Shown here: one piece after another, positions 1-64,000 of the stretch
Numbering within the stretch: the stretch's first letter is position 1
Layout of the letters: each line of letters begins with the position of its first letter
Source: Microvirga thermotolerans
GTDB taxonomy: Bacteria > Pseudomonadota > Alphaproteobacteria > Rhizobiales > Beijerinckiaceae
Direction of reading: 5' to 3'
NCBI RefSeq assembly: GCF_009363855.1
Contig: NZ_CP045423.1
Location: forward strand, 1,270,001-1,334,000
Length of the DNA stretch: 64,000 nt
The notes under the pieces: generated by a model
What the model saw: only the letters and a program-made list of their open reading frames with translations
Databases searched by the model: none
What the model was told of the DNA's origin: nothing
Made by a program: the position numbers and the translations under genes

Positions 1-902
1 ACGGGGGGATCGATGACGGCGAGGCCGATGAGGGCGCCCAGGAAGACCAGCCAGAACGCGGTCACGTGGCTGTAGCGCACGTGCCAGCGGTTCAGGTTGA
101 GATAGGCGAAGAGGAAGACGAGGAGGGTCGCCGCGAGCACCGCCTCCGCACCCGCCCGGTAGATCTGCTCGGCCTTCTCGGTAATCGGGAAGATGCGCTG
201 GAAGAAGCCGAAGTCGATGCAGGCATAGGCCAGCACCGCCCAGGCCAGGGCCGCGGCGGCGGGGAAGATCAGCGCGCCCTTCACCACGAACACGATGGTG
301 AGGAAGAGGGCGAGCAGGCCGGCGATGCCGATGATGATGCCCTTGTAGAGGGTGAGCCCGTTGACGCGCTCCTTGTAGGCGTCGGCGTCCCAGAGGTGGA
401 GCTGGGGCAGGCTGTTGGAACGCAATTCCGCCACGAAGGTGACGGTGGTGCCGGGGTCGAGGGTGACGAGGAAGATGTCCGCGTCGGCGCTGTCGTCCCG
501 CTCGGGCCGGATGCCCTGGCTCGCGGTGATGGCGGCGATGCGCGATGACCCAAGGTCAGGCCAGATCACGCCGGACGAGGTCAGCCGGAAATGCGGCGCG
601 ACCAGGAGCCGGTCCACCTGCTCGTCGCTGTCGTTGGTGAGAGCGAAGACGATCCAGTCCGGCCGCGTGCCGGACTCGCGGGCCTTCACCGCGATGCGGC
701 GGACGATGCCGTCCCGTCCCGGCGCCGTGGAGATGCGGATCTCGTCCCCGTCCGAGCGGTAGCGCTCCACCATGGGCGTGAGGTCGATCGCCGGGACCTT
801 AGGGTCGACGCGGACGGATTCGACGGCTTGGCCGGATGCGGGCCATGCAAGGCACATGATGGCCGCCAGGACGACGGCTATGGCGAAAGAAACGATCCGC
901 AA
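1..902 (-). CDS. 7TM-type membrane signalling protein, N-terminal part (3' end outside window)
   Basis: The visible ~300 residues start with a signal peptide (residues 1-26, ending near ASGQA), then a periplasmic beta-rich domain (about residues 30-180), then repeated hydrophobic segments including ITLYKG-like and LFLTIVFVVKG stretches. This layout fits the 7TMR-DISM-like sensors of Rhizobiales that usually end in GGDEF and/or EAL domains, but no output domain is inside the window, so c-di-GMP function is inference. I chose the TTG at 902 because the signal peptide begins there and a GGAAG lies just upstream; a TTG at 968 is the alternative. It follows the M16 peptidase gene on the same strand, separated by a hairpin. 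Confidence 0.65.
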   Translation of the reverse strand, partial: MRIVSFAIAVVLAAIMCLAWPASGQAVESVRVDPKVPAIDLTPMVERYRSDGDEIRISTAPGRDGIVRRIAVKARESGTRPDWIVFALTNDSDEQVDRLLVAPHFRLTSSGVIWPDLGSSRIAAITASQGIRPERDDSADADIFLVTLDPGTTVTFVAELRSNSLPQLHLWDADAYKERVNGLTLYKGIIIGIAGLLALFLTIVFVVKGALIFPAAAALAWAVLAYACIDFGFFQRIFPITEKAEQIYRAGAEAVLAATLLVFLFAYLNLNRWHVRYSHVTAFWLVFLGALIGLAVIDPP

Positions 903-972
903 CGCTTCGGTCTTCCGTCCGGTACGAGGTTGAACGGGATTGGTATCGGTCGGGGCGCGCGAGGGCAAGGCG

Positions 973-994
973 AAGTCGGGAAAGCTCCCGACTT
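973..994 (-). terminator. Hairpin between M16 peptidase gene and sensor gene
   Basis: A perfect 9-bp stem (AAGTCGGGA / TCCCGACTT) with an AAGC loop sits about 110 nt past the stop of the M16 peptidase gene. No U-tract follows, so it may be a terminator, an RNA 3'-end stabiliser or part of the downstream leader. Confidence 0.5.
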
Positions 995-1101
995 GTCCGC
1001 AGGACTCACGGCCCGGAGGAGTTAAGACGTGGCCTTGGGGCGACTTTGCGGCGGGATTGAGGAGAGGCGCTCCCGTCCGCAACCATATTCGCGTTCCCGG
1101 C

Positions 1102-2385
1102 TCATGGCCGCAGGGCCTGCGCGATGTCGGCGAGCGGAGGCAGGCCCTTCAGGGGACCGATGGCCGCCAGGGTCGGTGCGCCCTGGAGGAGGCACCGGCC
1201 CGCCTCGCGGACCTGTTCCACGGTCAGGGCGTCGACCTTCTGCACGATTTCCTCGCTCGGGATGATGCGGCCCCAGGACAGGAGCTGTCGGGCGATCCGC
1301 TCCAGGCGCCCGCCCGGCGTCTCCAGGGCCGTGAGGAGGGCCACCTTCATCTGGGCCTTGGCGCGGATCATCTCGGCTTCGCCGATGTCCTCGGTGGCCT
1401 TGCGCATGCAGGCCAGGGTCACCTCCATCAGCTCCGCCACGTCCTTGCCCGCCGTGCCGGCCCCGACGCCGAACAGGCCGCAATCGGAGAACGGCCAGTG
1501 GAACGCCTCGATGGAATAGGCGAGGCCCCTGGTCTCGCGCACCTCGTGCCAGAGCCGGGAGGTCAGGCCGCCGCCGAGAATGTGGGCGAAGAGATGCGTG
1601 GCGTAGTAGCCCTGGTCCTTGAAGGAGAGGCCCGGAAGGCCGAGGACGATGTTGGCCTGCTCCAGCCGGCGCGCGATCCGCCGCTCCCCTCCCCGGTAGA
1701 TCCCGGGCTCGGGCTCGCGCAGGGGCACGGCCGGAATGGCGCCGAACGAGCGCTCCGCGAGTTCCACGATCTGCCCATGGTCCACGTCCCCGGCGGCGGC
1801 GACCACCATCTTCCCCGGCGCGTATTCCCGCGCGAGGAAGGCGCGGATCGTCTCGCCGTCGAAGCGGGCGATCGTGTCCGGCGTGCCGAGGATCGGGCGG
1901 CCGATGGCCTGGCCGGGGAAGGCCGTCTCCATGAAGGCGTCGTAGACGAGGTCGTCCGGCGTGTCCTCGACGGCGGCGTATTCCTGCAGGATCACGCCCT
2001 TCTCCCGGGCGAGCTCCACGGGATCGAAAAGGGAGGCGGTGAGGATGTCGCCCAGGACGTCGAGGGCGAGATCGGCGTTCTCGCCGAGCACGCGGGCCGT
2101 GTAGCTCGTGGATTCCACGCTGGTGGCCGCGTTGATGTCGCCGCCGACGTTCTCGATGTCCTCGGCGATCCGGCGGGCGGAGCGGCGCTCGGTGCCCTTG
2201 AACGCCATGTGCTCGATCAGATGCGACAGGCCGTGCTCGTGGGCTTGCTCGTGGCGGGACCCGGCGCCGATCCAGACGCCGAGCGTCGCGGTGGCGATCT
2301 CGGGCATCGGCTCGGTCGCCACGGTCAGGCCGTTGGCGAGGCGGGTGATGTCGATCCGCTTCTCGCGCACGAAATGGTGGTTCAT
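1102..2385 (-). CDS. M16 family zinc metallopeptidase (processing-peptidase-like)
   Basis: The 427-residue product carries the inverted zinc motif HxxEH (HLIEH, residues 55-59) followed by a conserved Glu-rich helix around residues 128-140 (third zinc ligand expected there). It continues through the second, inactive M16 half, a size typical of bacterial homologues of mitochondrial processing peptidase. The likely role is degradation or trimming of peptides; the substrate is unknown. No signal peptide is evident, so it is probably cytosolic. The ATG overlaps the stop of threonine synthase by 4 nt (ATGA), so the two genes are translationally coupled. Confidence 0.9.
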   Translation of the reverse strand: MNHHFVREKRIDITRLANGLTVATEPMPEIATATLGVWIGAGSRHEQAHEHGLSHLIEHMAFKGTERRSARRIAEDIENVGGDINAATSVESTSYTARVLGENADLALDVLGDILTASLFDPVELAREKGVILQEYAAVEDTPDDLVYDAFMETAFPGQAIGRPILGTPDTIARFDGETIRAFLAREYAPGKMVVAAAGDVDHGQIVELAERSFGAIPAVPLREPEPGIYRGGERRIARRLEQANIVLGLPGLSFKDQGYYATHLFAHILGGGLTSRLWHEVRETRGLAYSIEAFHWPFSDCGLFGVGAGTAGKDVAELMEVTLACMRKATEDIGEAEMIRAKAQMKVALLTALETPGGRLERIARQLLSWGRIIPSEEIVQKVDALTVEQVREAGRCLLQGAPTLAAIGPLKGLPPLADIAQALRP

Positions 2386-3797
2386 GCCGCCGCACCCCGC
2401 ACGGCGCGGGCGCGCTCGCGGATGAACCGCTCTACGCCGGCCCGGTCGTTCGGCAGCACCGTGAACCGCTCGGGCCGCTCCATGAGGTCGGCCATATGGG
2501 GCGGAAGGGCCGGACGGATGCCCGTCGCCCGCTCCACCGCATCGGGGAACTTGGCCGGATGGGCCGTGGAGAGGGCGATCACCGGGATGTCGGGGCGCTC
2601 CGCGAGCAGGGCGCGGCCGGCGCGGGTGCCGACGGCGGTGTGCGGATCGAGCACATAGCCCGTGGCCCGGCAGGTCGCGGCCATCTCGGCCGCCACGTCG
2701 GGCTCGCTCACCGCCTCGGCGGAGAATTCCCGGTGGATGCGGGCGAGCGGCGCCTCGTCGACCGTGAAGGCCTTCGACTGGGCGAGGTTCGCCATGAGGC
2801 GGCGGATCGCCGCCGCGTCCCGGTCGTAGGCCTCGAACAGGAGGCGCTCGAAATTCGAGGAGATCTGAATGTCCATGGACGGGGAGGCGGTGGGCTGCAC
2901 GGTCCTGATCGCGTAGACGCCGCTGCGGAGCGTGCGGGCGAGGATGTCGTTGGCGTTGGTGCCGATCATCAGCCGCTCCACCGGCAGGCCCATGCGCTTG
3001 GCGACCCAGCCGGCGAGGACGTCGCCGAAATTGCCCGTCGGCACCGAGAAGGAGACCGGCCGGTGCGGCGAGCCGAGGGCGACCGCCGCGGTGAAGTAGT
3101 AGACGGCCTGGGCCGCCACCCGGGCCCAGTTGATCGAGTTGACGCCCGAGAGCTGGAGCTCGTCCCGGAACCGGGCGTGGTTGAACATGCCCTTCACCAT
3201 GGCCTGGCAGTCGTCGAAGGTGCCCTCCACCGCCAGCGCATGGACGTTGGGGGAATCCACCGTCGTCATCTGCCGCCGCTGGACCTCCGAGACGCGTCCG
3301 TGCGGGTAGAGGATGAACACGTCGACCCGGTCGAGGCCCTTGAAGGCCTCGACGGCGGCGCTGCCCGTGTCGCCCGAGGTCGCGCCGACGATGGTGGCGC
3401 GGGCGCCCCGCTCCTTCAGCACATGGTCCATCAGGCGCCCGAGGAGCTGCATCGCCACGTCCTTGAAGGCGAGGGTCGGACCGTGGAACAGCTCCAGCAC
3501 GAAGAGATTGTCGCCGATCTGGGTCAGCGGGCAGGTCGCCGCATGGCGAAACGTGGCGTAGGCGTCCTCGATCATGGCGCCGAGGGCCGCTCCGGGGATC
3601 TCTCCCCCGACGAAGGGAGCGAGCACCGCCTTCGCCGCCGCCGCGTAGGGGCGGCCCGCGAGGCCCTGGATCGCGTCCCGCGTCAGGCCAGGCCAGCTTT
3701 CCGGGACGTAGAGGCCGCCGTCGCGGGCCAGACCGGCAAGCAGGGCATCGGCGAATCCGAGCGCGGGGGCTTCGCCCCGGGTCGAGACGTGAAGCAC
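2382..3797 (-). CDS. thrC: Threonine synthase
   Basis: PLP-dependent conversion of O-phosphohomoserine to threonine, the last step of threonine biosynthesis in the cytosol. The 471-residue protein has the family N-terminal segment (ARDGGLYVPE, residues 25-34), the PLP lysine in GPTLAFKD (K112) and the phosphate-binding ATSGDTGSAA loop. Length fits the long proteobacterial form. It overlaps the M16 peptidase gene by 4 nt and lies 128 nt after surf1 on the same strand, an order I recall as common in Rhizobiales. Confidence 0.97.
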   Translation of the reverse strand: MLHVSTRGEAPALGFADALLAGLARDGGLYVPESWPGLTRDAIQGLAGRPYAAAAKAVLAPFVGGEIPGAALGAMIEDAYATFRHAATCPLTQIGDNLFVLELFHGPTLAFKDVAMQLLGRLMDHVLKERGARATIVGATSGDTGSAAVEAFKGLDRVDVFILYPHGRVSEVQRRQMTTVDSPNVHALAVEGTFDDCQAMVKGMFNHARFRDELQLSGVNSINWARVAAQAVYYFTAAVALGSPHRPVSFSVPTGNFGDVLAGWVAKRMGLPVERLMIGTNANDILARTLRSGVYAIRTVQPTASPSMDIQISSNFERLLFEAYDRDAAAIRRLMANLAQSKAFTVDEAPLARIHREFSAEAVSEPDVAAEMAATCRATGYVLDPHTAVGTRAGRALLAERPDIPVIALSTAHPAKFPDAVERATGIRPALPPHMADLMERPERFTVLPNDRAGVERFIRERARAVRGAAA

Positions 3798-3925
3798 GGG
3801 TCAATCTCCTGGAAGCTGCGCGGACATTAGGAGCGGCGGCCCGTCAGGACAAGCCGTAACCGTCCCTTGCGGCTTCAGGCCCGCGGCCTCGCCATGGCAT
3901 GGGCATGGCCGGACCGGACCGTTCC

Positions 3926-4684
3926 TCACGCCTCGGCGGGATGGAGCCGCCGCCAGGCGAAGGCGGCGAAGACGCCGACCAGGGTGAGCGCGATCCCGTA
4001 CCAGGTGACGGCGTATTGCAGGTGGTTGTTCGGCAGCTCGAGCCGCGTCTGCCCGCCCCTGGGCCAGCCGCCCGGATTGGGCGTGGCGTCGGCTTCCACG
4101 TAGAATGGCGCGACCCGCTCGAGCCCGTTCGCCCTCGCGATGGCCTGCGGGTCGCGCGTGAACCAGGCCCTGCGGGCCGGGTCGTCGGCCGGGGTGAACA
4201 GGTTGCGCTCCTCGGGCGCGCGGACGAGGCCGGTGACGGTCACCTCTCCCGAAGGCTGGCTTTGGGGCCGGGAGGCGGGCTCCTTCAGCTCCATGGGAAC
4301 GAAGCCGCGGTTGACCATCACGATGGAGCCGTTGCCCAGGCGCAGGGGCGTCATCAGGTAGTAACCCTGCGCGGAGGAGCGCCCGGGCCCGCCCGGGGCC
4401 AGGCCGTAGACGGGGGTTTCGAACCGGTTCAGGAAGGTCCCCGTCACCCGTACGCGGCGGAACTCGTCGGCCTGCGCCTGCCAGCGGCCCCATTCCGGTT
4501 CCGGCAGGATCGCGCCGGGCTCCCCGTAGGCCCGGGCCTGGATCTGGGCGATCAGGTCCTCCTTCCAGCCCTTGCGCTGGAGCTGCCATGTGCCGAGGGC
4601 GACGAGGATCGCCAGGGCGACGAGCGTCGCGAGCCCCGGCGCGACGAGGGAGCGCCAGGAGGGGGGAGGAGCCGCCGGGGTCAC
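3926..4684 (-). CDS. surf1: SURF1 family cytochrome c oxidase assembly protein
   Basis: The 252-residue inner-membrane protein has the SURF1 layout: an N-terminal membrane helix (about residues 14-33), a large periplasmic domain with a GYYLMTPL motif and VNRGFVP, and a C-terminal helix (about 228-247) ending in an Arg-rich tail. SURF1 supports heme a insertion into subunit I of aa3-type oxidases. I chose the GTG at 4684 because it overlaps the TGA of the preceding DUF983 gene (GTGA), indicating translational coupling. It closes the oxidase locus. Confidence 0.92.
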   Translation of the reverse strand: MTPAAPPPSWRSLVAPGLATLVALAILVALGTWQLQRKGWKEDLIAQIQARAYGEPGAILPEPEWGRWQAQADEFRRVRVTGTFLNRFETPVYGLAPGGPGRSSAQGYYLMTPLRLGNGSIVMVNRGFVPMELKEPASRPQSQPSGEVTVTGLVRAPEERNLFTPADDPARRAWFTRDPQAIARANGLERVAPFYVEADATPNPGGWPRGGQTRLELPNNHLQYAVTWYGIALTLVGVFAAFAWRRLHPAEA

Positions 4685-5052
4685 TTCTCGAGACGTCCTT
4701 CGCCGGCCTTGTGGTGATACTGGAGCGCCACCATCAGCCCCTTGAGGGGCCTCACGAGGGCGGCGCTCATGAGGACGGACAGGCTGAACCACATGACGAT
4801 GTGGAGCCAGATCGGCGGCTCGAAGGCGAACTCGGCCCACAGGGCGAGCGCGACGACCACGATCCCGACGATGGACATCACGAAGAAGGCCGGCCCGTCG
4901 CCCGTATCCGCGAAGGAAAAGTCGAGGCCGCAGACCTCGCAGGAGGGGCGCACGGTCAGGTAGCCCTTGAACAGATGCCCCTTGCCGCAGCGCGGGCAGC
5001 GGCCCGCAAGGCCGGCGATGGTGGGGTTCGGGGGAGGGATGTCCTGAGCCAC
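4681..5052 (-). CDS. DUF983 membrane protein with zinc-ribbon-like motif
   Basis: A 123-residue protein with an N-terminal CPRCGKG...CEVCG four-cysteine knuckle (residues about 19-42) and two hydrophobic helices (about 56-76 and 81-100). The family has no established function that I know. Its place between ctaE and surf1, overlapping surf1 by 4 nt, suggests a role in oxidase biogenesis, for instance metal or heme handling; that is inference. A terminator-like hairpin separates it from ctaE, so expression may be lower than that of the structural genes. Confidence 0.88.
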   Translation of the reverse strand: MAQDIPPPNPTIAGLAGRCPRCGKGHLFKGYLTVRPSCEVCGLDFSFADTGDGPAFFVMSIVGIVVVALALWAEFAFEPPIWLHIVMWFSLSVLMSAALVRPLKGLMVALQYHHKAGEGRLEK

Positions 5053-5116
5053 GATGCGTCTCCGGGAGATGCTTCCGAAAGGGAAGGCACGGGCCTGTCA
5101 CATAGGCGCGAAGGCG

Positions 5117-5146
5117 CCAAAAACGAAGGGCGGCTTGTCGCCGCCC
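5117..5146 (-). terminator. Rho-independent terminator after ctaE
   Basis: On the minus strand, 30 nt past the ctaE stop, a GGGCGGC / GCCGCCC stem with a 5-nt loop is followed by TTCGTTTTT. It should reduce readthrough from the structural oxidase genes into DUF983-surf1. Confidence 0.75.
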
Positions 5147-5175
5147 CCGTTCGCTCGATCGGAAGCCCGACGGTG

Positions 5176-6036
5176 TCAGTGCCCGGCGACGTGGCCGCCG
5201 AAGCCCCACACGTAGATGGAGGCGAAGAGGAACAGCCACACCACGTCGACGAAGTGCCAGTACCAGGCCGCGAACTCGAAGCCGAGGTGCTGCTTGGGGG
5301 TGAAGTCGCCGCGATAGGCGCGCAGGAGGCAGACGGCCAGGAAGATCGTGCCGATGATCACGTGCGCGCCGTGGAAGCCCGTCGCCATGAAGAAGGTGGC
5401 GCCGTAGATGTTGCCTTTGAAGGCGAAGGCGGCGTGGCTGTACTCGTAGGCCTGGAGCGAGGTGAAGAGCAGCCCCAGGATCACGGTCAGCCAAAGGCCG
5501 GCCTTGAGGCCCTTGCGGTCGTTCTGCAGGAGCGCGTGGTGCGCCCAGGTCACGGTGGTGCCGGAGGTGAGCAGGATCAGCGTGTTCAGGAGCGGCAGGT
5601 GCCAGGGATCGAAGGTCTCGATCCCCTTGGGCGGCCACACGCCGCCGAGCGCCTCGGTGCGGGCGTACTGGATCGCCTCATTGGGATAGAGCGCCACGTC
5701 GAAATAGGCCCAGAACCAGGCGACGAAGAACATCACCTCGGAGGCGATGAACATGATCATGCCGTAGCGGTGATGGAGCTGAACGACCCGGGTGTGGGAA
5801 TGGCCGTCGTTGGCCTCGCGGATCACATCCGACCACCAGCTGATCATGGTGTAGAGGACGCCGATGATGCCGGCCCCGAAGATGTAGGCGCCGATATGCA
5901 TGCCGGCGACCGGGATGTCCTTCCACCAGGTGACGAAGCCGGACGCCATCACGAAGGCGCTGAACGCGCCCACGAGCGGCCACGGGCTCGGGTCGACAAG
6001 GTGGTAATCGTGATGTTTGGCGTGGGCCTCGGCCAT
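5176..6036 (-). CDS. ctaE: Cytochrome c oxidase subunit III
   Basis: The 286-residue polytopic protein shows seven hydrophobic segments and subunit III signatures ([14 protein letters not shown] at the N-terminus, [11 protein letters not shown], and [14 protein letters not shown] near the C-terminus with its conserved Glu/His environment). It is the structural, non-redox subunit of the aa3 oxidase in the cytoplasmic membrane. It follows ctaG on the same strand, 66 nt apart, the usual alphaproteobacterial order. Confidence 0.98.
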
Positions 6037-6102
6037 TCGTATCGTCTCCGTGCCTCGAAGGTGTCTCGCTTTATGACGTTTCCGTCCAGCTTGTCACGTG
6101 TC

Positions 6103-6705
6103 TTATTGAACGATGGGTTTCTTGGAGGTGGCGGCCTCCGCCACCGGCTTGCCCCCCTTGGAGGGGAAATAGGTGTAGGACAGGGTGATGGCGGTGAGGT
6201 CCTTCACGTCGGAATCCTCGACGAGGCGGGGGTCGACGTAGAAGACCACGGCCGATTCCAGGCTCTCGCCGGGCTTGAGGGTCTGCTCGGTGAAGCAGAA
6301 GCATTCGAGCTTGGAGAAGTAGGAGCCGACCAGATCGGGCTGGACGTTGTAGGTCGCGATTCCCGTGGTCGTCTTGTCGCCCACGTTGGTGACCTTGTAG
6401 AGCACGGTCACGGTCTCGCCGAGCTTCACCTTGATCTCGGGCTGTTCCGGAGCGAAGCGCCAGTTCAGGCCCGGCGCCACGTTGGAGTCGAAGCGGACGG
6501 CGATCTCCCGGTCGATCACGGTCGAGTCGTTCGCCGTGCGCACGCTCGGCGTGCCGTCGTAGCCGGTCGCCTTGCAGAACAGGTCGTAGAGCGGCACCGA
6601 GGCATAGGCCAGGCCGATCATGCCGAACGCGGCGGCCACGCAGACGAGGACCGTGCGGCGGATGTTGCGCTGGACATCGTGCTGGACATGGGGGGCTTCG
6701 CTCAT
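6103..6705 (-). CDS. ctaG: Cytochrome c oxidase assembly protein CtaG (Cox11)
   Basis: A copper chaperone for the CuB site of subunit I. The 200-residue protein has one N-terminal membrane helix (about residues 17-36), a conserved Cys just after it (C44) and the Cox11 copper-binding CFCF motif (C135, C137) in a periplasmic immunoglobulin-like domain. Length matches the family. It sits between the CoxF-like small gene and ctaE. Confidence 0.97.
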   Translation of the reverse strand: MSEAPHVQHDVQRNIRRTVLVCVAAAFGMIGLAYASVPLYDLFCKATGYDGTPSVRTANDSTVIDREIAVRFDSNVAPGLNWRFAPEQPEIKVKLGETVTVLYKVTNVGDKTTTGIATYNVQPDLVGSYFSKLECFCFTEQTLKPGESLESAVVFYVDPRLVEDSDVKDLTAITLSYTYFPSKGGKPVAEAATSKKPIVQ

Positions 6706-6717
6706 CGTCTCCTCCCC

Positions 6718-6876
6718 TCACAGAGGGCGCCGCAGGACACCCACGCCGAGCTTGGCGATGGTGACGGCGTAGAACAGCAGGACGAGGGCCGCGAGCGCCA
6801 GGCCGATGGCGACCGAGCGCTTGCGGCGGCGCTTCTGCTCTTCCGGGGTCAGGCGGCGGGGAGGGAGCTCTGCCAT
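6718..6876 (-). CDS. CoxF-like small single-span membrane protein
   Basis: A 52-residue protein: a basic N-terminus (EEQKRRRKR, residues 12-20), one hydrophobic helix (about 22-41), and a short basic tail. Small genes of this kind (often called coxF) occupy the same ctaB-ctaG gap in Rhizobiales. Start is the ATG at 6876, 4 nt after the ctaB stop, and the gene ends 12 nt before ctaG, so it is embedded in the operon. Its molecular role is unknown; assembly or stability of the oxidase is the likely context. Confidence 0.8.
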   Translation of the reverse strand: MAELPPRRLTPEEQKRRRKRSVAIGLALAALVLLFYAVTIAKLGVGVLRRPL

Positions 6877-6880
6877 GGCC

Positions 6881-7837
6881 TCACCCCAGGACCGGACGGA
6901 AGAAGCCGAGCCCATGCTCCGCCAGCAGCGTCGCGAAGAGCAGGAACAGGTAGAGGATCGAGAAGGCGAAGAGCTGCTGCGCCACGCGCATGGCGGGCTC
7001 CCCCTGCCGCAGGCGGAAGACCTGGGCCGCGAGCGCGAGCATGCCGAGCCCGCCGAGCGTGGCGACGATCGCATAGACCAGGCCGCCGAAGCCGAAGGCG
7101 ACGGGGGCCAGCCCGAGGGGCGCCAGGACCAGCGTGTAGGCGAGGATCTGCCGGCGGGTCGAATCCGGCCCGGCCACGTTCGGCATCATCGGAATGCCCG
7201 CGCGCTCGTAGTCTCCGGACTTGACGAGGGCGAGCGCCCAGAAATGCGGCGGGGTCCAGATGAAGATGAGGGCGAAGAGGACGACGCTCTCCCAGCCCAC
7301 ATGGCCGGAGACGGCCGCCTGGGCGACCACGGGCGGAAGGGCGCCCGCCGCACCGCCGATGACGATGTTCTGCGGGGTCGAGCGCTTCAGCCACATGGAA
7401 TAGATGACGACATAGAAGAAGATCGTGAAGGCGAGCAGGCCCGCCGCGAGCACGTTGCTCACGAGGCCGAGCACGATCACGGAGCCCGCCGACAGGACGA
7501 TGCCGAAAGCCAGGGCCTCGCCGGGCTGGATCTTCCCGGCCGGGATCGGGCGCTTGCGGGTCCGGGTCATGACCGCGTCGATATCGGCATCCCACCACAT
7601 GTTGAGGCAGCCCGCGGCGCCGGCGCCGATGGCGATCATGAGGAGGGACGCGAAGGCCACGACGGGGTGCACGTCCGCGGGGGCGACGACCATGCCGACC
7701 AGAGCCGTGAACACGACGAGGAACATGACGCGCGGCTTCAGGAGCGCGAAGAAATCGGACACGTCGCCCTGCGAGATCCCTGCGGTGGCGAGGGCGTCGC
7801 TGCGGGCGTCGGTCAGGCTATTCGATGCAGTGCTCAT
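6881..7837 (-). CDS. ctaB: Protoheme IX farnesyltransferase (heme O synthase)
   Basis: A UbiA-superfamily prenyltransferase that farnesylates heme b to heme O for the oxidase. The 318-residue protein has many membrane helices, the prenyl-diphosphate/Mg motif [15 protein letters not shown] (NxxxDxxxD, about residues 79-90), the RPIP motif, and a second Asp-rich loop. It begins 125 nt after ctaD across a gap with two strong hairpins, and is followed immediately by the CoxF-like gene. Confidence 0.97.
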
Positions 7838-7889
7838 GACGGTGAACTTCCAAATTCCCCGGGCTCCCGCCCAGGGTCTTCGACGTCAA

Positions 7890-7952
7890 CTCCTCGCCGG
7901 AGGGCTTGGATCCAAGCCCTCGGGGGAGGAGCGGGCGGCTCGAGGCCGCCCG
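7890..7952 (-). terminator. Two consecutive strong hairpins between ctaD and ctaB
   Basis: Positions 7900-7921 form a perfect 22-nt palindrome centred on TTGGATCCAA, extended by imperfect pairing to 7890-7931. Positions 7932-7952 form a second 8-bp stem (CGGGCGGC / GCCGCCCG) with a 5-nt loop. They lie just past the ctaD stop. No U-tract follows, so partial termination or mRNA 3'-end protection is as likely as full termination. Confidence 0.6.
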
Positions 7953-7962
7953 GTCCGGATGC

Positions 7963-9600
<1,638 letters not shown>

Positions 9601-9605
9601 CTAGG

Positions 9606-10466
9606 TTACTGTGCGTTCGCAAGCTTCAGGGTGCCGGAGCCGTCGACGGAAGCATACTTCTGCTTCGCCTCGGCGAGCCAGGCGGCATATTGCTGCTCGC
9701 TCACGACGCGGATTTCGATCGGCATGTAGGGGTGGCCGTTGCCGCAGAGCTCGGAGCACTGGCCGTAATAGACGCCTTCCTTCTCGGCCCTGAACCAGGT
9801 CTCGTTCAGACGGCCGGGAACGGCGTCGATCTTCACGCCGAAGGAGGGCATGGCGAAGGAGTGGAGCACGTCGGCGGCCGTCACCTGGACCTTCACCACC
9901 TTGTTGACCGGGACCACCATGGCGTTGTCCACGCCGAGCAGGCGGGGCTGGTCGGGCTTCAGGTCCTTCGCGTCGGTGATCATGTTCGAGTCGAACTTGA
10001 ACCCGCCGCCCTGGTCGGCCGGATACTCGTAGCCCCAGTACCAGGCGTAGCCGGTGACCTTCACGACCATGTCGGCCTGAGGCACGACGAGCTGCTGGCG
10101 CAGGAGGCGGAAGGACGGGATCGCGATCGCCACGAGGATCAGAACGGGGACGATCGTCCAGACGACCTCGAGCATGGTGTTGTGCGTCGTCCGGGACGGA
10201 ACCGGGTTCGCCCGCTCGTTGAAGCGGACCACGACGATGATGAGCAGCGCCAGCACGAAGAGGCAGATCGCGGCGATGAGCCAGACGAGATAGGTATGGA
10301 AGGTGGACAGGTCGCGTCCCACCTCCGTCACCATGCCCTGCATGGTCATTTCCCAAGGGGAAGGGGCGCCGGTGCCTGCGGCTGCCTCACTTATGCCCAA
10401 CACAAGTGCGACCGCCGCCGTGGAAAGGGCAGTCACCGATCGAAGTCTTGAGGTCTCGATCCGCAT
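9606..10466 (-). CDS. ctaC: Cytochrome c oxidase subunit II
   Basis: The CuA-bearing subunit that accepts electrons from cytochrome c. The 286-residue precursor has a signal peptide (cleavage near AAA-GT, residue 31), two membrane helices (about 56-80 and 100-118), and a periplasmic cupredoxin domain with CuA ligands H202, C237, E239, C241, H245 and M248. No C-terminal heme c domain is present. It is the first gene of the oxidase operon, and its promoter must lie in the divergent region upstream. Confidence 0.98.
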   Translation of the reverse strand: MRIETSRLRSVTALSTAAVALVLGISEAAAGTGAPSPWEMTMQGMVTEVGRDLSTFHTYLVWLIAAICLFVLALLIIVVVRFNERANPVPSRTTHNTMLEVVWTIVPVLILVAIAIPSFRLLRQQLVVPQADMVVKVTGYAWYWGYEYPADQGGGFKFDSNMITDAKDLKPDQPRLLGVDNAMVVPVNKVVKVQVTAADVLHSFAMPSFGVKIDAVPGRLNETWFRAEKEGVYYGQCSELCGNGHPYMPIEIRVVSEQQYAAWLAEAKQKYASVDGSGTLKLANAQ

Positions 10467-10790
10467 CGGTGTTCCAAAGCTCCTAAGATGTGATGGCCGG
10501 CAAGGCCACGAGTAGCATCGGGGAGGGCGCGGGCGTGCAAAATGCGGTGCCCGGCCTGCGCCATCACCTTCGATCTGCGTCTATGACCACAGGATGGGCA
10601 GGAGCGCAACGGTGCAAGCGTCGCAATTTGTGCGTCATAACCGCCAAAGGCCTCATTCCGTGACGCAATATCGCCTCGCGGGCTGCCTCTCGCTTGACAT
10701 TCCGGCCCCTGGCATGGTCCGAACGGGCCTTGACGGATTGGCGCGGCCCGGCCGCCGCCTTGCAGGATGGAATCGAGGACGGAGGTGCCT
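10467..10790. promoter_or_regulatory. Divergent promoter region between ctaC and the IalB-like gene
   Basis: A 324-nt region without a convincing gene. Both neighbours are transcribed away from it. A TTGACA at 10694-10699 could be a -35 for the rightward gene, but no good -10 follows. GGAGG at 10781-10785 is the ribosome binding site of the rightward gene. Confidence 0.45.
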
Positions 10791-11303
10791 GTGAGCGTGT
10801 CTCGTTGGGTTGGCCGCGCGGCGGCCGTTGCGCTTGGGCTTTGCGGGCTGGCATGGGCCGGCGGCGCCCAGGCCCAGGGCATGGTCAAGAACACGTACGG
10901 CGACTGGCAGATGCGCTGCGAGACCCCCGCCGGGGCCACGAGCGAGCAATGCGCCCTCGTGCAGAACGTGGCGGCGGAGGACCGCCCCAACGTAACCCTC
11001 GTGATTATCGTGTTGAAAACCGCCGACGGGAAGAGCCGCCTGCTTCGCGTGGTGGCGCCGCTGGGTATCCTGCTGCCCTCCGGCCTCGGGCTCAAGATCG
11101 ACCAGACCGACATCGGCCGCGCCGGCTTCGTGCGCTGCCTGTCCACGGGCTGCGTCGCCGAGGTGGTCATGGAGGACAGCCTCGTGAACCAGATGAAGAG
11201 CGGCCAGACCGCGACCTTCATCGTCTTCCAGACCCCCGAGGAGGGGATCGGGATTCCGGTGTCCCTGAACGGGTTCGCCGCCGGATTCGACGCGCTGCCG
11301 TAA
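10791..11303 (+). CDS. Invasion-associated locus B (IalB) family periplasmic protein
   Basis: The 170-residue precursor starts with a signal peptide (cleavage near AQA-QG) and continues with the family pattern: YGDWQMRCE, a Cys pair separated by a short insert, VLKTADGKSRLLRVVAPLGILLPSGLGLKID, a GFVRCLSTGC segment and an IPVSLNGF C-terminal motif. IalB proteins are periplasmic and of poorly defined function. I preferred the GTG at 10791 over the ATG at 10767 because GGAGG lies 5 nt before it. Confidence 0.88.
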   Translation: MSVSRWVGRAAAVALGLCGLAWAGGAQAQGMVKNTYGDWQMRCETPAGATSEQCALVQNVAAEDRPNVTLVIIVLKTADGKSRLLRVVAPLGILLPSGLGLKIDQTDIGRAGFVRCLSTGCVAEVVMEDSLVNQMKSGQTATFIVFQTPEEGIGIPVSLNGFAAGFDALP

Positions 11304-11348
11304 GAGCGGCCGATAAGAGAAACAAGACGGAGCAGTGGGGGTGGAATC

Positions 11349-11936
11349 ATGAGCGGATGGAAGGCGAAGGCGGGCACTGCCCTGGCCGCGCTGGGCCTTG
11401 CGGCCCTGGGCGGCTGCGGCGCGCCGGGGGACGGGGGCACGAGCCTGGGCAACATGGTCCTGTTCGCGGGACCGTCGGTTCCGCCGCCCCAGAAGAAGGT
11501 GGTCGAGGACGTCTACTGCCCGCCCGTGGACATCATGGAGGGCGGCTCCGCCATCCAGGCCTTCGCGGGCGGCCGGGTCGGCGAGCAGAGCGGCCTGCGC
11601 AGCCAGATCGCCATCAGCAACCTGGCGCGCGAGTGCCTGGGCCAGCCGGACGGATCGACCGTGGTGAAGGTGGGCGTCGAGGGGCGCGCCCTTCTCGGGG
11701 CCGGGGGAACCGCCGGCCGCTACGACGTCCCGGTCCAGATCGTCGTGAAGCGGGGCTCCACGGTGATCGCCAACCGGTCCCGCCGCGTGAGCGTGGCGAT
11801 CCCCGCCGGGGACACCCAGGGTACCTTCGCCATCGTCGAGGAGGGCATCGTCGTCCCCGCGGCCGACGCGACGGCCTTCGAGATCGAGGTGGGCCTCGGC
11901 GGCAGCGGCGCTCCGGCCCGGCGCAAGCGGGGCTGA
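11349..11936 (+). CDS. Predicted lipoprotein of unknown function
   Basis: A 195-residue protein with a lipoprotein signal peptide ending in LGGC (C at residue 23) and a small beta-rich domain; no family recognised beyond that. It contains a conserved-looking DVYCPPVDI segment, one Cys in the mature domain (RECLG) and a basic C-terminal tail. It follows the IalB-like gene by 45 nt on the same strand, so the two may be co-transcribed and act in the periplasm or outer membrane. Confidence 0.72.
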   Translation: MSGWKAKAGTALAALGLAALGGCGAPGDGGTSLGNMVLFAGPSVPPPQKKVVEDVYCPPVDIMEGGSAIQAFAGGRVGEQSGLRSQIAISNLARECLGQPDGSTVVKVGVEGRALLGAGGTAGRYDVPVQIVVKRGSTVIANRSRRVSVAIPAGDTQGTFAIVEEGIVVPAADATAFEIEVGLGGSGAPARRKRG

Positions 11937-11988
11937 GGCACACCGGCACACCCGGAATTTCCCTTCGGGCGGAGCCTGGGGCGCAGGA

Positions 11989-12013
11989 ACCCCGCTCCCG
12001 ACGGGGCGTTGCC
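11989..12013 (+). terminator. GC-rich hairpin before the 54-residue small gene
   Basis: CCCCG / CGGGG stem with a 7-nt loop followed by CGTTGCC, 50 nt after the lipoprotein gene. It closely resembles the hairpin at 12246-12265 on the other side of the next small gene. Confidence 0.4.
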
Positions 12014-12050
12014 CCGATGTCCCAAGAGGGTCCCAGGAAGGGAGGTCGCC

Positions 12051-12215
12051 ATGTGCTACTATCGCCAATCCTCCGTCTCTGACGCCAAGGCCGAAGCGGA
12101 CCGCCGCAAGGAACTCGAAGCGAAGCGCACCCAGGCCGTCGACAAGCTTCGCAGCGACGCCGCCAAGGCCGCCGAAAAGACGGCGCCCGCCAGGGAGACC
12201 GCTCCGGCCAAGTGA
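12051..12215 (+). CDS. 54-residue charged small protein, unknown function
   Basis: Starts MCYYRQSS and continues as an Ala/Lys/Glu-rich, probably helical chain (KAEADRRKELEAKR, residues about 12-25) with a Pro/Ala-rich tail. The ATG at 12051 has a strong GGAAGGGAGG ribosome binding site ending 5 nt upstream; that and the codon use of its neighbours support it as a real gene. No signal peptide or known motif. Confidence 0.65.
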   Translation: MCYYRQSSVSDAKAEADRRKELEAKRTQAVDKLRSDAAKAAEKTAPARETAPAK

Positions 12216-12597
12216 TTGTTCCGGCTGCTTCTCGAGGATAGACGGTGCCCCGCTCCGGCGGGGCATTGCCGTTTCAGGCGTTCCTGAGCGCCGCGTTCTC
12301 CTTCCTTTTCCTTGACACCGGCTGCCGCCGGGCGGAGCCTTCACGGGCGTCGGCGCTCATCGCCGGGCGGGAGGTCCGCCATGCAACCACCTCCGAACGC
12401 GTCCCTCCGTCGTGCCGCGCCTGTCCGCAGGAAGGCGCTGCGCGGCCAATTCTCCTTCAGCACCAAGCCGGGAGCGACCTGAACGGGCCTTCGAGCGGGC
12501 CAGGTTCGGATCCTGCCGGGCCATGGCGGATTCCGCTTGCCCGAACCGGGACCGCCCCACCTCGGAAACCGTCTCACCTCGGAAAGGGAGGGACACC
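12216..12597. other. Intergenic region with one terminator-like hairpin
   Basis: A 382-nt stretch between two rightward genes. Apart from the hairpin at 12246-12265 and the ribosome binding site (GGAAAGGGAGGG) of the cupin gene, I find no supported gene or repeat; open frames in it have no ribosome binding site and no recognisable product. Confidence 0.5.
12246..12265 (+). terminator. Terminator-like hairpin after the small gene
   Basis: A perfect GCCCCGC / GCGGGGC stem with a TCCG loop, extended by a T-A pair, followed by ATTGCCGTTT, 31 nt past the stop of the 54-residue gene. Confidence 0.6.
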
Positions 12598-13062
12598 ATG
12601 CGTCCCATCTTGATTGCGTCCGCGCTGTTCATGACGGCAGGCGGCCTTCTGGCCCAGACGAGCCATACCGGACAGCCCCTGCGACCGGACCAGCTGAACT
12701 GGATGCCGGCCCCGCCCGTGCTCCCCAAGGGCGCGCAGATGGCGGTCCTGTCCGGCGATCCGACGAAGGCCGGCCCGTTCACCGTCCGGCTGAAGATGCC
12801 GGCCGGCTACAGGATTCCCGCTCACAGCCATCCCACCGACGAGCGCGTCACCGTCATTTCCGGCACGTTCCGCTGCGGAATGGGCGACAGGCTCGACGAG
12901 GCCAAGGCCCAAACCCTCGGGGACGGCGGCTTCGTCAACCTGCCCGCGAAGATGAACCATTATGCGTTCGCCGATCAGGAGGCCGTCGTGCAGATCGACT
13001 CGGAAGGCCCGTTCGCCATCACCTATGTCGACGCGGCCGACGACCCGAGCCGGTCGCAATAG
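12598..13062 (+). CDS. Secreted cupin-domain protein
   Basis: The 154-residue protein begins with a signal peptide (cleavage near LLAQ-TS) and holds a single cupin barrel: motif 1 GYRIPAHSHPTDERVTVISGTF (two His and a Glu as expected metal ligands) and motif 2 around NLPAKMNHYAFA (third His). The enzyme activity is not deducible; bacterial secreted cupins of this type are often annotated as DUF4437-like or sugar-binding. The ATG has a strong GGAAAGGGAGGG upstream. Confidence 0.85.
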   Translation: MRPILIASALFMTAGGLLAQTSHTGQPLRPDQLNWMPAPPVLPKGAQMAVLSGDPTKAGPFTVRLKMPAGYRIPAHSHPTDERVTVISGTFRCGMGDRLDEAKAQTLGDGGFVNLPAKMNHYAFADQEAVVQIDSEGPFAITYVDAADDPSRSQ

Positions 13063-13207
13063 GCGTCCGCGGCCGCGCCGGCCCTGACCGGCACATGCCG
13101 CCTCCATGGGAGTTCCATGAGAGGTGCCGCGGTTCGGTCGGGCGGAATTTCTGCTACAAGGCCTCCGCCGGAGGATAGTCCTCGCTCCGGGCCGATGGGA
13201 GGCGGGC

Positions 13208-14005
13208 ATGACGGACGATCATCTCGACGAGGCGGCGGTCGCGCGGGCGTGGGACGAGAACGCCGGGCACTGGGCGCGGGACGTCCGGGCCGGATTCGAC
13301 CTGTACCGGGAGCTTTACACGTTTCCGGCTTTCCTGGAGTTCATGCCGCCCATCGCCGGCAAGCAGGTGATCGATCTCGGCTGCGGGGAGGGTACCAATA
13401 CCCGCCGCTTCGCCCGGCTCGGCGCTCGCATGACCGGAATCGACCTCTCCGGGGCGATGATCGCCCACGCCCGTGCTCGGGAGGACGAGGATCCGCTCGG
13501 AATCCGCTACGAGCGCGGCTCCTTCACCGATCTTCAGACCTTCGGCGAGGCCTGCTTCGACGTGGCGCTCTCGACCATGGCCCTCATGGACGGGCCCGAT
13601 TTCCCCGCGGCCATGCGCGCGGCCTGGCGCGTCCTGAAGCCGGGAGGCATTTTGTGCTTCAGCGTTCTGCATCCCTGCTTCGTCACTCCCGCGATCAAGT
13701 GGCTGGTCGAGGAGGACGAATCCTACGGCGGCCTGCGCGTCGGCCGGTATTTCGACCGGGATCCGTTCGTCGAGCGCTGGCGCTTCAGCAACCGGCCGAA
13801 TCCCGACGAGGTGCCTCCGTTCAGCGTGCCCCGCTTTCCGCGAACGCTGTCCGACTACGTGAATGCCCTCGCCGATGCAGGATTCCAGATCGTCAGAATG
13901 GCCGAGCCGCGCCCGGAGGAAGCCGTCTCCGCGAAGCATCCCTGGCTTCGGCGGTGGAGGGATCACGCCCCGCTGGTCCTGTTCGTTTCGGCGACCAAGC
14001 CCTGA
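13208..14005 (+). CDS. Class I SAM-dependent methyltransferase
   Basis: The 265-residue protein has methyltransferase motif I VIDLGCGEGTNTRRFA (about residues 53-68), the acidic end of beta-2 (GIDLSGAMI), motif post-I/III AALSTMALMD-like and AWRVLKPGGILCFSVLHPCF. This places it in the Methyltransf_11/25 family; small molecules are the usual substrates and none can be named. The ATG at 13208 has GGGAGGCGGG just upstream. Confidence 0.88.
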   Translation: MTDDHLDEAAVARAWDENAGHWARDVRAGFDLYRELYTFPAFLEFMPPIAGKQVIDLGCGEGTNTRRFARLGARMTGIDLSGAMIAHARAREDEDPLGIRYERGSFTDLQTFGEACFDVALSTMALMDGPDFPAAMRAAWRVLKPGGILCFSVLHPCFVTPAIKWLVEEDESYGGLRVGRYFDRDPFVERWRFSNRPNPDEVPPFSVPRFPRTLSDYVNALADAGFQIVRMAEPRPEEAVSAKHPWLRRWRDHAPLVLFVSATKP

Positions 14006-14047
14006 CCGGCACATGCTCCATGTGAAGCGAGGGCGCCGGGGAGCACG

Positions 14048-14491
14048 TCACCGGAGCCCGAACTGGATCTCGATGCGGTTGCCCGCCGAATCGGGTCCCT
14101 GCCAGCGGTGGTAGATCTCGCGGCTCTCTCCCGAGAGGGCGTGTCCGGCATCCTCGATGGCGCGAAGCAGCGGCCCGTAGCCGTCGGAGAACAGGGTCGG
14201 AAGCGGGCCTTCGTGGCGGCCGGACGCGCAGACCATCGGCTCCAGCGTCTTCACCGCGTACGCCCCGTCATAGGGGGCGGCGACCGAGACGGGGAGACAG
14301 AAGGCGATCCTGAATGCCGTCCGGGAATCCTTCGGGAGGCCGTGGGACACGAAGATCCACGGGCCGTCGACGGTCAGGCCGTGGCGCTCGGCGTCCCGGG
14401 CCATGGCGGGGCACAGCTCCGCGCTCGCCGACGCGACCTCCGGGAGCGTGAGCATCCGCTCGGCGCTCAGGACGGTGATCGGATTCGTCAT
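14048..14491 (-). CDS. GyrI-like / AraC effector-binding-domain protein
   Basis: The 147-residue protein resembles stand-alone GyrI-like small-molecule binding domains (segments around GPWIFVSHGLPKDSRTAFRIAFCLPV and the C-terminal IYHRWQGPDSAGNRIEIQFGLR), which bind hydrophobic ligands or DNA gyrase inhibitors. The assignment is moderate since only the overall pattern is recognised. ATG at 14491 is preferred over an in-frame TTG 12 nt upstream because GGAA lies at a proper distance. It faces the methyltransferase gene (convergent, 42 nt apart). Confidence 0.6.
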   Translation of the reverse strand: MTNPITVLSAERMLTLPEVASASAELCPAMARDAERHGLTVDGPWIFVSHGLPKDSRTAFRIAFCLPVSVAAPYDGAYAVKTLEPMVCASGRHEGPLPTLFSDGYGPLLRAIEDAGHALSGESREIYHRWQGPDSAGNRIEIQFGLR

Positions 14492-14803
14492 TTTGATTTC
14501 CAAGGCAGGCTCCCGTGCGGATTCGCGCCGACGGTTGCGGATATAGTCCTATCGGCGGCCGAAGGCTACGGACGTCCCTGTCGAATCTTCCCTTGGGTTA
14601 CTTTTCTTCCATGAGATGGCTTTCGCACGGGCCGCGGTTTCCCGCCTCCGCCGGTCCGCTCCGGCGCATGGGCGCGAGCGGCCGTTCCGGACCGGGCCGT
14701 TCCTTCCGTTCGAGAAGGTTCTACGGCCAAGCATCCCTGCTTTCGACACAGAGCGGCAAAAGCATGTTCCTTCCCGAGGACCGGGAAATGACAAGGAGAC
14801 ATC
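14492..14803. promoter_or_regulatory. Divergent intergenic region
   Basis: A 312-nt region between the leftward GyrI-like gene and the rightward PLA2-like small gene. The only clear element is the ribosome binding site AAGGAGACATC right before 14804. It contains a GTTC-N6-GTTC that misses LexA spacing. Confidence 0.4.
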
Positions 14804-15088
14804 ATGCTTCCGCAACTGCAATATTTCCACTTCGGCGACAACGGGCTGTACTACGGCAATTACGGCGGGCTCGACTATTCCGCGGGCGTCGAGGACGGGA
14901 CGGCCCAGGTGCCGGCGGACCCGCCGCCGGTCGATGCCTACGACCAGCTGTTCTACGAGCACGATCTCGCCCTTCAGCAGGCATCGAGCCCCGCCGAACG
15001 CCTGGAAGCCCACATCGAGGTGGTGGAGGGCGTCTATGGCCTCTTCTCCCAGGCGAACGGAGCATCGGCGGCGGACTGGCACATCTGA
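14804..15088 (+). CDS. Small PLA2-like protein (putative)
   Basis: A 94-residue acidic protein without signal peptide. The pattern YYGNYGGLDYSAG (residues 16-28) followed by PPPVDAYDQLFYEHDLAL (40-57) recalls the Ca-binding loop and His-Asp helix of the secreted/parvoviral-type phospholipase A2 fold (GxWxGPG...D..C.EHD.AY), with H53-D54 at the catalytic position. The disulfide cysteines of true PLA2 are absent, so activity is doubtful. AAGGAG lies 5 nt before the ATG, which makes the gene itself credible. The stop is 59 nt from the end of the convergent CBS-domain gene. Confidence 0.7.
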   Translation: MLPQLQYFHFGDNGLYYGNYGGLDYSAGVEDGTAQVPADPPPVDAYDQLFYEHDLALQQASSPAERLEAHIEVVEGVYGLFSQANGASAADWHI

Positions 15089-15146
15089 AATTTTCCGAAA
15101 CCGTCAGCCGACAGGCGCGTCCCGCTTCCGGGACTTCGTCGGCGCG

Positions 15147-16520
15147 TCAGGGCGGCGGCGCGATGGCGCCGGCGCGCTGGCCGAGCGGATGGGCGAGGAT
15201 CTTGTCGATCCGGCGGCCGTCCAGGTCCACCACCTCGAAGCGCCAGCCGAAGGCGTCCACGTGCTCTCCGGTGGTCGGCAGGTGCTGGATCTCGCTGATC
15301 ACCAGGCCGCCGACCGTATGGTAGCTCCGGTTCTCGGGCAGGGGGATCGCGAGGATCTCGGCCATCTCGTCCACGGGCATGGAGCCCGAGAGAAGCCAGG
15401 AGCCGTCGTCCCGGCGGACCGCGTCGGGCTCGGGCGTCTCCACGTCGGAGCGGAACACGCCGACGATCGCCTCCAGGGCGTCGGCGGGAGTCACCACGCC
15501 TTCGAAATGGCCGTACTCGTCGTGGACGAGGGCCATGGGCACGGCGGAATCGCGCAGCACCGTCAGGGCGTCGAGGGCATCCAGGGTATCCGGGATCACG
15601 GGGGCCGGCTTCACGTGCCTGCGCACGTCGAGCTCCTCGCCGGCGAGGATGGCCGCGAGCAGCTCCCGCGATTCGACCACGCCGATCATGTTGTCCGAGT
15701 TCCCCTCGCTCACCGGCAGGCGCGAATGCGGCGTGGTCATGAGGAGCTCGCGGATCTCCTCCGGCTCGTCCTCCAGGTCGATCCAGTCCACGTCGGTGCG
15801 GGGGGTCATGATGGCGCGGGCGAGCCTGTCCCCGAGGCGAAGCACGCCGCCGATCATCCGGCGCTCCTCCTCCTCGATCACGCCGGCGCTCTCCGCCTCG
15901 CCCACGAGCATCTTGATCTCCTCCTCGGTCACCGTCGTCTCCCCGTCCGTGCTGGAGCCGAAGAGGCGGAAGATCAGGCGGGTCGAGGCGTTGAGAAGCC
16001 AGACGGCGGGCGCCGCGATCCTGGAGACCAGCATCATCATCGGCGCCACGAAGCAGGCGATGCTCTCCGGGTGCCGCAGGGCGAGCTGCTTGGGCACGAG
16101 TTCGCCGACGACGATGGAGAAATAGGTGATGAGGCCGATCACGATGCCGTAGCCCAGGGGCTCGGCCGCGCCGGGCGGCACGCCGTTGGCGGCGAGGATC
16201 TCGGCGAGGCGGCTGCCGAGGGCCGCGCCGGAGAAGGCGCCGGCGAGGATGCCCACCAGGGTGATGCCGATCTGCACCGTGGACAGGAAGCGCCCCGAAT
16301 CCTCCATGAGCGCCAGGGCGGTCGCGGCGCCGGCGCGGCCCTGCTCCGCGAAGGCCTTGAGACGGGCCCGGCGGGCGGAGACGATGGCCAGTTCGGAGAG
16401 CGCGAAAACGCCGTTGAGGACGATGAGGACGAAAGCGATGACCAGTTCGAGCAACGACGTCAGGAGCTGCCGACCGGTTGGGCCGCGTTCTCCCCTTCTG
16501 TGAAAGCTGGATCCTAACAT
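15147..16520 (-). CDS. CNNM/CorC-HlyC family membrane protein with CBS domains
   Basis: A 457-residue hemolysin-family protein: an N-terminal DUF21/CNNM membrane domain with four helices (about residues 15-185, including GITLVGILAGAFSG and IVVGELVPKQLALRHPE), a CBS pair (about 205-340; MTPRTDVDWID, GVVTPADALEAI) and a C-terminal transporter-associated CorC_HlyC domain. The family is linked to Mg/Co efflux or metal homeostasis; substrate here is inferred. ATG at 16520 is taken as start; an in-frame TTG lies 24 nt upstream. Confidence 0.92.
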   Translation of the reverse strand: MLGSSFHRRGERGPTGRQLLTSLLELVIAFVLIVLNGVFALSELAIVSARRARLKAFAEQGRAGAATALALMEDSGRFLSTVQIGITLVGILAGAFSGAALGSRLAEILAANGVPPGAAEPLGYGIVIGLITYFSIVVGELVPKQLALRHPESIACFVAPMMMLVSRIAAPAVWLLNASTRLIFRLFGSSTDGETTVTEEEIKMLVGEAESAGVIEEEERRMIGGVLRLGDRLARAIMTPRTDVDWIDLEDEPEEIRELLMTTPHSRLPVSEGNSDNMIGVVESRELLAAILAGEELDVRRHVKPAPVIPDTLDALDALTVLRDSAVPMALVHDEYGHFEGVVTPADALEAIVGVFRSDVETPEPDAVRRDDGSWLLSGSMPVDEMAEILAIPLPENRSYHTVGGLVISEIQHLPTTGEHVDAFGWRFEVVDLDGRRIDKILAHPLGQRAGAIAPPP

Positions 16521-16581
16521 GGGGCGTCGGGGGTGGACCGTCAATCGAGGCGGGAGGATCCTTGTGCGGCCGCCTGCTTTA

Positions 16582-16612
16582 TTGACAGGATCCGATTTCC
16601 TCTTCAGAGGTG
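16582..16612 (+). promoter_or_regulatory. Candidate promoter of the glycine cleavage operon
   Basis: TTGACA at 16582-16587 lies about 45 nt ahead of the glycine riboswitch, the right place for a -35 element. The -10 is not well conserved. Confidence 0.4.
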
Positions 16613-16630
16613 GACCAGCCGTTGATCCCC

Positions 16631-16818
16631 GCGGGAGAGACCGGACGGAACGTCCGGCGCCGAAGGCGCAACCGCCCCGGAAACGCTCAGGCCAAAGGAC
16701 CGCGCGGGAGCTGGCACTCTGGAAAGCGGCGACGTCGCGAGACGTCGCCCACCGACGGGCGTAACCCGGCGCGCAGGCGCCCGGGGAAATCTCTCAGGTC
16801 TCGGGACAGAGGGGGCGC
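16631..16818 (+). ncRNA. Tandem glycine riboswitch (gcvT-type)
   Basis: Two glycine aptamers in series. The first (about 16631-16708) shows the hallmark GCGGGAGAGACCGG start, GCCGAAGGCGCAACCGCCCC and the AAACGCTCAGGCCAAAGGACCGC strand. The second (about 16715-16818) starts CTCTGGAAAGC, carries CACCGACGGGCGTAACC and GGGGAAATCTCTCAGGT and closes with GGACAGAGGG. A CGGGCC/GGCCCG hairpin (16823-16839) and a GAGGGAAG ribosome binding site follow, 52 nt before gcvT. In known gcvT riboswitches glycine binding turns expression on; here that is inference. Confidence 0.95.
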
Positions 16819-16869
16819 TGAACGGGCCGGCAAGGCCCGGTGAAACGCGCGCCTTTTGAGGGAAGTCCC

Positions 16870-18012
16870 ATGGCCGAGCCTGCCCGCGCCGACGAGCCGC
16901 TCCTGAAAACCCCGCTCCATGCCGAGCATGTCGCCCTCGGGGCCCGCATGGTGCCCTTCGCCGGGTACGACATGCCGGTCCAGTATCCCACGGGCATCCT
17001 GACCGAGCACAACTGGACCCGCGAGCACGCGGGCCTCTTCGACGTCTCCCACATGGGCCAGGCGGCCCTTGCCGGCCCCGACCACGAGACGACCGCCCGG
17101 GCCCTCGAGGCGCTCGTGCCGGCGGACATCCTCAACCTCAAGCCGGGCCAGCAGCGCTACTCCCAGCTCCTCTCCGAGGAGGGCGGCATCCTGGACGACC
17201 TGATGGTCACCCGTCCCGCCGGCGAGGAGGAGAAGGGGTATCTCTATCTCGTCGTGAACGCCTCCATGAAGGAGGCCGACTATGCCCACATGAGCGCCCG
17301 GCTGCCGCAGGGCGTCTCCCTGGTGCGCGGCGACGACCGGGCGCTCCTCGCCCTCCAGGGCCCCTCCGCCGAGGGCGTGCTCCAGCGCCTGGGAAGCGCG
17401 GCCGCTTCCCTGAGCTTCATGATGTCCGGCTGGTTCGACGTCGCGGGCCTGCGCTGCCACGTCTCCCGTTCCGGCTACACGGGGGAGGACGGGTTCGAGA
17501 TTTCCGTGAAGGCGGAGGATGCGGCCGCGCTCTGGCGCAGGCTCCTGGCGGATCCGGAGGTGAAGCCCATCGGCCTCGGCGCCCGCGATTCGCTGCGCCT
17601 CGAAGCGGGCCTGTGCCTTTACGGCCACGACATCGACGCCACGACCTCGCCCGTCGAGGCGGGCCTGCTCTGGTCCATCCAGAAGCGCCGCCGGGAGGAG
17701 GGGGGCTTCCCCGGCGCCGCCCGCATCCAGCGCGAGATCCGGGACGGGGCGGCGCGCGTCCGGGTCGGGCTGAAGCCCGAGGGCCGGACTCCCGCGCGGG
17801 AGGGCACCCTCATCACCACGCCCGACGGGCGCGAGGTCGGGATCGTGACCTCCGGCGGCTTCGGCCCCACCGTCAACGGCCCGGTCGCCATGGGCTACGT
17901 CTCGCGGGACGTCTCGGCCGTCGGAACCGACCTTCACCTCATGGTGCGCGGCAAGCCGGTTCCGGCCAAGGTCGCCGCCATGCCGTTCGCACCGCACCGC
18001 TACAAGCGCTGA
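16870..18012 (+). CDS. gcvT: Glycine cleavage system T protein (aminomethyltransferase)
   Basis: Transfers the methylene group from the aminomethyl-lipoyl arm of GcvH to tetrahydrofolate, releasing ammonia. The 380-residue protein has family motifs MPVQY, REHAGLFDVSHMGQ (about residues 55-68), the folate-site Asp region, and SRSGYTGEDGFEI (about 199-211). ATG at 16870 is chosen because GAGGGAAG sits right before it; an upstream in-frame ATG at 16840 lies inside the leader hairpin. First gene of gcvT-gcvH-osmC-gcvPA-gcvPB. Confidence 0.97.
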   Translation: MAEPARADEPLLKTPLHAEHVALGARMVPFAGYDMPVQYPTGILTEHNWTREHAGLFDVSHMGQAALAGPDHETTARALEALVPADILNLKPGQQRYSQLLSEEGGILDDLMVTRPAGEEEKGYLYLVVNASMKEADYAHMSARLPQGVSLVRGDDRALLALQGPSAEGVLQRLGSAAASLSFMMSGWFDVAGLRCHVSRSGYTGEDGFEISVKAEDAAALWRRLLADPEVKPIGLGARDSLRLEAGLCLYGHDIDATTSPVEAGLLWSIQKRRREEGGFPGAARIQREIRDGAARVRVGLKPEGRTPAREGTLITTPDGREVGIVTSGGFGPTVNGPVAMGYVSRDVSAVGTDLHLMVRGKPVPAKVAAMPFAPHRYKR

Positions 18013-18032
18013 CAATCCAAGGGGGATCATCG

Positions 18033-18407
18033 ATGACCACGCGCTACACCAAGGACCACGAATACATCCGCGTCGAAGGCGATGCCGGCATCGTCGGCAT
18101 TTCCGACTATGCCCAGCAGCAGCTCGGCGACGTGGTGTTCGTCGAGCTGCCGAGCGTCGGCAAGTCCCTGTCGAAGGGCGACGAGGCCGCCGTCGTCGAG
18201 AGCGTGAAGGCGGCGAGCGAGGTCTACGCCCCCGTCTCCGGCGAGGTGCTCGAGGTCAATTCCAGCCTCGAGGAGAACCCCGGCACGGTCAACGAGGACC
18301 CCGCCGGCCGCGGCTGGTTCATGAAGATCCGCATCGCGAACCCGGGCGAGCTCGACGGCCTGATGACCGAGGAGCAGTACCAGGAATTCGTGAAGTCGAT
18401 CTCCTGA
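18033..18407 (+). CDS. gcvH: Glycine cleavage system H protein (lipoyl carrier)
   Basis: A 124-residue lipoyl-domain protein. The lipoylated lysine is K59 in VESVKAASE, flanked by the usual GDVVFVELP strand and GEVLEVN. Its swinging arm shuttles the aminomethyl group between GcvP and GcvT and is reoxidised by dihydrolipoamide dehydrogenase. It starts 20 nt after gcvT with AAGGGGG upstream. Confidence 0.98.
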   Translation: MTTRYTKDHEYIRVEGDAGIVGISDYAQQQLGDVVFVELPSVGKSLSKGDEAAVVESVKAASEVYAPVSGEVLEVNSSLEENPGTVNEDPAGRGWFMKIRIANPGELDGLMTEEQYQEFVKSIS

Positions 18408-18430
18408 GGACGGACGGAAAGGGCCGGGCC

Positions 18431-18904
18431 GTGACGCACGCATACACCGCAAAGGTCTCCTGGAGCCGGGACGGGGCCGTCTTCACGGACAGCCGCTACA
18501 GCCGCGGCCACCGGTGGAGCTTCGACGGCGGCATCACGGTCCAGGCCTCGTCCGCGCCCTCCTCGGTGCCGCTGCCGTATTCCCTGGAGAACGCGGTGGA
18601 CCCCGAGGAGGCGCTCGTGGCGGCGGTTTCGAGCTGCCACATGCTCACCTTCCTTTCGCTCGCCGCCAAGAAGCGCTTCGTCGTCGATTCCTACGAGGAC
18701 GAGGCGCACGGCGTCATGACGAAGAACGGGAAGGGCAAGCTCTACGTCTCGAAGGTGACGCTGGATCCCAGGATCGTCTTCTCGGGCGAGAAGCGGCCCA
18801 GGCCCGAGCAGATCGCCGAGCTCCACCACCTCGCCCACCGGGAGTGCTTCATCGCCAACTCCATCCTCGCCGAGGTGGTGGTGGCGGGCATTCCGTCGCA
18901 CTAA
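18431..18904 (+). CDS. OsmC-family thiol peroxidase-like protein
   Basis: The 157-residue protein has the OsmC/Ohr fold signature: VDPEEALVAAVSSCHMLTFL (E60 and C69) and the second cysteine in HRECFIANS (C139), the two reactive cysteines that reduce organic hydroperoxides in this family. Start is a GTG 23 nt after the gcvH stop; the stop is 16 nt before gcvPA, so it lies inside the glycine cleavage operon under the same riboswitch. Ohr enzymes are known to use lipoyl groups as reductant, which makes the position next to gcvH suggestive. Confidence 0.93.
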   Translation: MTHAYTAKVSWSRDGAVFTDSRYSRGHRWSFDGGITVQASSAPSSVPLPYSLENAVDPEEALVAAVSSCHMLTFLSLAAKKRFVVDSYEDEAHGVMTKNGKGKLYVSKVTLDPRIVFSGEKRPRPEQIAELHHLAHRECFIANSILAEVVVAGIPSH

Positions 18905-18920
18905 CGCATAGGACCATCTG

Positions 18921-20261
18921 ATGCGCTATCTCCCCCTCTCCGATGCCGACCGCCGCGAGATGCTCGCGCGCATCGGCGTCCAGTCGATCGACGATCTCTT
19001 CGCCGACATTCCCAAGGACAAGCTCCTCAAGGACCTCGTGGATCTTCCGCGCCGCAAGGGCGAACTGGAGGTCGAGCGCATCCTCTCCCGCATGGCGTCG
19101 AGGAACGTGCCGGCCTCGTCCGTCCCCTTCTTCGTCGGGGCGGGCGCCTACAAGCACCATGTGCCGGCGACCGTCGACCACCTGATCCAGCGCTCCGAGT
19201 TCCTCACGAGCTACACGCCGTATCAGCCCGAGATCGCGCAGGGCACGCTGCAGTACCTGTTCGAGTTCCAGACCCAGGTCGCGGCGCTCACCGGCATGGA
19301 GGTGGCGAATGCCTCCATGTACGACGGCTCCACCGGCACCGGCGAGGCGGTGCTGATGGCGCACCGCGTCACCAAGCGCCGCAAGGCCGTTCTCTCCGGC
19401 GGCCTGCATCCGCACTACGCCGACGTGGTGAAGACCCTCTCGCACATGGCGAGCGACGAGGTCGTGGCGCTCGCGCCCGACGTTTCGGGAACCGAGGACA
19501 TCCTCTCCCGGATCGACGACAGCGTCTCCTGCGTCGTCGTGCAGTCGCCGGACGTGTTCGGCAACCTGCGCGACCTGAAGCCCATCGCCGAGAAGGCCCG
19601 CCGGCACGGCGCGCTCCTCATCGCCGTGTTCACGGAGGCCGTGTCGCTCGGCCTTCTTGAATCGCCCGGCAGCCAGGGCGCCGACATCGTGGTGGGCGAG
19701 GGCCAGTCCATCGGCAACGCGCTGAACTTCGGCGGGCCGTACGTGGGCCTCTTCGCGGCGAAGTCGAAGTACATCCGCCAGATGCCGGGCCGCCTCTGCG
19801 GCGAGACGGTGGACGCGGACGGCAAGCGCGGCTTCGTGCTGACGCTGTCCACCCGCGAGCAGCACATCCGCCGCGACAAGGCGACGTCGAACATCTGCAC
19901 CAATTCGGGCCTGTGCACGCTCGCCTTCACGATCCACATGACGCTGCTCGGCGAAGCCGGGCTGACGCGGCTCGCGCGCATCAACCACGCCAACGCGGTG
20001 AAGCTCGCCGACATGCTCGCCGGCGTGAAGGGCGTCGAGGTCCTGAACCGGACCTTCTTCAACGAGTTCACCGTGCGGCTTTCGAAGCCCGCGGCGGAGG
20101 TCGTGGAGCGCTTGGCGGAGAAGGGCGTGCTCGGCGGCGTGCCGGTCTCGCGGCTGATGCCGGGCGCCGGCCTCGACGACCTGCTGCTCGTCGCCTCCAC
20201 CGAAGTGAACACCGATGACGATCGCGCGGCCCTCGCTGCCGCCTTGAAGGAGGTTCTGTGA
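18921..20261 (+). CDS. gcvPA: Glycine dehydrogenase (decarboxylating) subunit 1
   Basis: N-terminal half of the P protein, 446 residues, starting [15 protein letters not shown] and including [17 protein letters not shown] and [13 protein letters not shown] motifs of the GcvPA family. With GcvPB it forms the PLP enzyme that decarboxylates glycine and loads the aminomethyl group on GcvH. Its TGA overlaps the ATG of gcvPB by one base (TGATG), with AGGAGG inside its last codons, so the two subunits are translationally coupled. Confidence 0.97.
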
Positions 20262-21832
20262 TGTTGAACCGCCAGGGACGACCCTCTTCCGCCGGCGAGG
20301 CCGGCACCAACGAGCATCCGACCTTCACGGGCAACAAGGCGCTCGCGCAGATCGAGCCGCTGATCTTCGAGATCGGCCGCGCGGACACGACGGGCGTCGA
20401 CCTCGACGAGCCGGAGGCCTTCACGCCGCGCCTCGGCGGCCTGGAGCGCAAGGACGCCATCGGCCTTCCCGGCCTCTCCGAGCCGGAGACGATGCGCCAC
20501 TACGTGCGCCTGTCCCAGATGAACTACGGCATCGACACGGGCCTCTTCCCGCTCGGCTCCTGCACGATGAAGCACAATCCGCGGCTCAACGAGCGCATGG
20601 CGCGCCTGCCGGGCTTCGCGGACGTGCACCCGCTCCAGCCGGTCTCGACGGTGAAGGGCGCGCTCGAGCTCATGAACGAGCTCGCCCGCTACCTCGTGAC
20701 GCTCACCAACATGACGACGGTCGCCCTCTCTCCCAAGGCCGGGGCCCATGGGGAGCTCTGCGGCATGATGGCGATCAAGGCCGCCATCGAGGCGCGCGGC
20801 GAGGGCAAGACCCGCAACGTCGTGCTGGTGCCGGATTCCGCGCATGGCACCAACCCCGCCACCGCGGCGCTGATCGGCTTCGTCGTGAAGCCGGTGCCGG
20901 CCCGCGACGACGGCTGGGTGCATGTGGAGGACGTGAAGAAGCTGCTCGGGCCGGACGTGGCCGCGATCATGCTCACGAACCCGAACACCTGCGGACTCTT
21001 CGAGAACCAGGTGGCGGAGATCGCCAAGGCGATCCACGACGCCGGCGCCTACTTCTATTGCGACGGCGCGAACTTCAACGCCATCGTCGGCAAGGCGCGT
21101 CCGGGCGATCTCGGCGTCGACGCCATGCACATCAACCTGCACAAGACCTTCTCGACGCCCCACGGCGGCGGCGGTCCGGGCTCCGGCCCGGTGGTGCTCT
21201 CCGCGCGGCTCGCGCCCTATGCGCCGGTGCCGTTCGTCACCCTCAAGGACGGCGAGCTCACCCTCGTGGAGCACGAGGCCGACGCGGCGGAGAAGCCCTT
21301 CGGGCGCATGACCGCCTTCCACGGCCAGATGGGCATGTACGTGCGCGCCCTGTCCTACATGCTCTCGCACGGCGCGGACGGCATGCGCCAGGCCTCCGAG
21401 GACGCGGTGCTCAACGCCAACTACGTCCGCGCCTCCCTGTCGGACCTGTTCTCGCAGCCCTTCGGCGACAAGCCCTGCATGCACGAGGTGCTGTTCGACG
21501 ACACCTGGCTGAAGGACACGGGCGTCACCACCCTCGACTTCGCCAAGGCGATGATCGACGAGGGCTATCACCCCATGACCATGTACTTCCCGCTGGTGGT
21601 GCACGGGGCGATGCTGATCGAGCCGACGGAGTCCGAATCGAAGGCGTCCCTGGACCTCTTCATCGCGACCCTGCGCGACCTCGCCATGGCCGCGAAGACG
21701 GGCAACGACAAGGCCCGCTTCACCGGCGCGCCCTTCCACGCCCCCCGGCGCCGCCTGGACGAAACCCGCGCCGCGCGCAACCCGGTGCTCAAGTGGACGC
21801 CGCCCGCACCCGTCGCCGAGGCGGCGGAGTAG
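20261..21832 (+). CDS. gcvPB: Glycine dehydrogenase (decarboxylating) subunit 2
   Basis: The PLP-binding half of the P protein, 523 residues. I see SCTMKHNPR, the DSAHGTNPA segment and INLHKTFSTPHGGGGPG, whose Lys forms the PLP aldimine. ATG at 20261 overlaps the gcvPA stop (TGATG) and is preceded by AGGAGG at 20248-20253; a GTG 3 nt upstream is less likely. Last gene of the operon, followed by a terminator. Confidence 0.97.
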   Translation: MLNRQGRPSSAGEAGTNEHPTFTGNKALAQIEPLIFEIGRADTTGVDLDEPEAFTPRLGGLERKDAIGLPGLSEPETMRHYVRLSQMNYGIDTGLFPLGSCTMKHNPRLNERMARLPGFADVHPLQPVSTVKGALELMNELARYLVTLTNMTTVALSPKAGAHGELCGMMAIKAAIEARGEGKTRNVVLVPDSAHGTNPATAALIGFVVKPVPARDDGWVHVEDVKKLLGPDVAAIMLTNPNTCGLFENQVAEIAKAIHDAGAYFYCDGANFNAIVGKARPGDLGVDAMHINLHKTFSTPHGGGGPGSGPVVLSARLAPYAPVPFVTLKDGELTLVEHEADAAEKPFGRMTAFHGQMGMYVRALSYMLSHGADGMRQASEDAVLNANYVRASLSDLFSQPFGDKPCMHEVLFDDTWLKDTGVTTLDFAKAMIDEGYHPMTMYFPLVVHGAMLIEPTESESKASLDLFIATLRDLAMAAKTGNDKARFTGAPFHAPRRRLDETRAARNPVLKWTPPAPVAEAAE

Positions 21833-21861
21833 GCGGACAACGCACGACGGACACCTTGAAG

Positions 21862-21885
21862 CGGCCGGGGAAACCCGGCCGTTTT
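21862..21885 (+). terminator. Rho-independent terminator of the glycine cleavage operon
   Basis: Perfect 8-bp stem CGGCCGGG / CCCGGCCG with a GAAA loop followed by TTTT, 30 nt after the gcvPB stop. Confidence 0.9.
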
Positions 21886-21926
21886 GCGTGAGGCTTCGCA
21901 CCGCCGCGGCCGGAAGCGGGAGAAGC

Positions 21927-22589
21927 CTATGCGATCCGGGCGGCGTGCTCTCGTACCATCTCGGGCAGGTCCGCCATCCGCTCCAGGATGACGGGAGCGC
22001 CGGCGTCCCGCAGCCGGTCCGCATGAGCCGGTCCGCAATGGCCGCCGCCGACGAAGCCGATCACGGGCATTCCGGCTGCGCGGGCGGCACGCACGCCGGA
22101 AGGGGAATCCTCGATCACCAGGCACTCTCCCGGCCCTGCGCCGAGCCGCGCGGCCGCGTGGAGGAAGAGGTCCGGCGCCGGCTTGCCGCGGGCGACCTCC
22201 GTTGCGCTGAACACGTTGTCGAAGAGGTCCGCAAGGCCGGTGACGCGCAGCGACAGGGCGATCCGGTCATGGGTGGAGGAGGAGGCGACGCAGCGGCGGT
22301 GGGGGAGGGCGAGGATCGCCTCCTTCACGCCGGGGATCGGCTGCAGCTCCTCCTCGAAGCGGGCGAAGAGGGTGCGGTTCAGGCGCTCCCCGAAATCCTC
22401 CGGCAGGCGGCATGCGTGAGCCGCCTCGATCCGCGCCACCATGTCCTTGAGCGAAACCCCGACGAACTCGGCCATGATCCGCTCCGGCGTGTAGGGGAAG
22501 CCGAGGCCGGTCAGGATCTCGGCGTCGATCCGGCAGGCGAGGGATTCGGAATCCACCAGCACCCCGTCGCAGTCGAAGATCAGCAGCAT
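21927..22589 (-). CDS. HAD-IA family phosphatase (beta-phosphoglucomutase/phosphatase-like)
   Basis: The 220-residue protein has HAD motif I FDCDGVLVDSE (D6 and D8), motif II SSSTHDR, motif III Lys in GKPAPDLF and motif IV VIEDSPSGVRAA. The small helical cap and length place it among subclass IA enzymes such as phosphoglycolate or 6-phosphogluconate phosphatase; the substrate is unknown. It lies downstream of the ATP synthase Fo operon on the same strand but past a terminator. Confidence 0.9.
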   Translation of the reverse strand: MLLIFDCDGVLVDSESLACRIDAEILTGLGFPYTPERIMAEFVGVSLKDMVARIEAAHACRLPEDFGERLNRTLFARFEEELQPIPGVKEAILALPHRRCVASSSTHDRIALSLRVTGLADLFDNVFSATEVARGKPAPDLFLHAAARLGAGPGECLVIEDSPSGVRAARAAGMPVIGFVGGGHCGPAHADRLRDAGAPVILERMADLPEMVREHAARIA

Positions 22590-22610
22590 GGAAGTCCCCT
22601 CGAAAACGAC

Positions 22611-22636
22611 GAAGGCCGCCCCGGGAAGCGGCCTTC
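22611..22636 (-). terminator. Terminator of the ATP synthase Fo operon
   Basis: A 9-bp stem GAAGGCCGC / GCGGCCTTC with an 8-nt loop, 25 nt past the atpF stop; on the minus strand it is followed by GTCGTTTTCG. Confidence 0.75.
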
Positions 22637-22660
22637 GCGAAACGTCGATTTGATGAAGCC

Positions 22661-23146
22661 TTACTGGAGCTTGGCGCGGACGTCGCCCAGGCTCTTCTCC
22701 ACCAGCGAGGCGCCGACCGGGCCGGACAGCTCGTCGCGCAGGACGCGCTCGGAGGCCTTCACGGCCGCGTCGACCGCCGCGGCGCGGACCTCGGCGGAGG
22801 CCTGGGCCTCGGCCTGGGCGATCTTCGCCTCGGCGGAAGCGGTGCGGCGCTTCACGAAATCGGCCATCTTCTCCTGGGCCTCGCGGGCCATCCGCTCGGC
22901 CTCCTCCTTGGCGGTGGAGACGATGTCGGCGGCCTCGCGCTCGGCGGCCTGGCGCTTGGCCTCGAACTCCTTGAGGAGCTTCTCGGCGTCCTGACGCAGG
23001 CGCTTGGCCTCGGCGAGCTCGTCGGCGATCCGCTTGCCGCGGGAATCGAGCGAGCTCATCACCTTGCCGGGAACCCCGTAGTAGAAGAGGACGCCCCAGA
23101 AGATCACGAAGGCGACGGCGACCCAGAATTCGGCGCTGGACAGCAT
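22661..23146 (-). CDS. atpF: ATP synthase Fo subunit b
   Basis: A 161-residue protein with one N-terminal membrane helix (about residues 7-25) and a long amphipathic coiled-coil stalk, typical of Fo subunit b; it forms the peripheral stator together with b'. It begins 13 nt after the b' gene. The later part is rich in Ala/Glu/Lys heptads. It is the last gene of the Fo operon. Confidence 0.95.
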   Translation of the reverse strand: MLSSAEFWVAVAFVIFWGVLFYYGVPGKVMSSLDSRGKRIADELAEAKRLRQDAEKLLKEFEAKRQAAEREAADIVSTAKEEAERMAREAQEKMADFVKRRTASAEAKIAQAEAQASAEVRAAAVDAAVKASERVLRDELSGPVGASLVEKSLGDVRAKLQ

Positions 23147-23159
23147 GTGGATCTCCTGA

Positions 23160-23708
23160 TCAAGCCTGGGTTTGGTCGATGGCGGCTTCCACCGCCTGCG
23201 GGGGCGGGGCCTTGCCGGTCAGGCGCTCGACGATGGCGCTGGCGGTCTCGACCGCGATGCCGCGGACATTGGCCATGGCCTCCGCCTTCTTCGTGGCGAT
23301 GACCGCCTCGGCCTCGGCGAGGCGCTTGGCGAGGTCCGCCTCGAGCTCCTTGCGCTTGGCCTCGGTCTCGGCCGACACCTTGGCGCGGGTCTCCTGGGCG
23401 AGGGCCTGGGCGCGGGCGCGGGCTTCCGACAGCGCCTTCTCATAGGCGGTGCCGGCCTCCTCCGCGCGGGACTTCATGGCGGCCGCCTCGTCGAGGTCGC
23501 TCGCGATCGTCGTGCGGCGGTGCTCGATGATGCCCGAGAGACGCGGCAGAACCAGTTTGGAAAGCAGGACGTAGAGCGCGGCGAAGGTGATGGTCAGCCA
23601 GAGAATCTGGCCGCCGTAGGTTTCCGTCTTGAAGGGCGGAAAGCCGACGTCTTCGTGAGCGCCGCCGTGCGCCTCCGTTGCAGCATGGGTCGTCTGGGCC
23701 TGAGCCAT
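23160..23708 (-). CDS. atpG: ATP synthase Fo subunit b'
   Basis: A 182-residue second b-type subunit, with an N-terminal extension (residues 1-30, His/Ala rich) before the membrane helix (about 31-50), the LPRLSGIIEHRRTTIASDLDEA neck and a stalk of Ala/Glu/Arg heptads. Paired b and b' are found in alphaproteobacteria and photosynthetic lineages. It starts 122 nt after atpE beyond two hairpins. Confidence 0.93.
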   Translation of the reverse strand: MAQAQTTHAATEAHGGAHEDVGFPPFKTETYGGQILWLTITFAALYVLLSKLVLPRLSGIIEHRRTTIASDLDEAAAMKSRAEEAGTAYEKALSEARARAQALAQETRAKVSAETEAKRKELEADLAKRLAEAEAVIATKKAEAMANVRGIAVETASAIVERLTGKAPPPQAVEAAIDQTQA

Positions 23709-23753
23709 GGAGCTGATCCTGATGGGACTTTACGTCATCCTCAAAACAATGAA

Positions 23754-23808
23754 TGACGGCGGTGGTCCCGCCGTCACCTTTGTCGAAGCGAAGCGCTCAG
23801 CGCTTCGC
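23754..23808 (-). terminator. Two hairpins between atpE and the b' gene
   Basis: Stem GCGAAGCGC / GCGCTTCGC with a 3-nt loop (23788-23808) comes first after the atpE stop, then stem TGACGGCGG / CCGCCGTCA with a 5-nt loop (23754-23776). They may protect or partly end the atpE message. Confidence 0.65.
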
Positions 23809-23830
23809 CCTCCCGATCACCGTGAGGGTG

Positions 23831-24055
23831 TTAGGTGAACAGAAGGACGAGGGCGACGACGAGGCAGAAGATGCCGAGACCTTCCGCGAGCGCGGCGCCG
23901 ATGAAGGCGCGGGCGAACTGACCGTCGGCCGCCGACGGGTTGCGCAGGGCGCCCGAGAGGAAGTTGCCGAAGATGTTGCCGACGCCCATGGCGGCGAGGC
24001 CCATGCCGATGCAGGCGAGGCCCGCCCCGAGGAACTTGAAAGCAATCGGATCCAT
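23831..24055 (-). CDS. atpE: ATP synthase Fo subunit c
   Basis: The 74-residue proteolipid of the rotor ring: two membrane helices joined by the polar RNPSA loop (residues 38-42), with the proton-carrying carboxylate E58 in [11 protein letters not shown]. Gly-rich first helix as expected. It lies 55 nt after atpB, with AAGGAGA near the start. Confidence 0.98.
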
Positions 24056-24110
24056 CGTGATCTCCTTAAAGGGGTGTTTGACCGGGAGGAAGGGTTAACG
24101 CAGCGCAGAC

Positions 24111-24839
24111 CTAGTGGCCCGGGTGCAGCGCGTCGTTGAGGTAGATGCAGGTCAACACCGTAAAGACGTAGGCCTGCAGTGCGGCGACGAGGAACTCGAG
24201 CGCCATGAGAGCGACCGCCATGAGGAGCGGAAGCGGAGAGAGGATCGCCAGGGCACCGCCCGCGCCGAGCAGCGCGACGACGAAGCCGGCGAAAACCTTG
24301 AGCGCGATGTGTCCCGCGAGCATGTTCGCGAAGAGACGCAGGGACAGGGAGATCGGCCGCGAAAGGAAGGAAATCAGCTCGATGACGACGATGAACGGCA
24401 GGAGCCAGCCCGGCACGCCCGAGGGCACGAAAAGCCCGAGGAAGTGGGTGCCGTGCTTCATGAAGCCGTAGACCACCACCGTGCCGATGACCAGGATGGC
24501 GAGCGAGAAGGTGACGATCACGTGGCTCGTGACCGTGAAGAATCCGGGGATCATGCCCAGCAGGTTTGCGGTGAGCACGAACATGAAGAGCGAGAAGACG
24601 AACGGGAAGAACCGCATCCCCTCTTCGCCCGTCGCATCCCGCAGGGTGCCGGCCACGAAATCGTGCAGCACCTCCGCGACCGACTGGGCGCGGCCGGGAA
24701 CGAGGGCGCGCTTGCGGGTGGCGAGCATCAGGCCGCCGACGATGACCGCGACGGCGCCGACCATGAACAGCGACGAATTGGTGAAGTTGATGGCAGGAAT
24801 GATAGGCTTGATCTGGAATTGCTCGATCGGGCTTGCCAT
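24111..24839 (-). CDS. atpB: ATP synthase Fo subunit a
   Basis: The 242-residue membrane subunit that forms the proton half-channels. The essential Arg lies in [14 protein letters not shown] (about residue 168), followed by the helix with [22 protein letters not shown]. It begins 59 nt after atpI. Confidence 0.98.
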
Positions 24840-24898
24840 GATCCGCTCTTAAAACCGCTGTTGCCTGTCGCCGCCTGCTGGCCGGGGTGTGGGATAGG

Positions 24899-25273
24899 TC
24901 ACCGCTTCTCATCGTAGCGGGCGCCTTTGACGACCCCCGCCGCTCTCAGAAGATTGAGCATCCCGGCGCAGAAGCCGAGGATGAGGCAGACGATGAGCCC
25001 CCAGGGAGAGACCCCGAACAGGTGATCGACGATCCACCCGACGATCCCGCCCGCAGCCACGCCCGAGACGAACTCGGCGGAAAGCCTGAAGGCCTGGCCG
25101 AGAGCGCTGGAATCGGACTTCGTCCGGGACGGCGATCCTGTTGTCCTGGCTCGCTGTGCGGATGCCTGATCGATCCGCGCATCGAGAGATTTCAGTCTCG
25201 CTGTCAGGTTAGCATCGTCGGAACTGGTCGGCTCCTGACCGTTCTCGCCGTTCCGCTTGGTAGGGTCCGCCAT
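24899..25273 (-). CDS. atpI: ATP synthase accessory protein AtpI (AtpZ/AtpI family)
   Basis: A 124-residue protein with a polar N-terminal half (residues 1-60) and two membrane helices (about 65-85 and 90-112, GWIVDHLFGVSPWGLIVCLILGF). AtpI-type proteins assist c-ring assembly or Mg uptake for ATP synthase. It is the first gene of the Fo operon, 57 nt from a good promoter. Confidence 0.92.
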   Translation of the reverse strand: MADPTKRNGENGQEPTSSDDANLTARLKSLDARIDQASAQRARTTGSPSRTKSDSSALGQAFRLSAEFVSGVAAGGIVGWIVDHLFGVSPWGLIVCLILGFCAGMLNLLRAAGVVKGARYDEKR

Positions 25274-25336
25274 GGCGTTCTCCTCATGTCAGCGGTACGG
25301 GAAAGGTCTGGAATCCCGGCCCCGAAAGCCGCGCGA

Positions 25337-25365
25337 AACATATGGGGGAGGGTCCCCCCTGTCAA
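25337..25365 (-). promoter_or_regulatory. Sigma70-type promoter of the Fo operon with palindromic spacer
   Basis: On the minus strand TTGACA (25360-25365) is followed by a 17-nt spacer and TATGTT (25337-25342), about 65 nt upstream of atpI. The spacer itself is a near-perfect inverted repeat (GGGGGGACCCTCCCCC). Confidence 0.75.
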
Positions 25366-25482
25366 GGACCGTCAGGAAAGATATAACTTCTTGAAATATA
25401 AGGCAAATGTTTCGCCGAGCGGAGGCTTCGCGCGGAATCGGTCACGATTCTTGGGCCGAATGATGACGATGCGCCAAAACCC

Positions 25483-28400
25483 TTACGCCGTCTCAAGGAT
25501 GCGCTCGGCGCTCTGGAGATCGACCGAGACGAGCTGGGAGACGCCCCGCTCGGCCATGGTGACGCCGAAGAGGCGGTCCATGCGCGCCATGGTGATCGGG
25601 TTGTGGGTGATCACCACGAAGCGGGTCTCGGTGGAGCGCGCCATCTCCTCCAGCAGGTCGCAGTAGCGCTCCACGTTGGCGTCGTCGAGCGGCGCGTCCA
25701 CCTCGTCCAGGACGCAGATCGGCGAGGGATTCGTGAGGAAGACGGCGAAGATCAGGGCGGTGGCGGTGAGGGCCTGCTCGCCGCCGGAGAGCAGGGTCAT
25801 GCTCTGCGGCTTCTTGCCCGGCGGGCGGGCGAGGATCTCCAGCCCCGCCTCCAGGGGGTCGTCCGAATCCACCAGGGTGAGCTCGGCGGTGCCGCCGCCG
25901 AACAGGGTGGTGAACAGACGCTGGAAATGGCCGTTCACCACGTCGAAGGCGGCGAGGAGGCGTTCCCGGCCCTCCCGGTTGAGGCTGCCGATGGCGCCGC
26001 GCAGGCGCTTGATCGCCTCGACGAGGTCGTCCCGCTCCGCGGCGATGGAGCCGTGCTTGGTTTCGAGCTCGGCCAGCTCCTCCTCCGCGCGCAGGTTCAC
26101 CGCGCCGAGGCGCTCCCGGTCCGCCTTGAGGGAATGGAGCCTGGCCTCGATCTCGCTCTGGCTCGGCAGCTCGACGCCTTCCTTGAGGCCGGCCAGCTCG
26201 ATCAGCCCCGCCGGGGTCGTGTCCAGGTTCTCGGCGATGGCGCGGGTGATCTCCGCGAGGCGCTGGATCGCCGCCTCGTGGCGGGCCTGCGATCCGGCGC
26301 GCGCCTCGCGGGCGGCGGAGAGGGCCTCCAGGGCGGCGCGGGCGGCGCGGTCCGTCTCGGCGAGATGGGTCTCGGCGTCCGCCAGCCGGTCGGCGGCCTC
26401 CTGGCGCCTCGCCTCGGCCTCCTCGATCTCGGCCATGAGGGAGCGGCGGCGCATCAGGTAGGTATCGGGCGCCTCCAGAAGGCGCTGGTGCTCCTCCTGG
26501 GCCCGCTCCAGGCGCTCGCCCAGGTCCTCCAGGGCCCGTGCCGCGCGGGCGGCGCGCTCGGTCCACAGGCGGATGTCGCCGGCGATGGCCTCCCGCCGGC
26601 GGCGGCGCAGCTCCGCTTCGTGGACGAGGGACTGCAGGGCGGCCCGGGCCTCGGAGGCGGCGGCCCGGCGCTCGGCCACCCGGGTGCGCTCCTCCAGCAG
26701 CCGGTTTTCGAGGTCGGGCGCGGGGGCGAGATCCTCCAGGGCGGACTGGGCGTCGCTCACCCGTTCCCGAGCCTCGCTCTCGCTGGCGGACAAGCGGACG
26801 AGGGCCTCCTGGAGCGCCGAGCGGCGCTGACCCAGTTCCGCTTCCCGCCGCTCGGCCTGGGCGAGGCGGGTGCGGGCGGCGTCGAGGGCCTGCCGCGCCT
26901 GGCGGGCGGACTCGATGGCCTGCATTTCGTGGGCGGCGGCGGCGCGGACGGCGCTCAGGGCCTCCTCGGCCTCGTGGCGCAGGCGCTCGGACTCCTCCCG
27001 GGCGGCCGCGGCCTCGCGCTCCAGGTCGCCCAGGCGGTTCTTCTCGGCGAGGCGGCGGGCGGCGGGGGACGGGGCCTCCGCCGCGGTGGTGAAGCCGTCC
27101 CAGCGCCAGAGGTCGCCCTCCGGGGAGACGAGGCGCTGCCCGGGCCTCAGCAGCCCGCGCAGGCGAAGGCCGTCCTCCTTCGAGACGACGCCGATCTGCC
27201 GCAGGCGCCGCCGCAGGGGCGGGGGAGCCTCGCAGAGATCGGCGAGCGGCGTGACGCCTTCCGGAAGGGCCGGGTCCGCCTCGCCCGGGCCCGTATCGGC
27301 CCAGTGGGCGGGCGCGGAGGGATTGGTGGAGGCGTCGAGGTCGTCGCCGAGCGCCGCGCCGAGGGCGGTCTCGTAACCCTTCCGGACGGTGATCCGGTCC
27401 AGGGCCGGGGGCCAGAGGTCCCCGGTCGCGGAGGTGACGAGCTTGGCGAGCGTGCGGGCCTCGGTCTCGAGGCGCTGGGCCCGGCGCTCCGCCTCGTTCA
27501 GGGGCTGGCGCAGGCGGTTCTCGCCCTCCCGGGCGGCGGCCAGGGCCTCGCGGGCGACGATCACCGCCTCCTCCGCGTTCTGGGCCGCTTCCTCGGCGAG
27601 GGCGGCCTCCTCGCGCAGGTCGTCCACGGACGGGCCGTCCTCCGGAGGCGCGGCGAGGGCGGCGATGTCCCGCTCGATGCGCTCCTTCTCGGCGGCGAAT
27701 CGGGCCGCCCGTTCCATCTCCTCGCGGATCGTCCGCTCCAGGGCCGCCCGGCGGGCGTTGAGGTCCGAGGTCTGGGCCTGGAGGGCGCCGAGCGCCGCCT
27801 CCGCCTCGGCGAGCGCCGCCTCGGCGGCCTGGAGGCGTTCCTCGCTGGCGGTGCGGGCGTCGTCCGCGCCGTCCGTGGTCAGGGCGATCTCGGCCTCCTC
27901 CTCGCGCAGCCGCGCGATGGTCGCCTCCGCATCGCCCCGCTGGGCGGTCTCGCGGGCGAGGTCCCGGTGGATGTCGCCAATGTGGCGCTCGAGCTCCGTC
28001 ACGCGCTCCTTGGAGCGCCGCTCCTCGGATTCGAGCTCGCTGCGGGCATGGGTCAGGCGCTGCAGGGCCGCGGCCGCCTTGGCCTCCGCCTCGCGCAGGG
28101 GCGGGATGGCATGGGCCGCGACCGCCTGGGCCGTGGCGGCCTTCGTCTGCTCCTCCGTGCGGTCGGCGACCGCCTTGAGGTCCTCGGCCGCCTGCCTCTC
28201 GGCGCTCGCCGCCTGCTCGCGGGCCTCGGCGAAGCCGATCGCATAGAGCAGGGCCTCGAGGCGGCGGATCTCGGCGGAGAGATTCTTGTAGCGGGAGGCC
28301 TGGCGGCCCTGGCGCTTGAGGCTGTCGACCTGCGTCTCCAGCTCCCGGATCACGTCCTCGACGCGCAGGAGGTTGTCCTCCGCCGCCTTCAGCCGCAGCT

Positions 28401-28941
28401 CCGCCTCGTGGCGGCGGGCGTGGAGCCCGGCGATGCCGGCCGCGTCCTCGAGGATGCGGCGGCGGGCCTGGGGCTTGGCGGAGATGATCTCGCTGATCTG
28501 CCCCTGCCGCACCAGGGCGGGGGAGCGGGCGCCGGTGGCGGCGTCCGCGAAGAGGATCTGCACGTCGCGGGCGCGCACCTCTTTGCCGTTGATCCGGTAG
28601 GTGGAGCCCTCCTCGCGCTCGATCTTGCGCGAGATTTCGAGAAGATCGGCGTCGTTGAAGGCGGCCGGGGCCGTGCGCTCGCTGTTGTCGATGGTGAGCA
28701 TCACCTCGGCGGTGTTGCGCGCCGGCCGGCTGCCCGAGCCGGAGAAGATGACGTCGTCCATGCCCGAGGCGCGCATGTTCTTGTGGGAATTCTCTCCCAT
28801 CACCCAGCGCAGGGCCTCGACCAGGTTGGACTTGCCGCAGCCGTTCGGGCCGACCACGCCGGTGAGGCCCGGCTCGATCAGGAAATCGGTCGGCTCGACG
28901 AAGGTCTTGAACCCGGCGATGCGAAGGCGCGTCAGCTTCAT
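25483..28941 (-). CDS. smc: Chromosome segregation protein SMC
   Basis: The 1152-residue condensin ATPase has Walker A GPNGCGKSN (residues 31-39), long coiled coils rich in Ala/Glu/Arg on both sides of a hinge (about residues 490-640), an LSGGEQALTATALIFAV signature and Walker B CVLDEVDAPLDD near the C-terminus. It compacts and segregates the chromosome with ScpA/B, which are not in the window. It follows the DsbA-like gene on the same strand with a 45-nt gap holding a GC hairpin. Confidence 0.98.
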   Translation of the reverse strand: MKLTRLRIAGFKTFVEPTDFLIEPGLTGVVGPNGCGKSNLVEALRWVMGENSHKNMRASGMDDVIFSGSGSRPARNTAEVMLTIDNSERTAPAAFNDADLLEISRKIEREEGSTYRINGKEVRARDVQILFADAATGARSPALVRQGQISEIISAKPQARRRILEDAAGIAGLHARRHEAELRLKAAEDNLLRVEDVIRELETQVDSLKRQGRQASRYKNLSAEIRRLEALLYAIGFAEAREQAASAERQAAEDLKAVADRTEEQTKAATAQAVAAHAIPPLREAEAKAAAALQRLTHARSELESEERRSKERVTELERHIGDIHRDLARETAQRGDAEATIARLREEEAEIALTTDGADDARTASEERLQAAEAALAEAEAALGALQAQTSDLNARRAALERTIREEMERAARFAAEKERIERDIAALAAPPEDGPSVDDLREEAALAEEAAQNAEEAVIVAREALAAAREGENRLRQPLNEAERRAQRLETEARTLAKLVTSATGDLWPPALDRITVRKGYETALGAALGDDLDASTNPSAPAHWADTGPGEADPALPEGVTPLADLCEAPPPLRRRLRQIGVVSKEDGLRLRGLLRPGQRLVSPEGDLWRWDGFTTAAEAPSPAARRLAEKNRLGDLEREAAAAREESERLRHEAEEALSAVRAAAAHEMQAIESARQARQALDAARTRLAQAERREAELGQRRSALQEALVRLSASESEARERVSDAQSALEDLAPAPDLENRLLEERTRVAERRAAASEARAALQSLVHEAELRRRRREAIAGDIRLWTERAARAARALEDLGERLERAQEEHQRLLEAPDTYLMRRRSLMAEIEEAEARRQEAADRLADAETHLAETDRAARAALEALSAAREARAGSQARHEAAIQRLAEITRAIAENLDTTPAGLIELAGLKEGVELPSQSEIEARLHSLKADRERLGAVNLRAEEELAELETKHGSIAAERDDLVEAIKRLRGAIGSLNREGRERLLAAFDVVNGHFQRLFTTLFGGGTAELTLVDSDDPLEAGLEILARPPGKKPQSMTLLSGGEQALTATALIFAVFLTNPSPICVLDEVDAPLDDANVERYCDLLEEMARSTETRFVVITHNPITMARMDRLFGVTMAERGVSQLVSVDLQSAERILETA

Positions 28942-28956
28942 CGACGCGCCTTTCCG

Positions 28957-28977
28957 CCCCGCCCGGCGGGGGCGGGG
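28957..28977 (-). terminator. GC hairpin between the DsbA-like gene and smc
   Basis: An 8-bp CCCCGCCC / GGGCGGGG stem with a 5-nt loop inside the 45-nt gap. No U-tract follows, so it may only weaken readthrough into smc. Confidence 0.4.
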
Positions 28978-28986
28978 TCAGAGAGC

Positions 28987-29625
28987 TTAGGCTCCCAGCA
29001 AGGGCTTGATGATCTTCTCAAGCTCATCGATCGACATGCTTCCCGGGTGGCGCTGGCCATTGATGAAGAAGGTCGGGGTCGAGTCCACCTTGAACTGCTC
29101 GATGGCCCGGTTCTTCACCGCGTTTACCGCGTCATATAGTTTCTGGTCCCGCAAGCAAGCGTCGAATTTCTCCTGTGAAAAACCGGCCTGCCTCATGATC
29201 TGCCGCAGGGCGTCGAGGGGCTTGTCCACGAAGGCCCAGTTCTTCTGCTGCTCGAAGAGCAGGTCGGTGATCGGGTAGTACTTGTCGTTGCCGTCGCAGC
29301 GGGCGAGCATGAAGCCGGCGGTGGCGAGGGGGTCGAGGGGGAACTCGCGCAGGATGAAGCGCACCTTGCCCGTGTCCACGTAGCGCTTCTTCAGCTCCGG
29401 CCAGGTCTCCTTGTGGAAATGCCCGCAGTGGGAGCAGGTCAGGGAGGCGTATTCGACGATCGTGACCTTCGCGTCGGCCGGGCCGAGGGCGACGTCCCCG
29501 AGGGGACCCTGCACAGCGAGATCCTGGACCGAGACGTTCTGCGCGAAGGCCGGCAGGCTCGTCGCCAGGAAGGCCGCGGCCGCCGCGGTGCCGAGAAGCT
29601 GAAGCGTTTGACGCCGGGTGATCAT
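28987..29625 (-). CDS. DsbA-like periplasmic thiol-disulfide oxidoreductase
   Basis: The 212-residue precursor has a twin-arginine-like signal (TRRQTLQLLG, then a hydrophobic Ala-rich core) and a DsbA/thioredoxin domain with the active site C64-S-H-C67, and the cis-Pro region STPTFFING. It probably catalyses disulfide formation or isomerisation in the periplasm. Start ATG at 29625. It lies 71 nt after the DUF721 gene and 45 nt before smc; this order is familiar from Rhizobiales. Confidence 0.93.
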   Translation of the reverse strand: MITRRQTLQLLGTAAAAAFLATSLPAFAQNVSVQDLAVQGPLGDVALGPADAKVTIVEYASLTCSHCGHFHKETWPELKKRYVDTGKVRFILREFPLDPLATAGFMLARCDGNDKYYPITDLLFEQQKNWAFVDKPLDALRQIMRQAGFSQEKFDACLRDQKLYDAVNAVKNRAIEQFKVDSTPTFFINGQRHPGSMSIDELEKIIKPLLGA

Positions 29626-29696
29626 CTGCAAAGGCTCCGTGAGAATTTTCGTCCTGCGGTAGAGTGAGACGCGGCCTCTGGCAAGCGTCCGGGCCG

Positions 29697-30200
29697 TCAC
29701 GCTTTCGTGCGCGAGCCGACGATGGCCTGCCCGAGGCGGTCGAGCGCCGCCTTCAGGGTTTCGTCCTCGATGGGGCCGACCGCGGCGCTGAGCCGCTTCC
29801 GGTCCGCCTCCGTGAGGGGACGCGGGACCGGGCGGGCCTTCTCGGTCCGCCGGACGGGGCCCTGCTTGAGCACGAGCTTTCCGATGCAGCGCCAGCCGTA
29901 ATAGGTGTTGACCCGGTCGATGACGACGGGGGCGAGATGCTGCATCTCCAGGGCGAAGGCGCTCTCCACCCGCACGACCAGGGTGGCCGGTTCGGGGCGG
30001 GCCTCCGGGTCCGCATGGGGGCCCCTGCGCTTCCACTCGATCCTCAGCGGCTGCGAGAAGCCTGCCAGGCGCTCCCCGACGATCTCGGGCCAGGCGACGA
30101 TCACGTCCGAAGTGGCGAAGCCCTGCGCCGCGAGGCTCGGGCCGAGACACGTGTCGAGGAATTCGGCAAGGGGGCGGGGCCTGGGCCGCGTCTGGCGCAT
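29697..30200 (-). CDS. DUF721 (DciA-like) protein
   Basis: A 167-residue protein with the DUF721 core (LAEFLDTCLGPSLAAQGFATSDVIVAWPEIVGERLAGFSQPLRIEWKR and LVVRVESAFALEMQHLAPVVIDRVNTYYGW), a family that includes DciA, a helicase loader; whether this homologue loads helicase is unknown. ATG at 30200 is the conservative start; a GTG at 30260, directly abutting mutY on the other strand, would add 20 residues. Confidence 0.85.
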   Translation of the reverse strand: MRQTRPRPRPLAEFLDTCLGPSLAAQGFATSDVIVAWPEIVGERLAGFSQPLRIEWKRRGPHADPEARPEPATLVVRVESAFALEMQHLAPVVIDRVNTYYGWRCIGKLVLKQGPVRRTEKARPVPRPLTEADRKRLSAAVGPIEDETLKAALDRLGQAIVGSRTKA

Positions 30201-30260
30201 GTTGATTTCGATCCGAAAGGCGCGTTGGAATATTCCGTCAGGACGGTTATTCCACGCCAC

Positions 30261-31400
30261 ATGTTAACGTCCGCCGCGCGCGTCACCAAGCCCGATCCTG
30301 CCGACCTGCTCGCCTGGTACGACCGGCACCGGCGCGACCTGCCGTGGCGCGCCGGTGCGGGAGAGGCGGCCGATCCCTACCGGGTGTGGCTGTCCGAGAT
30401 CATGCTTCAGCAGACCACCGTCACGGCGGTCAGGCCGTTCTACGAGGCGTTCCTGAAGCGCTTTCCCAGCGTCGCGGCCCTGGCGGAGGCGCCTGCCGAT
30501 TCGGTCATGCAGGCCTGGGCCGGGCTCGGCTACTACTCCCGCGCCCGCAACCTCCATGCCTGCGCGAAGGCGGTGGTCGAGCGGCACGGGGGCCGTTTTC
30601 CCGAAACCGAGGACGAACTCCTGAAGCTTCCGGGCATCGGCGCCTACACGGCGGCGGCGGTCGCCGCCATCGCCTTCGGCCGGCGGGCCGCGGCGGTGGA
30701 CGGCAACGTGGAGCGGGTCGTCTCCCGGCTCTTTTCCGTCGAGGAGCCCCTGCCGAAGGCCAGGCCCCTGATCCGGACCCTCACCCTCGATCTCGTCCCG
30801 GACGGCCGGCCGGGGGACTTCGCGCAGGCGCTCATGGACCTGGGGGCCACGATCTGCACGCCGAAGCGCCCGGCCTGCGCCCTCTGTCCCTGGATGGTTC
30901 CCTGCAAGGCGCGCGCCGAGGGGCTGCAGGAGGCCTATCCGAAGAAGCTCAGGAGGGAGGCCGGACAGCTCCGGCGCGGGGCCGCCTTCGTGGTGCTGCG
31001 CGCCGACGACAGCATCCTCCTGCGCACCCGCCCGGCGCAGGGTCTCCTGGGCGGCATGGCGGAGACGCCCACGAGCCCGTGGGAGCCCGGATACGAGCCC
31101 GCCCGGGCCGTGCTGGACGCGCCCATCGAGGCCCGGTGGCAGCGCCTGCCGGGGACGGTGCGCCACGTGTTCACGCACTTCCCCCTCGAGCTGACCGTGC
31201 TCTTCGCGAAGGTCCCGCGGGACACGCCGGCGCCGGACGACATGCGCTGGACGCCGCGCCGCGCGCTTTCCGGAGAGGCCCTGCCGGGCGTCATGAAGAA
31301 GGTGATCGCCCATGCCCTCGGCGGGGCCGCGCCCCTCGGCAAGGGAGAGAAGGACGGAACGCGCAAGGGACGCCCGGGACGAGGGCCTCAGGCGTCCTGA
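30261..31400 (+). CDS. mutY: A/G-specific adenine DNA glycosylase MutY
   Basis: Removes adenine mispaired with 8-oxoguanine. The 379-residue protein has the catalytic Glu in SEIMLQQT (E46), the helix-hairpin-helix LPGIGAYTA (about 123-131) with catalytic Asp D147, the 4Fe-4S cysteines C199-X6-C206-X2-C209-X5-C215, and a C-terminal NUDIX-like 8-oxoG recognition domain (RGAAFVVLRADD onward). The ATG at 30261 begins the match; its 3' end overlaps the convergent LysR gene by 13 nt. Confidence 0.97.
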   Translation: MLTSAARVTKPDPADLLAWYDRHRRDLPWRAGAGEAADPYRVWLSEIMLQQTTVTAVRPFYEAFLKRFPSVAALAEAPADSVMQAWAGLGYYSRARNLHACAKAVVERHGGRFPETEDELLKLPGIGAYTAAAVAAIAFGRRAAAVDGNVERVVSRLFSVEEPLPKARPLIRTLTLDLVPDGRPGDFAQALMDLGATICTPKRPACALCPWMVPCKARAEGLQEAYPKKLRREAGQLRRGAAFVVLRADDSILLRTRPAQGLLGGMAETPTSPWEPGYEPARAVLDAPIEARWQRLPGTVRHVFTHFPLELTVLFAKVPRDTPAPDDMRWTPRRALSGEALPGVMKKVIAHALGGAAPLGKGEKDGTRKGRPGRGPQAS

Positions 31401-32293
31401 CGGGTTCCGGCGAGGGCGTGGCGCTCGCGCCTGAAGAGGTCGACCAGGGCCGCCGAGACCCTGGCGACGCTCTCGCGGTTGCGCCCCCGCCTGTGGGTGA
31501 CGAGGAAGATGTCCTCGACCATCTCCTCCGTCGGGTCCGCCACCCGCACGAGATCGGGATCGGCGTCGCCCAGCCAGCAGGGCAGGACGGCGGCGCCGAG
31601 GCCCGCCTTCGCGGCCTGGTAGCGGATCGGCACGTCGCCGATCCGCGCCGCAATGGGACGGCCGGCGGCATAGCGGACGATGAAGGCGGCCTGCCGGGAC
31701 AGGTTCGGGTCCTCCGGCGGCACGATCACGGCGGAGACGTCGGGAGTGCGGGCATAGATCGCGAAGGCGATGCGCCCGATCCGGCGGACGATCAGGTCCT
31801 CCTCCTCGGGCATCCGGCGCATGCGCAGGGCGATGTCGGCCTCCGCCGCGGCGAGGTCCGCCTTGCGGCGCATGGGAATGTAGGCGATCTCCGCCGGAGC
31901 CGTGGCCTGCGCGAGGCTCGCCGCGTGGTGCGACAGGAACATGGTCACCGACATGGTGGCGGTGAGGCGCACCGGGGCGGCCGGATCGGGACGGTAGGCG
32001 GCGGCGAGCTTCGGCACGGCGCGCGCCGCTTCGGCCATGGGCGAGGCCGCCTCCAGCACCGCCCGCCCGGCCTCGGTGAGGACGAGGCTGTTGGGGCCGC
32101 GCTGGAACAGGTCCACACCGAGGCATTCCTCGAGGGCGCGGACCCGGCGGGCGATGGTGGGCTGGCTCTGCCCGAGCGCCCGCCCGGCGCCGTTCATCGA
32201 TCCATGAGCCACCACAGCCAGGAAGATCCTGAGGTCGTCCCAGGACGGTTCCGCCCGGGCGTGCCGGGATGGGTCGAGAGAAGCAGTATCCAT
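31388..32293 (-). CDS. LysR-family transcriptional regulator
   Basis: The 301-residue protein has an N-terminal winged helix-turn-helix (about residues 17-76; FLAVVAHGSMNGAGRALGQSQPTIARRVRALEE) and a periplasmic-binding-like effector domain. The target is unknown. Its convergent 3' end overlaps mutY by 13 nt; upstream is an extragenic repeat element. Confidence 0.93.
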   Translation of the reverse strand: MDTASLDPSRHARAEPSWDDLRIFLAVVAHGSMNGAGRALGQSQPTIARRVRALEECLGVDLFQRGPNSLVLTEAGRAVLEAASPMAEAARAVPKLAAAYRPDPAAPVRLTATMSVTMFLSHHAASLAQATAPAEIAYIPMRRKADLAAAEADIALRMRRMPEEEDLIVRRIGRIAFAIYARTPDVSAVIVPPEDPNLSRQAAFIVRYAAGRPIAARIGDVPIRYQAAKAGLGAAVLPCWLGDADPDLVRVADPTEEMVEDIFLVTHRRGRNRESVARVSAALVDLFRRERHALAGTRQDA

Positions 32294-32327
32294 GAGACGA
32301 GATTAAAGCCGTTCTGGCGCGGCGGCA

Positions 32328-32454
32328 TAGAGCATTTTCAGGAGAAGTGGGAACCGGTTTTCGCTGACGCGGCCCTCCGGGTCCGTCCGAAAATGCGGCA
32401 AACCAAGAGCTTCGGAGCGGAGTGCGATTCCATGGGAACGCAACCCGCTTTAGG
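32328..32454 (+). repeat. Rhizobiales-type extragenic palindromic repeat
   Basis: The segment starts TAGAGCATTTTCAGG and contains GTGGGAACCGGTTTTC, a reciprocal GAAAATGCGGCAAA and AAGAGCTTCGGAGCG, ending near CCCGCTTTAGG; a paired structure is obvious (GCATTTTC / GAAAATGC). This matches a repeat family I recall from many Rhizobiales intergenic regions. The central loop holds an extra GC-rich hairpin. Confidence 0.75.
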
Positions 32455-32568
32455 GGCGCATCTCCGGTGGCGCGTTCGTCCGCCAGCATCGGATATCGCG
32501 GGGCCGGGATCGGTCCCCCAGGATCGTGTGGGCCGTCTTCATCCGTGAAGAGGGCCGCCCCCCTCCGC

Positions 32569-33318
32569 TCAAGCGGCCGAAGGCATCCGCCCCGTCCGCA
32601 GGGCGAAGGCCCATTCGGGGCGCCCGTTCCGCTCGGCGCGGGCCGCGGCCTTTCCGTGGTCGTAGGAGACGGCGACGAAGTGCACGTCGGTTTCGCCGTC
32701 CGGCAGCAGGTCGAGCACCGCGTAGCGCGCGTGCGGCGTGCCGGATTCGGACACGATGGGAGGATCGTTCGAGACCTCCACGGCCGGGCAGCCCACGCTG
32801 CCCGGATTGACGACGAGGGTGCCGCCCGTCAGGCGCACGAGGTCCGGGCGGTGGCTGTGCCCGCACAGGACGATCCTCGCCGGGACGTCTCCCAGGGCCC
32901 TTTCGATGTCGTGCGTGCGTCCGCGGACGAGGCGCCCCGACTCGATCGCGTCGATGAGGAAGGTGTTGTCGTCGTGCGGCGTGCCGTGGCAGGCGAGAAG
33001 CCCCGGAGCGGCGAGGGCGGTGGCGGGGAGGTCGCGCAGCCGCTCGATCTGGCGGGGCGCGAGGTTCTCGTAGGCGAAGGAGTCCGACGGCCCCATCTCG
33101 CTCACGTCGAGGCATGCCACCTGCCGCTCGTGGTTGCCGCGGATCGTGATCGCGTCGAGCCCTTCGAGGAGCTCCATGGTTTCCCGCGGCCAGAGCGGGC
33201 CGGAAACGCAGTCGCCGAGATTGACGACCCGGTCCGGGCGGCGCTTCTCCAGGTCCGCGAGGACGGCCTCGAGGGCGGGCAGGTTGCCGTGGATGTCGGA
33301 GATGACCGCGATCTTCAT
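32569..33318 (-). CDS. Metallophosphoesterase, YfcE-like
   Basis: The 249-residue protein has the calcineurin-type motifs DIHGN (residues 8-12), GDCVSG (D36 region), GNHE (about 61-64), LACHGTPH and GHSHRPD. This set binds two metals and hydrolyses phosphodiesters or monoesters; substrates of these single-domain enzymes are poorly defined. It lies 75 nt after ccrM, past a terminator. Confidence 0.92.
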   Translation of the reverse strand: MKIAVISDIHGNLPALEAVLADLEKRRPDRVVNLGDCVSGPLWPRETMELLEGLDAITIRGNHERQVACLDVSEMGPSDSFAYENLAPRQIERLRDLPATALAAPGLLACHGTPHDDNTFLIDAIESGRLVRGRTHDIERALGDVPARIVLCGHSHRPDLVRLTGGTLVVNPGSVGCPAVEVSNDPPIVSESGTPHARYAVLDLLPDGETDVHFVAVSYDHGKAAARAERNGRPEWAFALRTGRMPSAA

Positions 33319-33340
33319 CGGTGCGCCTTCTGAAATGAAA

Positions 33341-33362
33341 ATCCCCGGCGGGGGCCGGGGAT
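33341..33362 (-). terminator. Terminator after ccrM
   Basis: A 9-bp stem (ATCCCCGGC / GCCGGGGAT) with a GGGG loop; on the minus strand it is followed by TTTTCATTT, 31 nt past the ccrM stop. Confidence 0.75.
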
Positions 33363-33392
33363 CCTATCCGGTCCCGATGTCGGGCGAAACGG

Positions 33393-34592
<1,200 letters not shown>

Positions 34593-34744
34593 TCACCGGT
34601 TACGCAACTGACAATCCGGATCATGAGGCGTCAGGGTAAAGACGAAGTTTCCAAGCGCGAAAAAAGGCGTCCCGTTTCAGGTCGGCAATTTCTGCCTACG
34701 TATTGAATTCATTGGGTTTTTTCGTTAACGGCGATTAAGGTCGG

Positions 34745-35386
34745 TTACAGGTCGAGTAACCCTTGGCGCAGGGGCGCGAAACTCATCCGGTGGAACGGGC
34801 AGGGGCCCTCGCTCGCGAGCACCGAAAGATGCGTCTTCGTGCTGTAGCCGGCGTTCGTCGCGAATCCGTAGGCCGGGTAGCTGCCGTGGAGCCGGGCCAT
34901 CAGCCTGTCGCGGATCACCTTGGCGACGATGGAGGCGGCGGCGATGGAGGCGATCCGCGAATCGCCCTTCACGATGGCCTCCACGGAGCAGGGCAGGTCG
35001 GGCGGGTCGTTGCCGTCGACGAGGGCCATGTCGGGCGTGCAGGGCAGCGCCGCGAGCGCCCGGCACATGGCCTGGAGCGAGGCCCTGCGGATGTTGATGG
35101 CGTCGATCTCCGCGTGCGACACTGACGCGACGCCCACCTGCGCGGTTGCGAGGATCTCGGCGAAGAGGGCCTCGCGCTTCTGCGCCGTCAGCGCCTTCGA
35201 ATCGGCGAGTCCGGACGGGACGTTCTCCAGATCGAGCACCACCGCCGCCGCGACCACGGGCCCCGCCAGCGGCCCGCGCCCCACCTCGTCGAGCCCCGCG
35301 ATGCAGCGGAAGCCGGCGGCGCGGGCGGAAAGCTCGCGGTCGAGGCCGAGGCCCTTACCTTCGGATGTGCGAATCGCTGCGGTCAT
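34745..35386 (-). CDS. rnhB: Ribonuclease HII
   Basis: Removes ribonucleotides from DNA-RNA hybrids. The 213-residue protein shows GLDEVGRGPLAGPVVAAAV (D33, E34 catalytic), LADSKALTAQKREAL and the DGND(P)P segment, with IVAKVIRDRLM and the C-terminal active-site Asp/Glu region GFATNAGYSTKTH. ATG at 35386 precedes the family start. Confidence 0.96.
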   Translation of the reverse strand: MTAAIRTSEGKGLGLDRELSARAAGFRCIAGLDEVGRGPLAGPVVAAAVVLDLENVPSGLADSKALTAQKREALFAEILATAQVGVASVSHAEIDAINIRRASLQAMCRALAALPCTPDMALVDGNDPPDLPCSVEAIVKGDSRIASIAAASIVAKVIRDRLMARLHGSYPAYGFATNAGYSTKTHLSVLASEGPCPFHRMSFAPLRQGLLDL

Positions 35387-35484
35387 GACGGCATCAAAGC
35401 GGGAACGTCGTTTCTTTGACAGTCTGTCGAATGTCGCGTTGCGCTTGCTTGCGGTGCCATGCCTTCCGAAGGCCTGCGCTGCTT

Positions 35485-36666
35485 TCAGAACAACGACAGC
35501 TGCCCCGTATCCTTCGCCGGCGGGGTGAACAGGTCCGTGCGCAGCTTCCAGACGCGCTTGTTGAGGCCGAGCCGCTCGGCGGCGGTCTCGAACCGGCGGC
35601 CGATCATCCAGGCATAGGGGCCGATGCCGGTCTGGCGCGTGCCCCACCGGGCGTCGTAGTCCTTGCCGCCGCGCGCCTCCTGCAGGAGCGAGAACACGTG
35701 GTTGAGCTTGTCCGGGTAGTGCTCCACCAGCCAGTCGCGCATGAGGTCCTTGAGGTCGTGCGGCAGGCGCAGCAGCACGTAGCCCGCCTCCTGCGCGCCC
35801 GCCATGTGCGCCGCCTTCAGGATCGCCTCGATCTCGTGGTCGTTGATCGCCGGGATGATCGGCGCCACCAGCACGGCGACCGGAATGCCCGCCTCCGAGA
35901 GCCTGCGCACCGTCTCCAGCCGCTTGGCGGGGGAGGCGGCGCGGGGCTCCATCCGGCGGGCGAGCTTCGGGTCGAGGGTCGTGATCGAGATCGCCACCTT
36001 GGCGAGTTGCCGGTCGGCCATGCGGGCCAGGATGTCGATGTCGCGGGTCACGAGGGCGGACTTCGTGACGATCCCCACCGGATGGTTCGCCCGGTCCAGC
36101 ACCTCCAGGATGCCGCGGGTGATGCGGAAGCGGCGCTCCACCGGCTGATAGGGATCGGTGTTCGAGCCGAGCGCGATCACCTTCGGCTCGTAGGAGGGGG
36201 CGCGCAGCTCCTTCTCCAGAAGGTCCGGCGCACCGGGCTTCGCGAAGATCTTGGTCTCGAAGTCGAGCCCGGAGGACAGGCCCTGGTAGGCGTGGGTCGG
36301 CCGCGCGAAGCAATAGGCGCAGCCGTGCTCGCAGCCGCGATAGGGATTGATGGAGCGGTCGTAGCCGATGTCGGGCGAATCGTTTCGCGTGATGATCGTG
36401 CGCGGCTTCTCGACGATCACCTCGGTCGGCAGCGGGGGAAGCTCCTCCTCGAGGTCCCAGCCGTCGTCGAAGGCCTCGCGCCGGGCGGGCTCGTAGCGTC
36501 CCGTCGGGTTCGACACGGAGCCGCGCCCGCGCCGCCGCTCGCCCTCGACCCGGTAGGCCGGGTCCTCCATCCGGCGCCGTGCGGCTTCCGCGGCCTCGAT
36601 GGGGGAGCGGGAGACCGGCCGGGACAGGACGGGATCGCGGGGTGTTTCCCTGAAGCGGATGGTCAT
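35485..36666 (-). CDS. PA0069-family (SplB-like) radical SAM protein
   Basis: A 393-residue radical SAM protein with the CxxxCxxC cluster in GCEHGCAYCFARPTHAYQGL (C112, C116, C119), and DPYQPVERRFRITRGILEVL plus GLDFETKIFAKP, all hallmarks of the PA0069 family. These are related to spore photoproduct lyase, and activity is unknown, though DNA or nucleotide repair is a fair guess. ATG at 36666 is preferred over an upstream TTG. Two tandem GTTC-N7-GTTC boxes lie 27 nt upstream, suggesting LexA control. Confidence 0.9.
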   Translation of the reverse strand: MTIRFRETPRDPVLSRPVSRSPIEAAEAARRRMEDPAYRVEGERRRGRGSVSNPTGRYEPARREAFDDGWDLEEELPPLPTEVIVEKPRTIITRNDSPDIGYDRSINPYRGCEHGCAYCFARPTHAYQGLSSGLDFETKIFAKPGAPDLLEKELRAPSYEPKVIALGSNTDPYQPVERRFRITRGILEVLDRANHPVGIVTKSALVTRDIDILARMADRQLAKVAISITTLDPKLARRMEPRAASPAKRLETVRRLSEAGIPVAVLVAPIIPAINDHEIEAILKAAHMAGAQEAGYVLLRLPHDLKDLMRDWLVEHYPDKLNHVFSLLQEARGGKDYDARWGTRQTGIGPYAWMIGRRFETAAERLGLNKRVWKLRTDLFTPPAKDTGQLSLF

Positions 36667-36693
36667 GGCAGCCTCGAGCGAATCCGGCGATGA

Positions 36694-36726
36694 GAACGTT
36701 TTAGGAACAAAGAACAAAAATGGAAC
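36694..36726 (-). promoter_or_regulatory. Tandem LexA-type SOS boxes
   Basis: Read on the plus strand: GAAC (36694-36697), 7 nt, GAAC (36705-36708), 3 nt, GAAC (36712-36715), 7 nt, GAAC (36723-36726). Each N7 pair is the alphaproteobacterial LexA operator (GTTC-N7-GTTC on the other strand). The block begins 27 nt upstream of the radical SAM start codon and 55 nt before the rightward glycosyltransferase-like gene. Confidence 0.8.
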
Positions 36727-36781
36727 GAGATCAAGTCATCTTCGTGGCGACTCCGGCCGCGAAGGGGGATAGGGTGCCCGC

Positions 36782-37285
36782 ATGATCACGGTTCTCGTCC
36801 GCGCGCGGCGGGGCCCCGAGGCCCTGGCCGTCACCCTGAGCGCCCTCGTTCCCGCCGTTGCGGCGGGCCTGGTGGGCGATGCCGTCGTGCTGTCGGAGAG
36901 CCCGGACCGCGCCGTCGAGCGGGTGGCGGACGCCGCCGGGGCGACCCTGATCGCCGGGCATGGCGCTTCCTGGCGGGAGGGGGCGCGGGTCGCGCGCCAC
37001 GAATGGCTCCTGTGCCTCGACGACGGGGACGTGCCGGAGGAGGGATGGATCCGGGTTCTCGAACGGTTCGTGGCGCTCGGCCCGCGGGCGGGCCGGCTCG
37101 GGCGCCTGCGCCGCCGGCATCCGGGAATCCTGCCGGGTCTTCGCGACCTCGTGCGCGGGCTTGCTCGCCGGGGCGAGGTGCGGGCGGGCGACCTCGTCCA
37201 CAGGCGGGTCCTGCTGGAAGGGCAGCGCCCCGGCCGGCCCGTGCGGATCGCGGCCGCCGTCGCCCGCGATCCGGCCTTCGGGTGA
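36782..37285 (+). CDS. Short glycosyltransferase-like protein
   Basis: The 167-residue protein resembles the beginning of family 2 glycosyltransferases: ITVLVRARRGPEALAVTLSALVPAVAAGLVGDAVVLSES and a DDGDVPEEGW (DxD-like) motif at about residues 80-89. It lacks the longer C-terminal half of typical GT2 enzymes, so it may be inactive or a specialised small form. Homologues of this size occur in Methylobacterium-like genomes. It faces moaB (convergent, 7 nt apart). Confidence 0.72.
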   Translation: MITVLVRARRGPEALAVTLSALVPAVAAGLVGDAVVLSESPDRAVERVADAAGATLIAGHGASWREGARVARHEWLLCLDDGDVPEEGWIRVLERFVALGPRAGRLGRLRRRHPGILPGLRDLVRGLARRGEVRAGDLVHRRVLLEGQRPGRPVRIAAAVARDPAFG

Positions 37286-37292
37286 GGGGCGG

Positions 37293-37847
37293 TCAGGCCT
37301 TCGGCCTGCCCCGTTTCAGGTGCTCGTCGAGGCGCGGCATGATCTCGACGAAGTTGCAGGGGCGATGGCGGTAGTCGAGCTGGGACGAGAGGATGCCGTC
37401 CCACGCGTCCCTGCACGCGCCGGGGGAGCCCGGCAGCACGAACACGAAGGTCGTGCCGACAAGCCCCGCCGTGGCGCGGGACTGGATCGTCGAGGTGCCG
37501 ATCTTGTCGAAGCTGATGCGGTGGAAGACCGCCGAGAATCCGTCCATGCGCTTGTCGAAGAGCGGCTCGATGGCCTCCGGCGTCACGTCCCGGCCCGTGA
37601 AGCCGGTGCCGCCGGTGGTGATGACGGCATCGACCGCAGGATCGTCCGCCCAGCCCCGCACCTTCGCGCGGATCGCGTCCACGTCGTCCGGCACGATGGC
37701 CCGGTCGGCCAGCCGGTGCCCGGCCCGGGTGAGGCGCTCGACGAGGGTGTCGCCCGACCTGTCGTCGGCGGGCGAGCGGGTGTCCGAGACGGTCAGGACC
37801 GCGATGGACAGGGGAACGAAGGGAAGCGTCTCGTCGATGCCGGGCAT
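37293..37847 (-). CDS. moaB: Molybdenum cofactor biosynthesis protein MoaB/Mog
   Basis: The 184-residue protein has the MPT-binding fold motif TTGGTGFTGRDVTPEAI (about residues 76-92), DTRSPADDRSGDTL and a C-terminal FVFVLPGSPGACRDAW. MoaB-type proteins adenylate molybdopterin in molybdenum cofactor synthesis. ATG at 37847 is chosen; an upstream frame extends into a GC-rich leader with no other evidence. Confidence 0.93.
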   Translation of the reverse strand: MPGIDETLPFVPLSIAVLTVSDTRSPADDRSGDTLVERLTRAGHRLADRAIVPDDVDAIRAKVRGWADDPAVDAVITTGGTGFTGRDVTPEAIEPLFDKRMDGFSAVFHRISFDKIGTSTIQSRATAGLVGTTFVFVLPGSPGACRDAWDGILSSQLDYRHRPCNFVEIMPRLDEHLKRGRPKA

Positions 37848-37930
37848 GGGAAGCGTCTCGCGTTCGGTCCGGTCTACCGCTCCTGCGCGACGCAATCCAG
37901 CGGAAGTCAGGCGATGGAGGAACGAGGGGC

Positions 37931-37957
37931 GCACCTTCCCTCCCCCTTGCGGGGAGA
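37931..37957. repeat. Short palindrome of the CTCCCC-GCAA type
   Basis: CCCTCCCCC-TTGC-GGGGAGAGGG upstream of moaB, an inverted repeat sequence frequently seen between genes in Rhizobiales. Confidence 0.45.
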
Positions 37958-38051
37958 GGGTGTGGCGGCGCTTTCCGTGAAACCCGTGATCCGCGGGGGG
38001 CGAATTTATGCCGAAAGCATCCGGCTCCGGCGGAAGCGAAAAGGCGCGTTC

Positions 38052-38909
38052 CTAGAGCCGGCTCGCCCGGAAGGTATCGCAGGCCTGGATCTTGCCGGTC
38101 TTGAGGCCTGTCATCAGCCAGCGCACCCGCTGCTCCGAGGAGCCGTGGGTGAAGCTGTCGGGCACCACGCGGCCCTGGCTCTGCTTCTGCAGGCGGTCGT
38201 CGCCGATGGCCTCCGCCGCCGCGATCGCCTCCTCCACGTCGCCCTGCTCCAGGGACTGCCAGCGCTGCTGCGAGTGGTGCGCCCAGACGCCGGCGAGGCA
38301 GTCGGCCATCAGCTCGACGCGGACGGAGAGCTGGTTGCGCTCGGCCGTTCCCACCTCCTGCTGGCGCGCCTGGACGCGGGGCAGGATGTCGAGCTGGTTC
38401 TCCACGTGGTGGCCGACCTCGTGGGCGATCACGTAGGCATAGGCGAAGTCGCCGCCCGCGCGGAAGCGCTGCTGCATCTCCTGGAAGAAGGAGAGGTCGA
38501 TATAGACGGTCTGGTCCAGGGGGCAGTAGAACGGCCCCATGGCGGATTGGGCGGCGCCGCAGCCGGAACGCGTCGCGCCGGAGAAGAGCACGAGCTTCGG
38601 CGGCTTGTACGGCCGGTTCGCCTGCTGGGGCAGGACCGCCCCCCACACGTCCTCCGTGTTGCCGAGGATCGCCGCCGCGAAGCGGCCCATCTCGTCCTGG
38701 GGCGTGCCCTGCCGGCCCTGCTGCTGCTGGTAGCCGCCCTGGTTGGCGATCATCTCGGCACCGCCGATGAGCAGGCGCGGGTCGATGCCGAGCGCCCAGC
38801 CGATGAGGCCGAGCACCACGATCGTGCCGATCCCCAGGCCTCCCGCGCCTCCGGGAATCCCGCGGCGGTCTTCCACATTGGATGAGGTTCGAAAATCTTC
38901 CCAGCGCAT
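38052..38909 (-). CDS. YpfJ-family neutral zinc metallopeptidase
   Basis: The 285-residue protein has one N-terminal membrane helix (about residues 27-46), a Gln-rich linker (58-67), and the Zn site HEVGHH (H163, E164, H167) with a later conserved Glu region ELMADCLAGVW. The CGAAQSAMGPFYCP segment is typical of this uncharacterised family. It is probably membrane-anchored with its catalytic domain in the periplasm. Confidence 0.92.
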   Translation of the reverse strand: MRWEDFRTSSNVEDRRGIPGGAGGLGIGTIVVLGLIGWALGIDPRLLIGGAEMIANQGGYQQQQGRQGTPQDEMGRFAAAILGNTEDVWGAVLPQQANRPYKPPKLVLFSGATRSGCGAAQSAMGPFYCPLDQTVYIDLSFFQEMQQRFRAGGDFAYAYVIAHEVGHHVENQLDILPRVQARQQEVGTAERNQLSVRVELMADCLAGVWAHHSQQRWQSLEQGDVEEAIAAAEAIGDDRLQKQSQGRVVPDSFTHGSSEQRVRWLMTGLKTGKIQACDTFRASRL

Positions 38910-38996
38910 GATCCGCCCTCGTGAGGCGTCAGCCGCCCCGGTGAAGCGATAAAGCTGGAGTGCGCGGACCGGTTCCGCAAGAGCGTGGCCGTTCCC

Positions 38997-39845
38997 CTAC
39001 TCCCGCCCGTCGAGCGCCCGGCGCAGGGCCTGGAAATCCCGCCATCCGAGCCGCTTCTGGAGCGGCTGGCGCAGCAGATAGGCCGGGTGCAGGGTCGGCA
39101 GGGCCCTGATCTCGCGGCCTTCCTCGGTCCTGTAGGTGAACCAGCGGCCGCGGGTCCGCAGGATGCCGTCCTTGACGTCGAGGAGGTTCTGGGCCGCCGG
39201 TCCGCCGAGGCAGAGGAGGAATTCCGGCGCCGCAAGCTCGATCTGCCGCGCGATGAAGGGCTTGCAGATCGCCACCTCCTGCGGGGTCGGCGTGCGGTTG
39301 CCCGGCGGGCGCCAGGGCACGATGTTCGCGACATAGACCTGCGTGCGGTCGAGACCGATGGCGGCGAGCATCCGGTCGAGGAGCTGGCCCGAGCGGCCCA
39401 TGAACGGCTTGCCGATCCGGTCCTCGTCGGCTCCCGGTGCTTCGCCCACCAGCATCACGCGGCCCTGCGGGTTGCCGTCGGCGAAGGCGAGGTTCTTGGC
39501 GCTGAACTTCAGCGCGCAGCCCTCGAAGCCGGCGAGCAGGCCTTCCAGCTCCTCCAGGGACTGCGCGTGGCGCGCGAGCTCGCGGGCGAGATGGGCGGCG
39601 TCCTCCGGCGTCCCCGCGGCCGCCATGGGCAGGGGACGGGCGGGCGTGGCGGGCGGCGGCGCGGGAGTGCCGCTCTGCCGCTGGGCGGGGGCGCGGGCAT
39701 CGGACGGACGCTCCTGGGGCGGGGGCGAGGCCGCCTCCGCGAAGCGGTCGTGCGGGGCCTCGTCCAGGGCAAGATCCACCCCCGCCTCGACATGGAAGTC
39801 GAGGAGCGCCTGCAGGGCTTCGCGATCGGGGGGCATGTCCGCCAT
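38997..39845 (-). CDS. Uracil-DNA glycosylase, family-4-like but with incomplete Fe-S cysteine set
   Basis: The 282-residue protein has a Pro/Ala-rich, low-complexity N-terminal extension (residues 30-80) and a glycosylase core: GEAPGADEDRIGKPF (134-148), YVANIVPWRPPGNR (171-184) and LPTLHPAYLLRQP (249-261). Standard family 4 enzymes ligate a 4Fe-4S cluster with CxxC plus two later cysteines; here only C110 and C194 occupy those positions, while the NIVKC cysteine is Trp179. It therefore probably lacks the cluster. Function in base-excision repair is inferred. Confidence 0.88.
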   Translation of the reverse strand: MADMPPDREALQALLDFHVEAGVDLALDEAPHDRFAEAASPPPQERPSDARAPAQRQSGTPAPPPATPARPLPMAAAGTPEDAAHLARELARHAQSLEELEGLLAGFEGCALKFSAKNLAFADGNPQGRVMLVGEAPGADEDRIGKPFMGRSGQLLDRMLAAIGLDRTQVYVANIVPWRPPGNRTPTPQEVAICKPFIARQIELAAPEFLLCLGGPAAQNLLDVKDGILRTRGRWFTYRTEEGREIRALPTLHPAYLLRQPLQKRLGWRDFQALRRALDGRE

Positions 39846-39911
39846 GGAGCCTATGTAAGCATCCGGGAAGGCGCGGACAACTCGGGCCGCCGGAAGGCGG
39901 CGGCCCTTCGG

Positions 39912-40460
39912 TCAGGCCGTCAGGTCGAACAGGGTGGGGCTTTCGTCCCGCCGCGCGCCCTCGATGGCGAGGAGGCGGCGCTTGGTTCCGGCGCCGCCGT
40001 TCGCCGAGAAGCCGCCGAGCTTCCCGCCCGCCGCCACCACCCGGTGGCACGGCACGATGACGGGGAAGGGGTTGCGCCCGAGGGCCTGGCCGATGAGCCG
40101 CGGATTGCCGACCCGGAGCCTCGCGGCGATCTCGCCGTAGGTCATGACCCGGCCGGGCGGGATCGTGCGGGCGATCTCGTAGACGTGGCGGTGGAGGTCC
40201 GGCACCCCCTCCATGTCGAGCACGGCGCCGGAGAAGTCCCGGGCCTCGCCTTCGAGAAGGGCGACGGCATCGGCGACGACGCTCCGGAGCGTCGGCGGGG
40301 GAGGGGCCTCCGCCGCCCCGGGAAACCGGCGGGCCAGGCGGGCGCGGGTCCCGGCCGCGTCTCCCTCCGGCAGCTGGAAGCCCGCGATGCCTCTCCCGTT
40401 CCATGCCAGCCCGCAGGGGCCGATGGCCGTCTCGAAGATCGTGAAGGCGCTTGCCGTCAT
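39912..40460 (-). CDS. ogt: O6-alkylguanine-DNA alkyltransferase (Ogt-like)
   Basis: The 182-residue protein carries the acceptor site IVPCHRVV (C138), preceded by PPGRVMTYGEIAARLRVGNPRLIGQALGRNP and followed by GKLGGFSANGG..TKRRLLAIEGA, the full DNA-binding core of the family. It transfers alkyl groups from O6-alkylguanine to its own Cys. Start ATG 40460. It lies 66 nt after the uracil-DNA glycosylase gene start region on the same strand. Confidence 0.95.
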   Translation of the reverse strand: MTASAFTIFETAIGPCGLAWNGRGIAGFQLPEGDAAGTRARLARRFPGAAEAPPPPTLRSVVADAVALLEGEARDFSGAVLDMEGVPDLHRHVYEIARTIPPGRVMTYGEIAARLRVGNPRLIGQALGRNPFPVIVPCHRVVAAGGKLGGFSANGGAGTKRRLLAIEGARRDESPTLFDLTA

Positions 40461-40676
40461 GGTCGCTGCTCCCGTCCCGGCTGCGGTCCCGGTCCTCGGG
40501 ACCGGGATGCCGCCATCATGAACCGCCCGGCCGCGCCCGCAACCCGATTCCTGCCGCCCGGTCCGCCGGCGCAGGGCGCTTGCCCCTCCCCCTCCTTCCC
40601 GAAGATTGGGGGCCGCTGCACGCGGCACCTTCCAGCGGCGGCGCATCGGAGGTAGGAGACCTTCATAACGAAGAGG

Positions 40677-40716
40677 TTGAGAAACTCCATAGATGGTTCA
40701 TATGTAAACTATCTAT
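40677..40716 (+). promoter_or_regulatory. Promoter with overlapping AT-rich dyad for the ETF-QO gene
   Basis: TTGAGA (40677-40682) with an 18-nt spacer to TATGTA (40701-40706) fits a sigma70-type promoter. Over its -10 lies an imperfect dyad: ATAGAT (40689-40694) ... CATATG centre ... ATCTAT (40711-40716), with GTT and AAC arms. It stands out in GC-rich surroundings and ends 29 nt before the start codon, so it may be a repressor operator. Confidence 0.6.
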
Positions 40717-40745
40717 CGGGGACACCGCGCATCAGGAGGAGATCC

Positions 40746-42410
40746 ATGGCCGAGCTGCCAGCCCGTGAATCGATGGAGTTCGACGTCGTCGTCGTCGGCG
40801 CCGGCCCTGCGGGCCTGGCCGCCGCCATCCGCTTGAAGCAGGACGCTGCGGAACGGGGCGCCGAGGTGTCCGTGGTGGTGGTGGAGAAGGGCTCCGAGGT
40901 GGGCGCCCACATCCTCTCCGGCGCGGTGATCGACCCGATCGGCCTCGACGCCCTCCTGCCCGAATGGCGCACGGATCCGGACCGTCCGCTCCGGACGCAG
41001 GTGACCGCCGACGAATTCCTGTATCTGGGCCATGCGGGCGGCATCCGCCTTCCCAACCTGTTCATGCCCAGGCTCATGAACAACCACGGCAACTTCGTCG
41101 GCTCGCTCGGCAACGTCGCCCGCTATCTCGGCCGCAAGGCGGAGGAGCTCGGCGTCGAGATCTATCCGGGCTTCCCCGCGGCGGAGGTCCTGATCGAGGA
41201 CGGCAAGGTGGTGGGCGTCGCCACCGGCGACATGGGCATCGGCCGGGACGGCCGGCCCAATGCCAACTTCACGCGCGGCATGGAGCTGCGCGCCAGGTAC
41301 ACCATCTTCGCGGAAGGGGCGCGCGGCTCCCTCACCAAGCAGATGATCGACCGCTTCCGCCTCAACCAGGGACGCGATCACCAGAAGTACGGCATCGGCA
41401 TCAAGGAGCTCTGGCAGGTGCGGCCGGAGAACTTCCGGCCGGGCCTCGTGCGCCACTCCATGGGCTGGCCGCTGCCCAACAACGCGGGCGGCGGCTCCTG
41501 GCTCTACCATTTCGACGACAACCTCGTGTCCGTCGGCTTCGTGGTGCACCTCAACTACAAGAATCCGACCCTTTCGCCCTTCGACGAGTTCCAGCGATTC
41601 AAGACGCACCCGATGGTGCGCGACGTGTTCGAGGGCGCGAAGCGCATCGGCTACGGCGCGCGCGCCATCATGGAGGGCGGCTGGCAGTCGGTGCCGCGCC
41701 TGTCCTTCCCCGGCGGCTGCCTGGTGGGCGATTCGGCGGGCTTCGTGAACGTGCCGCGCATCAAGGGCAGCCACAACGCGATCCTCTCGGGCATGCTCTG
41801 CGCCGACCACGTCTTCGAGGCCCTGCAGGCCGGCCGCGCCCACGACGAGGTGGCCTCCTACGAGGAGGCCTGGCGCTCCTCGCCGATCGGGTACGACCTC
41901 AAGCGCGTGCGCAACGTGAAGCCGCTCTGGTCGCGCTACGGCACGGCGGCGGGCGTGGCGCTCGGCGGTCTCGACATGTGGATGACGGAGCTGTTCGGCT
42001 GGTCGCCCTTCGGCACCATGAAGCACGGCAAGCCGGACCACGAATGCCTGCTGCCGCTCTCCCAGGTGAAGCCGATCAGGTATCCGAAGCCGGACGGGGT
42101 GCTCACCTTCGACAGGCTCTCCTCGGTGTTCCTGTCGAACACCAACCACGAGGAGGACCAGCCGGTCCATCTGCAGGTCAGGGACATGGGCCTGCAGAAG
42201 GCGTCCGAGCACGACGTCTACGGCGGCCCCTCGCAGCGCTACTGCCCGGCGGGCGTCTACGAATGGGTCGAGGGCGAAGGCGGCCTGCGCTACCAGATCA
42301 ACGCGCAGAACTGCGTCCACTGCAAGACCTGCGACATCAAGGATCCGAACCAGAACATCAACTGGGTCACTCCCGAGGGCGGCGGCGGGCCGAACTACGT
42401 GAACATGTGA
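40746..42410 (+). CDS. etfD: Electron transfer flavoprotein-ubiquinone oxidoreductase
   Basis: Passes electrons from ETF (from fatty acid and amino acid oxidation) to ubiquinone at the membrane. The 554-residue protein has the FAD motif GAGPAGLAAAIRLK (residues 18-31), membrane-facing ubiquinone-binding segments, and 4Fe-4S ligands C500, C523, C526 and C529 (CVHCKTC). The ATG at 40746 has AGGAGG 6 nt upstream. Confidence 0.97.
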   Translation: MAELPARESMEFDVVVVGAGPAGLAAAIRLKQDAAERGAEVSVVVVEKGSEVGAHILSGAVIDPIGLDALLPEWRTDPDRPLRTQVTADEFLYLGHAGGIRLPNLFMPRLMNNHGNFVGSLGNVARYLGRKAEELGVEIYPGFPAAEVLIEDGKVVGVATGDMGIGRDGRPNANFTRGMELRARYTIFAEGARGSLTKQMIDRFRLNQGRDHQKYGIGIKELWQVRPENFRPGLVRHSMGWPLPNNAGGGSWLYHFDDNLVSVGFVVHLNYKNPTLSPFDEFQRFKTHPMVRDVFEGAKRIGYGARAIMEGGWQSVPRLSFPGGCLVGDSAGFVNVPRIKGSHNAILSGMLCADHVFEALQAGRAHDEVASYEEAWRSSPIGYDLKRVRNVKPLWSRYGTAAGVALGGLDMWMTELFGWSPFGTMKHGKPDHECLLPLSQVKPIRYPKPDGVLTFDRLSSVFLSNTNHEEDQPVHLQVRDMGLQKASEHDVYGGPSQRYCPAGVYEWVEGEGGLRYQINAQNCVHCKTCDIKDPNQNINWVTPEGGGGPNYVNM

Positions 42411-42749
42411 GGCGGACGCCCTGCAAAGCGTTTTCCGTCGCTCCGGGACGGACCATGCGAGGGGGAACCCATGAACGTCGACGGATCGGAATGGGAAGCT
42501 GCGGCAGCCGCCGCGCTCTCTCCTTCAATGTCGCGGTCATGGGTTCCGGGCCCGCGCCCGTAGGCGCGTCCCGGAATGACGGAGCGCGATCCGGCGGCGA
42601 TAAGTCTCTGCTTCACGAGACATTTACCTTCGCCAGCGGCAATGTTCCCCTTGCCGCAGGCGCGGCGAGACGCCATTCTCCGGCCTGATTTGGCGCACAT
42701 CTGTCCTGGGATCTCCTCCCCGGATGCGCGATGATTGGAGCAGCACTGA
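42411..42749. other. Intergenic region with one palindromic repeat
   Basis: A 339-nt stretch between two rightward genes. Apart from the repeat at 42536-42580, I see no gene supported by a ribosome binding site or a recognisable product. Confidence 0.5.
42536..42580 (+). repeat. Extragenic palindrome, TTCCGGG-type, copy 1
   Basis: Arms GTCAT..TTCCGGG and CCCGGAATGAC enclose a GC-rich loop. The reverse complement matches the copies at 50262-50306 and 50359-50404. Confidence 0.75.
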
Positions 42750-44576
42750 GTGCCAACCGTTGACATGTTCCCGGCCCGCAAAGGCCTGCCTGCGCTTGTG
42801 TTTGCGGCATTCGGCTTCCTGGCGGCGCCAGCCCTGGCCGCCAATCCCGATCCGAGCGAGGCGTTGCAGCCGGCCCAGAGCCTCGAAGGCAATTTCCTGG
42901 CGGCCTACGTCGCCGGCGCGGCCCACGACACCACCGCGGCCACGATCTTCTTCCGCGAGGCGATCCAGGAGGACCCGCGCAACCAGGATCTCCTGGAGCG
43001 CGCCTTCGTCGCCTTCCTGGCGAACGGCTCGATGAACGAGGCCTATCGCGCGGCGGAGCGCCTGTCCTCCCGCGACGGCTCGAACAATCTCGCGCGCTTC
43101 GCCCTCGCGGTGCAGGCGCTCAGGACGAAGAAGTATTCGGATGCGCGCGCCAAGCTCACCGTGCGCGGCCGCCCGGCCGACCTGACCGCGACGCTCCTCA
43201 CCGCCTGGGCCTATGCGGGCGCGAAGGACGGCAAGCAGGCCCTCGCGACCGTGGACAAGCTCAAGAGCGAGCGCGCCTTCAACCAGTTCCGGGAATATCA
43301 CGCCGCCCTCATCGCCGACGTGACCGGCAACCCGGCCGAGGCGGAGAAGCGCTTCAAGGCGGCCTATTCGGGCGAGCGCAACACCCTCCAGGTGGTGGAC
43401 GCCTATGCCCGCTTCCTCGCCAAGCGCGGACGGCGCGACGAGGCGCTCGAACTCTACAGGACCTTCGACGAGACGGTGCCCCGCCATCCGGCCGTGCGCG
43501 CGGCCATGGCGGCGCTGAAGGAGGGCAAGCCCCTCGGGCCGACCGTGACCACCGCCCAGGAGGGGGCCGCGGAGCTGCTCTACGGCCTCGGCGTCGTCGG
43601 CAACAGCCAGGGCGACGAGCTGACCGCGATCATCTACCTGCGGCTCGGCCTCGATCTCGATCCCGACCATGCGCTCGCCCTCGTCACCCTCGGCGACGTC
43701 TACGAGCGGCTGAAGCAGTACGACCAGGCGAACGCCGTCTTCTCCCGCGTGCCGAAGGACTCTCCCGTGCGCGTCAGCGCGGACATCGCCATCGGCCAGA
43801 ACTACGAGCTTCTGGGCCGCAGCGCCGAGGCGGAGAGCTATCTCAAGGCGCTCATGGAGAAGCATCCCAACGAGGTCGAGGTGGTGATGGCGCTCGGCAA
43901 CGTGCAGCGCTCCCGCAAGCAGTTCGCGGAGGCCGCCGAGACCTACGACAAGGCCATCAAGCTCGTCGGCACGCCGGAGCGCGGCCACTGGATCCTGTTC
44001 TTCTACCGCGGCACCTCCTACGAGCGCGCCAAGCAGTGGGACAAGGCGGAGGCGGACCTGAAGAAGGCGCTGGAGCTGGTGCCGGACACGCTGCCCCAGG
44101 GCAAGGCGCAGGTGCTCAACTATCTCGCCTATTCCTGGGTCGACCGGAACGAGAACATCGACGAGGCCTTCAGGATGCTCACCCGCGCCGTGGAGCTCGC
44201 CCCGCGCGACGGCATGATCATCGACTCCCTCGGCTGGGCCTATTACCGCATGGGCCGCTACGACGACGCGGTGCGCGAGCTCGAGAAGGCGGTGGAGCTG
44301 AAGGCGGGCGACCCGGTGATCAACGACCATCTGGGCGACGCCTACTGGAAGACCGGGCGCAGGCTCGAGGCGCGTTTCCAGTGGAACCACGCCAAGGACT
44401 CCAATCCGGAGCACGAGGATCTGGTGAAGATCCTCCAGAAGATCGACAAGGGGCTGGACGAGGTGTCCTCCGCGACGCCCTCTTCTCCGCCCGCGTCGGA
44501 ACCCGCGCCCGCGCCCTCCGCCCCCGCTGCGGAAGGCGCCCCACCCGCCGCACCGGCAGGCGAGAACGGCGGTTAG
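42750..44576 (+). CDS. Exported tetratricopeptide-repeat protein
   Basis: A 608-residue precursor with a signal peptide (cleavage near ALA-AN) and about ten TPR units across residues 45-560 (for example AIIYLRLGLDLDPDHALALVTLGDVYERLKQYDQANAVF), ending in a Pro/Ala-rich tail. It resembles the alphaproteobacterial periplasmic TPR proteins sometimes annotated as lipoprotein-like assembly factors; partner unknown. Start is a GTG at 42750, or the ATG at 42765. A clear terminator follows. Confidence 0.9.
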   Translation: MPTVDMFPARKGLPALVFAAFGFLAAPALAANPDPSEALQPAQSLEGNFLAAYVAGAAHDTTAATIFFREAIQEDPRNQDLLERAFVAFLANGSMNEAYRAAERLSSRDGSNNLARFALAVQALRTKKYSDARAKLTVRGRPADLTATLLTAWAYAGAKDGKQALATVDKLKSERAFNQFREYHAALIADVTGNPAEAEKRFKAAYSGERNTLQVVDAYARFLAKRGRRDEALELYRTFDETVPRHPAVRAAMAALKEGKPLGPTVTTAQEGAAELLYGLGVVGNSQGDELTAIIYLRLGLDLDPDHALALVTLGDVYERLKQYDQANAVFSRVPKDSPVRVSADIAIGQNYELLGRSAEAESYLKALMEKHPNEVEVVMALGNVQRSRKQFAEAAETYDKAIKLVGTPERGHWILFFYRGTSYERAKQWDKAEADLKKALELVPDTLPQGKAQVLNYLAYSWVDRNENIDEAFRMLTRAVELAPRDGMIIDSLGWAYYRMGRYDDAVRELEKAVELKAGDPVINDHLGDAYWKTGRRLEARFQWNHAKDSNPEHEDLVKILQKIDKGLDEVSSATPSSPPASEPAPAPSAPAAEGAPPAAPAGENGG

Positions 44577-44619
44577 CTCGCTCGAAGAACAGAAGCGAGG
44601 CGGATATCGGATTCGGGAG

Positions 44620-44642
44620 GAGGCGCCGTGCGGCGCCTCTTT
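44620..44642 (+). terminator. Rho-independent terminator after the TPR gene
   Basis: Perfect 8-bp stem GAGGCGCC / GGCGCCTC with a 4-nt loop followed by TTTCC, 43 nt past the stop. Confidence 0.85.
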
Positions 44643-44663
44643 CCATGAGCGCCGCTCTCGGGC

Positions 44664-45548
44664 ATGGATCCGGACATGCCTCGTCCCCTCGCCACCCGCG
44701 CCCCGGCCAAGATCAACCTCACACTCCATGTGCTGGGGCGCCGCGCCGACGGCTATCACGAGCTCGAAAGCCTCGTCGCCTTCGCAGGAACGGGGGACGA
44801 TCTGAGCCTCGAACCCGGAGACGCGCTCGGGCTCGCCGTCAGGGGGCCCACCGCGACGCTTGCCGGGAGCGGGGACGGCAATCTCGTCCTGAAGGCCGCC
44901 CGGCTCCTGGCGGAGCGGGTCGAGGGGCTGCGCACCGGCACGTTCCATCTGGTCAAGCGCCTGCCCGTCGCGGCGGGGATCGGGGGCGGCTCCTCGGATG
45001 CGGCGGCGGCCCTGCGGCTTCTCGCCCGCCTGAACGGCCTGCCCCTGTCCGACCCGGCCCTGCGCGAGGCCGCGCGGCTCACGGGGGCGGACGTGCCCGT
45101 CTGCCTGGAGCCTCGGGCGCGCATGATGCGCGGCGCGGGGGAATTCGTGGGGCCTCCCGTGCGCCTGCCGCGGCTTCACGCGGTCCTCGTCAATCCGCGC
45201 GTGCCGGTCGAGACGCCGAGGGTGTTCCGGGAACTGGGCCTGCGGTCGGGCCGGGCGGCGGAGGGAGCGGCCCATCCGGAGCTTGGGGGAATGTCCGCAC
45301 CGGCTCTGCTGGATGCGCTCAAGGCGGCCCGCAACGACCTGGAGCCGCCCGCCCGGAGGCTCGAGCCCCTCGTCGGCGAGGCGCTGGAGCGGATCCGCGC
45401 AACGGCGGGCTGCCGTCTCGCGCGCATGTCGGGCTCGGGGGCGACCGTGTTCGGCCTCTACGGCGACCGCCCCGCCGCGGAGGCGGCCGCAGCCGCGATC
45501 CGCAGCGGCCGCCCGGACTGGTGGGTCAGGGCGACGATCCTGAGATGA
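44664..45548 (+). CDS. ispE: 4-diphosphocytidyl-2-C-methyl-D-erythritol kinase
   Basis: GHMP-family kinase of the MEP isoprenoid pathway. The 294-residue protein has the N-terminal substrate motif [22 protein letters not shown], the ATP loop [18 protein letters not shown] (about residues 95-112), and [11 protein letters not shown] near the C-terminus. The ATG at 44664 or the one at 44676 may start it. Convergent with metQ. Confidence 0.97.
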
Positions 45549-45590
45549 TCGTCGCTTCTCCGGCGTCCGGGGCGGCCGTGTCTGCGGGGC

Positions 45591-46397
45591 TTACCAGGCG
45601 GGAATGATGGCGCCCTTGAAGCGGGTGTCGAGGAAGGCGGCGACCTCCGGCGACTGGTAGGCGGCCACGAAGGTCTTGATCTCCGGCCGGTTCTCCTCGC
45701 CCTGCCGCGCGGCGACGAAGTTCGCGTAAGGATTGCCCTCGCGCGCCTCCACGGCGATCGTGTCCTTGCGGATGTCGAGGCCGGCGTTGAGCGCGTGGTC
45801 GGTGTTGATCACCGCCGCATCGAGATCGGGCAGGGCGCGCGGCAGCTGCGCCGCATCGAGCTCGGAGATGACGATTCCCTTCGGGTTCTCGGCGATGTCG
45901 AGGAGGCTCGGCGAGAGACCCTTGCCCTCCTTCAGCCCGATCAGGCCCTGCGCGGCGAGGAGGTTGAGGGCGCGGCCGCCGTTGCTCGGATCGTTGGGGA
46001 TGCCGATCCTGGCGCCCTTGGGCAGCTCGGCCACGGCCTTGACCTTCTTGGAATAGAGGCCGATGGGCTGGACGAAGGTGAAGCCCACGGGAACGATCTT
46101 GTAGCCGCGCGCGGCGATCTGTGCGTCCAGATAGGGCTTGTGCTGGAAGGCGTTGGCGTCGAGGTCGCCGCGGGCCAGGGCCTCGTTGACCAGGGCGTAG
46201 TCCGAGAAGGGCACGAGCTGCACCGTGAGCCCCTTCGTCGCCGCGACCTTCTTCACGACCTGGGCGACCTCTTCCTCGGCGCCGGACATGACGCCGACCT
46301 TGATGGTCTGCTCGGCGGCGGCGGGCAATGTCGTGGCGAAGGCGGCGCTGACGACGAGGGCGGCGGAGAGAAGCGTGCGTCGGGTGACGGCGAACAT
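45591..46397 (-). CDS. metQ: Methionine-binding protein of the MetNIQ ABC transporter
   Basis: A 268-residue NlpA/MetQ-family solute-binding protein: signal peptide (cleavage near AAA-EQ), IKVGVMSGAEEEVAQVVKKVAATKGLTVQLVPFSDYALVNEALARGDLDANAFQHKPYLD, and VINTDHALNAGLD and ANFVAARQGEENRPEIKTFVAAYQS. There is no lipobox cysteine, so it should be a free periplasmic protein rather than a lipoprotein. The permease and ATPase (metI, metN) are not next to it. A SAM-II riboswitch lies about 200 nt upstream. Confidence 0.93.
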   Translation of the reverse strand: MFAVTRRTLLSAALVVSAAFATTLPAAAEQTIKVGVMSGAEEEVAQVVKKVAATKGLTVQLVPFSDYALVNEALARGDLDANAFQHKPYLDAQIAARGYKIVPVGFTFVQPIGLYSKKVKAVAELPKGARIGIPNDPSNGGRALNLLAAQGLIGLKEGKGLSPSLLDIAENPKGIVISELDAAQLPRALPDLDAAVINTDHALNAGLDIRKDTIAVEAREGNPYANFVAARQGEENRPEIKTFVAAYQSPEVAAFLDTRFKGAIIPAW

Positions 46398-46745
46398 GGG
46401 TTTCGTCCTTTCCAGGCAAGTCCGGTCGCCGGCGCGAGCGGGCCGGGCGGACGGGGCGTGATGAGGGGAGGGATCAGGCCGCGAGGCGTCGACACAGGCC
46501 GGGCGGAGCAGGACTCCGGCACGGCGGGTGCATTCGCATGAAGGAGAGGCGCGTCATGGCACATCGATCCCGTGACCACGAGGCGCTGACGCTTCGTGGC
46601 GCTTTAGCGTTTGATGACGCGGCGCAAGCTGCTCGTCTCAAATCACCGCGGCTCCGACGGACCGGACGGCCCGGCGGAAGCGGGATCAATATCCGCCAGG
46701 GCGGACCTTCTTGTCAATCGTTTCGTTCTATAAAAAGAACGGCGC
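46398..46745. promoter_or_regulatory. Leader region of metQ
   Basis: A 348-nt region between the leftward metQ and the leftward prenyl synthase gene. It holds the SAM-II aptamer, a following hairpin, and about 170 nt to metQ that contain a 27-codon open frame with three early Met codons (46474-46557, minus strand) but no ribosome binding site. Confidence 0.6.
46599..46652 (-). ncRNA. SAM-II riboswitch
   Basis: On the minus strand: P1 arms CGCGG and CCGCG enclose TGATTTGAGACGAGCAGC-TTGCG, followed by TCATCAAACGCTAAAG; the AGC in the loop pairs with the GCT to make the SAM-II pseudoknot (H-type). The GTGATTTGA and GCTAAAG blocks are near-invariant in this class. A 9-bp imperfect hairpin (CCACGA..TCGTGG, 46574-46602) follows at once. 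Confidence 0.88.
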
Positions 46746-47837
46746 TCAATGCGCACGGGCTATGCAGAAATCGACGGCCTCGAGCAGCGCCTGCTTCATC
46801 GGCCCGTTGGGGAACAGGGCCAGCGCGTCGCGGGCCATGGCGCCGTAGTGCCGGGCGCGCTCGATGGTGTCCTCCAGCGCCCGGTGGCGGCGCATGATGG
46901 CGACGGCCTGCTCCAGATCGGCGTCGCCGGTCTCGCCCTGCTCCAGGGCGCGCCGCCAGAAGGCGCGCTCCTCGTCCGACCCGCGCCGGAAGGAGAGCAC
47001 CACCGGCAGGGTGATCTTGCCCTCCCGGAAATCGTCGCCGACGTTCTTGCCCAGCGTCGCGGCCTTGCCGCCGTAGTCGAGCGCGTCGTCGACGAGCTGG
47101 AAGGCGATGCCGAGATTCATGCCGTAGGAGCGGCAGGCGGCCTGCTCGGCCTTGGGGCGGCTCGCGATCACCGGGCCGACCTCGCAGGCGGCGGCGAAGA
47201 GCTCCGCCGTCTTCGCCCTGATCACGGCGAGGTACTCGTCCTCCGTGGTCTCGGTGTTCTTGGCGGCGGCGAGCTGCATCACCTCGCCCTCGGCGATCAC
47301 CGTGGCGGCGGCGGAGAGGATGTCGAGGGCGCGCAGGGAGCCCACCTCGACCATCATGCGAAAGGCCTGGCCGAGCAGGAAGTCGCCCACCAGGACGCTC
47401 GCCTCGTTGCCCCACTTGATCCGCGCGGCGATCTTGCCCCGGCGCATGTCGCTCTCGTCCACCACGTCGTCGTGGAGGAGGGTGGCCGTGTGCATGAACT
47501 CGACGCTCGCCGCGAGCTTCACGTGGCCGTCGCCCTCGTAGCCGGAGAGGCCCGCGGTCGCGAGGGTCAGCATGGGCCGCAGCCGCTTGCCGCCGGAGGA
47601 GATCAGGTGATTCGCCACCTCCGGGATCATGGTGACGTCCGAGCCGGTCCGCGACAGGATCATCGCATTGACCCGCTCCATGTCGGCGGCCACAAGGGAG
47701 ACGAGCTTCTCGATGCCCGCATTCCGCTCAGGATGCTTGTCTTCGAAGGGTACGACGACTCCCACGCTCCAAACCCGGGGTTGCCGGCCCGACCGGCCGG
47801 TAGGAATATCGGGGCACCGTGGCATGGCGGATCTCAT
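46746..47837 (-). CDS. Long-chain polyprenyl diphosphate synthase (IspB/DdsA-like)
   Basis: The 363-residue synthase makes the isoprenoid side chain of ubiquinone. It has the first Asp-rich motif LLHDDVVDESDMRRG, the second LVDDALDYGG, GGKRLRPML and EGEVMQLAAA. Chain length (octa- or decaprenyl) cannot be told by eye. ATG 47837 gives a 20-residue basic lead; start may be a later ATG (47825) or GTG. Divergent from the DUF2007 gene, 39 nt apart. Confidence 0.93.
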   Translation of the reverse strand: MRSAMPRCPDIPTGRSGRQPRVWSVGVVVPFEDKHPERNAGIEKLVSLVAADMERVNAMILSRTGSDVTMIPEVANHLISSGGKRLRPMLTLATAGLSGYEGDGHVKLAASVEFMHTATLLHDDVVDESDMRRGKIAARIKWGNEASVLVGDFLLGQAFRMMVEVGSLRALDILSAAATVIAEGEVMQLAAAKNTETTEDEYLAVIRAKTAELFAAACEVGPVIASRPKAEQAACRSYGMNLGIAFQLVDDALDYGGKAATLGKNVGDDFREGKITLPVVLSFRRGSDEERAFWRRALEQGETGDADLEQAVAIMRRHRALEDTIERARHYGAMARDALALFPNGPMKQALLEAVDFCIARAH

Positions 47838-47876
47838 GCAGCAATGGACGCTTGCCGCAGGAGGAGCCCGGCGCCG

Positions 47877-48101
47877 ATGATCGAAATCGTCAGAAGCAGC
47901 GATCTCGTTCTGATCGGCTTCCTACAATCCCTGTTGGAAAACGCCAATATCCCGGTTCTGGTCGCGGATTCGCACATGAGCGCCCTGGAGGGCATGATCG
48001 GCGCGTTTCCCAGGCGAATTCTCGTTCCGGACGATCGCGCCGCCCAGGCGCGGCGCCTCATCCGCGAGGCGGGCCACGGGGCCGAACTGCGCCATGAGTG
48101 A
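47877..48101 (+). CDS. DUF2007 small protein
   Basis: The 74-residue protein matches DUF2007 (MIEIVRSSDLVLIGFLQSLLENANIPVLVADSHMSALEGMIGAFPRRILVPDDRAAQARRLI), a family of ferredoxin-like fold proteins of unknown function that often occur with a methyltransferase. AGGAGG lies upstream at about 11 nt. It overlaps the next gene by 8 nt. Confidence 0.88.
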   Translation: MIEIVRSSDLVLIGFLQSLLENANIPVLVADSHMSALEGMIGAFPRRILVPDDRAAQARRLIREAGHGAELRHE

Positions 48102-48861
48102 GTCTCCGCAAAGTGAGCCCGCGGCCGATTCGCTCCTCGGCGGGCGCGTCCTTGTCCATCAGCCGCCCAAGGGCCACCGGGCCGGAACGGACGCGGTGCT
48201 GCTCGCGGCCGCGGCCCCGGTCCGGGCGGGCGACACGGTCGTGGACGTGGGCGCCTCCACGGGCGCGGTGGGGCTGATGACGGCGGTCAGGGAGAGGCAG
48301 GCCCGCCTCGTCTTCGTGGAGCGCGACCCGGACCTCGCCGACCTGTGCCGCCGCAATTGCATCGCCAACGGAGTCGAGGCCACGGTGGCAGTGGCCGACG
48401 TGCTCGACCGCGCCTCCCGCCGCGCCGCCGGGCTCGTGCCCGGGAGCGCCGACCTCGTCCTCACCAATCCTCCATTCCTGGAAGAGGGGAAGGCGCGCCT
48501 CTCGCCCGATCCCGGACGCAGCGCCGCCCACGCCCTTCCCGCGGGAGGGCTCCAAGCGTGGCTTACCGCCTGCATCGCCCTTCTGAAGCCGAAGGGGCGC
48601 CTCGTCCTCGTCCACAGGGCGGACCGGCTCGCGGAATGTCTCGGCGCGGTGGGGGGAAAGCTCGGCGGTCTCTCGATCCGCTTCGTTCATCCGGACGGGG
48701 AGCGCCCGGCGATCCGGCTCCTCCTGTCGGGCGTCAAGGGCAGCCGGGCGCCCCTCGCGGTTCTGCCGCCGCTGGTCCTGCACGGTCCGGGCGGCGGCTT
48801 CACGCCCCTGGCGGCGGCCATTCACCGGGGCGAGGCCCTGCTCCCCTGGCGTGATTCATGA
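48094..48861 (+). CDS. TrmN6-like N6-adenine methyltransferase (tRNA or RNA)
   Basis: The 255-residue protein has VVDVGASTGAVGLM (motif I), FVERDPD, the N6-adenine catalytic motif NPPFLEEGK (about residues 125-133), and an ALLKPKGRLVLVHR strand. It resembles YfiC/TrmN6, which methylates A37 of tRNA-Val; the exact substrate is uncertain. Overlap with the DUF2007 gene suggests coupling. Confidence 0.9.
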   Translation: MSESPQSEPAADSLLGGRVLVHQPPKGHRAGTDAVLLAAAAPVRAGDTVVDVGASTGAVGLMTAVRERQARLVFVERDPDLADLCRRNCIANGVEATVAVADVLDRASRRAAGLVPGSADLVLTNPPFLEEGKARLSPDPGRSAAHALPAGGLQAWLTACIALLKPKGRLVLVHRADRLAECLGAVGGKLGGLSIRFVHPDGERPAIRLLLSGVKGSRAPLAVLPPLVLHGPGGGFTPLAAAIHRGEALLPWRDS

Positions 48862-48887
48862 AAAGGGGCGCCCGGGGCGCCCCTTTC
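48862..48887. terminator. Bidirectional terminator
   Basis: A 10-bp stem AAAGGGGCGC / GCGCCCCTTT with a 5-nt loop, directly at the end of the methyltransferase gene and between convergent genes; an AAAA flank gives a U-tract on the other strand. Confidence 0.85.
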
Positions 48888-48907
48888 TGCCTATGGGTAT
48901 GCGTGGC

Positions 48908-49189
48908 TCAGCGGCAGATGCGGACCGGCCGCACCACCCAGCGCCAGCCGTTCCAGACCCGCTCGGGCCGGGTCCAGCAGCGCACCGGGCGCCACGGGCG
49001 GCCGTAGTAGTACCGGGGCGGCGGACGATGCCAGCGGCGGTGGTAATAGCCGGGCGGCGGTCCATAATACTGCACGGTCTCGACGAACGGGCCGCCATAA
49101 TAGAAGGGTTGCGCGGAGGCCGGCTGGGCCGTGAAGGCGGTGAGTCCCAAGGCGGCCGCGCCAGCGAGACCGAAAAGCAAATGACGCAT
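48908..49189 (-). CDS. Small secreted Tyr/Pro/Arg-rich protein
   Basis: A 93-residue precursor: signal peptide (cleavage near ASA-QP), then a region rich in Tyr, Pro, Arg and Trp (YYGPPPGYYHRRWHRPPPRYYYGRPW and RVWNGWRWVVRPVRICR). Such proteins are frequent in Methylobacterium-like genomes; function unknown. AGGAGA lies just before the ATG. Confidence 0.85.
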   Translation of the reverse strand: MRHLLFGLAGAAALGLTAFTAQPASAQPFYYGGPFVETVQYYGPPPGYYHRRWHRPPPRYYYGRPWRPVRCWTRPERVWNGWRWVVRPVRICR

Positions 49190-49362
49190 GCGAATCTCCT
49201 TGCTCGGGCTTAGCGCAGGCCCGATACGAAATATCGGGAACGCTGTTCTAGGTCCTAATCTTTAAGGGAGCCTAACTGAACGAGAGCTAACGATTTCCCT
49301 AAAGGAATGTTCATCTTGGCCATTCCAGGCCATTACCTGGAACAACGTTTCCGTCGCACTAC

Positions 49363-50253
49363 ATGAACGCCATGACACAAGGTTCCCTCATCGCGCGTCT
49401 TCCCGAGCGCCTCCAGTTCCTCGTTCCCGCCCGGTTCCGGGCCCGGCATCCCCTGGTGGCGGTGGTGCGGCTCTCCGGTGCCATCGGTGCCATGCTGCCC
49501 CTGCGTCCGGGGCTTTCCATCGCCCACCTCGCGCCGGTGCTGGAGCGGGCCTTCTCCCTGAAGGGGGCGCGGGCGGTGGCCCTGGTGATCAATTCTCCCG
49601 GGGGCTCGGCCGCCCAGTCGCATCTCATCTTCAGGCGCGTCCGCGCCCTCGCGGAGGAGAAGAAGCTCCCCGTCTTCGCCTTCGTGGAGGACGCGGCGGC
49701 TTCCGGCGGCTACATGATCGCCTGCGCGGCCGACGAGATCTTCGCCGATCCCTCCTCGATCCTGGGCTCCATCGGCGTCGTCTCGGCCGGGTTCGGCTTC
49801 GACCGGCTGATCGAGCGCTTCGGCATCGAGCGGCGGGTCTACACGGCGGGGGAGAAGAAGGCGATGCTCGATCCCTTCCAGCCCGAGGATCCCCAGGACG
49901 TGGCCCGCCTCAAGGAGCTGCAGCGGCACATCCACGAGGTCTTCGTGGACCTCGTGCGCTCGCGGCGCGGCGCGAAGCTCGACGAAACCGACCCGGACCT
50001 GTTCTCCGGCGCCTTCTGGGTGGGAGGCCAGGCGGTCCGCCTCGGCCTCGCGGACGGGCTCGGCGACATCCGCACCGTCCTGCGCGAGCGCTTCGGCGAC
50101 GAGGTGCAGCTGCGGCTCGTGGAGCCGCCGCGTCCGCCGCTCCTCGGCCGCGTCCTCGGCCGTCGCCCCCTGGGCGAGATGACCCTCGCCGACCCGGCGG
50201 CGATGCTCGGCGCCCTGGAGGAACGGGCCGCCTGGGCGCGGCTGGGGCTGTAG
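49363..50253 (+). CDS. S49-family (SppA/SohB-like) serine peptidase
   Basis: The 296-residue protein has the catalytic Ser in DAAASGGYMIA (S114) and Lys in AGEKKAMLDPF (K165/K166), with the conserved GSIGVVS segment, and no full signal peptide or C-terminal duplication, so it is the short single-domain form. It may cleave signal-peptide remnants at the membrane. Confidence 0.93.
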   Translation: MNAMTQGSLIARLPERLQFLVPARFRARHPLVAVVRLSGAIGAMLPLRPGLSIAHLAPVLERAFSLKGARAVALVINSPGGSAAQSHLIFRRVRALAEEKKLPVFAFVEDAAASGGYMIACAADEIFADPSSILGSIGVVSAGFGFDRLIERFGIERRVYTAGEKKAMLDPFQPEDPQDVARLKELQRHIHEVFVDLVRSRRGAKLDETDPDLFSGAFWVGGQAVRLGLADGLGDIRTVLRERFGDEVQLRLVEPPRPPLLGRVLGRRPLGEMTLADPAAMLGALEERAAWARLGL

Positions 50254-50261
50254 AACGCCAA

Positions 50262-50306
50262 CTGTCATTCCGGGGCCGTGCAGCGGAGCCCGGAATCCAT
50301 GAACAT
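50262..50306 (+). repeat. Extragenic palindrome, TTCCGGG-type, copy 2
   Basis: Begins CTGTCATTCCGGGGC and ends GAGCCCGGAATCCATGAAC. It is inverted relative to the copy at 50359-50404, 52 nt away, and matches the reverse complement of the copy at 42536-42580. Confidence 0.75.
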
Positions 50307-50358
50307 CACGGCTGTAGAAAGGAACGATGGACCTTTCGCAGTTTCTGAGATGATGGCG

Positions 50359-50404
50359 GTTATGGGTTCCGGGCTCGGCTCTGCGAGCCGCCCCGGAACG
50401 ACAG
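50359..50404 (+). repeat. Extragenic palindrome, TTCCGGG-type, copy 3
   Basis: Reads GTTATGGGTTCCGGGCTC ... GAGCCGCCCCGGAACGACAG. With copy 2 it forms a large inverted pair between the S49 peptidase gene and glyQ. Confidence 0.75.
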
Positions 50405-50491
50405 CGGGAGAGGCAAAACCATCCCGCGCTTGACTTGCGCCGCCCCGCATCCCAAGGGTTCGGCCTGCTTTCTCAAAGACCGGACGCCGAC

Positions 50492-51436
50492 ATGACGAGC
50501 GACGAAGCGCACATGAATCCTGCGCGGTCCTTCCAGGGCCTCATCCTGACGCTCCAGCGCTATTGGGCGGAGCGGGGCTGCGTCATCCTCCAGCCCTACG
50601 ACATGGAGATGGGGGCGGGCACGTTCCATCCGGCAACGACCCTGCGGGCGCTCGGCCCCAGGCCCTGGCGCGCGGCCTACGTGCAGCCCTCCCGCCGCCC
50701 GAAGGACGGGCGCTACGGCGAGAACCCGAACCGGCTCCAGCACTACTATCAGTTCCAGGTCATCCTGAAGCCCAATCCCCCGGACATCCAGGACCTCTAC
50801 ATCAGGTCCCTGGAGGCCATCGGCATCGACACGGCCGTGCACGACATCCGCTTCGTCGAGGACGACTGGGAGAGCCCGACGCTGGGCGCCTGGGGCCTCG
50901 GCTGGGAGTGCTGGTGCGACGGCATGGAGGTGTCGCAGTTCACCTATTTCCAGCAGGTCGCGGGCTTCGAGGTGGCGCCGGTGGCGGGCGAGCTGACCTA
51001 CGGGCTCGAGCGCCTCGCCATGTACCTCCAGGGCGTCGAATCCATCTACGACCTCAACTTCAACGGGCTCGAGGGCGAGGACAGGGTCACCTACGGGGAC
51101 ATCTTCAGGCAGGCCGAGGAGGAATATTCCCGGCACAACTTCGAGTACGCGGACACGGAGATGCTGTTCCGCCACTTCCGCGATGCGGAGGCCGCCTGCC
51201 GCAGGTACCTGGAGGAGGGCGAGCCCAAGCCCGGCTCCAACGAGCGCCGCCACCTCATGGCGCAGCCCGCCTACGACCAGGCGATCAAGGCGAGCCACAT
51301 CTTCAACCTCCTCGACGCCCGGGGCGTCATCTCCGTCACCGAGCGCCAGAGCTACATCCTGCGCGTCCGCGAGCTCGCCAAGGCCTGCGGCGCCGCCTGG
51401 CTGAAGACGGAAGGGGGAGGGGCCGCCGCGGCTTGA
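50492..51436 (+). CDS. glyQ: Glycyl-tRNA synthetase alpha subunit
   Basis: The 314-residue catalytic alpha subunit of bacterial (alpha2 beta2) GlyRS, with [75 protein letters not shown] and the class II motif 3 region [16 protein letters not shown] at 50492 gives a short MTSDEAH lead. 46 nt before glyS. Confidence 0.98.
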
Positions 51437-51482
51437 GCCGTTGGCCGATCGCTTTCCCCCGATTCATGAACAGAACATTCCG

Positions 51483-53666
51483 ATGCCCGATCTTCTCCTC
51501 GAACTCTTCTCCGAAGAAATTCCCGCCCGGATGCAGCGGCGCGCCGCTGAGGACCTGAAGAAGCTCGTGACGGATGCGCTCGTGGAGCGCGGCTTCGTCT
51601 ACGAGGGTGCCAAGGCCTTCGCCACGCCCCGGCGGCTGGCGCTCAACGTCGTCGGCCTTCCCGTGAAGGGCCAGGACGTGCGCGAGGAGCGGAAGGGGCC
51701 GCGGGTCGGCGCGCCGGAGGCCGCGATCCAGGGCTTCCTGAAGAGCGCGGGGCTCGCCTCCCTCGACCAGGCCAGGATCGAGAAGGATCCGAAGAAGGGC
51801 GAGTTCTACGTGGCGCTGATCGAGCGCCCCGGCCGGGCGACGCAGGAGGTCCTCGCGGAGATCGTTCCCCAGATCGTGCGGAGCTTCCCCTGGCCGAAAT
51901 CCATGCGCTGGGGCGCTGCCTCCCGCGAGCCGGGCTCGCTGCGCTGGGTACGGCCGCTGCAGTCCATCGTCTGCACCTTCGGACCGGAGACCGAGGAGCC
52001 GGAGGTGGTGCGCTTCTCCATCGACGGCATCGAATCGGGCGACGTCACCTACGGCCACCGCTTCATGGCGCCGGGGCCGATCCGGGTCCGCCGGTTCGAC
52101 GACTATGCGCCGGCGCTCGAGCGGGCCAAGGTCGTGCTCGACGCCGACCGGCGCAAGGACATGATCCTGCACGACGCCCGCGACCTCGCCTTCGCGCAGG
52201 GGCTGGAGCTCGTGGAGGACGAGGGCCTGCTGGAGGAGGTCGCCGGGCTCGTGGAATGGCCGGTGGTGCTCATGGGCTCCTTCGACGAGGCGTTCCTCGA
52301 CATCCCGCCGGAGGTGATCCGCGCCACCATCCGCGCCAACCAGAAATGCTTCGTGCTGCGCGACCCGCGCACGGACAAGCTCGCCAACCGCTTCATCCTC
52401 GTCTCCAACCTCGCCGCCAAGGACGGGGGCCGGACCATCGTCGGCGGCAACGAGCGCGTGGTGCGCGCCCGCCTCTCCGATGCCAAGTTCTTCTGGGAGA
52501 CCGACCGGAAGGTGAAGCTGGAGGACCGGCTCGAGAAGCTGAAGACCATCGTCTTCCACGAGAAGCTCGGCACCCAGTACGAGCGCGTGGAGCGCATCGC
52601 CGCCCTCGCCAAGGAGATCGCGCCCCTCGTCGGCGCGAACCCCGCCGAGGCCGAGCGCGCGGCGCGCCTCGCCAAGGCCGACCTCGTCACCGAGATGGTG
52701 GGCGAATTCCCCGAGCTGCAGGGGCTGATGGGCCGCTACTACGCGGCGATCCAGGGCGAGCCGGTCGGCGTCGCCGCGGCCATCGAGGAGCACTACAAGC
52801 CCCTCGGCCCCTCCGACCGCGTGCCGACCGACCCGGTCTCCGTGGCGGTGGCCCTCGCCGACAAGATCGACACCCTCGTGGGATTCTGGGCCATGGACGA
52901 GAAGCCGACGGGATCGAAGGATCCCTACGCGCTGCGGCGGGCGGCGCTGGGAGTGATCCGGCTGGTGCTGGAGAACGACCTGCGGCTTCGCCTCTACGAG
53001 GACATTCTGCCGAAGGGATTCGGCAAATTGCCTCCCATTGCTGTCGGGCATGTGACCGTGTCAGGGGATGCGCTGCGAGACCCCTCAAGGCTGGAGCGGG
53101 TCATCGGCTTCTCCGGCGCCGATCCGGCGCTGCAAGACCTCCTCTCCTTCTTCGCCGACCGCCTGAAAGTCTATCTGCGCGACCAGGGCGCGCGGCACGA
53201 CCTCATCGACGCCGTGTTCTCGCTCGAAGGCCAGGACGACCTCCTGATGATCGTCCGCCGCGTCGAGGCGCTCGGACGCTTTCTCGACACGGAGGACGGG
53301 GCCAACCTTCTCGCCGGCTTCCGCCGCGCGGCGAACATTCTCCGCATCGAGGAAAAGAAGGACGGGCGGGCTTACGATGCGGCGCCGAACCGCCATCTCA
53401 TCCACGACCGCGGCCAGCCGGAGGAGAAGGTCCTGCTGGAGGTGCTGGAGGCGGCCTCGCGCCATGCGTCCGAGCACGTGATGCGGGAGGATTTCGAAGG
53501 CGCCATGCGCGCCCTGGCGGAGCTCCGCCCCGCCGTCGACGCCTTCTTCGACAAGGTGACGGTGAACGCGGAGGACCCGGAGCTGCGCGAGAACCGCCTG
53601 CGACTCTTGAACGCGATCCGCGAGGCGACCCGCACGGTGGCGGATTTCTCGCGCATCGAGGGATGA
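51483..53666 (+). CDS. glyS: Glycyl-tRNA synthetase beta subunit
   Basis: The 727-residue tRNA-binding beta subunit, starting [18 protein letters not shown] and including the HD-like segment and C-terminal anticodon-binding domain ([25 protein letters not shown]). ATG 51483 is the family start. Residues about 505-545 (53000-53110) use rarer codons (TTG, GGA, GCT, TCA, CGA) than the flanks and look like a lineage-specific insertion. Confidence 0.97.
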
Positions 53667-53763
53667 CGGCACATTCCGCCGCGGCTGTTGCAGCGGGGGC
53701 ACAGCATTGCGGGCCGCTTCGCGCTAGGCAGTCCGCAACTTCGTTTCTCTCGGTTCCGTTGAG

Positions 53764-54414
53764 ATGATTCTTCGCCGCCTTCTGCCGTGCGCTCTCCTGA
53801 GCGCGTCCCTCGCTGCGTGCCAAAGCGTCCAGACTCCGCCCCAGGCGTCCGCCGAGGCGGATCCCTATGCCGGCTGGTACATCGGCCTCGCGCCGGACAA
53901 GCCGTACGACATCCCGCTCGTCGACCGCAGCAGGATGGATGCGAAATACGCCCGCCAGGTGGTGGAGTACAAAGGGCCTGAGAAGCCGGGAAGCATCGTC
54001 GTCGACATCGACGAGCGCATGCTCTACCTCGTGCAGCCGGACAACAAGGCGATCCGCTACGGCGTCGGCGTCGGCCGCCAGGGCTTCTCGTGGAAGGGCG
54101 TCGCCTCGGTCGGCCGCAAGGGGGTGTGGCCCGCCTGGTCGCCCACCAAGACCATGGTCAGCCTCAAGCCGGACCTGCCGCGCTACCGCGAGGCCGGCCT
54201 CGACAACCCGCTCGGCGCCCGCGCCCTCTATCTCTACCAGGACGGCCGCGACATTCTGTTCCGCATCCACGGCACCAACGAGCCCTGGAGCATCGGCCAG
54301 CAGGTCTCCTCCGGCTGCATCCGCATGCTCAACGAGGACATCGTCGACCTCTACGAGCGCGTCCCCGTCGGCGCCACGGTCTACGTGAAGCGCAACGGGC
54401 GCTACCGGGTCTGA
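53764..54414 (+). CDS. L,D-transpeptidase (YkuD) lipoprotein
   Basis: The 216-residue protein has a lipoprotein signal (LAAC, C19) and a YkuD domain with catalytic H169 and C185 in HGTNEPWSIGQQVSSGCIRM (shown in part: HGTNEPW and SSGCIRM). It forms 3-3 cross-links in peptidoglycan or attaches proteins to it. Terminator follows. Confidence 0.95.
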   Translation: MILRRLLPCALLSASLAACQSVQTPPQASAEADPYAGWYIGLAPDKPYDIPLVDRSRMDAKYARQVVEYKGPEKPGSIVVDIDERMLYLVQPDNKAIRYGVGVGRQGFSWKGVASVGRKGVWPAWSPTKTMVSLKPDLPRYREAGLDNPLGARALYLYQDGRDILFRIHGTNEPWSIGQQVSSGCIRMLNEDIVDLYERVPVGATVYVKRNGRYRV

Positions 54415-54438
54415 TCTTTCCCGTATCTCCGCTCATCG

Positions 54439-54470
54439 TCCGCCGGAGCCGTTCGGTCCGGCGGATTTTT
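54439..54470 (+). terminator. Rho-independent terminator after the L,D-transpeptidase gene
   Basis: Perfect 9-bp stem TCCGCCGGA / TCCGGCGGA with a 9-nt loop followed by TTTTT, 24 nt past the stop. Confidence 0.92.
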
Positions 54471-54633
54471 CGTGTCCGGTCGGCCGCGCGGCATGCGCCC
54501 TCCTGCCTTGTATGGGCGAGTCGGGCGAGCGGGATTCGCCGGCCGGAACCTTGGCCGTTCAGGTTGCGTTTTGGTTCGGCATGCTTCAAGCCAGGACCTG
54601 CATGACGGCAGGTCAGGTGAGCCAAAGGGTCGA

Positions 54634-57315
<2,682 letters not shown>

Positions 57316-57324
57316 GGAACGGGA

Positions 57325-57675
57325 ATGCTTCACAAGGGTTCATGCCACTGCGGGAAGATCACGTTCGAGGTCGAGACCGACCTCGAACAGGTCATCGCCT
57401 GCAACTGCTCCCACTGCAGCCGCAAGGGCTACCTGCTCAACTTCGTCCCCCGCGAGGCCCTGAAGATCACCCAGGGCCAGGACGACCTGTCCACCTACAC
57501 CTTCAACCGGCACACCATCCGGCACCGCTTCTGCCCGACCTGCGGCTGCGCGCCTTTCGCCGACGGCCGAACCCCCAAGACAGGCCAGGAAATGGCGGCC
57601 GTCAACGTGCGCTGCCTCGAAGGCATCGAGATTGGGGACCTGAAGCCCGTTCAGGTGGACGGGCGCAGCTTCTGA
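57325..57675 (+). CDS. GFA-family (DUF636) zinc protein
   Basis: The 116-residue protein has the GFA-type cysteine set: CHCG (C7, C9), ACNCSHC (C26, C28, C31) and FCPTCGCAPF. This fold (Mss4-like) includes glutathione-dependent formaldehyde-activating enzyme, but most members are uncharacterised. It starts 9 nt after ppdK, so the two are probably co-transcribed. Confidence 0.9.
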   Translation: MLHKGSCHCGKITFEVETDLEQVIACNCSHCSRKGYLLNFVPREALKITQGQDDLSTYTFNRHTIRHRFCPTCGCAPFADGRTPKTGQEMAAVNVRCLEGIEIGDLKPVQVDGRSF

Positions 57676-57838
57676 TTCAGATGCGAGGTGCGCCTGCGCA
57701 CATTTCGGCCGGATCTCCTCTTGAAACGATATAAAATCCGAACAGATAGAGCCTCACGTTCCCATACGCGAGGATGGGGACCCGTTGCAACGATCGGGCG
57801 CGGCCGCCGGTTGGCCGGTCCGGCTTCGAAAGACCGAG

Positions 57839-60601
57839 ATGCCGCAGGGCTTGGGTTCTCATCACAAGCGCGAGAAGGGCGTTGCGCTTCCCGCTTCTCT
57901 CGTGCAGCCGCCTGCGGCGGGCGTGCAGGGCCTGCCGGGTTCCGGCGCCGCGGCCCTGCTCGCGGCCATCGGCGAGGCACCGGGCCTCCTGTGCCTGGTG
58001 TGCGGACCGCGCCACAGCGTCGTCTGGACGAATGCCGTCTTCGGCCGGCTGGCGGCCCACGGTTCCCCGTCGGGTGTGCCCCTCGCGACCCTGATCCCCG
58101 GCCTCGATCCGCGCCTCGTCGAGGCCCTCGACGGGGCTCTCGCGTCCGGCGAGCCCTTCCTCGTGGCGGAATGCCCGCTCGCCCTTCAGCCGGGTGCCGA
58201 GGAGAGGGTCGTCGACTTCGCCGGGCGACCGTTCCGGGGCGCGGGGGGACACATCGAAGGCATCGTCCTTCAGGGGACGGACGTGACCGACCGGGTCCGC
58301 GCGGCCGAGGCGCTCAAGGCCCATAGGGATCGGGCCGACTCCATTCTGGACCAGTTGGGCGACGGGTTCGTCGTCCTCGACGAGGAGTTCCGGGTCGTCA
58401 AGCTCAACCCGGCGGCCCTGGAATACGACGGCCGGGAAGAGCACGAGATCATCGGCAAGACCCATTGGGAGGCATGGCCGACCCTGGCCAGTCCATCCCT
58501 CGAGGATGCATACCGGTGCTGCCGCGACGAGCAGGTCCAGGTCACCGTCCTGCGCCGCTATCGGGGCCCGGGAAAGGATCGGTGGCTGGAACTCCGCATC
58601 TGTCCCGTTCCGGGCGGCGTCGTCAGCTTCTACAAGGACGTCACCGAGCGCATCCTCGCCGAGGAGGCCCTCCGGGCCGGCCAGGAGCGCTTCCGCGCCC
58701 TCGTCGAGGCCGTGCCCCATCAGGTCTGGGAAGCGGCCGCGACGGGCGAGGCGGAGTGGTTCAACCGGCGTTTCTACGAATACACGGGCGCGAGCGTCGA
58801 CGATCTCGACAACGGGTCCTGGCTCGGCGTCATGCATCCGGAGGACAAGGCGGCGACGGCGTCCGCCTGGAGCTGCGCCATCGCCCACGGAACCGTCCTG
58901 GAGAGCGAGTTCCGGCTCCGCCGCGCCGCCGACGGAGCCTACCGGTGGTTCATGTCCCGAGGCGTGCCCGTACACGATGGCGAGGGAAGGGTGGTCCGCT
59001 GGATCGGGACCAATACGGACATCCACGACCAGAAGACCGCCGCCCGGGCGCTCGAGGCGACGAATGCCATGCTGGAGGAGCGGGTGGCCGAGAGCACCCG
59101 CGAACGCGACCGGATTTGGCGCCTCTCCACGGACCTGATGATCGTGATCGATGCGCAGGGACGCGTTGCGGCCGCGAATCCCGCCTGGAAGGCTCTTCTC
59201 GCCTGGGAGGAGGGCGAGCTGATCGGGAGGCCGTTCCGGCAGCTTCTCGATCCCGACGGCGCGGAGGCGGTCTGCGCGACCTGCGAGGGCGCGATCCCGT
59301 TGCGCTGCGAGAACCGGGTCCGCCACAGGGACGGCACGTTCCGCTGGATCTCGTGGACGGTCGTGTCCGACGAGGGCTATGTCCATGCCATCGGCCGCGA
59401 CGTCACGGCCGAGCGGGAGGCGGAAAAGGCTCTCGCCCAGGCGGAGGAGGCGCTCAGGCAGAGCCAGAAGATGGACGCGGTCGGCCAGCTCACCGGCGGC
59501 ATCGCCCACGACTTCAACAATCTCCTCACCGGCGTCATCGGAAGCCTCGACCTGATCCGGACCCGCATCGCCCAGAACAGGTCCGGCGAGATCGGGCGCT
59601 ACGTCGACGCCGCCATGGCCTCCGCCAAGCGGGCCGCGACCCTCACCCATCGCCTCCTCGCCTTCTCGAGGCGTCAGCCGCTGGACCCGAAGCCTGTCGA
59701 TGCGAACCTGCTCATCGTCTTCATGGCGGAGCTCCTGAAGCGCACCGCCAGGGAAGACATCGACGTGGAGGAGCGCTTTACGGAGGGGCTCTGGCTGACC
59801 CACTGCGATGCCAACCAGCTGGAGAACGCCCTTCTCAATCTCGTGATCAATGCACGCGACGCCATGCCTGCCGGCGGGCGGATCGTGATCGGGACCGCGA
59901 ACCTTTCGGCTCCGGACGCCGCGGCCGCGGCCGGGCATGGCGTGACGCCGGGAGACTACGTGGTTCTCTCCGTCGCCGACGAGGGAGTCGGGATGTCGCA
60001 GGACGTGATGGAGAAGGCCTTCGAGCCCTTCTTCACCACGAAGCCCATCGGCCAGGGCACCGGCCTCGGCCTGTCCATGGTCTACGGTTTCGTCAAGCAG
60101 TCGGGCGGGCATGTGCGCATCCAGTCGCAGCCCGGCCGCGGCACGACGGTGACGATCTACCTTCCGCGCTACCTGGGCGCGGACATGCCCGTTCCCGCTG
60201 CCGCGAGGCCTGCGCCGGAGGGGCGCGCGACCGCGGGAGCCAGGCTGCTCGTGGTCGAGGACGAGCCGGTCGTCCGCGCTCTCGCGGTGGAGATGCTCCA
60301 GGAGATGGGATACGTCGTCCTTTCCGCTTCCGATGGCGCGGAGGGGTTGCGCATCCTGCAGTCCGGCGAGACCTTCGACCTGCTTCTCACGGATGTCGGG
60401 CTGCCGGGCCTGAACGGGCGGCAGCTCGCCGATGCCGCGCGCCTGGTCCGGCCCGACCTCAAGGTGCTGTTCATGACCGGTTACGTGGAGAACGCGCTGC
60501 TGAAGGAGGGCTTCCTCGGCCCCGGCATGGAGGTGATCGCCAAACCGATCGCCTTCGACGCGCTCATGGAGAAGATCGAGGCGATGATCCGCCGGGCCTG
60601 A
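57839..60601 (+). CDS. Cytoplasmic hybrid histidine kinase with multiple PAS domains
   Basis: The 920-residue protein has no membrane helix. Four PAS-like domains occupy about residues 30-540 (motifs [39 protein letters not shown] at their ends), followed by an HisKA domain with phospho-His H557 in [11 protein letters not shown], an HATPase domain ([36 protein letters not shown]) and a C-terminal receiver with D852 ([10 protein letters not shown]). The H-box type HDFNN is typical of NtrB/FixL-like hybrids. ATG 57839 is preferred over TTG 57785. The input signal is unknown. Confidence 0.93.
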
Positions 60602-60637
60602 CGGACCATCGCCCTCCCATGGGTCCGGGTGCCCGGA

Positions 60638-61039
60638 TCAGGCATAGGCGCTGTCGGAGCGCTTCAGGCCCACATACTGCAGCTCCGCATACATCAGCAC
60701 TGCAAGTGCCTGCGCGATGACGAAGGCGTAGCCCGCCCGCGTCGGCTCGACCCAGCCGCTGACGAGGAGCAGCAGGCTGTCCGCCGCCCAGACGGCGTTG
60801 CCGATCACGACCGCCCAGACGATCCCCCGGGGCAGGCGGTCGCGCAGACCGAGATAGCCGACGAGACCCGCATAGGGCAGCAGGGCGGCGCCGGAGAGGC
60901 GCAGCAGCGGCGCCGGCAGCCCGAGGAGCGAGGCGAGCGGCCCGGCTGCGAGCAGCAGCAGGAGGCCGCAGGCGCCGCTGGTTGCCGCATCCGCGACCAG
61001 GGCCTGGCGCAGGAGGGGAGAGGACGTGACGACGGACAT
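60638..61039 (-). CDS. Small four-helix membrane protein
   Basis: The 133-residue protein has about four hydrophobic segments (ACGLLLLLAAGPLASLLGL, GAALLPYAGLVGYLGL, GIVWAVVIGNAVWAADSLLLLVSG, YAFVIAQALAVLMYAELQYVGL) and no known catalytic motif. AGGAG lies 7 nt before the ATG. It is divergent from an XRE/MmyB-type regulator gene, which may control it. Confidence 0.8.
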   Translation of the reverse strand: MSVVTSSPLLRQALVADAATSGACGLLLLLAAGPLASLLGLPAPLLRLSGAALLPYAGLVGYLGLRDRLPRGIVWAVVIGNAVWAADSLLLLVSGWVEPTRAGYAFVIAQALAVLMYAELQYVGLKRSDSAYA

Positions 61040-61199
61040 GGCAGGCTCCTTTTCGAACGGTGTCTGGCGGTCCGCGGCGTTGCGGCTCCACGCCGCCTCC
61101 GTTCCGCCGACCGTGCCGTGAGCATGGTGCGGAGGAGGAGGCGGGTCGATTACCTGGGAGGTCATGGAAGCGGGCCGGGGCTTCGGCTATGGTCCGGCC

Positions 61200-62006
61200 A
61201 TGTCGAACGCTCCTTCCACCATCGGCGACCACCTGCGGGACTGGCGGCTGCGCCGGCGCATGAGCCAGATGGACCTCGCCCTCGAGGCCGACATCTCGAC
61301 CCGTCATCTCAGCTTCCTGGAGACCGGGCGCTCGCAGCCGAGCCGGGAAATGGTCCTGCGCCTCGCGGACAGGCTCGACATCCCCCTGCGGGAGCGCAAC
61401 ATCCTGCTGGTGTCCGCCGGATACGCGCCGGTCTATTCCCAGCGCTCCCTCGACGACCCGGCGCTCGCGGCGGCGCGCCAGGCCATCGACCTCGTGCTCA
61501 GGGGGCACGAGCCCTATCCGGCCCTCGCCGTCGACCGGCACTGGTCGCTCGTCGCCGCCAACGGGGCGCTGATGCCGCTCGTCGGGACGGTCGACCCCGC
61601 GCTCCTGAAGCCCCCCGTGAACGTGCTGCGCCTCAGCCTTCACCCGGGCGGCCTCGCGTCGCGCATCGTGAACTTCTCCGAATGGCGCGACCACATCCTC
61701 ACGCGGCTGCACGATCAGGTCGAGCTGACCGCGGACGCGACGCTCATGAAGCTCATGGACGAGCTGCGCGCCTATCCCGCCCCGTCCGGGGCATCGCGCG
61801 CTCCCCATTCCCGGCAGGATTATGCGGGGGTCCTGGTGCCGCTCCAGCTCCGGGCGGAGGAAGGCGTGCTCACCCTGTTCAGCACCACCACCGTCTTCGG
61901 GACGCCGGTGGACGTCACGCTGTCGGAACTCGCCATCGAAGCCTTCTTCCCGGCCGATCCCGACACGGCCGCGGTCCTGCGGAGGATGGCGGCCCGCGTG
62001 CCGTAG
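61200..62006 (+). CDS. XRE-family regulator with MmyB-like C-terminal domain
   Basis: A 268-residue regulator: helix-turn-helix (about residues 7-66; LRDWRLRRRMSQMDLALEADISTRHLSFLETGRSQPS) and the MmyB/MLTR ligand-binding domain (PALAVDRHWSLVAANGA, NVLRLSLHPGGLASRIVNFSEW and TTTVFGTPVDVTLSELAIEAFFPAD). Start ATG 61200. Such regulators bind fatty acids or similar ligands in known cases; that is family knowledge. Confidence 0.92.
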   Translation: MSNAPSTIGDHLRDWRLRRRMSQMDLALEADISTRHLSFLETGRSQPSREMVLRLADRLDIPLRERNILLVSAGYAPVYSQRSLDDPALAAARQAIDLVLRGHEPYPALAVDRHWSLVAANGALMPLVGTVDPALLKPPVNVLRLSLHPGGLASRIVNFSEWRDHILTRLHDQVELTADATLMKLMDELRAYPAPSGASRAPHSRQDYAGVLVPLQLRAEEGVLTLFSTTTVFGTPVDVTLSELAIEAFFPADPDTAAVLRRMAARVP

Positions 62007-62095
62007 GCCGGCCGGCGCCTGCCTTAACCCGGCATCAACCTTAATCCCGCATAAACGAAGCCGAAGGGGAGCCTCCGCCGGAGCTTCCCGGAACG

Positions 62096-63334
62096 GTGAG
62101 TAGGGTTGGTCGCGTGCGTCTTCGGAATCGTCGCTCTCGGGTGAGATGGATCTGCGCCACGACGGCGCCCTGGGCCCTGGCGGCCGGACTGCTGGTGTCC
62201 TTCACCGCCTCCGCCAGCAACGACGTGCAGTCCGGCTTCAGCTTCGCGGCCCGCAGCCCGGTGGCGCGCCTCACGGAGGCCGGGCTCGTTCCGCCCCTGG
62301 GCGCGACGGCGCTTTCCGCGAGACTCGAGCCGGGCCGCGACCTCCTGCGAAGGACGGTGCGCCATGCCCTCCCGGAAGCCGCCGTCGTGCGCGGCGAGCC
62401 CGTGCGCGGCGACCTCAAGACCGGCGCGGGCAACGCCTTCCCGGCAATCGACCGGACCGCGAAGGGCAGCCGTGTCCCGTCCCGCATCGTCGCTCTCTCC
62501 GAGCGCGCCCAGGAGATCCGCGCGAACCTGACCGCTTCCGGCGCGCGCCTGCTGTTCAGCCGGAACGAGAACCTCCTGCCGCCGACCATCCTCATGGAGG
62601 GCAGGCTCGAAGGGCCGGAGATGGAGCAGCGGGGCTTCGAGCCCTGGCAGGCGCCCGAGCTGACCACGACCCGCCAGGCCACCTCCATCCAGTCGCCGGC
62701 GGCCGCCGCCGCGGGCTCCACGGGAGCCGCCGCGAGCCCCACCACCCCCATGGTCAAGCGCGCCGTCGTGCTGTCCTCGACCACGCCCGCTCCGGCGGAC
62801 GCGACGCCCATCGAGATCGCCGCCGCGCCCGTCTCGCGCATCGACAGGAACGGCATGGGCACCACCGCCATCGCCCGGACCGACGAGGAGCGCCCGCGCT
62901 ATGCGGACCTCATCGACCCGGATAACCTGAGCAAGGAGCAGCGCTGCCTGGCGGAGGCCGTCTACTTCGAGGCGCGCAGCGAGTCGGAGGAGGGGCAGGC
63001 GGCCGTGGCCCAGGTGGTGCTCAACCGGGTGAAGAGCGGACTTTACCCGTCCTCGATCTGCGGCGTGGTCTATCAGAATCGCCACCGCCACCTGGCCTGC
63101 CAGTTCACCTTCGCCTGCGAGGGCAGGGCCCTGCGCATCACCGAGCCGGAATCCTGGGACCGGGCCAAGCGGATCGCGAGCGCCGTCCTCGAAGGCAGGA
63201 CCTACCTGGCGGATGTGGGAGGCGCGACCCATTACCACGCCAGCTACGTGCGTCCCTATTGGGCGAAGCGCCTGAAGAAGATGGACGTGATCGGGCGGCA
63301 CATCTTCTACAAGCTGCGCCCCGGCCAGACCTGA
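62096..63334 (+). CDS. SleB-like cell wall hydrolase
   Basis: A 412-residue exported protein: a basic Arg-rich N-terminus and a membrane helix/signal (about 22-40), a long Ala/Pro/Thr-rich linker (residues 50-280), and a C-terminal hydrolase_2/SleB domain (CLAEAVYFEARSESEEGQAAVAQVVLNRVKSGLYPSSICGVVYQN, ACQFTFACEG, ATHYHASYVRPYWAK). It probably cleaves peptidoglycan during growth or division. Start is a GTG. Confidence 0.9.
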   Translation: MSRVGRVRLRNRRSRVRWICATTAPWALAAGLLVSFTASASNDVQSGFSFAARSPVARLTEAGLVPPLGATALSARLEPGRDLLRRTVRHALPEAAVVRGEPVRGDLKTGAGNAFPAIDRTAKGSRVPSRIVALSERAQEIRANLTASGARLLFSRNENLLPPTILMEGRLEGPEMEQRGFEPWQAPELTTTRQATSIQSPAAAAAGSTGAAASPTTPMVKRAVVLSSTTPAPADATPIEIAAAPVSRIDRNGMGTTAIARTDEERPRYADLIDPDNLSKEQRCLAEAVYFEARSESEEGQAAVAQVVLNRVKSGLYPSSICGVVYQNRHRHLACQFTFACEGRALRITEPESWDRAKRIASAVLEGRTYLADVGGATHYHASYVRPYWAKRLKKMDVIGRHIFYKLRPGQT

Positions 63335-63417
63335 CGTTGCGACAGGTGTTTCCGGGTACGGGACAGGGGCAGGAAGATGCTATAGCGTTCCGGAGATGAA
63401 TTCTCGGGAATGCTGAA

Positions 63418-64000
63418 ATGGCCGCCGTCAGGACGAATGTGCCCGGATCGGGCTACGGGAATCCCTATGTGGATTCCCTCGTGTGGGGCGGCACCGCCTG
63501 GGACCTCGGCAAGGGGCCGATCCGGTATCTTTTCGGCAACCGCGCGAACTTTGCCGCCGCCAGCGAGCGTCACGCCTCGGGCCTCTACGTCTGGGACAAG
63601 GACGACGCGGAGGGCTGGACCGCCGAGGAGATGGGCGCCTTCCGGGCGGCACTCTCGCTGCTCTCCAAGGTCTGCGGGCTTACCTTCGCACCCGCGGGAT
63701 CGGCGGCGGAGGCGGACATCGTCTGGTGGAAGACCGGGATCTGGGACGGTTCGGCGGGCGCCCACGAGATCCCGGACGGGGAGCCGATCTGGGGCTACTT
63801 CAACCCGACGGAGGGCTGGCGGAACCTCCGCCCGGGCGGCGACGGCCGCAACACGATCATGCACGAGCTCGGGCATGCCGTGGGACTGGCCCATCCGCAC
63901 GACGGCGGCATGCGGAACGACGCGACGGTCTTTCCCGGCGTCTCCTCCTCCCGCGACGAGGGGCGCCATGGCCTCAACCAGGGAATCTGGACGGTCATGT
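63418..64000 (+). CDS. Serralysin-like M10 metalloprotease, N-terminal part (cut by window end)
   Basis: The visible 194 residues contain the metzincin motif HELGHAVGLAHP (H149, E150, H153, H159) and end at the start of the Met-turn (WTVM). It starts at the ATG 63418, with no N-terminal signal peptide, as expected of type I-secreted proteases carrying C-terminal RTX repeats (outside the window). Substrates unknown; interpretation of secretion is inference. Confidence 0.85.
   Translation, partial: MAAVRTNVPGSGYGNPYVDSLVWGGTAWDLGKGPIRYLFGNRANFAAASERHASGLYVWDKDDAEGWTAEEMGAFRAALSLLSKVCGLTFAPAGSAAEADIVWWKTGIWDGSAGAHEIPDGEPIWGYFNPTEGWRNLRPGGDGRNTIMHELGHAVGLAHPHDGGMRNDATVFPGVSSSRDEGRHGLNQGIWTVM

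What the first reader, a model, noticed from the sequence alone, without database searches (positions are those of the whole stretch)
18431..18904. OsmC-family peroxidase gene embedded in the glycine cleavage operon
Directly seen: gcvT, gcvH, an OsmC-family gene with both catalytic cysteines (C69, C139), gcvPA and gcvPB are in one tight series (gaps 20, 23, 16 and overlap 1 nt) under a glycine riboswitch with a terminator at the end. Established: Ohr/OsmC-type peroxidases can be reduced by dihydrolipoyl groups, and GcvH carries a lipoyl arm. Inference: lipoylated GcvH may be the reductant, or the protein may protect the lipoyl cofactor, making a glycine-gated peroxide defence.
Basis: partly seen in the sequence, partly recalled or inferred. 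Interest (0 to 1): 0.72.

Follow-up and report, generated by a model that had tools for sequence, protein, structure and literature searches.

The report
Peroxidase gene inside glycine cleavage operon
In many soil bacteria related to rhizobia, a gene for a probable peroxide-destroying enzyme sits inside the operon that breaks down glycine, next to the gene for a lipoyl-carrying protein that could feed it electrons; a similar electron route has been reported in a protist, but this bacterial arrangement seems undescribed.

Summary
Window 18431-18904 (+) encodes a 157-aa OsmC-superfamily protein between gcvH and gcvPA, in a gcvT-gcvH-osmC-gcvPA-gcvPB operon behind a glycine riboswitch. It is not a one-strain oddity. 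In 397 genomes of the order, 206 have the split-P operon and 47 of these, in 11 of 34 families, carry osmC in the same slot. So do all ten Microvirga and two Salinarimonas species recovered. Twenty operons sampled from the rest have the slot empty. All 58 distinct gcv-linked copies keep C69, C139, E59, R25 and H27, evolve under purifying selection, and are compatible with one clade. The start codon lies close to, or overlaps, the gcvH stop. No gcv-linked copy turned up outside the order among the loci examined. The best explanation is a two-cysteine, lipoyl-dependent peroxidase whose reductant is dihydrolipoyl-GcvH. [quoted passage not shown] What is new is the conserved bacterial operon with a complete glycine cleavage system, in which OsmC could also reoxidise GcvH directly. 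The protein belongs to an uncharacterised VCA0330-like subfamily; peroxidase activity was not tested.

The parts
16622..16712 (+). glycine riboswitch aptamer (RF00504)
   Evidence: cmscan 71 bits, gathering 32
16713..16820 (+). probable degenerate second glycine aptamer plus linker; below Rfam detection here
   Evidence: core-like motifs read by eye; no Rfam hit at E <= 1; a second aptamer passes Rfam in 8 of 17 relatives
16870..18012 (+). gcvT, aminomethyltransferase
   Evidence: NF010093 539 bits, cut-off 459
18033..18407 (+). gcvH, lipoyl carrier H-protein (ESVK lipoyl-lysine motif); only gcvH over the cut-off in the genome
   Evidence: TIGR00527 154.5 bits; motif; single copy
18431..18904 (+). 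osmC-family gene (157 aa; R25, E59, Cp C69, Cr C139)
   Evidence: Pfam OsmC 54.9 bits; PDB 2d7v E 5e-53; model pLDDT 92.9, 2d7v TM 0.93, Z 20.8
18921..20261 (+). gcvPA, glycine dehydrogenase subunit 1
   Evidence: NF001696 606 bits, cut-off 364
20258..21832 (+). gcvPB, glycine dehydrogenase subunit 2 (start GTG 20258 or ATG 20261)
   Evidence: NF003346 679 bits, cut-off 441
21862..21885 (+). terminator-like hairpin (8-bp stem, GAAA loop, TTTT)
   Evidence: read from sequence; not listed by the stricter scan

Best explanation
The gene encodes a two-cysteine lipoyl-dependent hydroperoxide reductase that has been built into the glycine cleavage operon. C69 is oxidised by an (organic) hydroperoxide, C139 forms a disulfide with it, and the dihydrolipoyl arm of GcvH, the product of the gene immediately upstream, reduces the disulfide. 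GcvH is re-reduced either by lipoamide dehydrogenase from NADH, or by the glycine cleavage reaction itself, which leaves GcvH dihydrolipoylated after the T-protein step. Shown here: gene order, fold, residues, conservation, purifying selection and riboswitch. Inferred: peroxidase activity, GcvH as partner, and glycine-gated expression.
For: Conserved slot in 47 of 206 split-P operons, 11 families. osmC start very close to gcvH: median about 8.5 nt in 58 linked copies, 5 overlapping; osmC to gcvPA is looser, 17-584 nt. R25, H27, E59, C69 and C139 invariant in all 58 linked copies; the Glu-to-Cp spacing of 10 equals Glu51-Cys61 of Xylella Ohr (residues in PMC5962072). Model matches VCA0330 at 0.9-1.1 A and the OsmC/Ohr fold, including Ohr mutants crystallised with dihydrolipoamide, 6ebg and 6ebd, Z 12.8. 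dN/dS 0.01-0.39 in 14 pairs. Literature: Ohr of C. glutamicum is reduced mainly by lipoylated systems (PMC4486171); recombinant OsmC works with lipoamide (PMC4069020); [quoted passage not shown] The genome encodes three lipoamide dehydrogenases over the cut-off and one GcvH.
Against: No biochemistry for this subfamily: it fails the NCBIfam OsmC and SACOL1771 subfamily cut-offs. A protein with reported peroxide-stress phenotypes can still lack thiol peroxidase activity (FTN_1133, PMC4069020). GcvH of linked operons shows no sequence signature against 20 unlinked ones. Close relatives elsewhere stand alone with no gcvH nearby, so they must use other reductants. Operons repeatedly lack or lose osmC, so it is dispensable for glycine cleavage.
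Confidence: 0.6

Rival explanations
1. A general hydroperoxide reductase that is merely co-expressed with glycine cleavage because its oxidant-sensitive parts need protection; electrons come from other donors (2-oxoacid dehydrogenase lipoyl domains, free lipoamide, thioredoxin, glutathione).
For: Lipoyl E2 systems, and to a lesser degree thioredoxin, reduce Ohr (PMC4486171). Close stand-alone homologues and a 55% identical paralogue in the same genome have no neighbouring gcvH. No GcvH signature.
Against: The gene is preferentially abutted or coupled to gcvH, and the Trichomonas OsmC uses the H protein.
Confidence: 0.22
2. A maintenance enzyme for the GcvH lipoyl arm: its cysteines reverse oxidised or aldehyde-adducted dihydrolipoyl rather than scavenging bulk peroxide.
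For: Position beside gcvH. Formaldehyde is a reported by-product of the glycine cleavage cycle (abstract of PMC7227101).
Against: The full peroxidase residue set is kept; no known OsmC member has such an activity (own knowledge).
Confidence: 0.09
3. The link is to folate one-carbon chemistry of GcvT-family enzymes, not to lipoyl. Distant OsmC relatives sit beside DmdA-type (GcvT-fold) demethylase genes in other Alphaproteobacteria.
For: L206: DMSP demethylase (536 bits, cut-off 410) overlapping an OsmC gene; the same layout with a DmdA-like gene in L204.
Against: Those OsmC proteins form a different, remote clade (33-38% identity). In the gcv operon the tight neighbour is gcvH, not gcvT.
Confidence: 0.05
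4. A passenger gene without functional tie to glycine cleavage.
For: Patchy presence: at least 6 forced changes on the operon tree.
Against: Same slot in 26 genera by group code, purifying selection, active-site invariance, linked copies compatible with one clade.
Confidence: 0.04

Closest known systems
[quoted passage not shown] read only through PMC7946386 and the citation in PMC10332631)
   Same: An OsmC protein taking electrons through lipoylated H protein is the mechanism proposed here.
   Different: A protist organelle with an incomplete complex (title of the paper); here a bacterial operon with T, H, PA and PB and a glycine riboswitch, so a glycine-driven route is also possible.
Ohr lipoyl-dependent peroxidase (Xylella, Mycobacterium smegmatis, Corynebacterium)
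   Same: Fold, Cp/Cr cysteines, Glu position; reduction by lipoylated proteins.
   Different: Donor there is SucB/E2 with Lpd or LpdA; Ohr is another subfamily (14-21% identity of Ohr structures to the model).
VCA0330 (PDB 2d7v), Vibrio cholerae OsmC-like protein of unknown function
   Same: Same subfamily, 55% identity, TM 0.93.
   Different: No function assigned in the entry title; relatives outside the order were not found linked to gcv.
Classical OsmC (E. coli, 1nye/1qwi)
   Same: Fold and two cysteines.
   Different: 16-18% identity; NCBIfam OsmC subfamily cut-off not met.

Membership tests
OsmC/Ohr superfamily (PF02566) | match to the Pfam model above the gathering score | tested here: met
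   54.9 bits against 27.5
OsmC/Ohr superfamily (PF02566) | two conserved redox cysteines (Cp on the central helix, Cr in the C-terminal part) | tested here: met
   C69 and C139 in 58 of 58 linked copies; C69 in helix 58-80, C139 just after helix 125-138
OsmC/Ohr superfamily (PF02566) | OsmC fold | tested here: met
   pLDDT 92.9; 2d7v TM 0.93, Z 20.8
OsmC/Ohr superfamily (PF02566) | catalytic Glu and Arg near Cp | tested here: inconclusive
   E59 invariant with the Ohr spacing; R25 invariant in linked and close copies but its equivalence to Ohr Arg19 was not checked on coordinates
Classical OsmC subfamily (TIGR03562) | subfamily model cut-off | tested here: not met
   21.1 bits against 85.8
SACOL1771 subfamily (TIGR03563) | subfamily model cut-off | tested here: not met
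   33.3 bits against 166.15
Lipoyl-dependent peroxidase | hydroperoxide reduction supported by lipoylated protein and Lpd | not testable with these tools
   needs enzymology
Glycine cleavage system operon | T, H and P (split PA/PB) genes above equivalog or subfamily cut-offs, in one series | tested here: met
Glycine riboswitch-controlled operon | glycine aptamer upstream of the first gene | tested here: met
   RF00504, 71 bits; 16 of 17 linked relatives

The most novel reading that the evidence does not exclude
OsmC acts as an additional, NAD-independent terminal enzyme of a complete glycine cleavage system: dihydrolipoyl-GcvH made by the T-protein step is reoxidised directly by OsmC at the expense of hydroperoxide, so glycine oxidation itself powers peroxide removal (glycine + THF + ROOH giving CO2 + NH3 + CH2-THF + ROH + water), bypassing lipoamide dehydrogenase and NADH.
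Probability: 0.25. Interest if true: 0.72.

Novelty: new variant of a known kind. Interest (0 to 1): 0.52.

Why it matters
It gives a natural bacterial gene arrangement that ties a peroxidase to a defined lipoyl carrier protein, which makes the question 'which lipoylated protein reduces OsmC-type peroxidases in vivo?' directly testable. It would extend a route reported for one protist organelle to a large group of soil and plant-associated bacteria, and could show that glycine catabolism supplies reducing power against peroxides.

Tried and rejected
One-strain oddity: rejected. Natural GcvH-OsmC fusion protein among linked loci: none found. GcvH sequence signature of linked operons: none. gcv-linked OsmC outside the order: none among the best loci of the class and phylum samples; weaker matches there were not inspected. 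Lipoamide dehydrogenase genes beside stand-alone homologues: none found. Neighbours of stand-alone homologues by simple ORF picking: too noisy to use. A published report of osmC in a bacterial gcv operon: none found in the held open-access library, which misses most subscription papers. The two key papers (Nyvltova 2016, Cussiol 2010) are not held. The hand tabulation of GcvPA genomes uses an E-value limit of about 1e-130 on the table to separate split from single-chain P; borderline fragments could shift the 206 by a few.

Full report
Observation. The 157-aa product at 18431-18904 matches Pfam OsmC (54.9 bits, cut-off 27.5); the neighbours are gcvT, gcvH, gcvPA and gcvPB by NCBIfam equivalog or subfamily models. 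A glycine riboswitch aptamer lies at 16622-16712 (71 bits). The terminator is an 8-bp hairpin with only four T, which the tool's stricter rule does not list.

Distribution. The window lies in a complete 3.82-Mb genome with five OsmC-domain genes, one gcvH over the Pfam cut-off and three lipoamide dehydrogenases over the cut-off. Its nearest relative by OsmC identity is Microvirga puerhi (88%), so the genus is probably Microvirga (inference). All ten Microvirga records recovered, two Salinarimonas species and a Hyphomicrobiales MAG have gcvT-gcvH-osmC-gcvPA-gcvPB. In a sample of 397 genomes of the order, 85 have a homologue. Combining this with a GcvPA survey and fetched loci, 47 of 206 genomes with split P carry osmC between gcvH and gcvPA, in 11 of 34 families (8/8, 8/9, 16/19 and 3/3 in four families; 2/11 in the window's own). 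Twenty split-P operons without it show gcvH directly followed by gcvPA, -1 to 167 nt apart. In class-wide and phylum-wide samples the best homologues outside the order stand alone.

Evolution. The gcv-linked copies held together as one clade give a likelihood 10.4 units higher than the free tree (p-AU 0.613), so one origin is fully compatible with the data although not proven. On a GcvT+GcvH tree the presence of osmC needs 14 changes, at least 6 forced by well-supported branches: repeated loss, or repeated transfer into the same slot. dN/dS between close pairs is 0.01-0.39 for osmC, mostly near the values of its neighbours. The distance from gcvH stop to osmC start has a median of about 8.5 nt with five overlaps (58 copies; start codons picked automatically), whereas osmC to gcvPA is 17-584 nt (measured from alignment ends, so slightly overestimated). 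The tight partner is therefore gcvH.

Protein. R25, H27, E59, C69 and C139 are invariant in 58 of 58 linked copies. The spacing of E59 to C69 equals Glu51 to Cys61 of Xylella Ohr (residue roles from PMC5962072). The AlphaFold model (pLDDT 92.9) matches VCA0330 (2d7v) with TM 0.93 and Z 20.8, then E. coli OsmC and many Ohr proteins, including Ohr mutants crystallised with dihydrolipoamide (6ebg, 6ebd). It is not a classical OsmC or SACOL1771 protein by NCBIfam cut-offs: it belongs to an uncharacterised VCA0330-like subfamily.

Mechanism. [quoted passage not shown] original paper cited in PMC10332631, not held). Inference: in these bacteria lipoyl-GcvH is the reductant. Because the full glycine cleavage system is present, dihydrolipoyl-GcvH arising from the T-protein step could be oxidised by OsmC directly, without Lpd or NAD; with only H and L proteins this route would not exist. 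Riboswitch control would tie the peroxidase to glycine supply; 16 of 17 other linked operons tested have the aptamer.

Cautions. No activity was tested. FTN_1133, a protein implicated in peroxide resistance, proved to have no thiol peroxidase activity (PMC4069020). GcvH has no signature of co-adaptation. Osmotic, aldehyde or lipoyl-repair roles cannot be excluded. Remote OsmC relatives beside DmdA-type demethylases (L206, L204) show that OsmC genes can associate with GcvT-fold enzymes without lipoyl.

Verdict. A real, conserved and previously unreported (in the library searched) operon arrangement; the proposed chemistry has precedent; new variant of a known kind, with a testable new twist.

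Noticed in passing
L206:2155-3724 and L204:3554-5264: A DMSP demethylase (DmdA, over cut-off in L206) or DmdA-like gene is overlapped or directly followed by a remote OsmC-family gene in other Alphaproteobacteria, some with small AT-rich genomes; a separate OsmC association with a GcvT-fold enzyme.
   Followed up: partly
L185:3271-3690 (G000:C1:3635264-3635692): A 55% identical VCA0330-like paralogue elsewhere in the same genome, not linked to gcv; it groups with stand-alone copies.
   Followed up: partly
window 16713-16820: Sequence after the detected aptamer looks like a degenerate second glycine aptamer; Rfam misses it here but finds a second aptamer in 8 of 17 relatives.
   Followed up: partly
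L009 (Microvirga sp. VF16 plasmid pMVF16-1): The whole gcv-osmC operon lies on a 1.4-Mb plasmid.
   Followed up: no
L012, L013, L015 between gcvH and osmC: Three Microvirga operons have about 160 bases between gcvH and osmC.
   Followed up: no
L068:2742-6447: In an uncultured Litoreibacter a close stand-alone OsmC lies downstream of an FAD-dependent oxidoreductase/GcvT-domain fusion, separated by a pseudouridine-synthase-like ORF.
   Followed up: no

Follow-up and report, generated by a model that had tools for sequence, protein, structure and literature searches.

Tandem LexA-type boxes before a PA0069-family radical SAM gene of Microvirga thermotolerans, and a predicted fold resembling spore photoproduct lyase

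Introduction

What do two closely spaced LexA-type boxes in the chromosome of the soil bacterium Microvirga thermotolerans control, and what might the product of the controlled gene do? We analyzed a 64,000-nucleotide stretch of this genome (contig NZ_CP045423.1, positions 1,270,001 to 1,334,000), referred to below as the window, in which the boxes lie between a radical SAM gene and a divergent reading frame. An initial annotation of the DNA had proposed that the radical SAM gene is an SOS gene, that its product is SplB-like and perhaps a DNA repair enzyme, and that the divergent gene could share the control. The features are as follows.

36712..36726, minus strand: LexA-type box 1, distal to the radical SAM gene, GTTCCATTTTTGTTC; top weight-matrix score in the window (23.9)
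36694..36708, minus strand: LexA-type box 2, proximal to the radical SAM gene, GTTCCTAAAACGTTC; second-highest score in the window (21.6)
35485..36666, minus strand: PA0069-family radical SAM protein, 393 aa (NF033668); mean pLDDT of the structure model 91.4; nearest solved fold, spore photoproduct lyase (SPL)
34745..35386, minus strand: rnhB, encoding ribonuclease HII in the same direction, with a gap of 98 nt from the radical SAM stop codon (NF000595, 244.3 bits, cut-off 167; synteny)
33393..34586, minus strand: CcrM-like adenine methyltransferase with a RAMA domain, next co-directional gene (NF050803, 610.1 bits, under the cut-off of 830)
36782..37285, plus strand: divergent gene, 167 aa, without a family match; the Sinorhizobium gene in the same place is annotated as a glycosyltransferase

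Results

Two perfect boxes lie just upstream of the radical SAM gene

Both boxes are perfect GTTC-N7-GTTC direct repeats, separated by 3 nt and lying 27 nt from the ATG of the radical SAM gene (36666-36664); a pattern search and the coordinates confirmed the initial description on each of these points. The window holds four perfect matches to the pattern, against 1.17 expected, and 4 of 100 shuffled sequences reach four. We ranked the matches with a weight matrix derived from 162 boxes that precede the same gene at other, non-Microvirga loci. The two boxes took ranks 1 and 2 among 127,958 window positions, followed by an overlapping register (8.6) and then a score of 6.1, and neither of the other two perfect matches, at 37055 (within a coding frame) and 49423, came near the top of the list. 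Both boxes score within the training range, yet below the training median (31.2). A chance origin of the boxes is ruled out by the window and shuffle counts, the weight-matrix rank and the conservation across the class described below. A scan for sigma-70 promoters over 35300-36850 found none.

Within Microvirga the tandem arrangement is a variable extra: of 43 distinct loci, 16 carry a perfect pair, with a start-to-start spacing of 16 nt at 8 loci and 18 nt at the other 8, and 27 carry a single box. Where present, the second box may tighten repression.

The box is widely conserved before the gene in the Alphaproteobacteria

The initial annotation suggested scanning homologous loci for the boxes, and conservation proved extensive. 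Near loci carried a perfect upstream box in every case (30/30), a larger set that includes those 30 did so in 133/139, and 80 further loci, 75 of them readable, in 63/75. Across distinct class loci the box precedes the gene in 204/223, compared with 0–5/223 for ten control patterns (reversed, opposite orientation, spacing altered by one, and others). The 223 loci are what remains of 254 given after removal of 2 unreadable ones (L163 and L176) and 29 duplicates, with a low-scoring second copy (L222) left out; L163, read later, also has the box. These counts are not counts of independent events: many loci come from Microvirga (43 distinct) and related genera, and the later sets were picked at one or two per family.

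The orientation of the box towards the gene is constant, with the opposite orientation found in 5/223, and in 75 of 198 class loci the box ends 23–25 nt before an ATG. Of the 19 class loci that lack an exact box, a one-mismatch site is present at 11 and absent from 8. Because lexA is present in all eight of those genomes, we regard them as true exceptions. The family itself is patchy, with matches above the cut-off in 131/241 class genomes and 84/199 genomes of the phylum.

Other operator types precede the same gene outside the class

In the gamma and beta groups LexA recognizes the palindrome CTGT-N8-ACAG. At loci outside the class in the same phylum, this palindrome lies upstream of the gene in 22/31 (20/29, plus both of the later-read loci L291 and L296) and is absent from 9/31; control patterns of the same kind gave 0–1/29. 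The alpha-type box was found in none of the 31 (0/29 and 0/2). At one further locus outside the class (L285) the gene is preceded by TTAGTAATAATACTAA, which we take to resemble the Xanthomonas-type LexA site. An actinobacterial relative (L316) has CGAACTGCTGTTCT directly before its likely start, close to the Gram-positive LexA site, which a passage of PMC3323433 gives as GAAC-N4-GTTC. Up to four operator types may thus occur before genes of this group: the alpha direct repeat, the gamma/beta palindrome, a Xanthomonas-like palindrome (one locus) and a Gram-positive-type site (one locus). Several operators before one gene are hard to explain other than by selection for LexA control.

The same motif marks SOS genes of the same genome

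The complete genome (3.82 Mb) contains 121 perfect GTTC-N7-GTTC matches, versus 43 for the reversed pattern. A perfect box lies about 60 nt upstream of lexA (match at 2029270-2029971) and about 135 nt upstream of recA (1490963-1491928). The weight matrix scored the recA sites at 23.1 and 18.7 and the lexA sites low, at 7.3 and 11.5, the latter having one mismatch. Boxes also precede imuA (35 nt), a UdgX/TIGR03915 gene (29 nt), an RmuC-like gene (58 nt; a weak family match) and, twice, genes for DNA polymerase III alpha. A comparison of ImuA co-occurrence over the class genomes was dropped, since the ImuA model matched 231/241 of them and seems to hit RecA as well. Of 20 proteins scanned beside boxes in this genome, 14 had no family at E 1e-10 or better; some of these are probably wrong frames in GC-rich DNA. 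Two matches were set aside, a DUF1190 match in the reading frame on the far side of the recA box and a peptide deformylase match on the far side of the RmuC box. LexA-type boxes in tandem or in larger number (L228-L246) were also seen in this genome, both close to DNA polymerase III alpha and clustered around 963-970 kb.

An operator near the start codon, an operator before the orthologues and the motif at lexA and recA, the sequence features expected of a member of the alphaproteobacterial LexA regulon, were all found. The conservation of the box in the class, and of another operator outside it, therefore makes it a nearly certain prediction that LexA controls the radical SAM gene. The proposal that this is an SOS gene is strongly supported, at the level of sequence, by that conservation and by the same motif at repair genes of the genome.

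A multicopy element with a LexA-type box lies elsewhere in Microvirga genomes

Outside the window we observed a dispersed element, present in nine copies of 91–100% identity in this genome (near 547421, 598525, 861373, 1197905, 1555045, 1904195, 2374625, 2851218 and 3325054 of contig G000:C1). It has a LexA-type box abutting a promoter-like sequence (TTGACA...TATATC), followed by a GC-rich segment with an invariant core. The element occurs in 13 of 26 genomes of relatives, this one included, with up to 24 copies each; 12 of the 13 are among the 16 Microvirga genomes. In 20 of 20 copies fetched from nine other Microvirga species (L348-L367) the box is perfect and in a fixed place with a varying spacer, in a sample biased towards better matches to a query that contains the box (three copies matched only past the start of the query). 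The outer stem covaries, with changes on both sides in 9 of 21 pairs; there were 28 such cells versus 8.1 in shuffles, none of 500 shuffles being as high. A single copy folds no better than shuffles, and an Rfam search with the element returned no fitting family. The element may be an SOS-induced multicopy small RNA, and it looks more novel than the finding of boxes before the radical SAM gene.

The product belongs to the PA0069 family and is predicted to fold like SPL

The 393-residue protein matches NF033668 (rSAM_PA0069) at 565.8 bits, against a cut-off of 360, over the whole model (1-348 of 348), and so belongs to that family. The next-best NCBIfam family, NF038135 (the Rv2578c family), scores 222.2 bits, under its cut-off of 430. 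The closest named homologues, from Microvirga rosea and M. puerhi, are 91% identical. A CX3CX2C motif at residues 112-119 holds the only cysteines of the protein and is invariant in 74 family sequences. Copies in phages were scarce: 13 of 50,697 records match weakly, none over 80% of the query.

We predicted the structure from an alignment of 74 of about 275 translated family members. The top PDB matches of the model are all SPL (Foldseek E 2.4e-10 to 1.8e-8), with Z scores of 18.8–19.5 over 265–274 residues; the next entry is NifB, at 14.8. Judged from the first and last aligned residues, the SPL alignments begin at model residue 36 and most others at about 84–104. On the predicted model, then, the fold appears SPL-like. 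Kinship with SPL is hardly detectable by sequence alone. With the NCBIfam model for SPL, whose cut-off is 400 bits, the score is 18.1 (MoaA gives 18.7); searching the PDB with a sequence profile retrieved no SPL entry with an E value of 10 or less; and when profiles were compared with those of SPL-like proteins, the alignment was confined to residues 199-312 (E 6.8e-6, probability 84.6%).

The family has no conserved fourth cysteine and mostly lacks the relay tyrosine of SPL

In B. subtilis SPL, Cys141 is the hydrogen donor and Tyr99 a relay, and C141A is inactive in spores, according to a passage of PMC3742179. Comparison of PDB 4fhc with an SPL-like protein from another genus of the same family (L323) gives the SPL motif C-x-[TS]-D, and PA0069-family proteins mostly have [TSA]-N-T-D at residues 168-171. 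We inferred the donor position, 168, from this motif because neither alignment settles it; the small mixed alignment does not place the SPL cysteine without gaps. At that position cysteine occurs in 0/252 distinct sequences, the residues being T, S, A, I, G, V, M or P; four loci were not read in this test, one of which (L114) has a cysteine two residues on. The position of Tyr99 is occupied by Phe in 182/252 sequences, the window protein included, and by Tyr in 70/252.

Independently of any positional match, the family lacks a conserved fourth cysteine: beyond the cluster motif no column has Cys in more than 23 of 74 sequences, and 75/252 sequences have no cysteine after that motif at all. The window protein thus has the CX3CX2C motif of SPL and neither the fourth cysteine (Cys141) nor the relay tyrosine (Tyr99). 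Three SPL-like genes that keep the cysteine (L323-L325, from that other genus) have no LexA box within 300 nt (0/3). We consider it very probable that the PA0069-family protein is not an SPL in mechanism. The description "SplB-like" therefore survives for the predicted fold, whose nearest relative is SPL, and probably fails for the mechanism, the catalytic cysteine not being conserved.

The constant partner of the box is the radical SAM gene

In the window (33393-36666) and at related loci the gene order is radical SAM, rnhB, ccrM. Among 80 named loci, mostly from Microvirga and its relatives, rnhB is co-directional downstream in 69, ccrM is present in 64, the divergent gene in 59 and moaB lies upstream in 63; among 109 loci of the class set, which have shorter flanks, rnhB is downstream in 44 and the divergent gene present in 19. 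Outside the class none of these four genes was found beside the radical SAM gene (0/31), and we found no other constant neighbor there, carbonic anhydrase being the only family to appear twice among 59 reading frames scanned. We saw no evidence that the CcrM-like gene shares control with the radical SAM gene. A few kilobases off in the window, on the same strand, lie genes for a family 4 uracil-DNA glycosylase (38997-39845) and an Ogt-type methyltransferase (39912-40646), and the pattern search of the window placed no perfect box near them. On a plasmid of Legionella adelaidensis (L315, 1299-4047), a PA0069-family gene is divergent from a gene for a PolX-type DNA polymerase/exonuclease.

Two neighbors of the radical SAM gene have to be weighed as the gene that the boxes are for. 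The divergent gene at 36782 shares with it the 115-nt intergenic stretch in which the boxes lie, 55 nt from its own ATG, and it is divergent at 30/30 near loci. The distance from the box, over 89 loci, nevertheless has a standard deviation of 44.5 to the divergent gene and 16.6 to the radical SAM gene, and at 90 of the 109 class-set loci no homologue was found next to the radical SAM gene, while the box is kept in 204/223. That the boxes serve this gene is hardly credible, and the suggestion that it shares the control is not supported: the box persists where this neighbor is absent, and the gene is a poor candidate, rnhB being a better one in some lineages. An operon meant for rnhB, whose product would remove ribonucleotides left by SOS polymerases, would suit its frequent position downstream, and the gap between the two genes is at most 30 nt in 12/133 loci. 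The gap is 98 nt here, however, with a median of 174 nt, and outside the class an operator is kept where rnhB is never adjacent; we regard this explanation, too, as very improbable. Short gaps at some loci do make co-transcription of the radical SAM gene and rnhB possible in some lineages. In families with such gaps the LexA box could drive rnhB too; in some lineages rnhB may come under joint control as a by-product.

Discussion

With LexA control predicted for the radical SAM gene, what its product may do is a matter of weighing its fold against its residues. A true spore photoproduct lyase ("splB"), providing photoreactivation under SOS, was proposed for the alpha- and betaproteobacterial homologues by a 2012 comparative paper (PMC3323433, in the passages that treat them), and SPL is indeed the nearest solved fold. 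Against it stand the donor cysteine and relay tyrosine that are not kept, the absence of a conserved fourth cysteine column, the low score of the SPL family model and the lack of a LexA box before the three SPL-like genes that do keep the cysteine. Because the family has neither a conserved fourth cysteine nor a cysteine at the donor position, the published photoreactivation reading is doubtful, and we judge it improbable for this gene. A less remote alternative, although still unlikely, is that SOS induces a radical SAM enzyme whose target is RNA, protein or a metabolite, for example slowing growth or adjusting translation during damage. The radical SAM core is common to RNA-, peptide- and cofactor-modifying enzymes, which match the model at Z 13–15, but SPL ranks well above them, and within the class the gene often sits beside rnhB and ccrM, both of which act on nucleic acid.

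The explanation that we favor, with moderate confidence, is a LexA-controlled enzyme of SPL fold that acts on a DNA lesion by way of another donor or substrate. From their motif, position and conservation, the boxes would be LexA operators. Bound there, probably as two dimers, LexA would stop the radical SAM gene from being transcribed while the cell is undamaged. DNA damage would activate RecA, LexA would cleave itself, and the gene would be turned on. Its product would be a stand-alone PA0069-family enzyme with a predicted SPL-type fold, binding one [4Fe-4S] cluster and SAM, as suggested by the CX3CX2C motif, and would most likely reverse or process a DNA lesion by 5'-deoxyadenosyl-radical chemistry. 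Because the donor cysteine of SPL is absent, the hydrogen donor or the substrate would be unlike that of SPL. Action on DNA, which we hold to be somewhat probable, is suggested by the predicted fold and the regulon only. The initial idea of a possible DNA repair enzyme is thus plausible in light of the SPL-like predicted fold, while identity with SPL is made doubtful by the unconserved catalytic cysteine; a putative SOS-induced repair enzyme that uses a different substrate or hydrogen donor would suit the findings better than SPL. More tentatively still, the PA0069/Rv2578c group may be a very widespread SOS enzyme with an undescribed DNA-repair reaction, carried out on an SPL scaffold without the cysteine donor and placed under up to four types of LexA operator. 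PA0069 itself is presumably on the SOS list of P. aeruginosa, and Rv2578c on that of M. tuberculosis.

Provided that its link to SOS is as close as the operators suggest, the gene is one of a small number of widespread SOS genes without an assigned biochemical function. Calling it "photolyase SplB" conceals this gap: the residues on which SPL catalysis depends are missing.

The regulation itself is not new, and the novelty is lower than the initial annotation assumed. Passages of several papers report related cases: LexA/SOS control of alpha- and betaproteobacterial "splB" was published in 2012 (PMC3323433); PMC8565304 describes SplB (COG1533) as SOS-regulated in several species, Bacteroidetes included, and cites P. 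aeruginosa (Cirz 2006), Verrucomicrobia and others; PMC7739468 places a radical SAM protein within the SOS core of Gram-positive bacteria and Balneolaeota; PMC9380542 gives LexA ChIP and mitomycin data for the Streptomyces venezuelae radical SAM gene vnz_31145; PMC3765255 ties SplB-like genes to SOS operons; and PMC12924846 reports a Streptomyces Rv2578c-family protein that is 17.6% identical to B. subtilis SplB. We infer that the "splB" of these SOS papers is the PA0069 family. In a literature search outside subscription journals we found no paper linking PA0069 to LexA or SOS, or Rv2578c to DNA damage. The PMC passages on SOS "splB" contain no residue test against SPL, and we make this statement for those passages and not for the printed literature.

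Among known systems, SPL (SplB of Bacillus, PDB 4fhc and others) resembles the window protein as its nearest solved fold and in the CX3CX2C motif, but the PA0069 family has no conserved equivalent of Cys141, mostly Phe in place of Tyr99, and a relation in sequence that can hardly be detected. The Rv2578c family of Actinomycetota (NF038135) is the next-best match, and one actinobacterial relative (L316) has the LexA site of Gram-positive type described above, although the window protein falls far under that family's cut-off. The published SOS "splB" and radical SAM systems share with this locus a LexA-type operator before a gene of the SplB kind, and in the alphaproteobacterial case the very same motif. 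Whereas those papers speak of a photolyase, or of a "radical SAM" protein only, the gene is here assigned to the PA0069 family, its box has been scored at 223 class loci, and the residues characteristic of SPL have been tested for and are missing.
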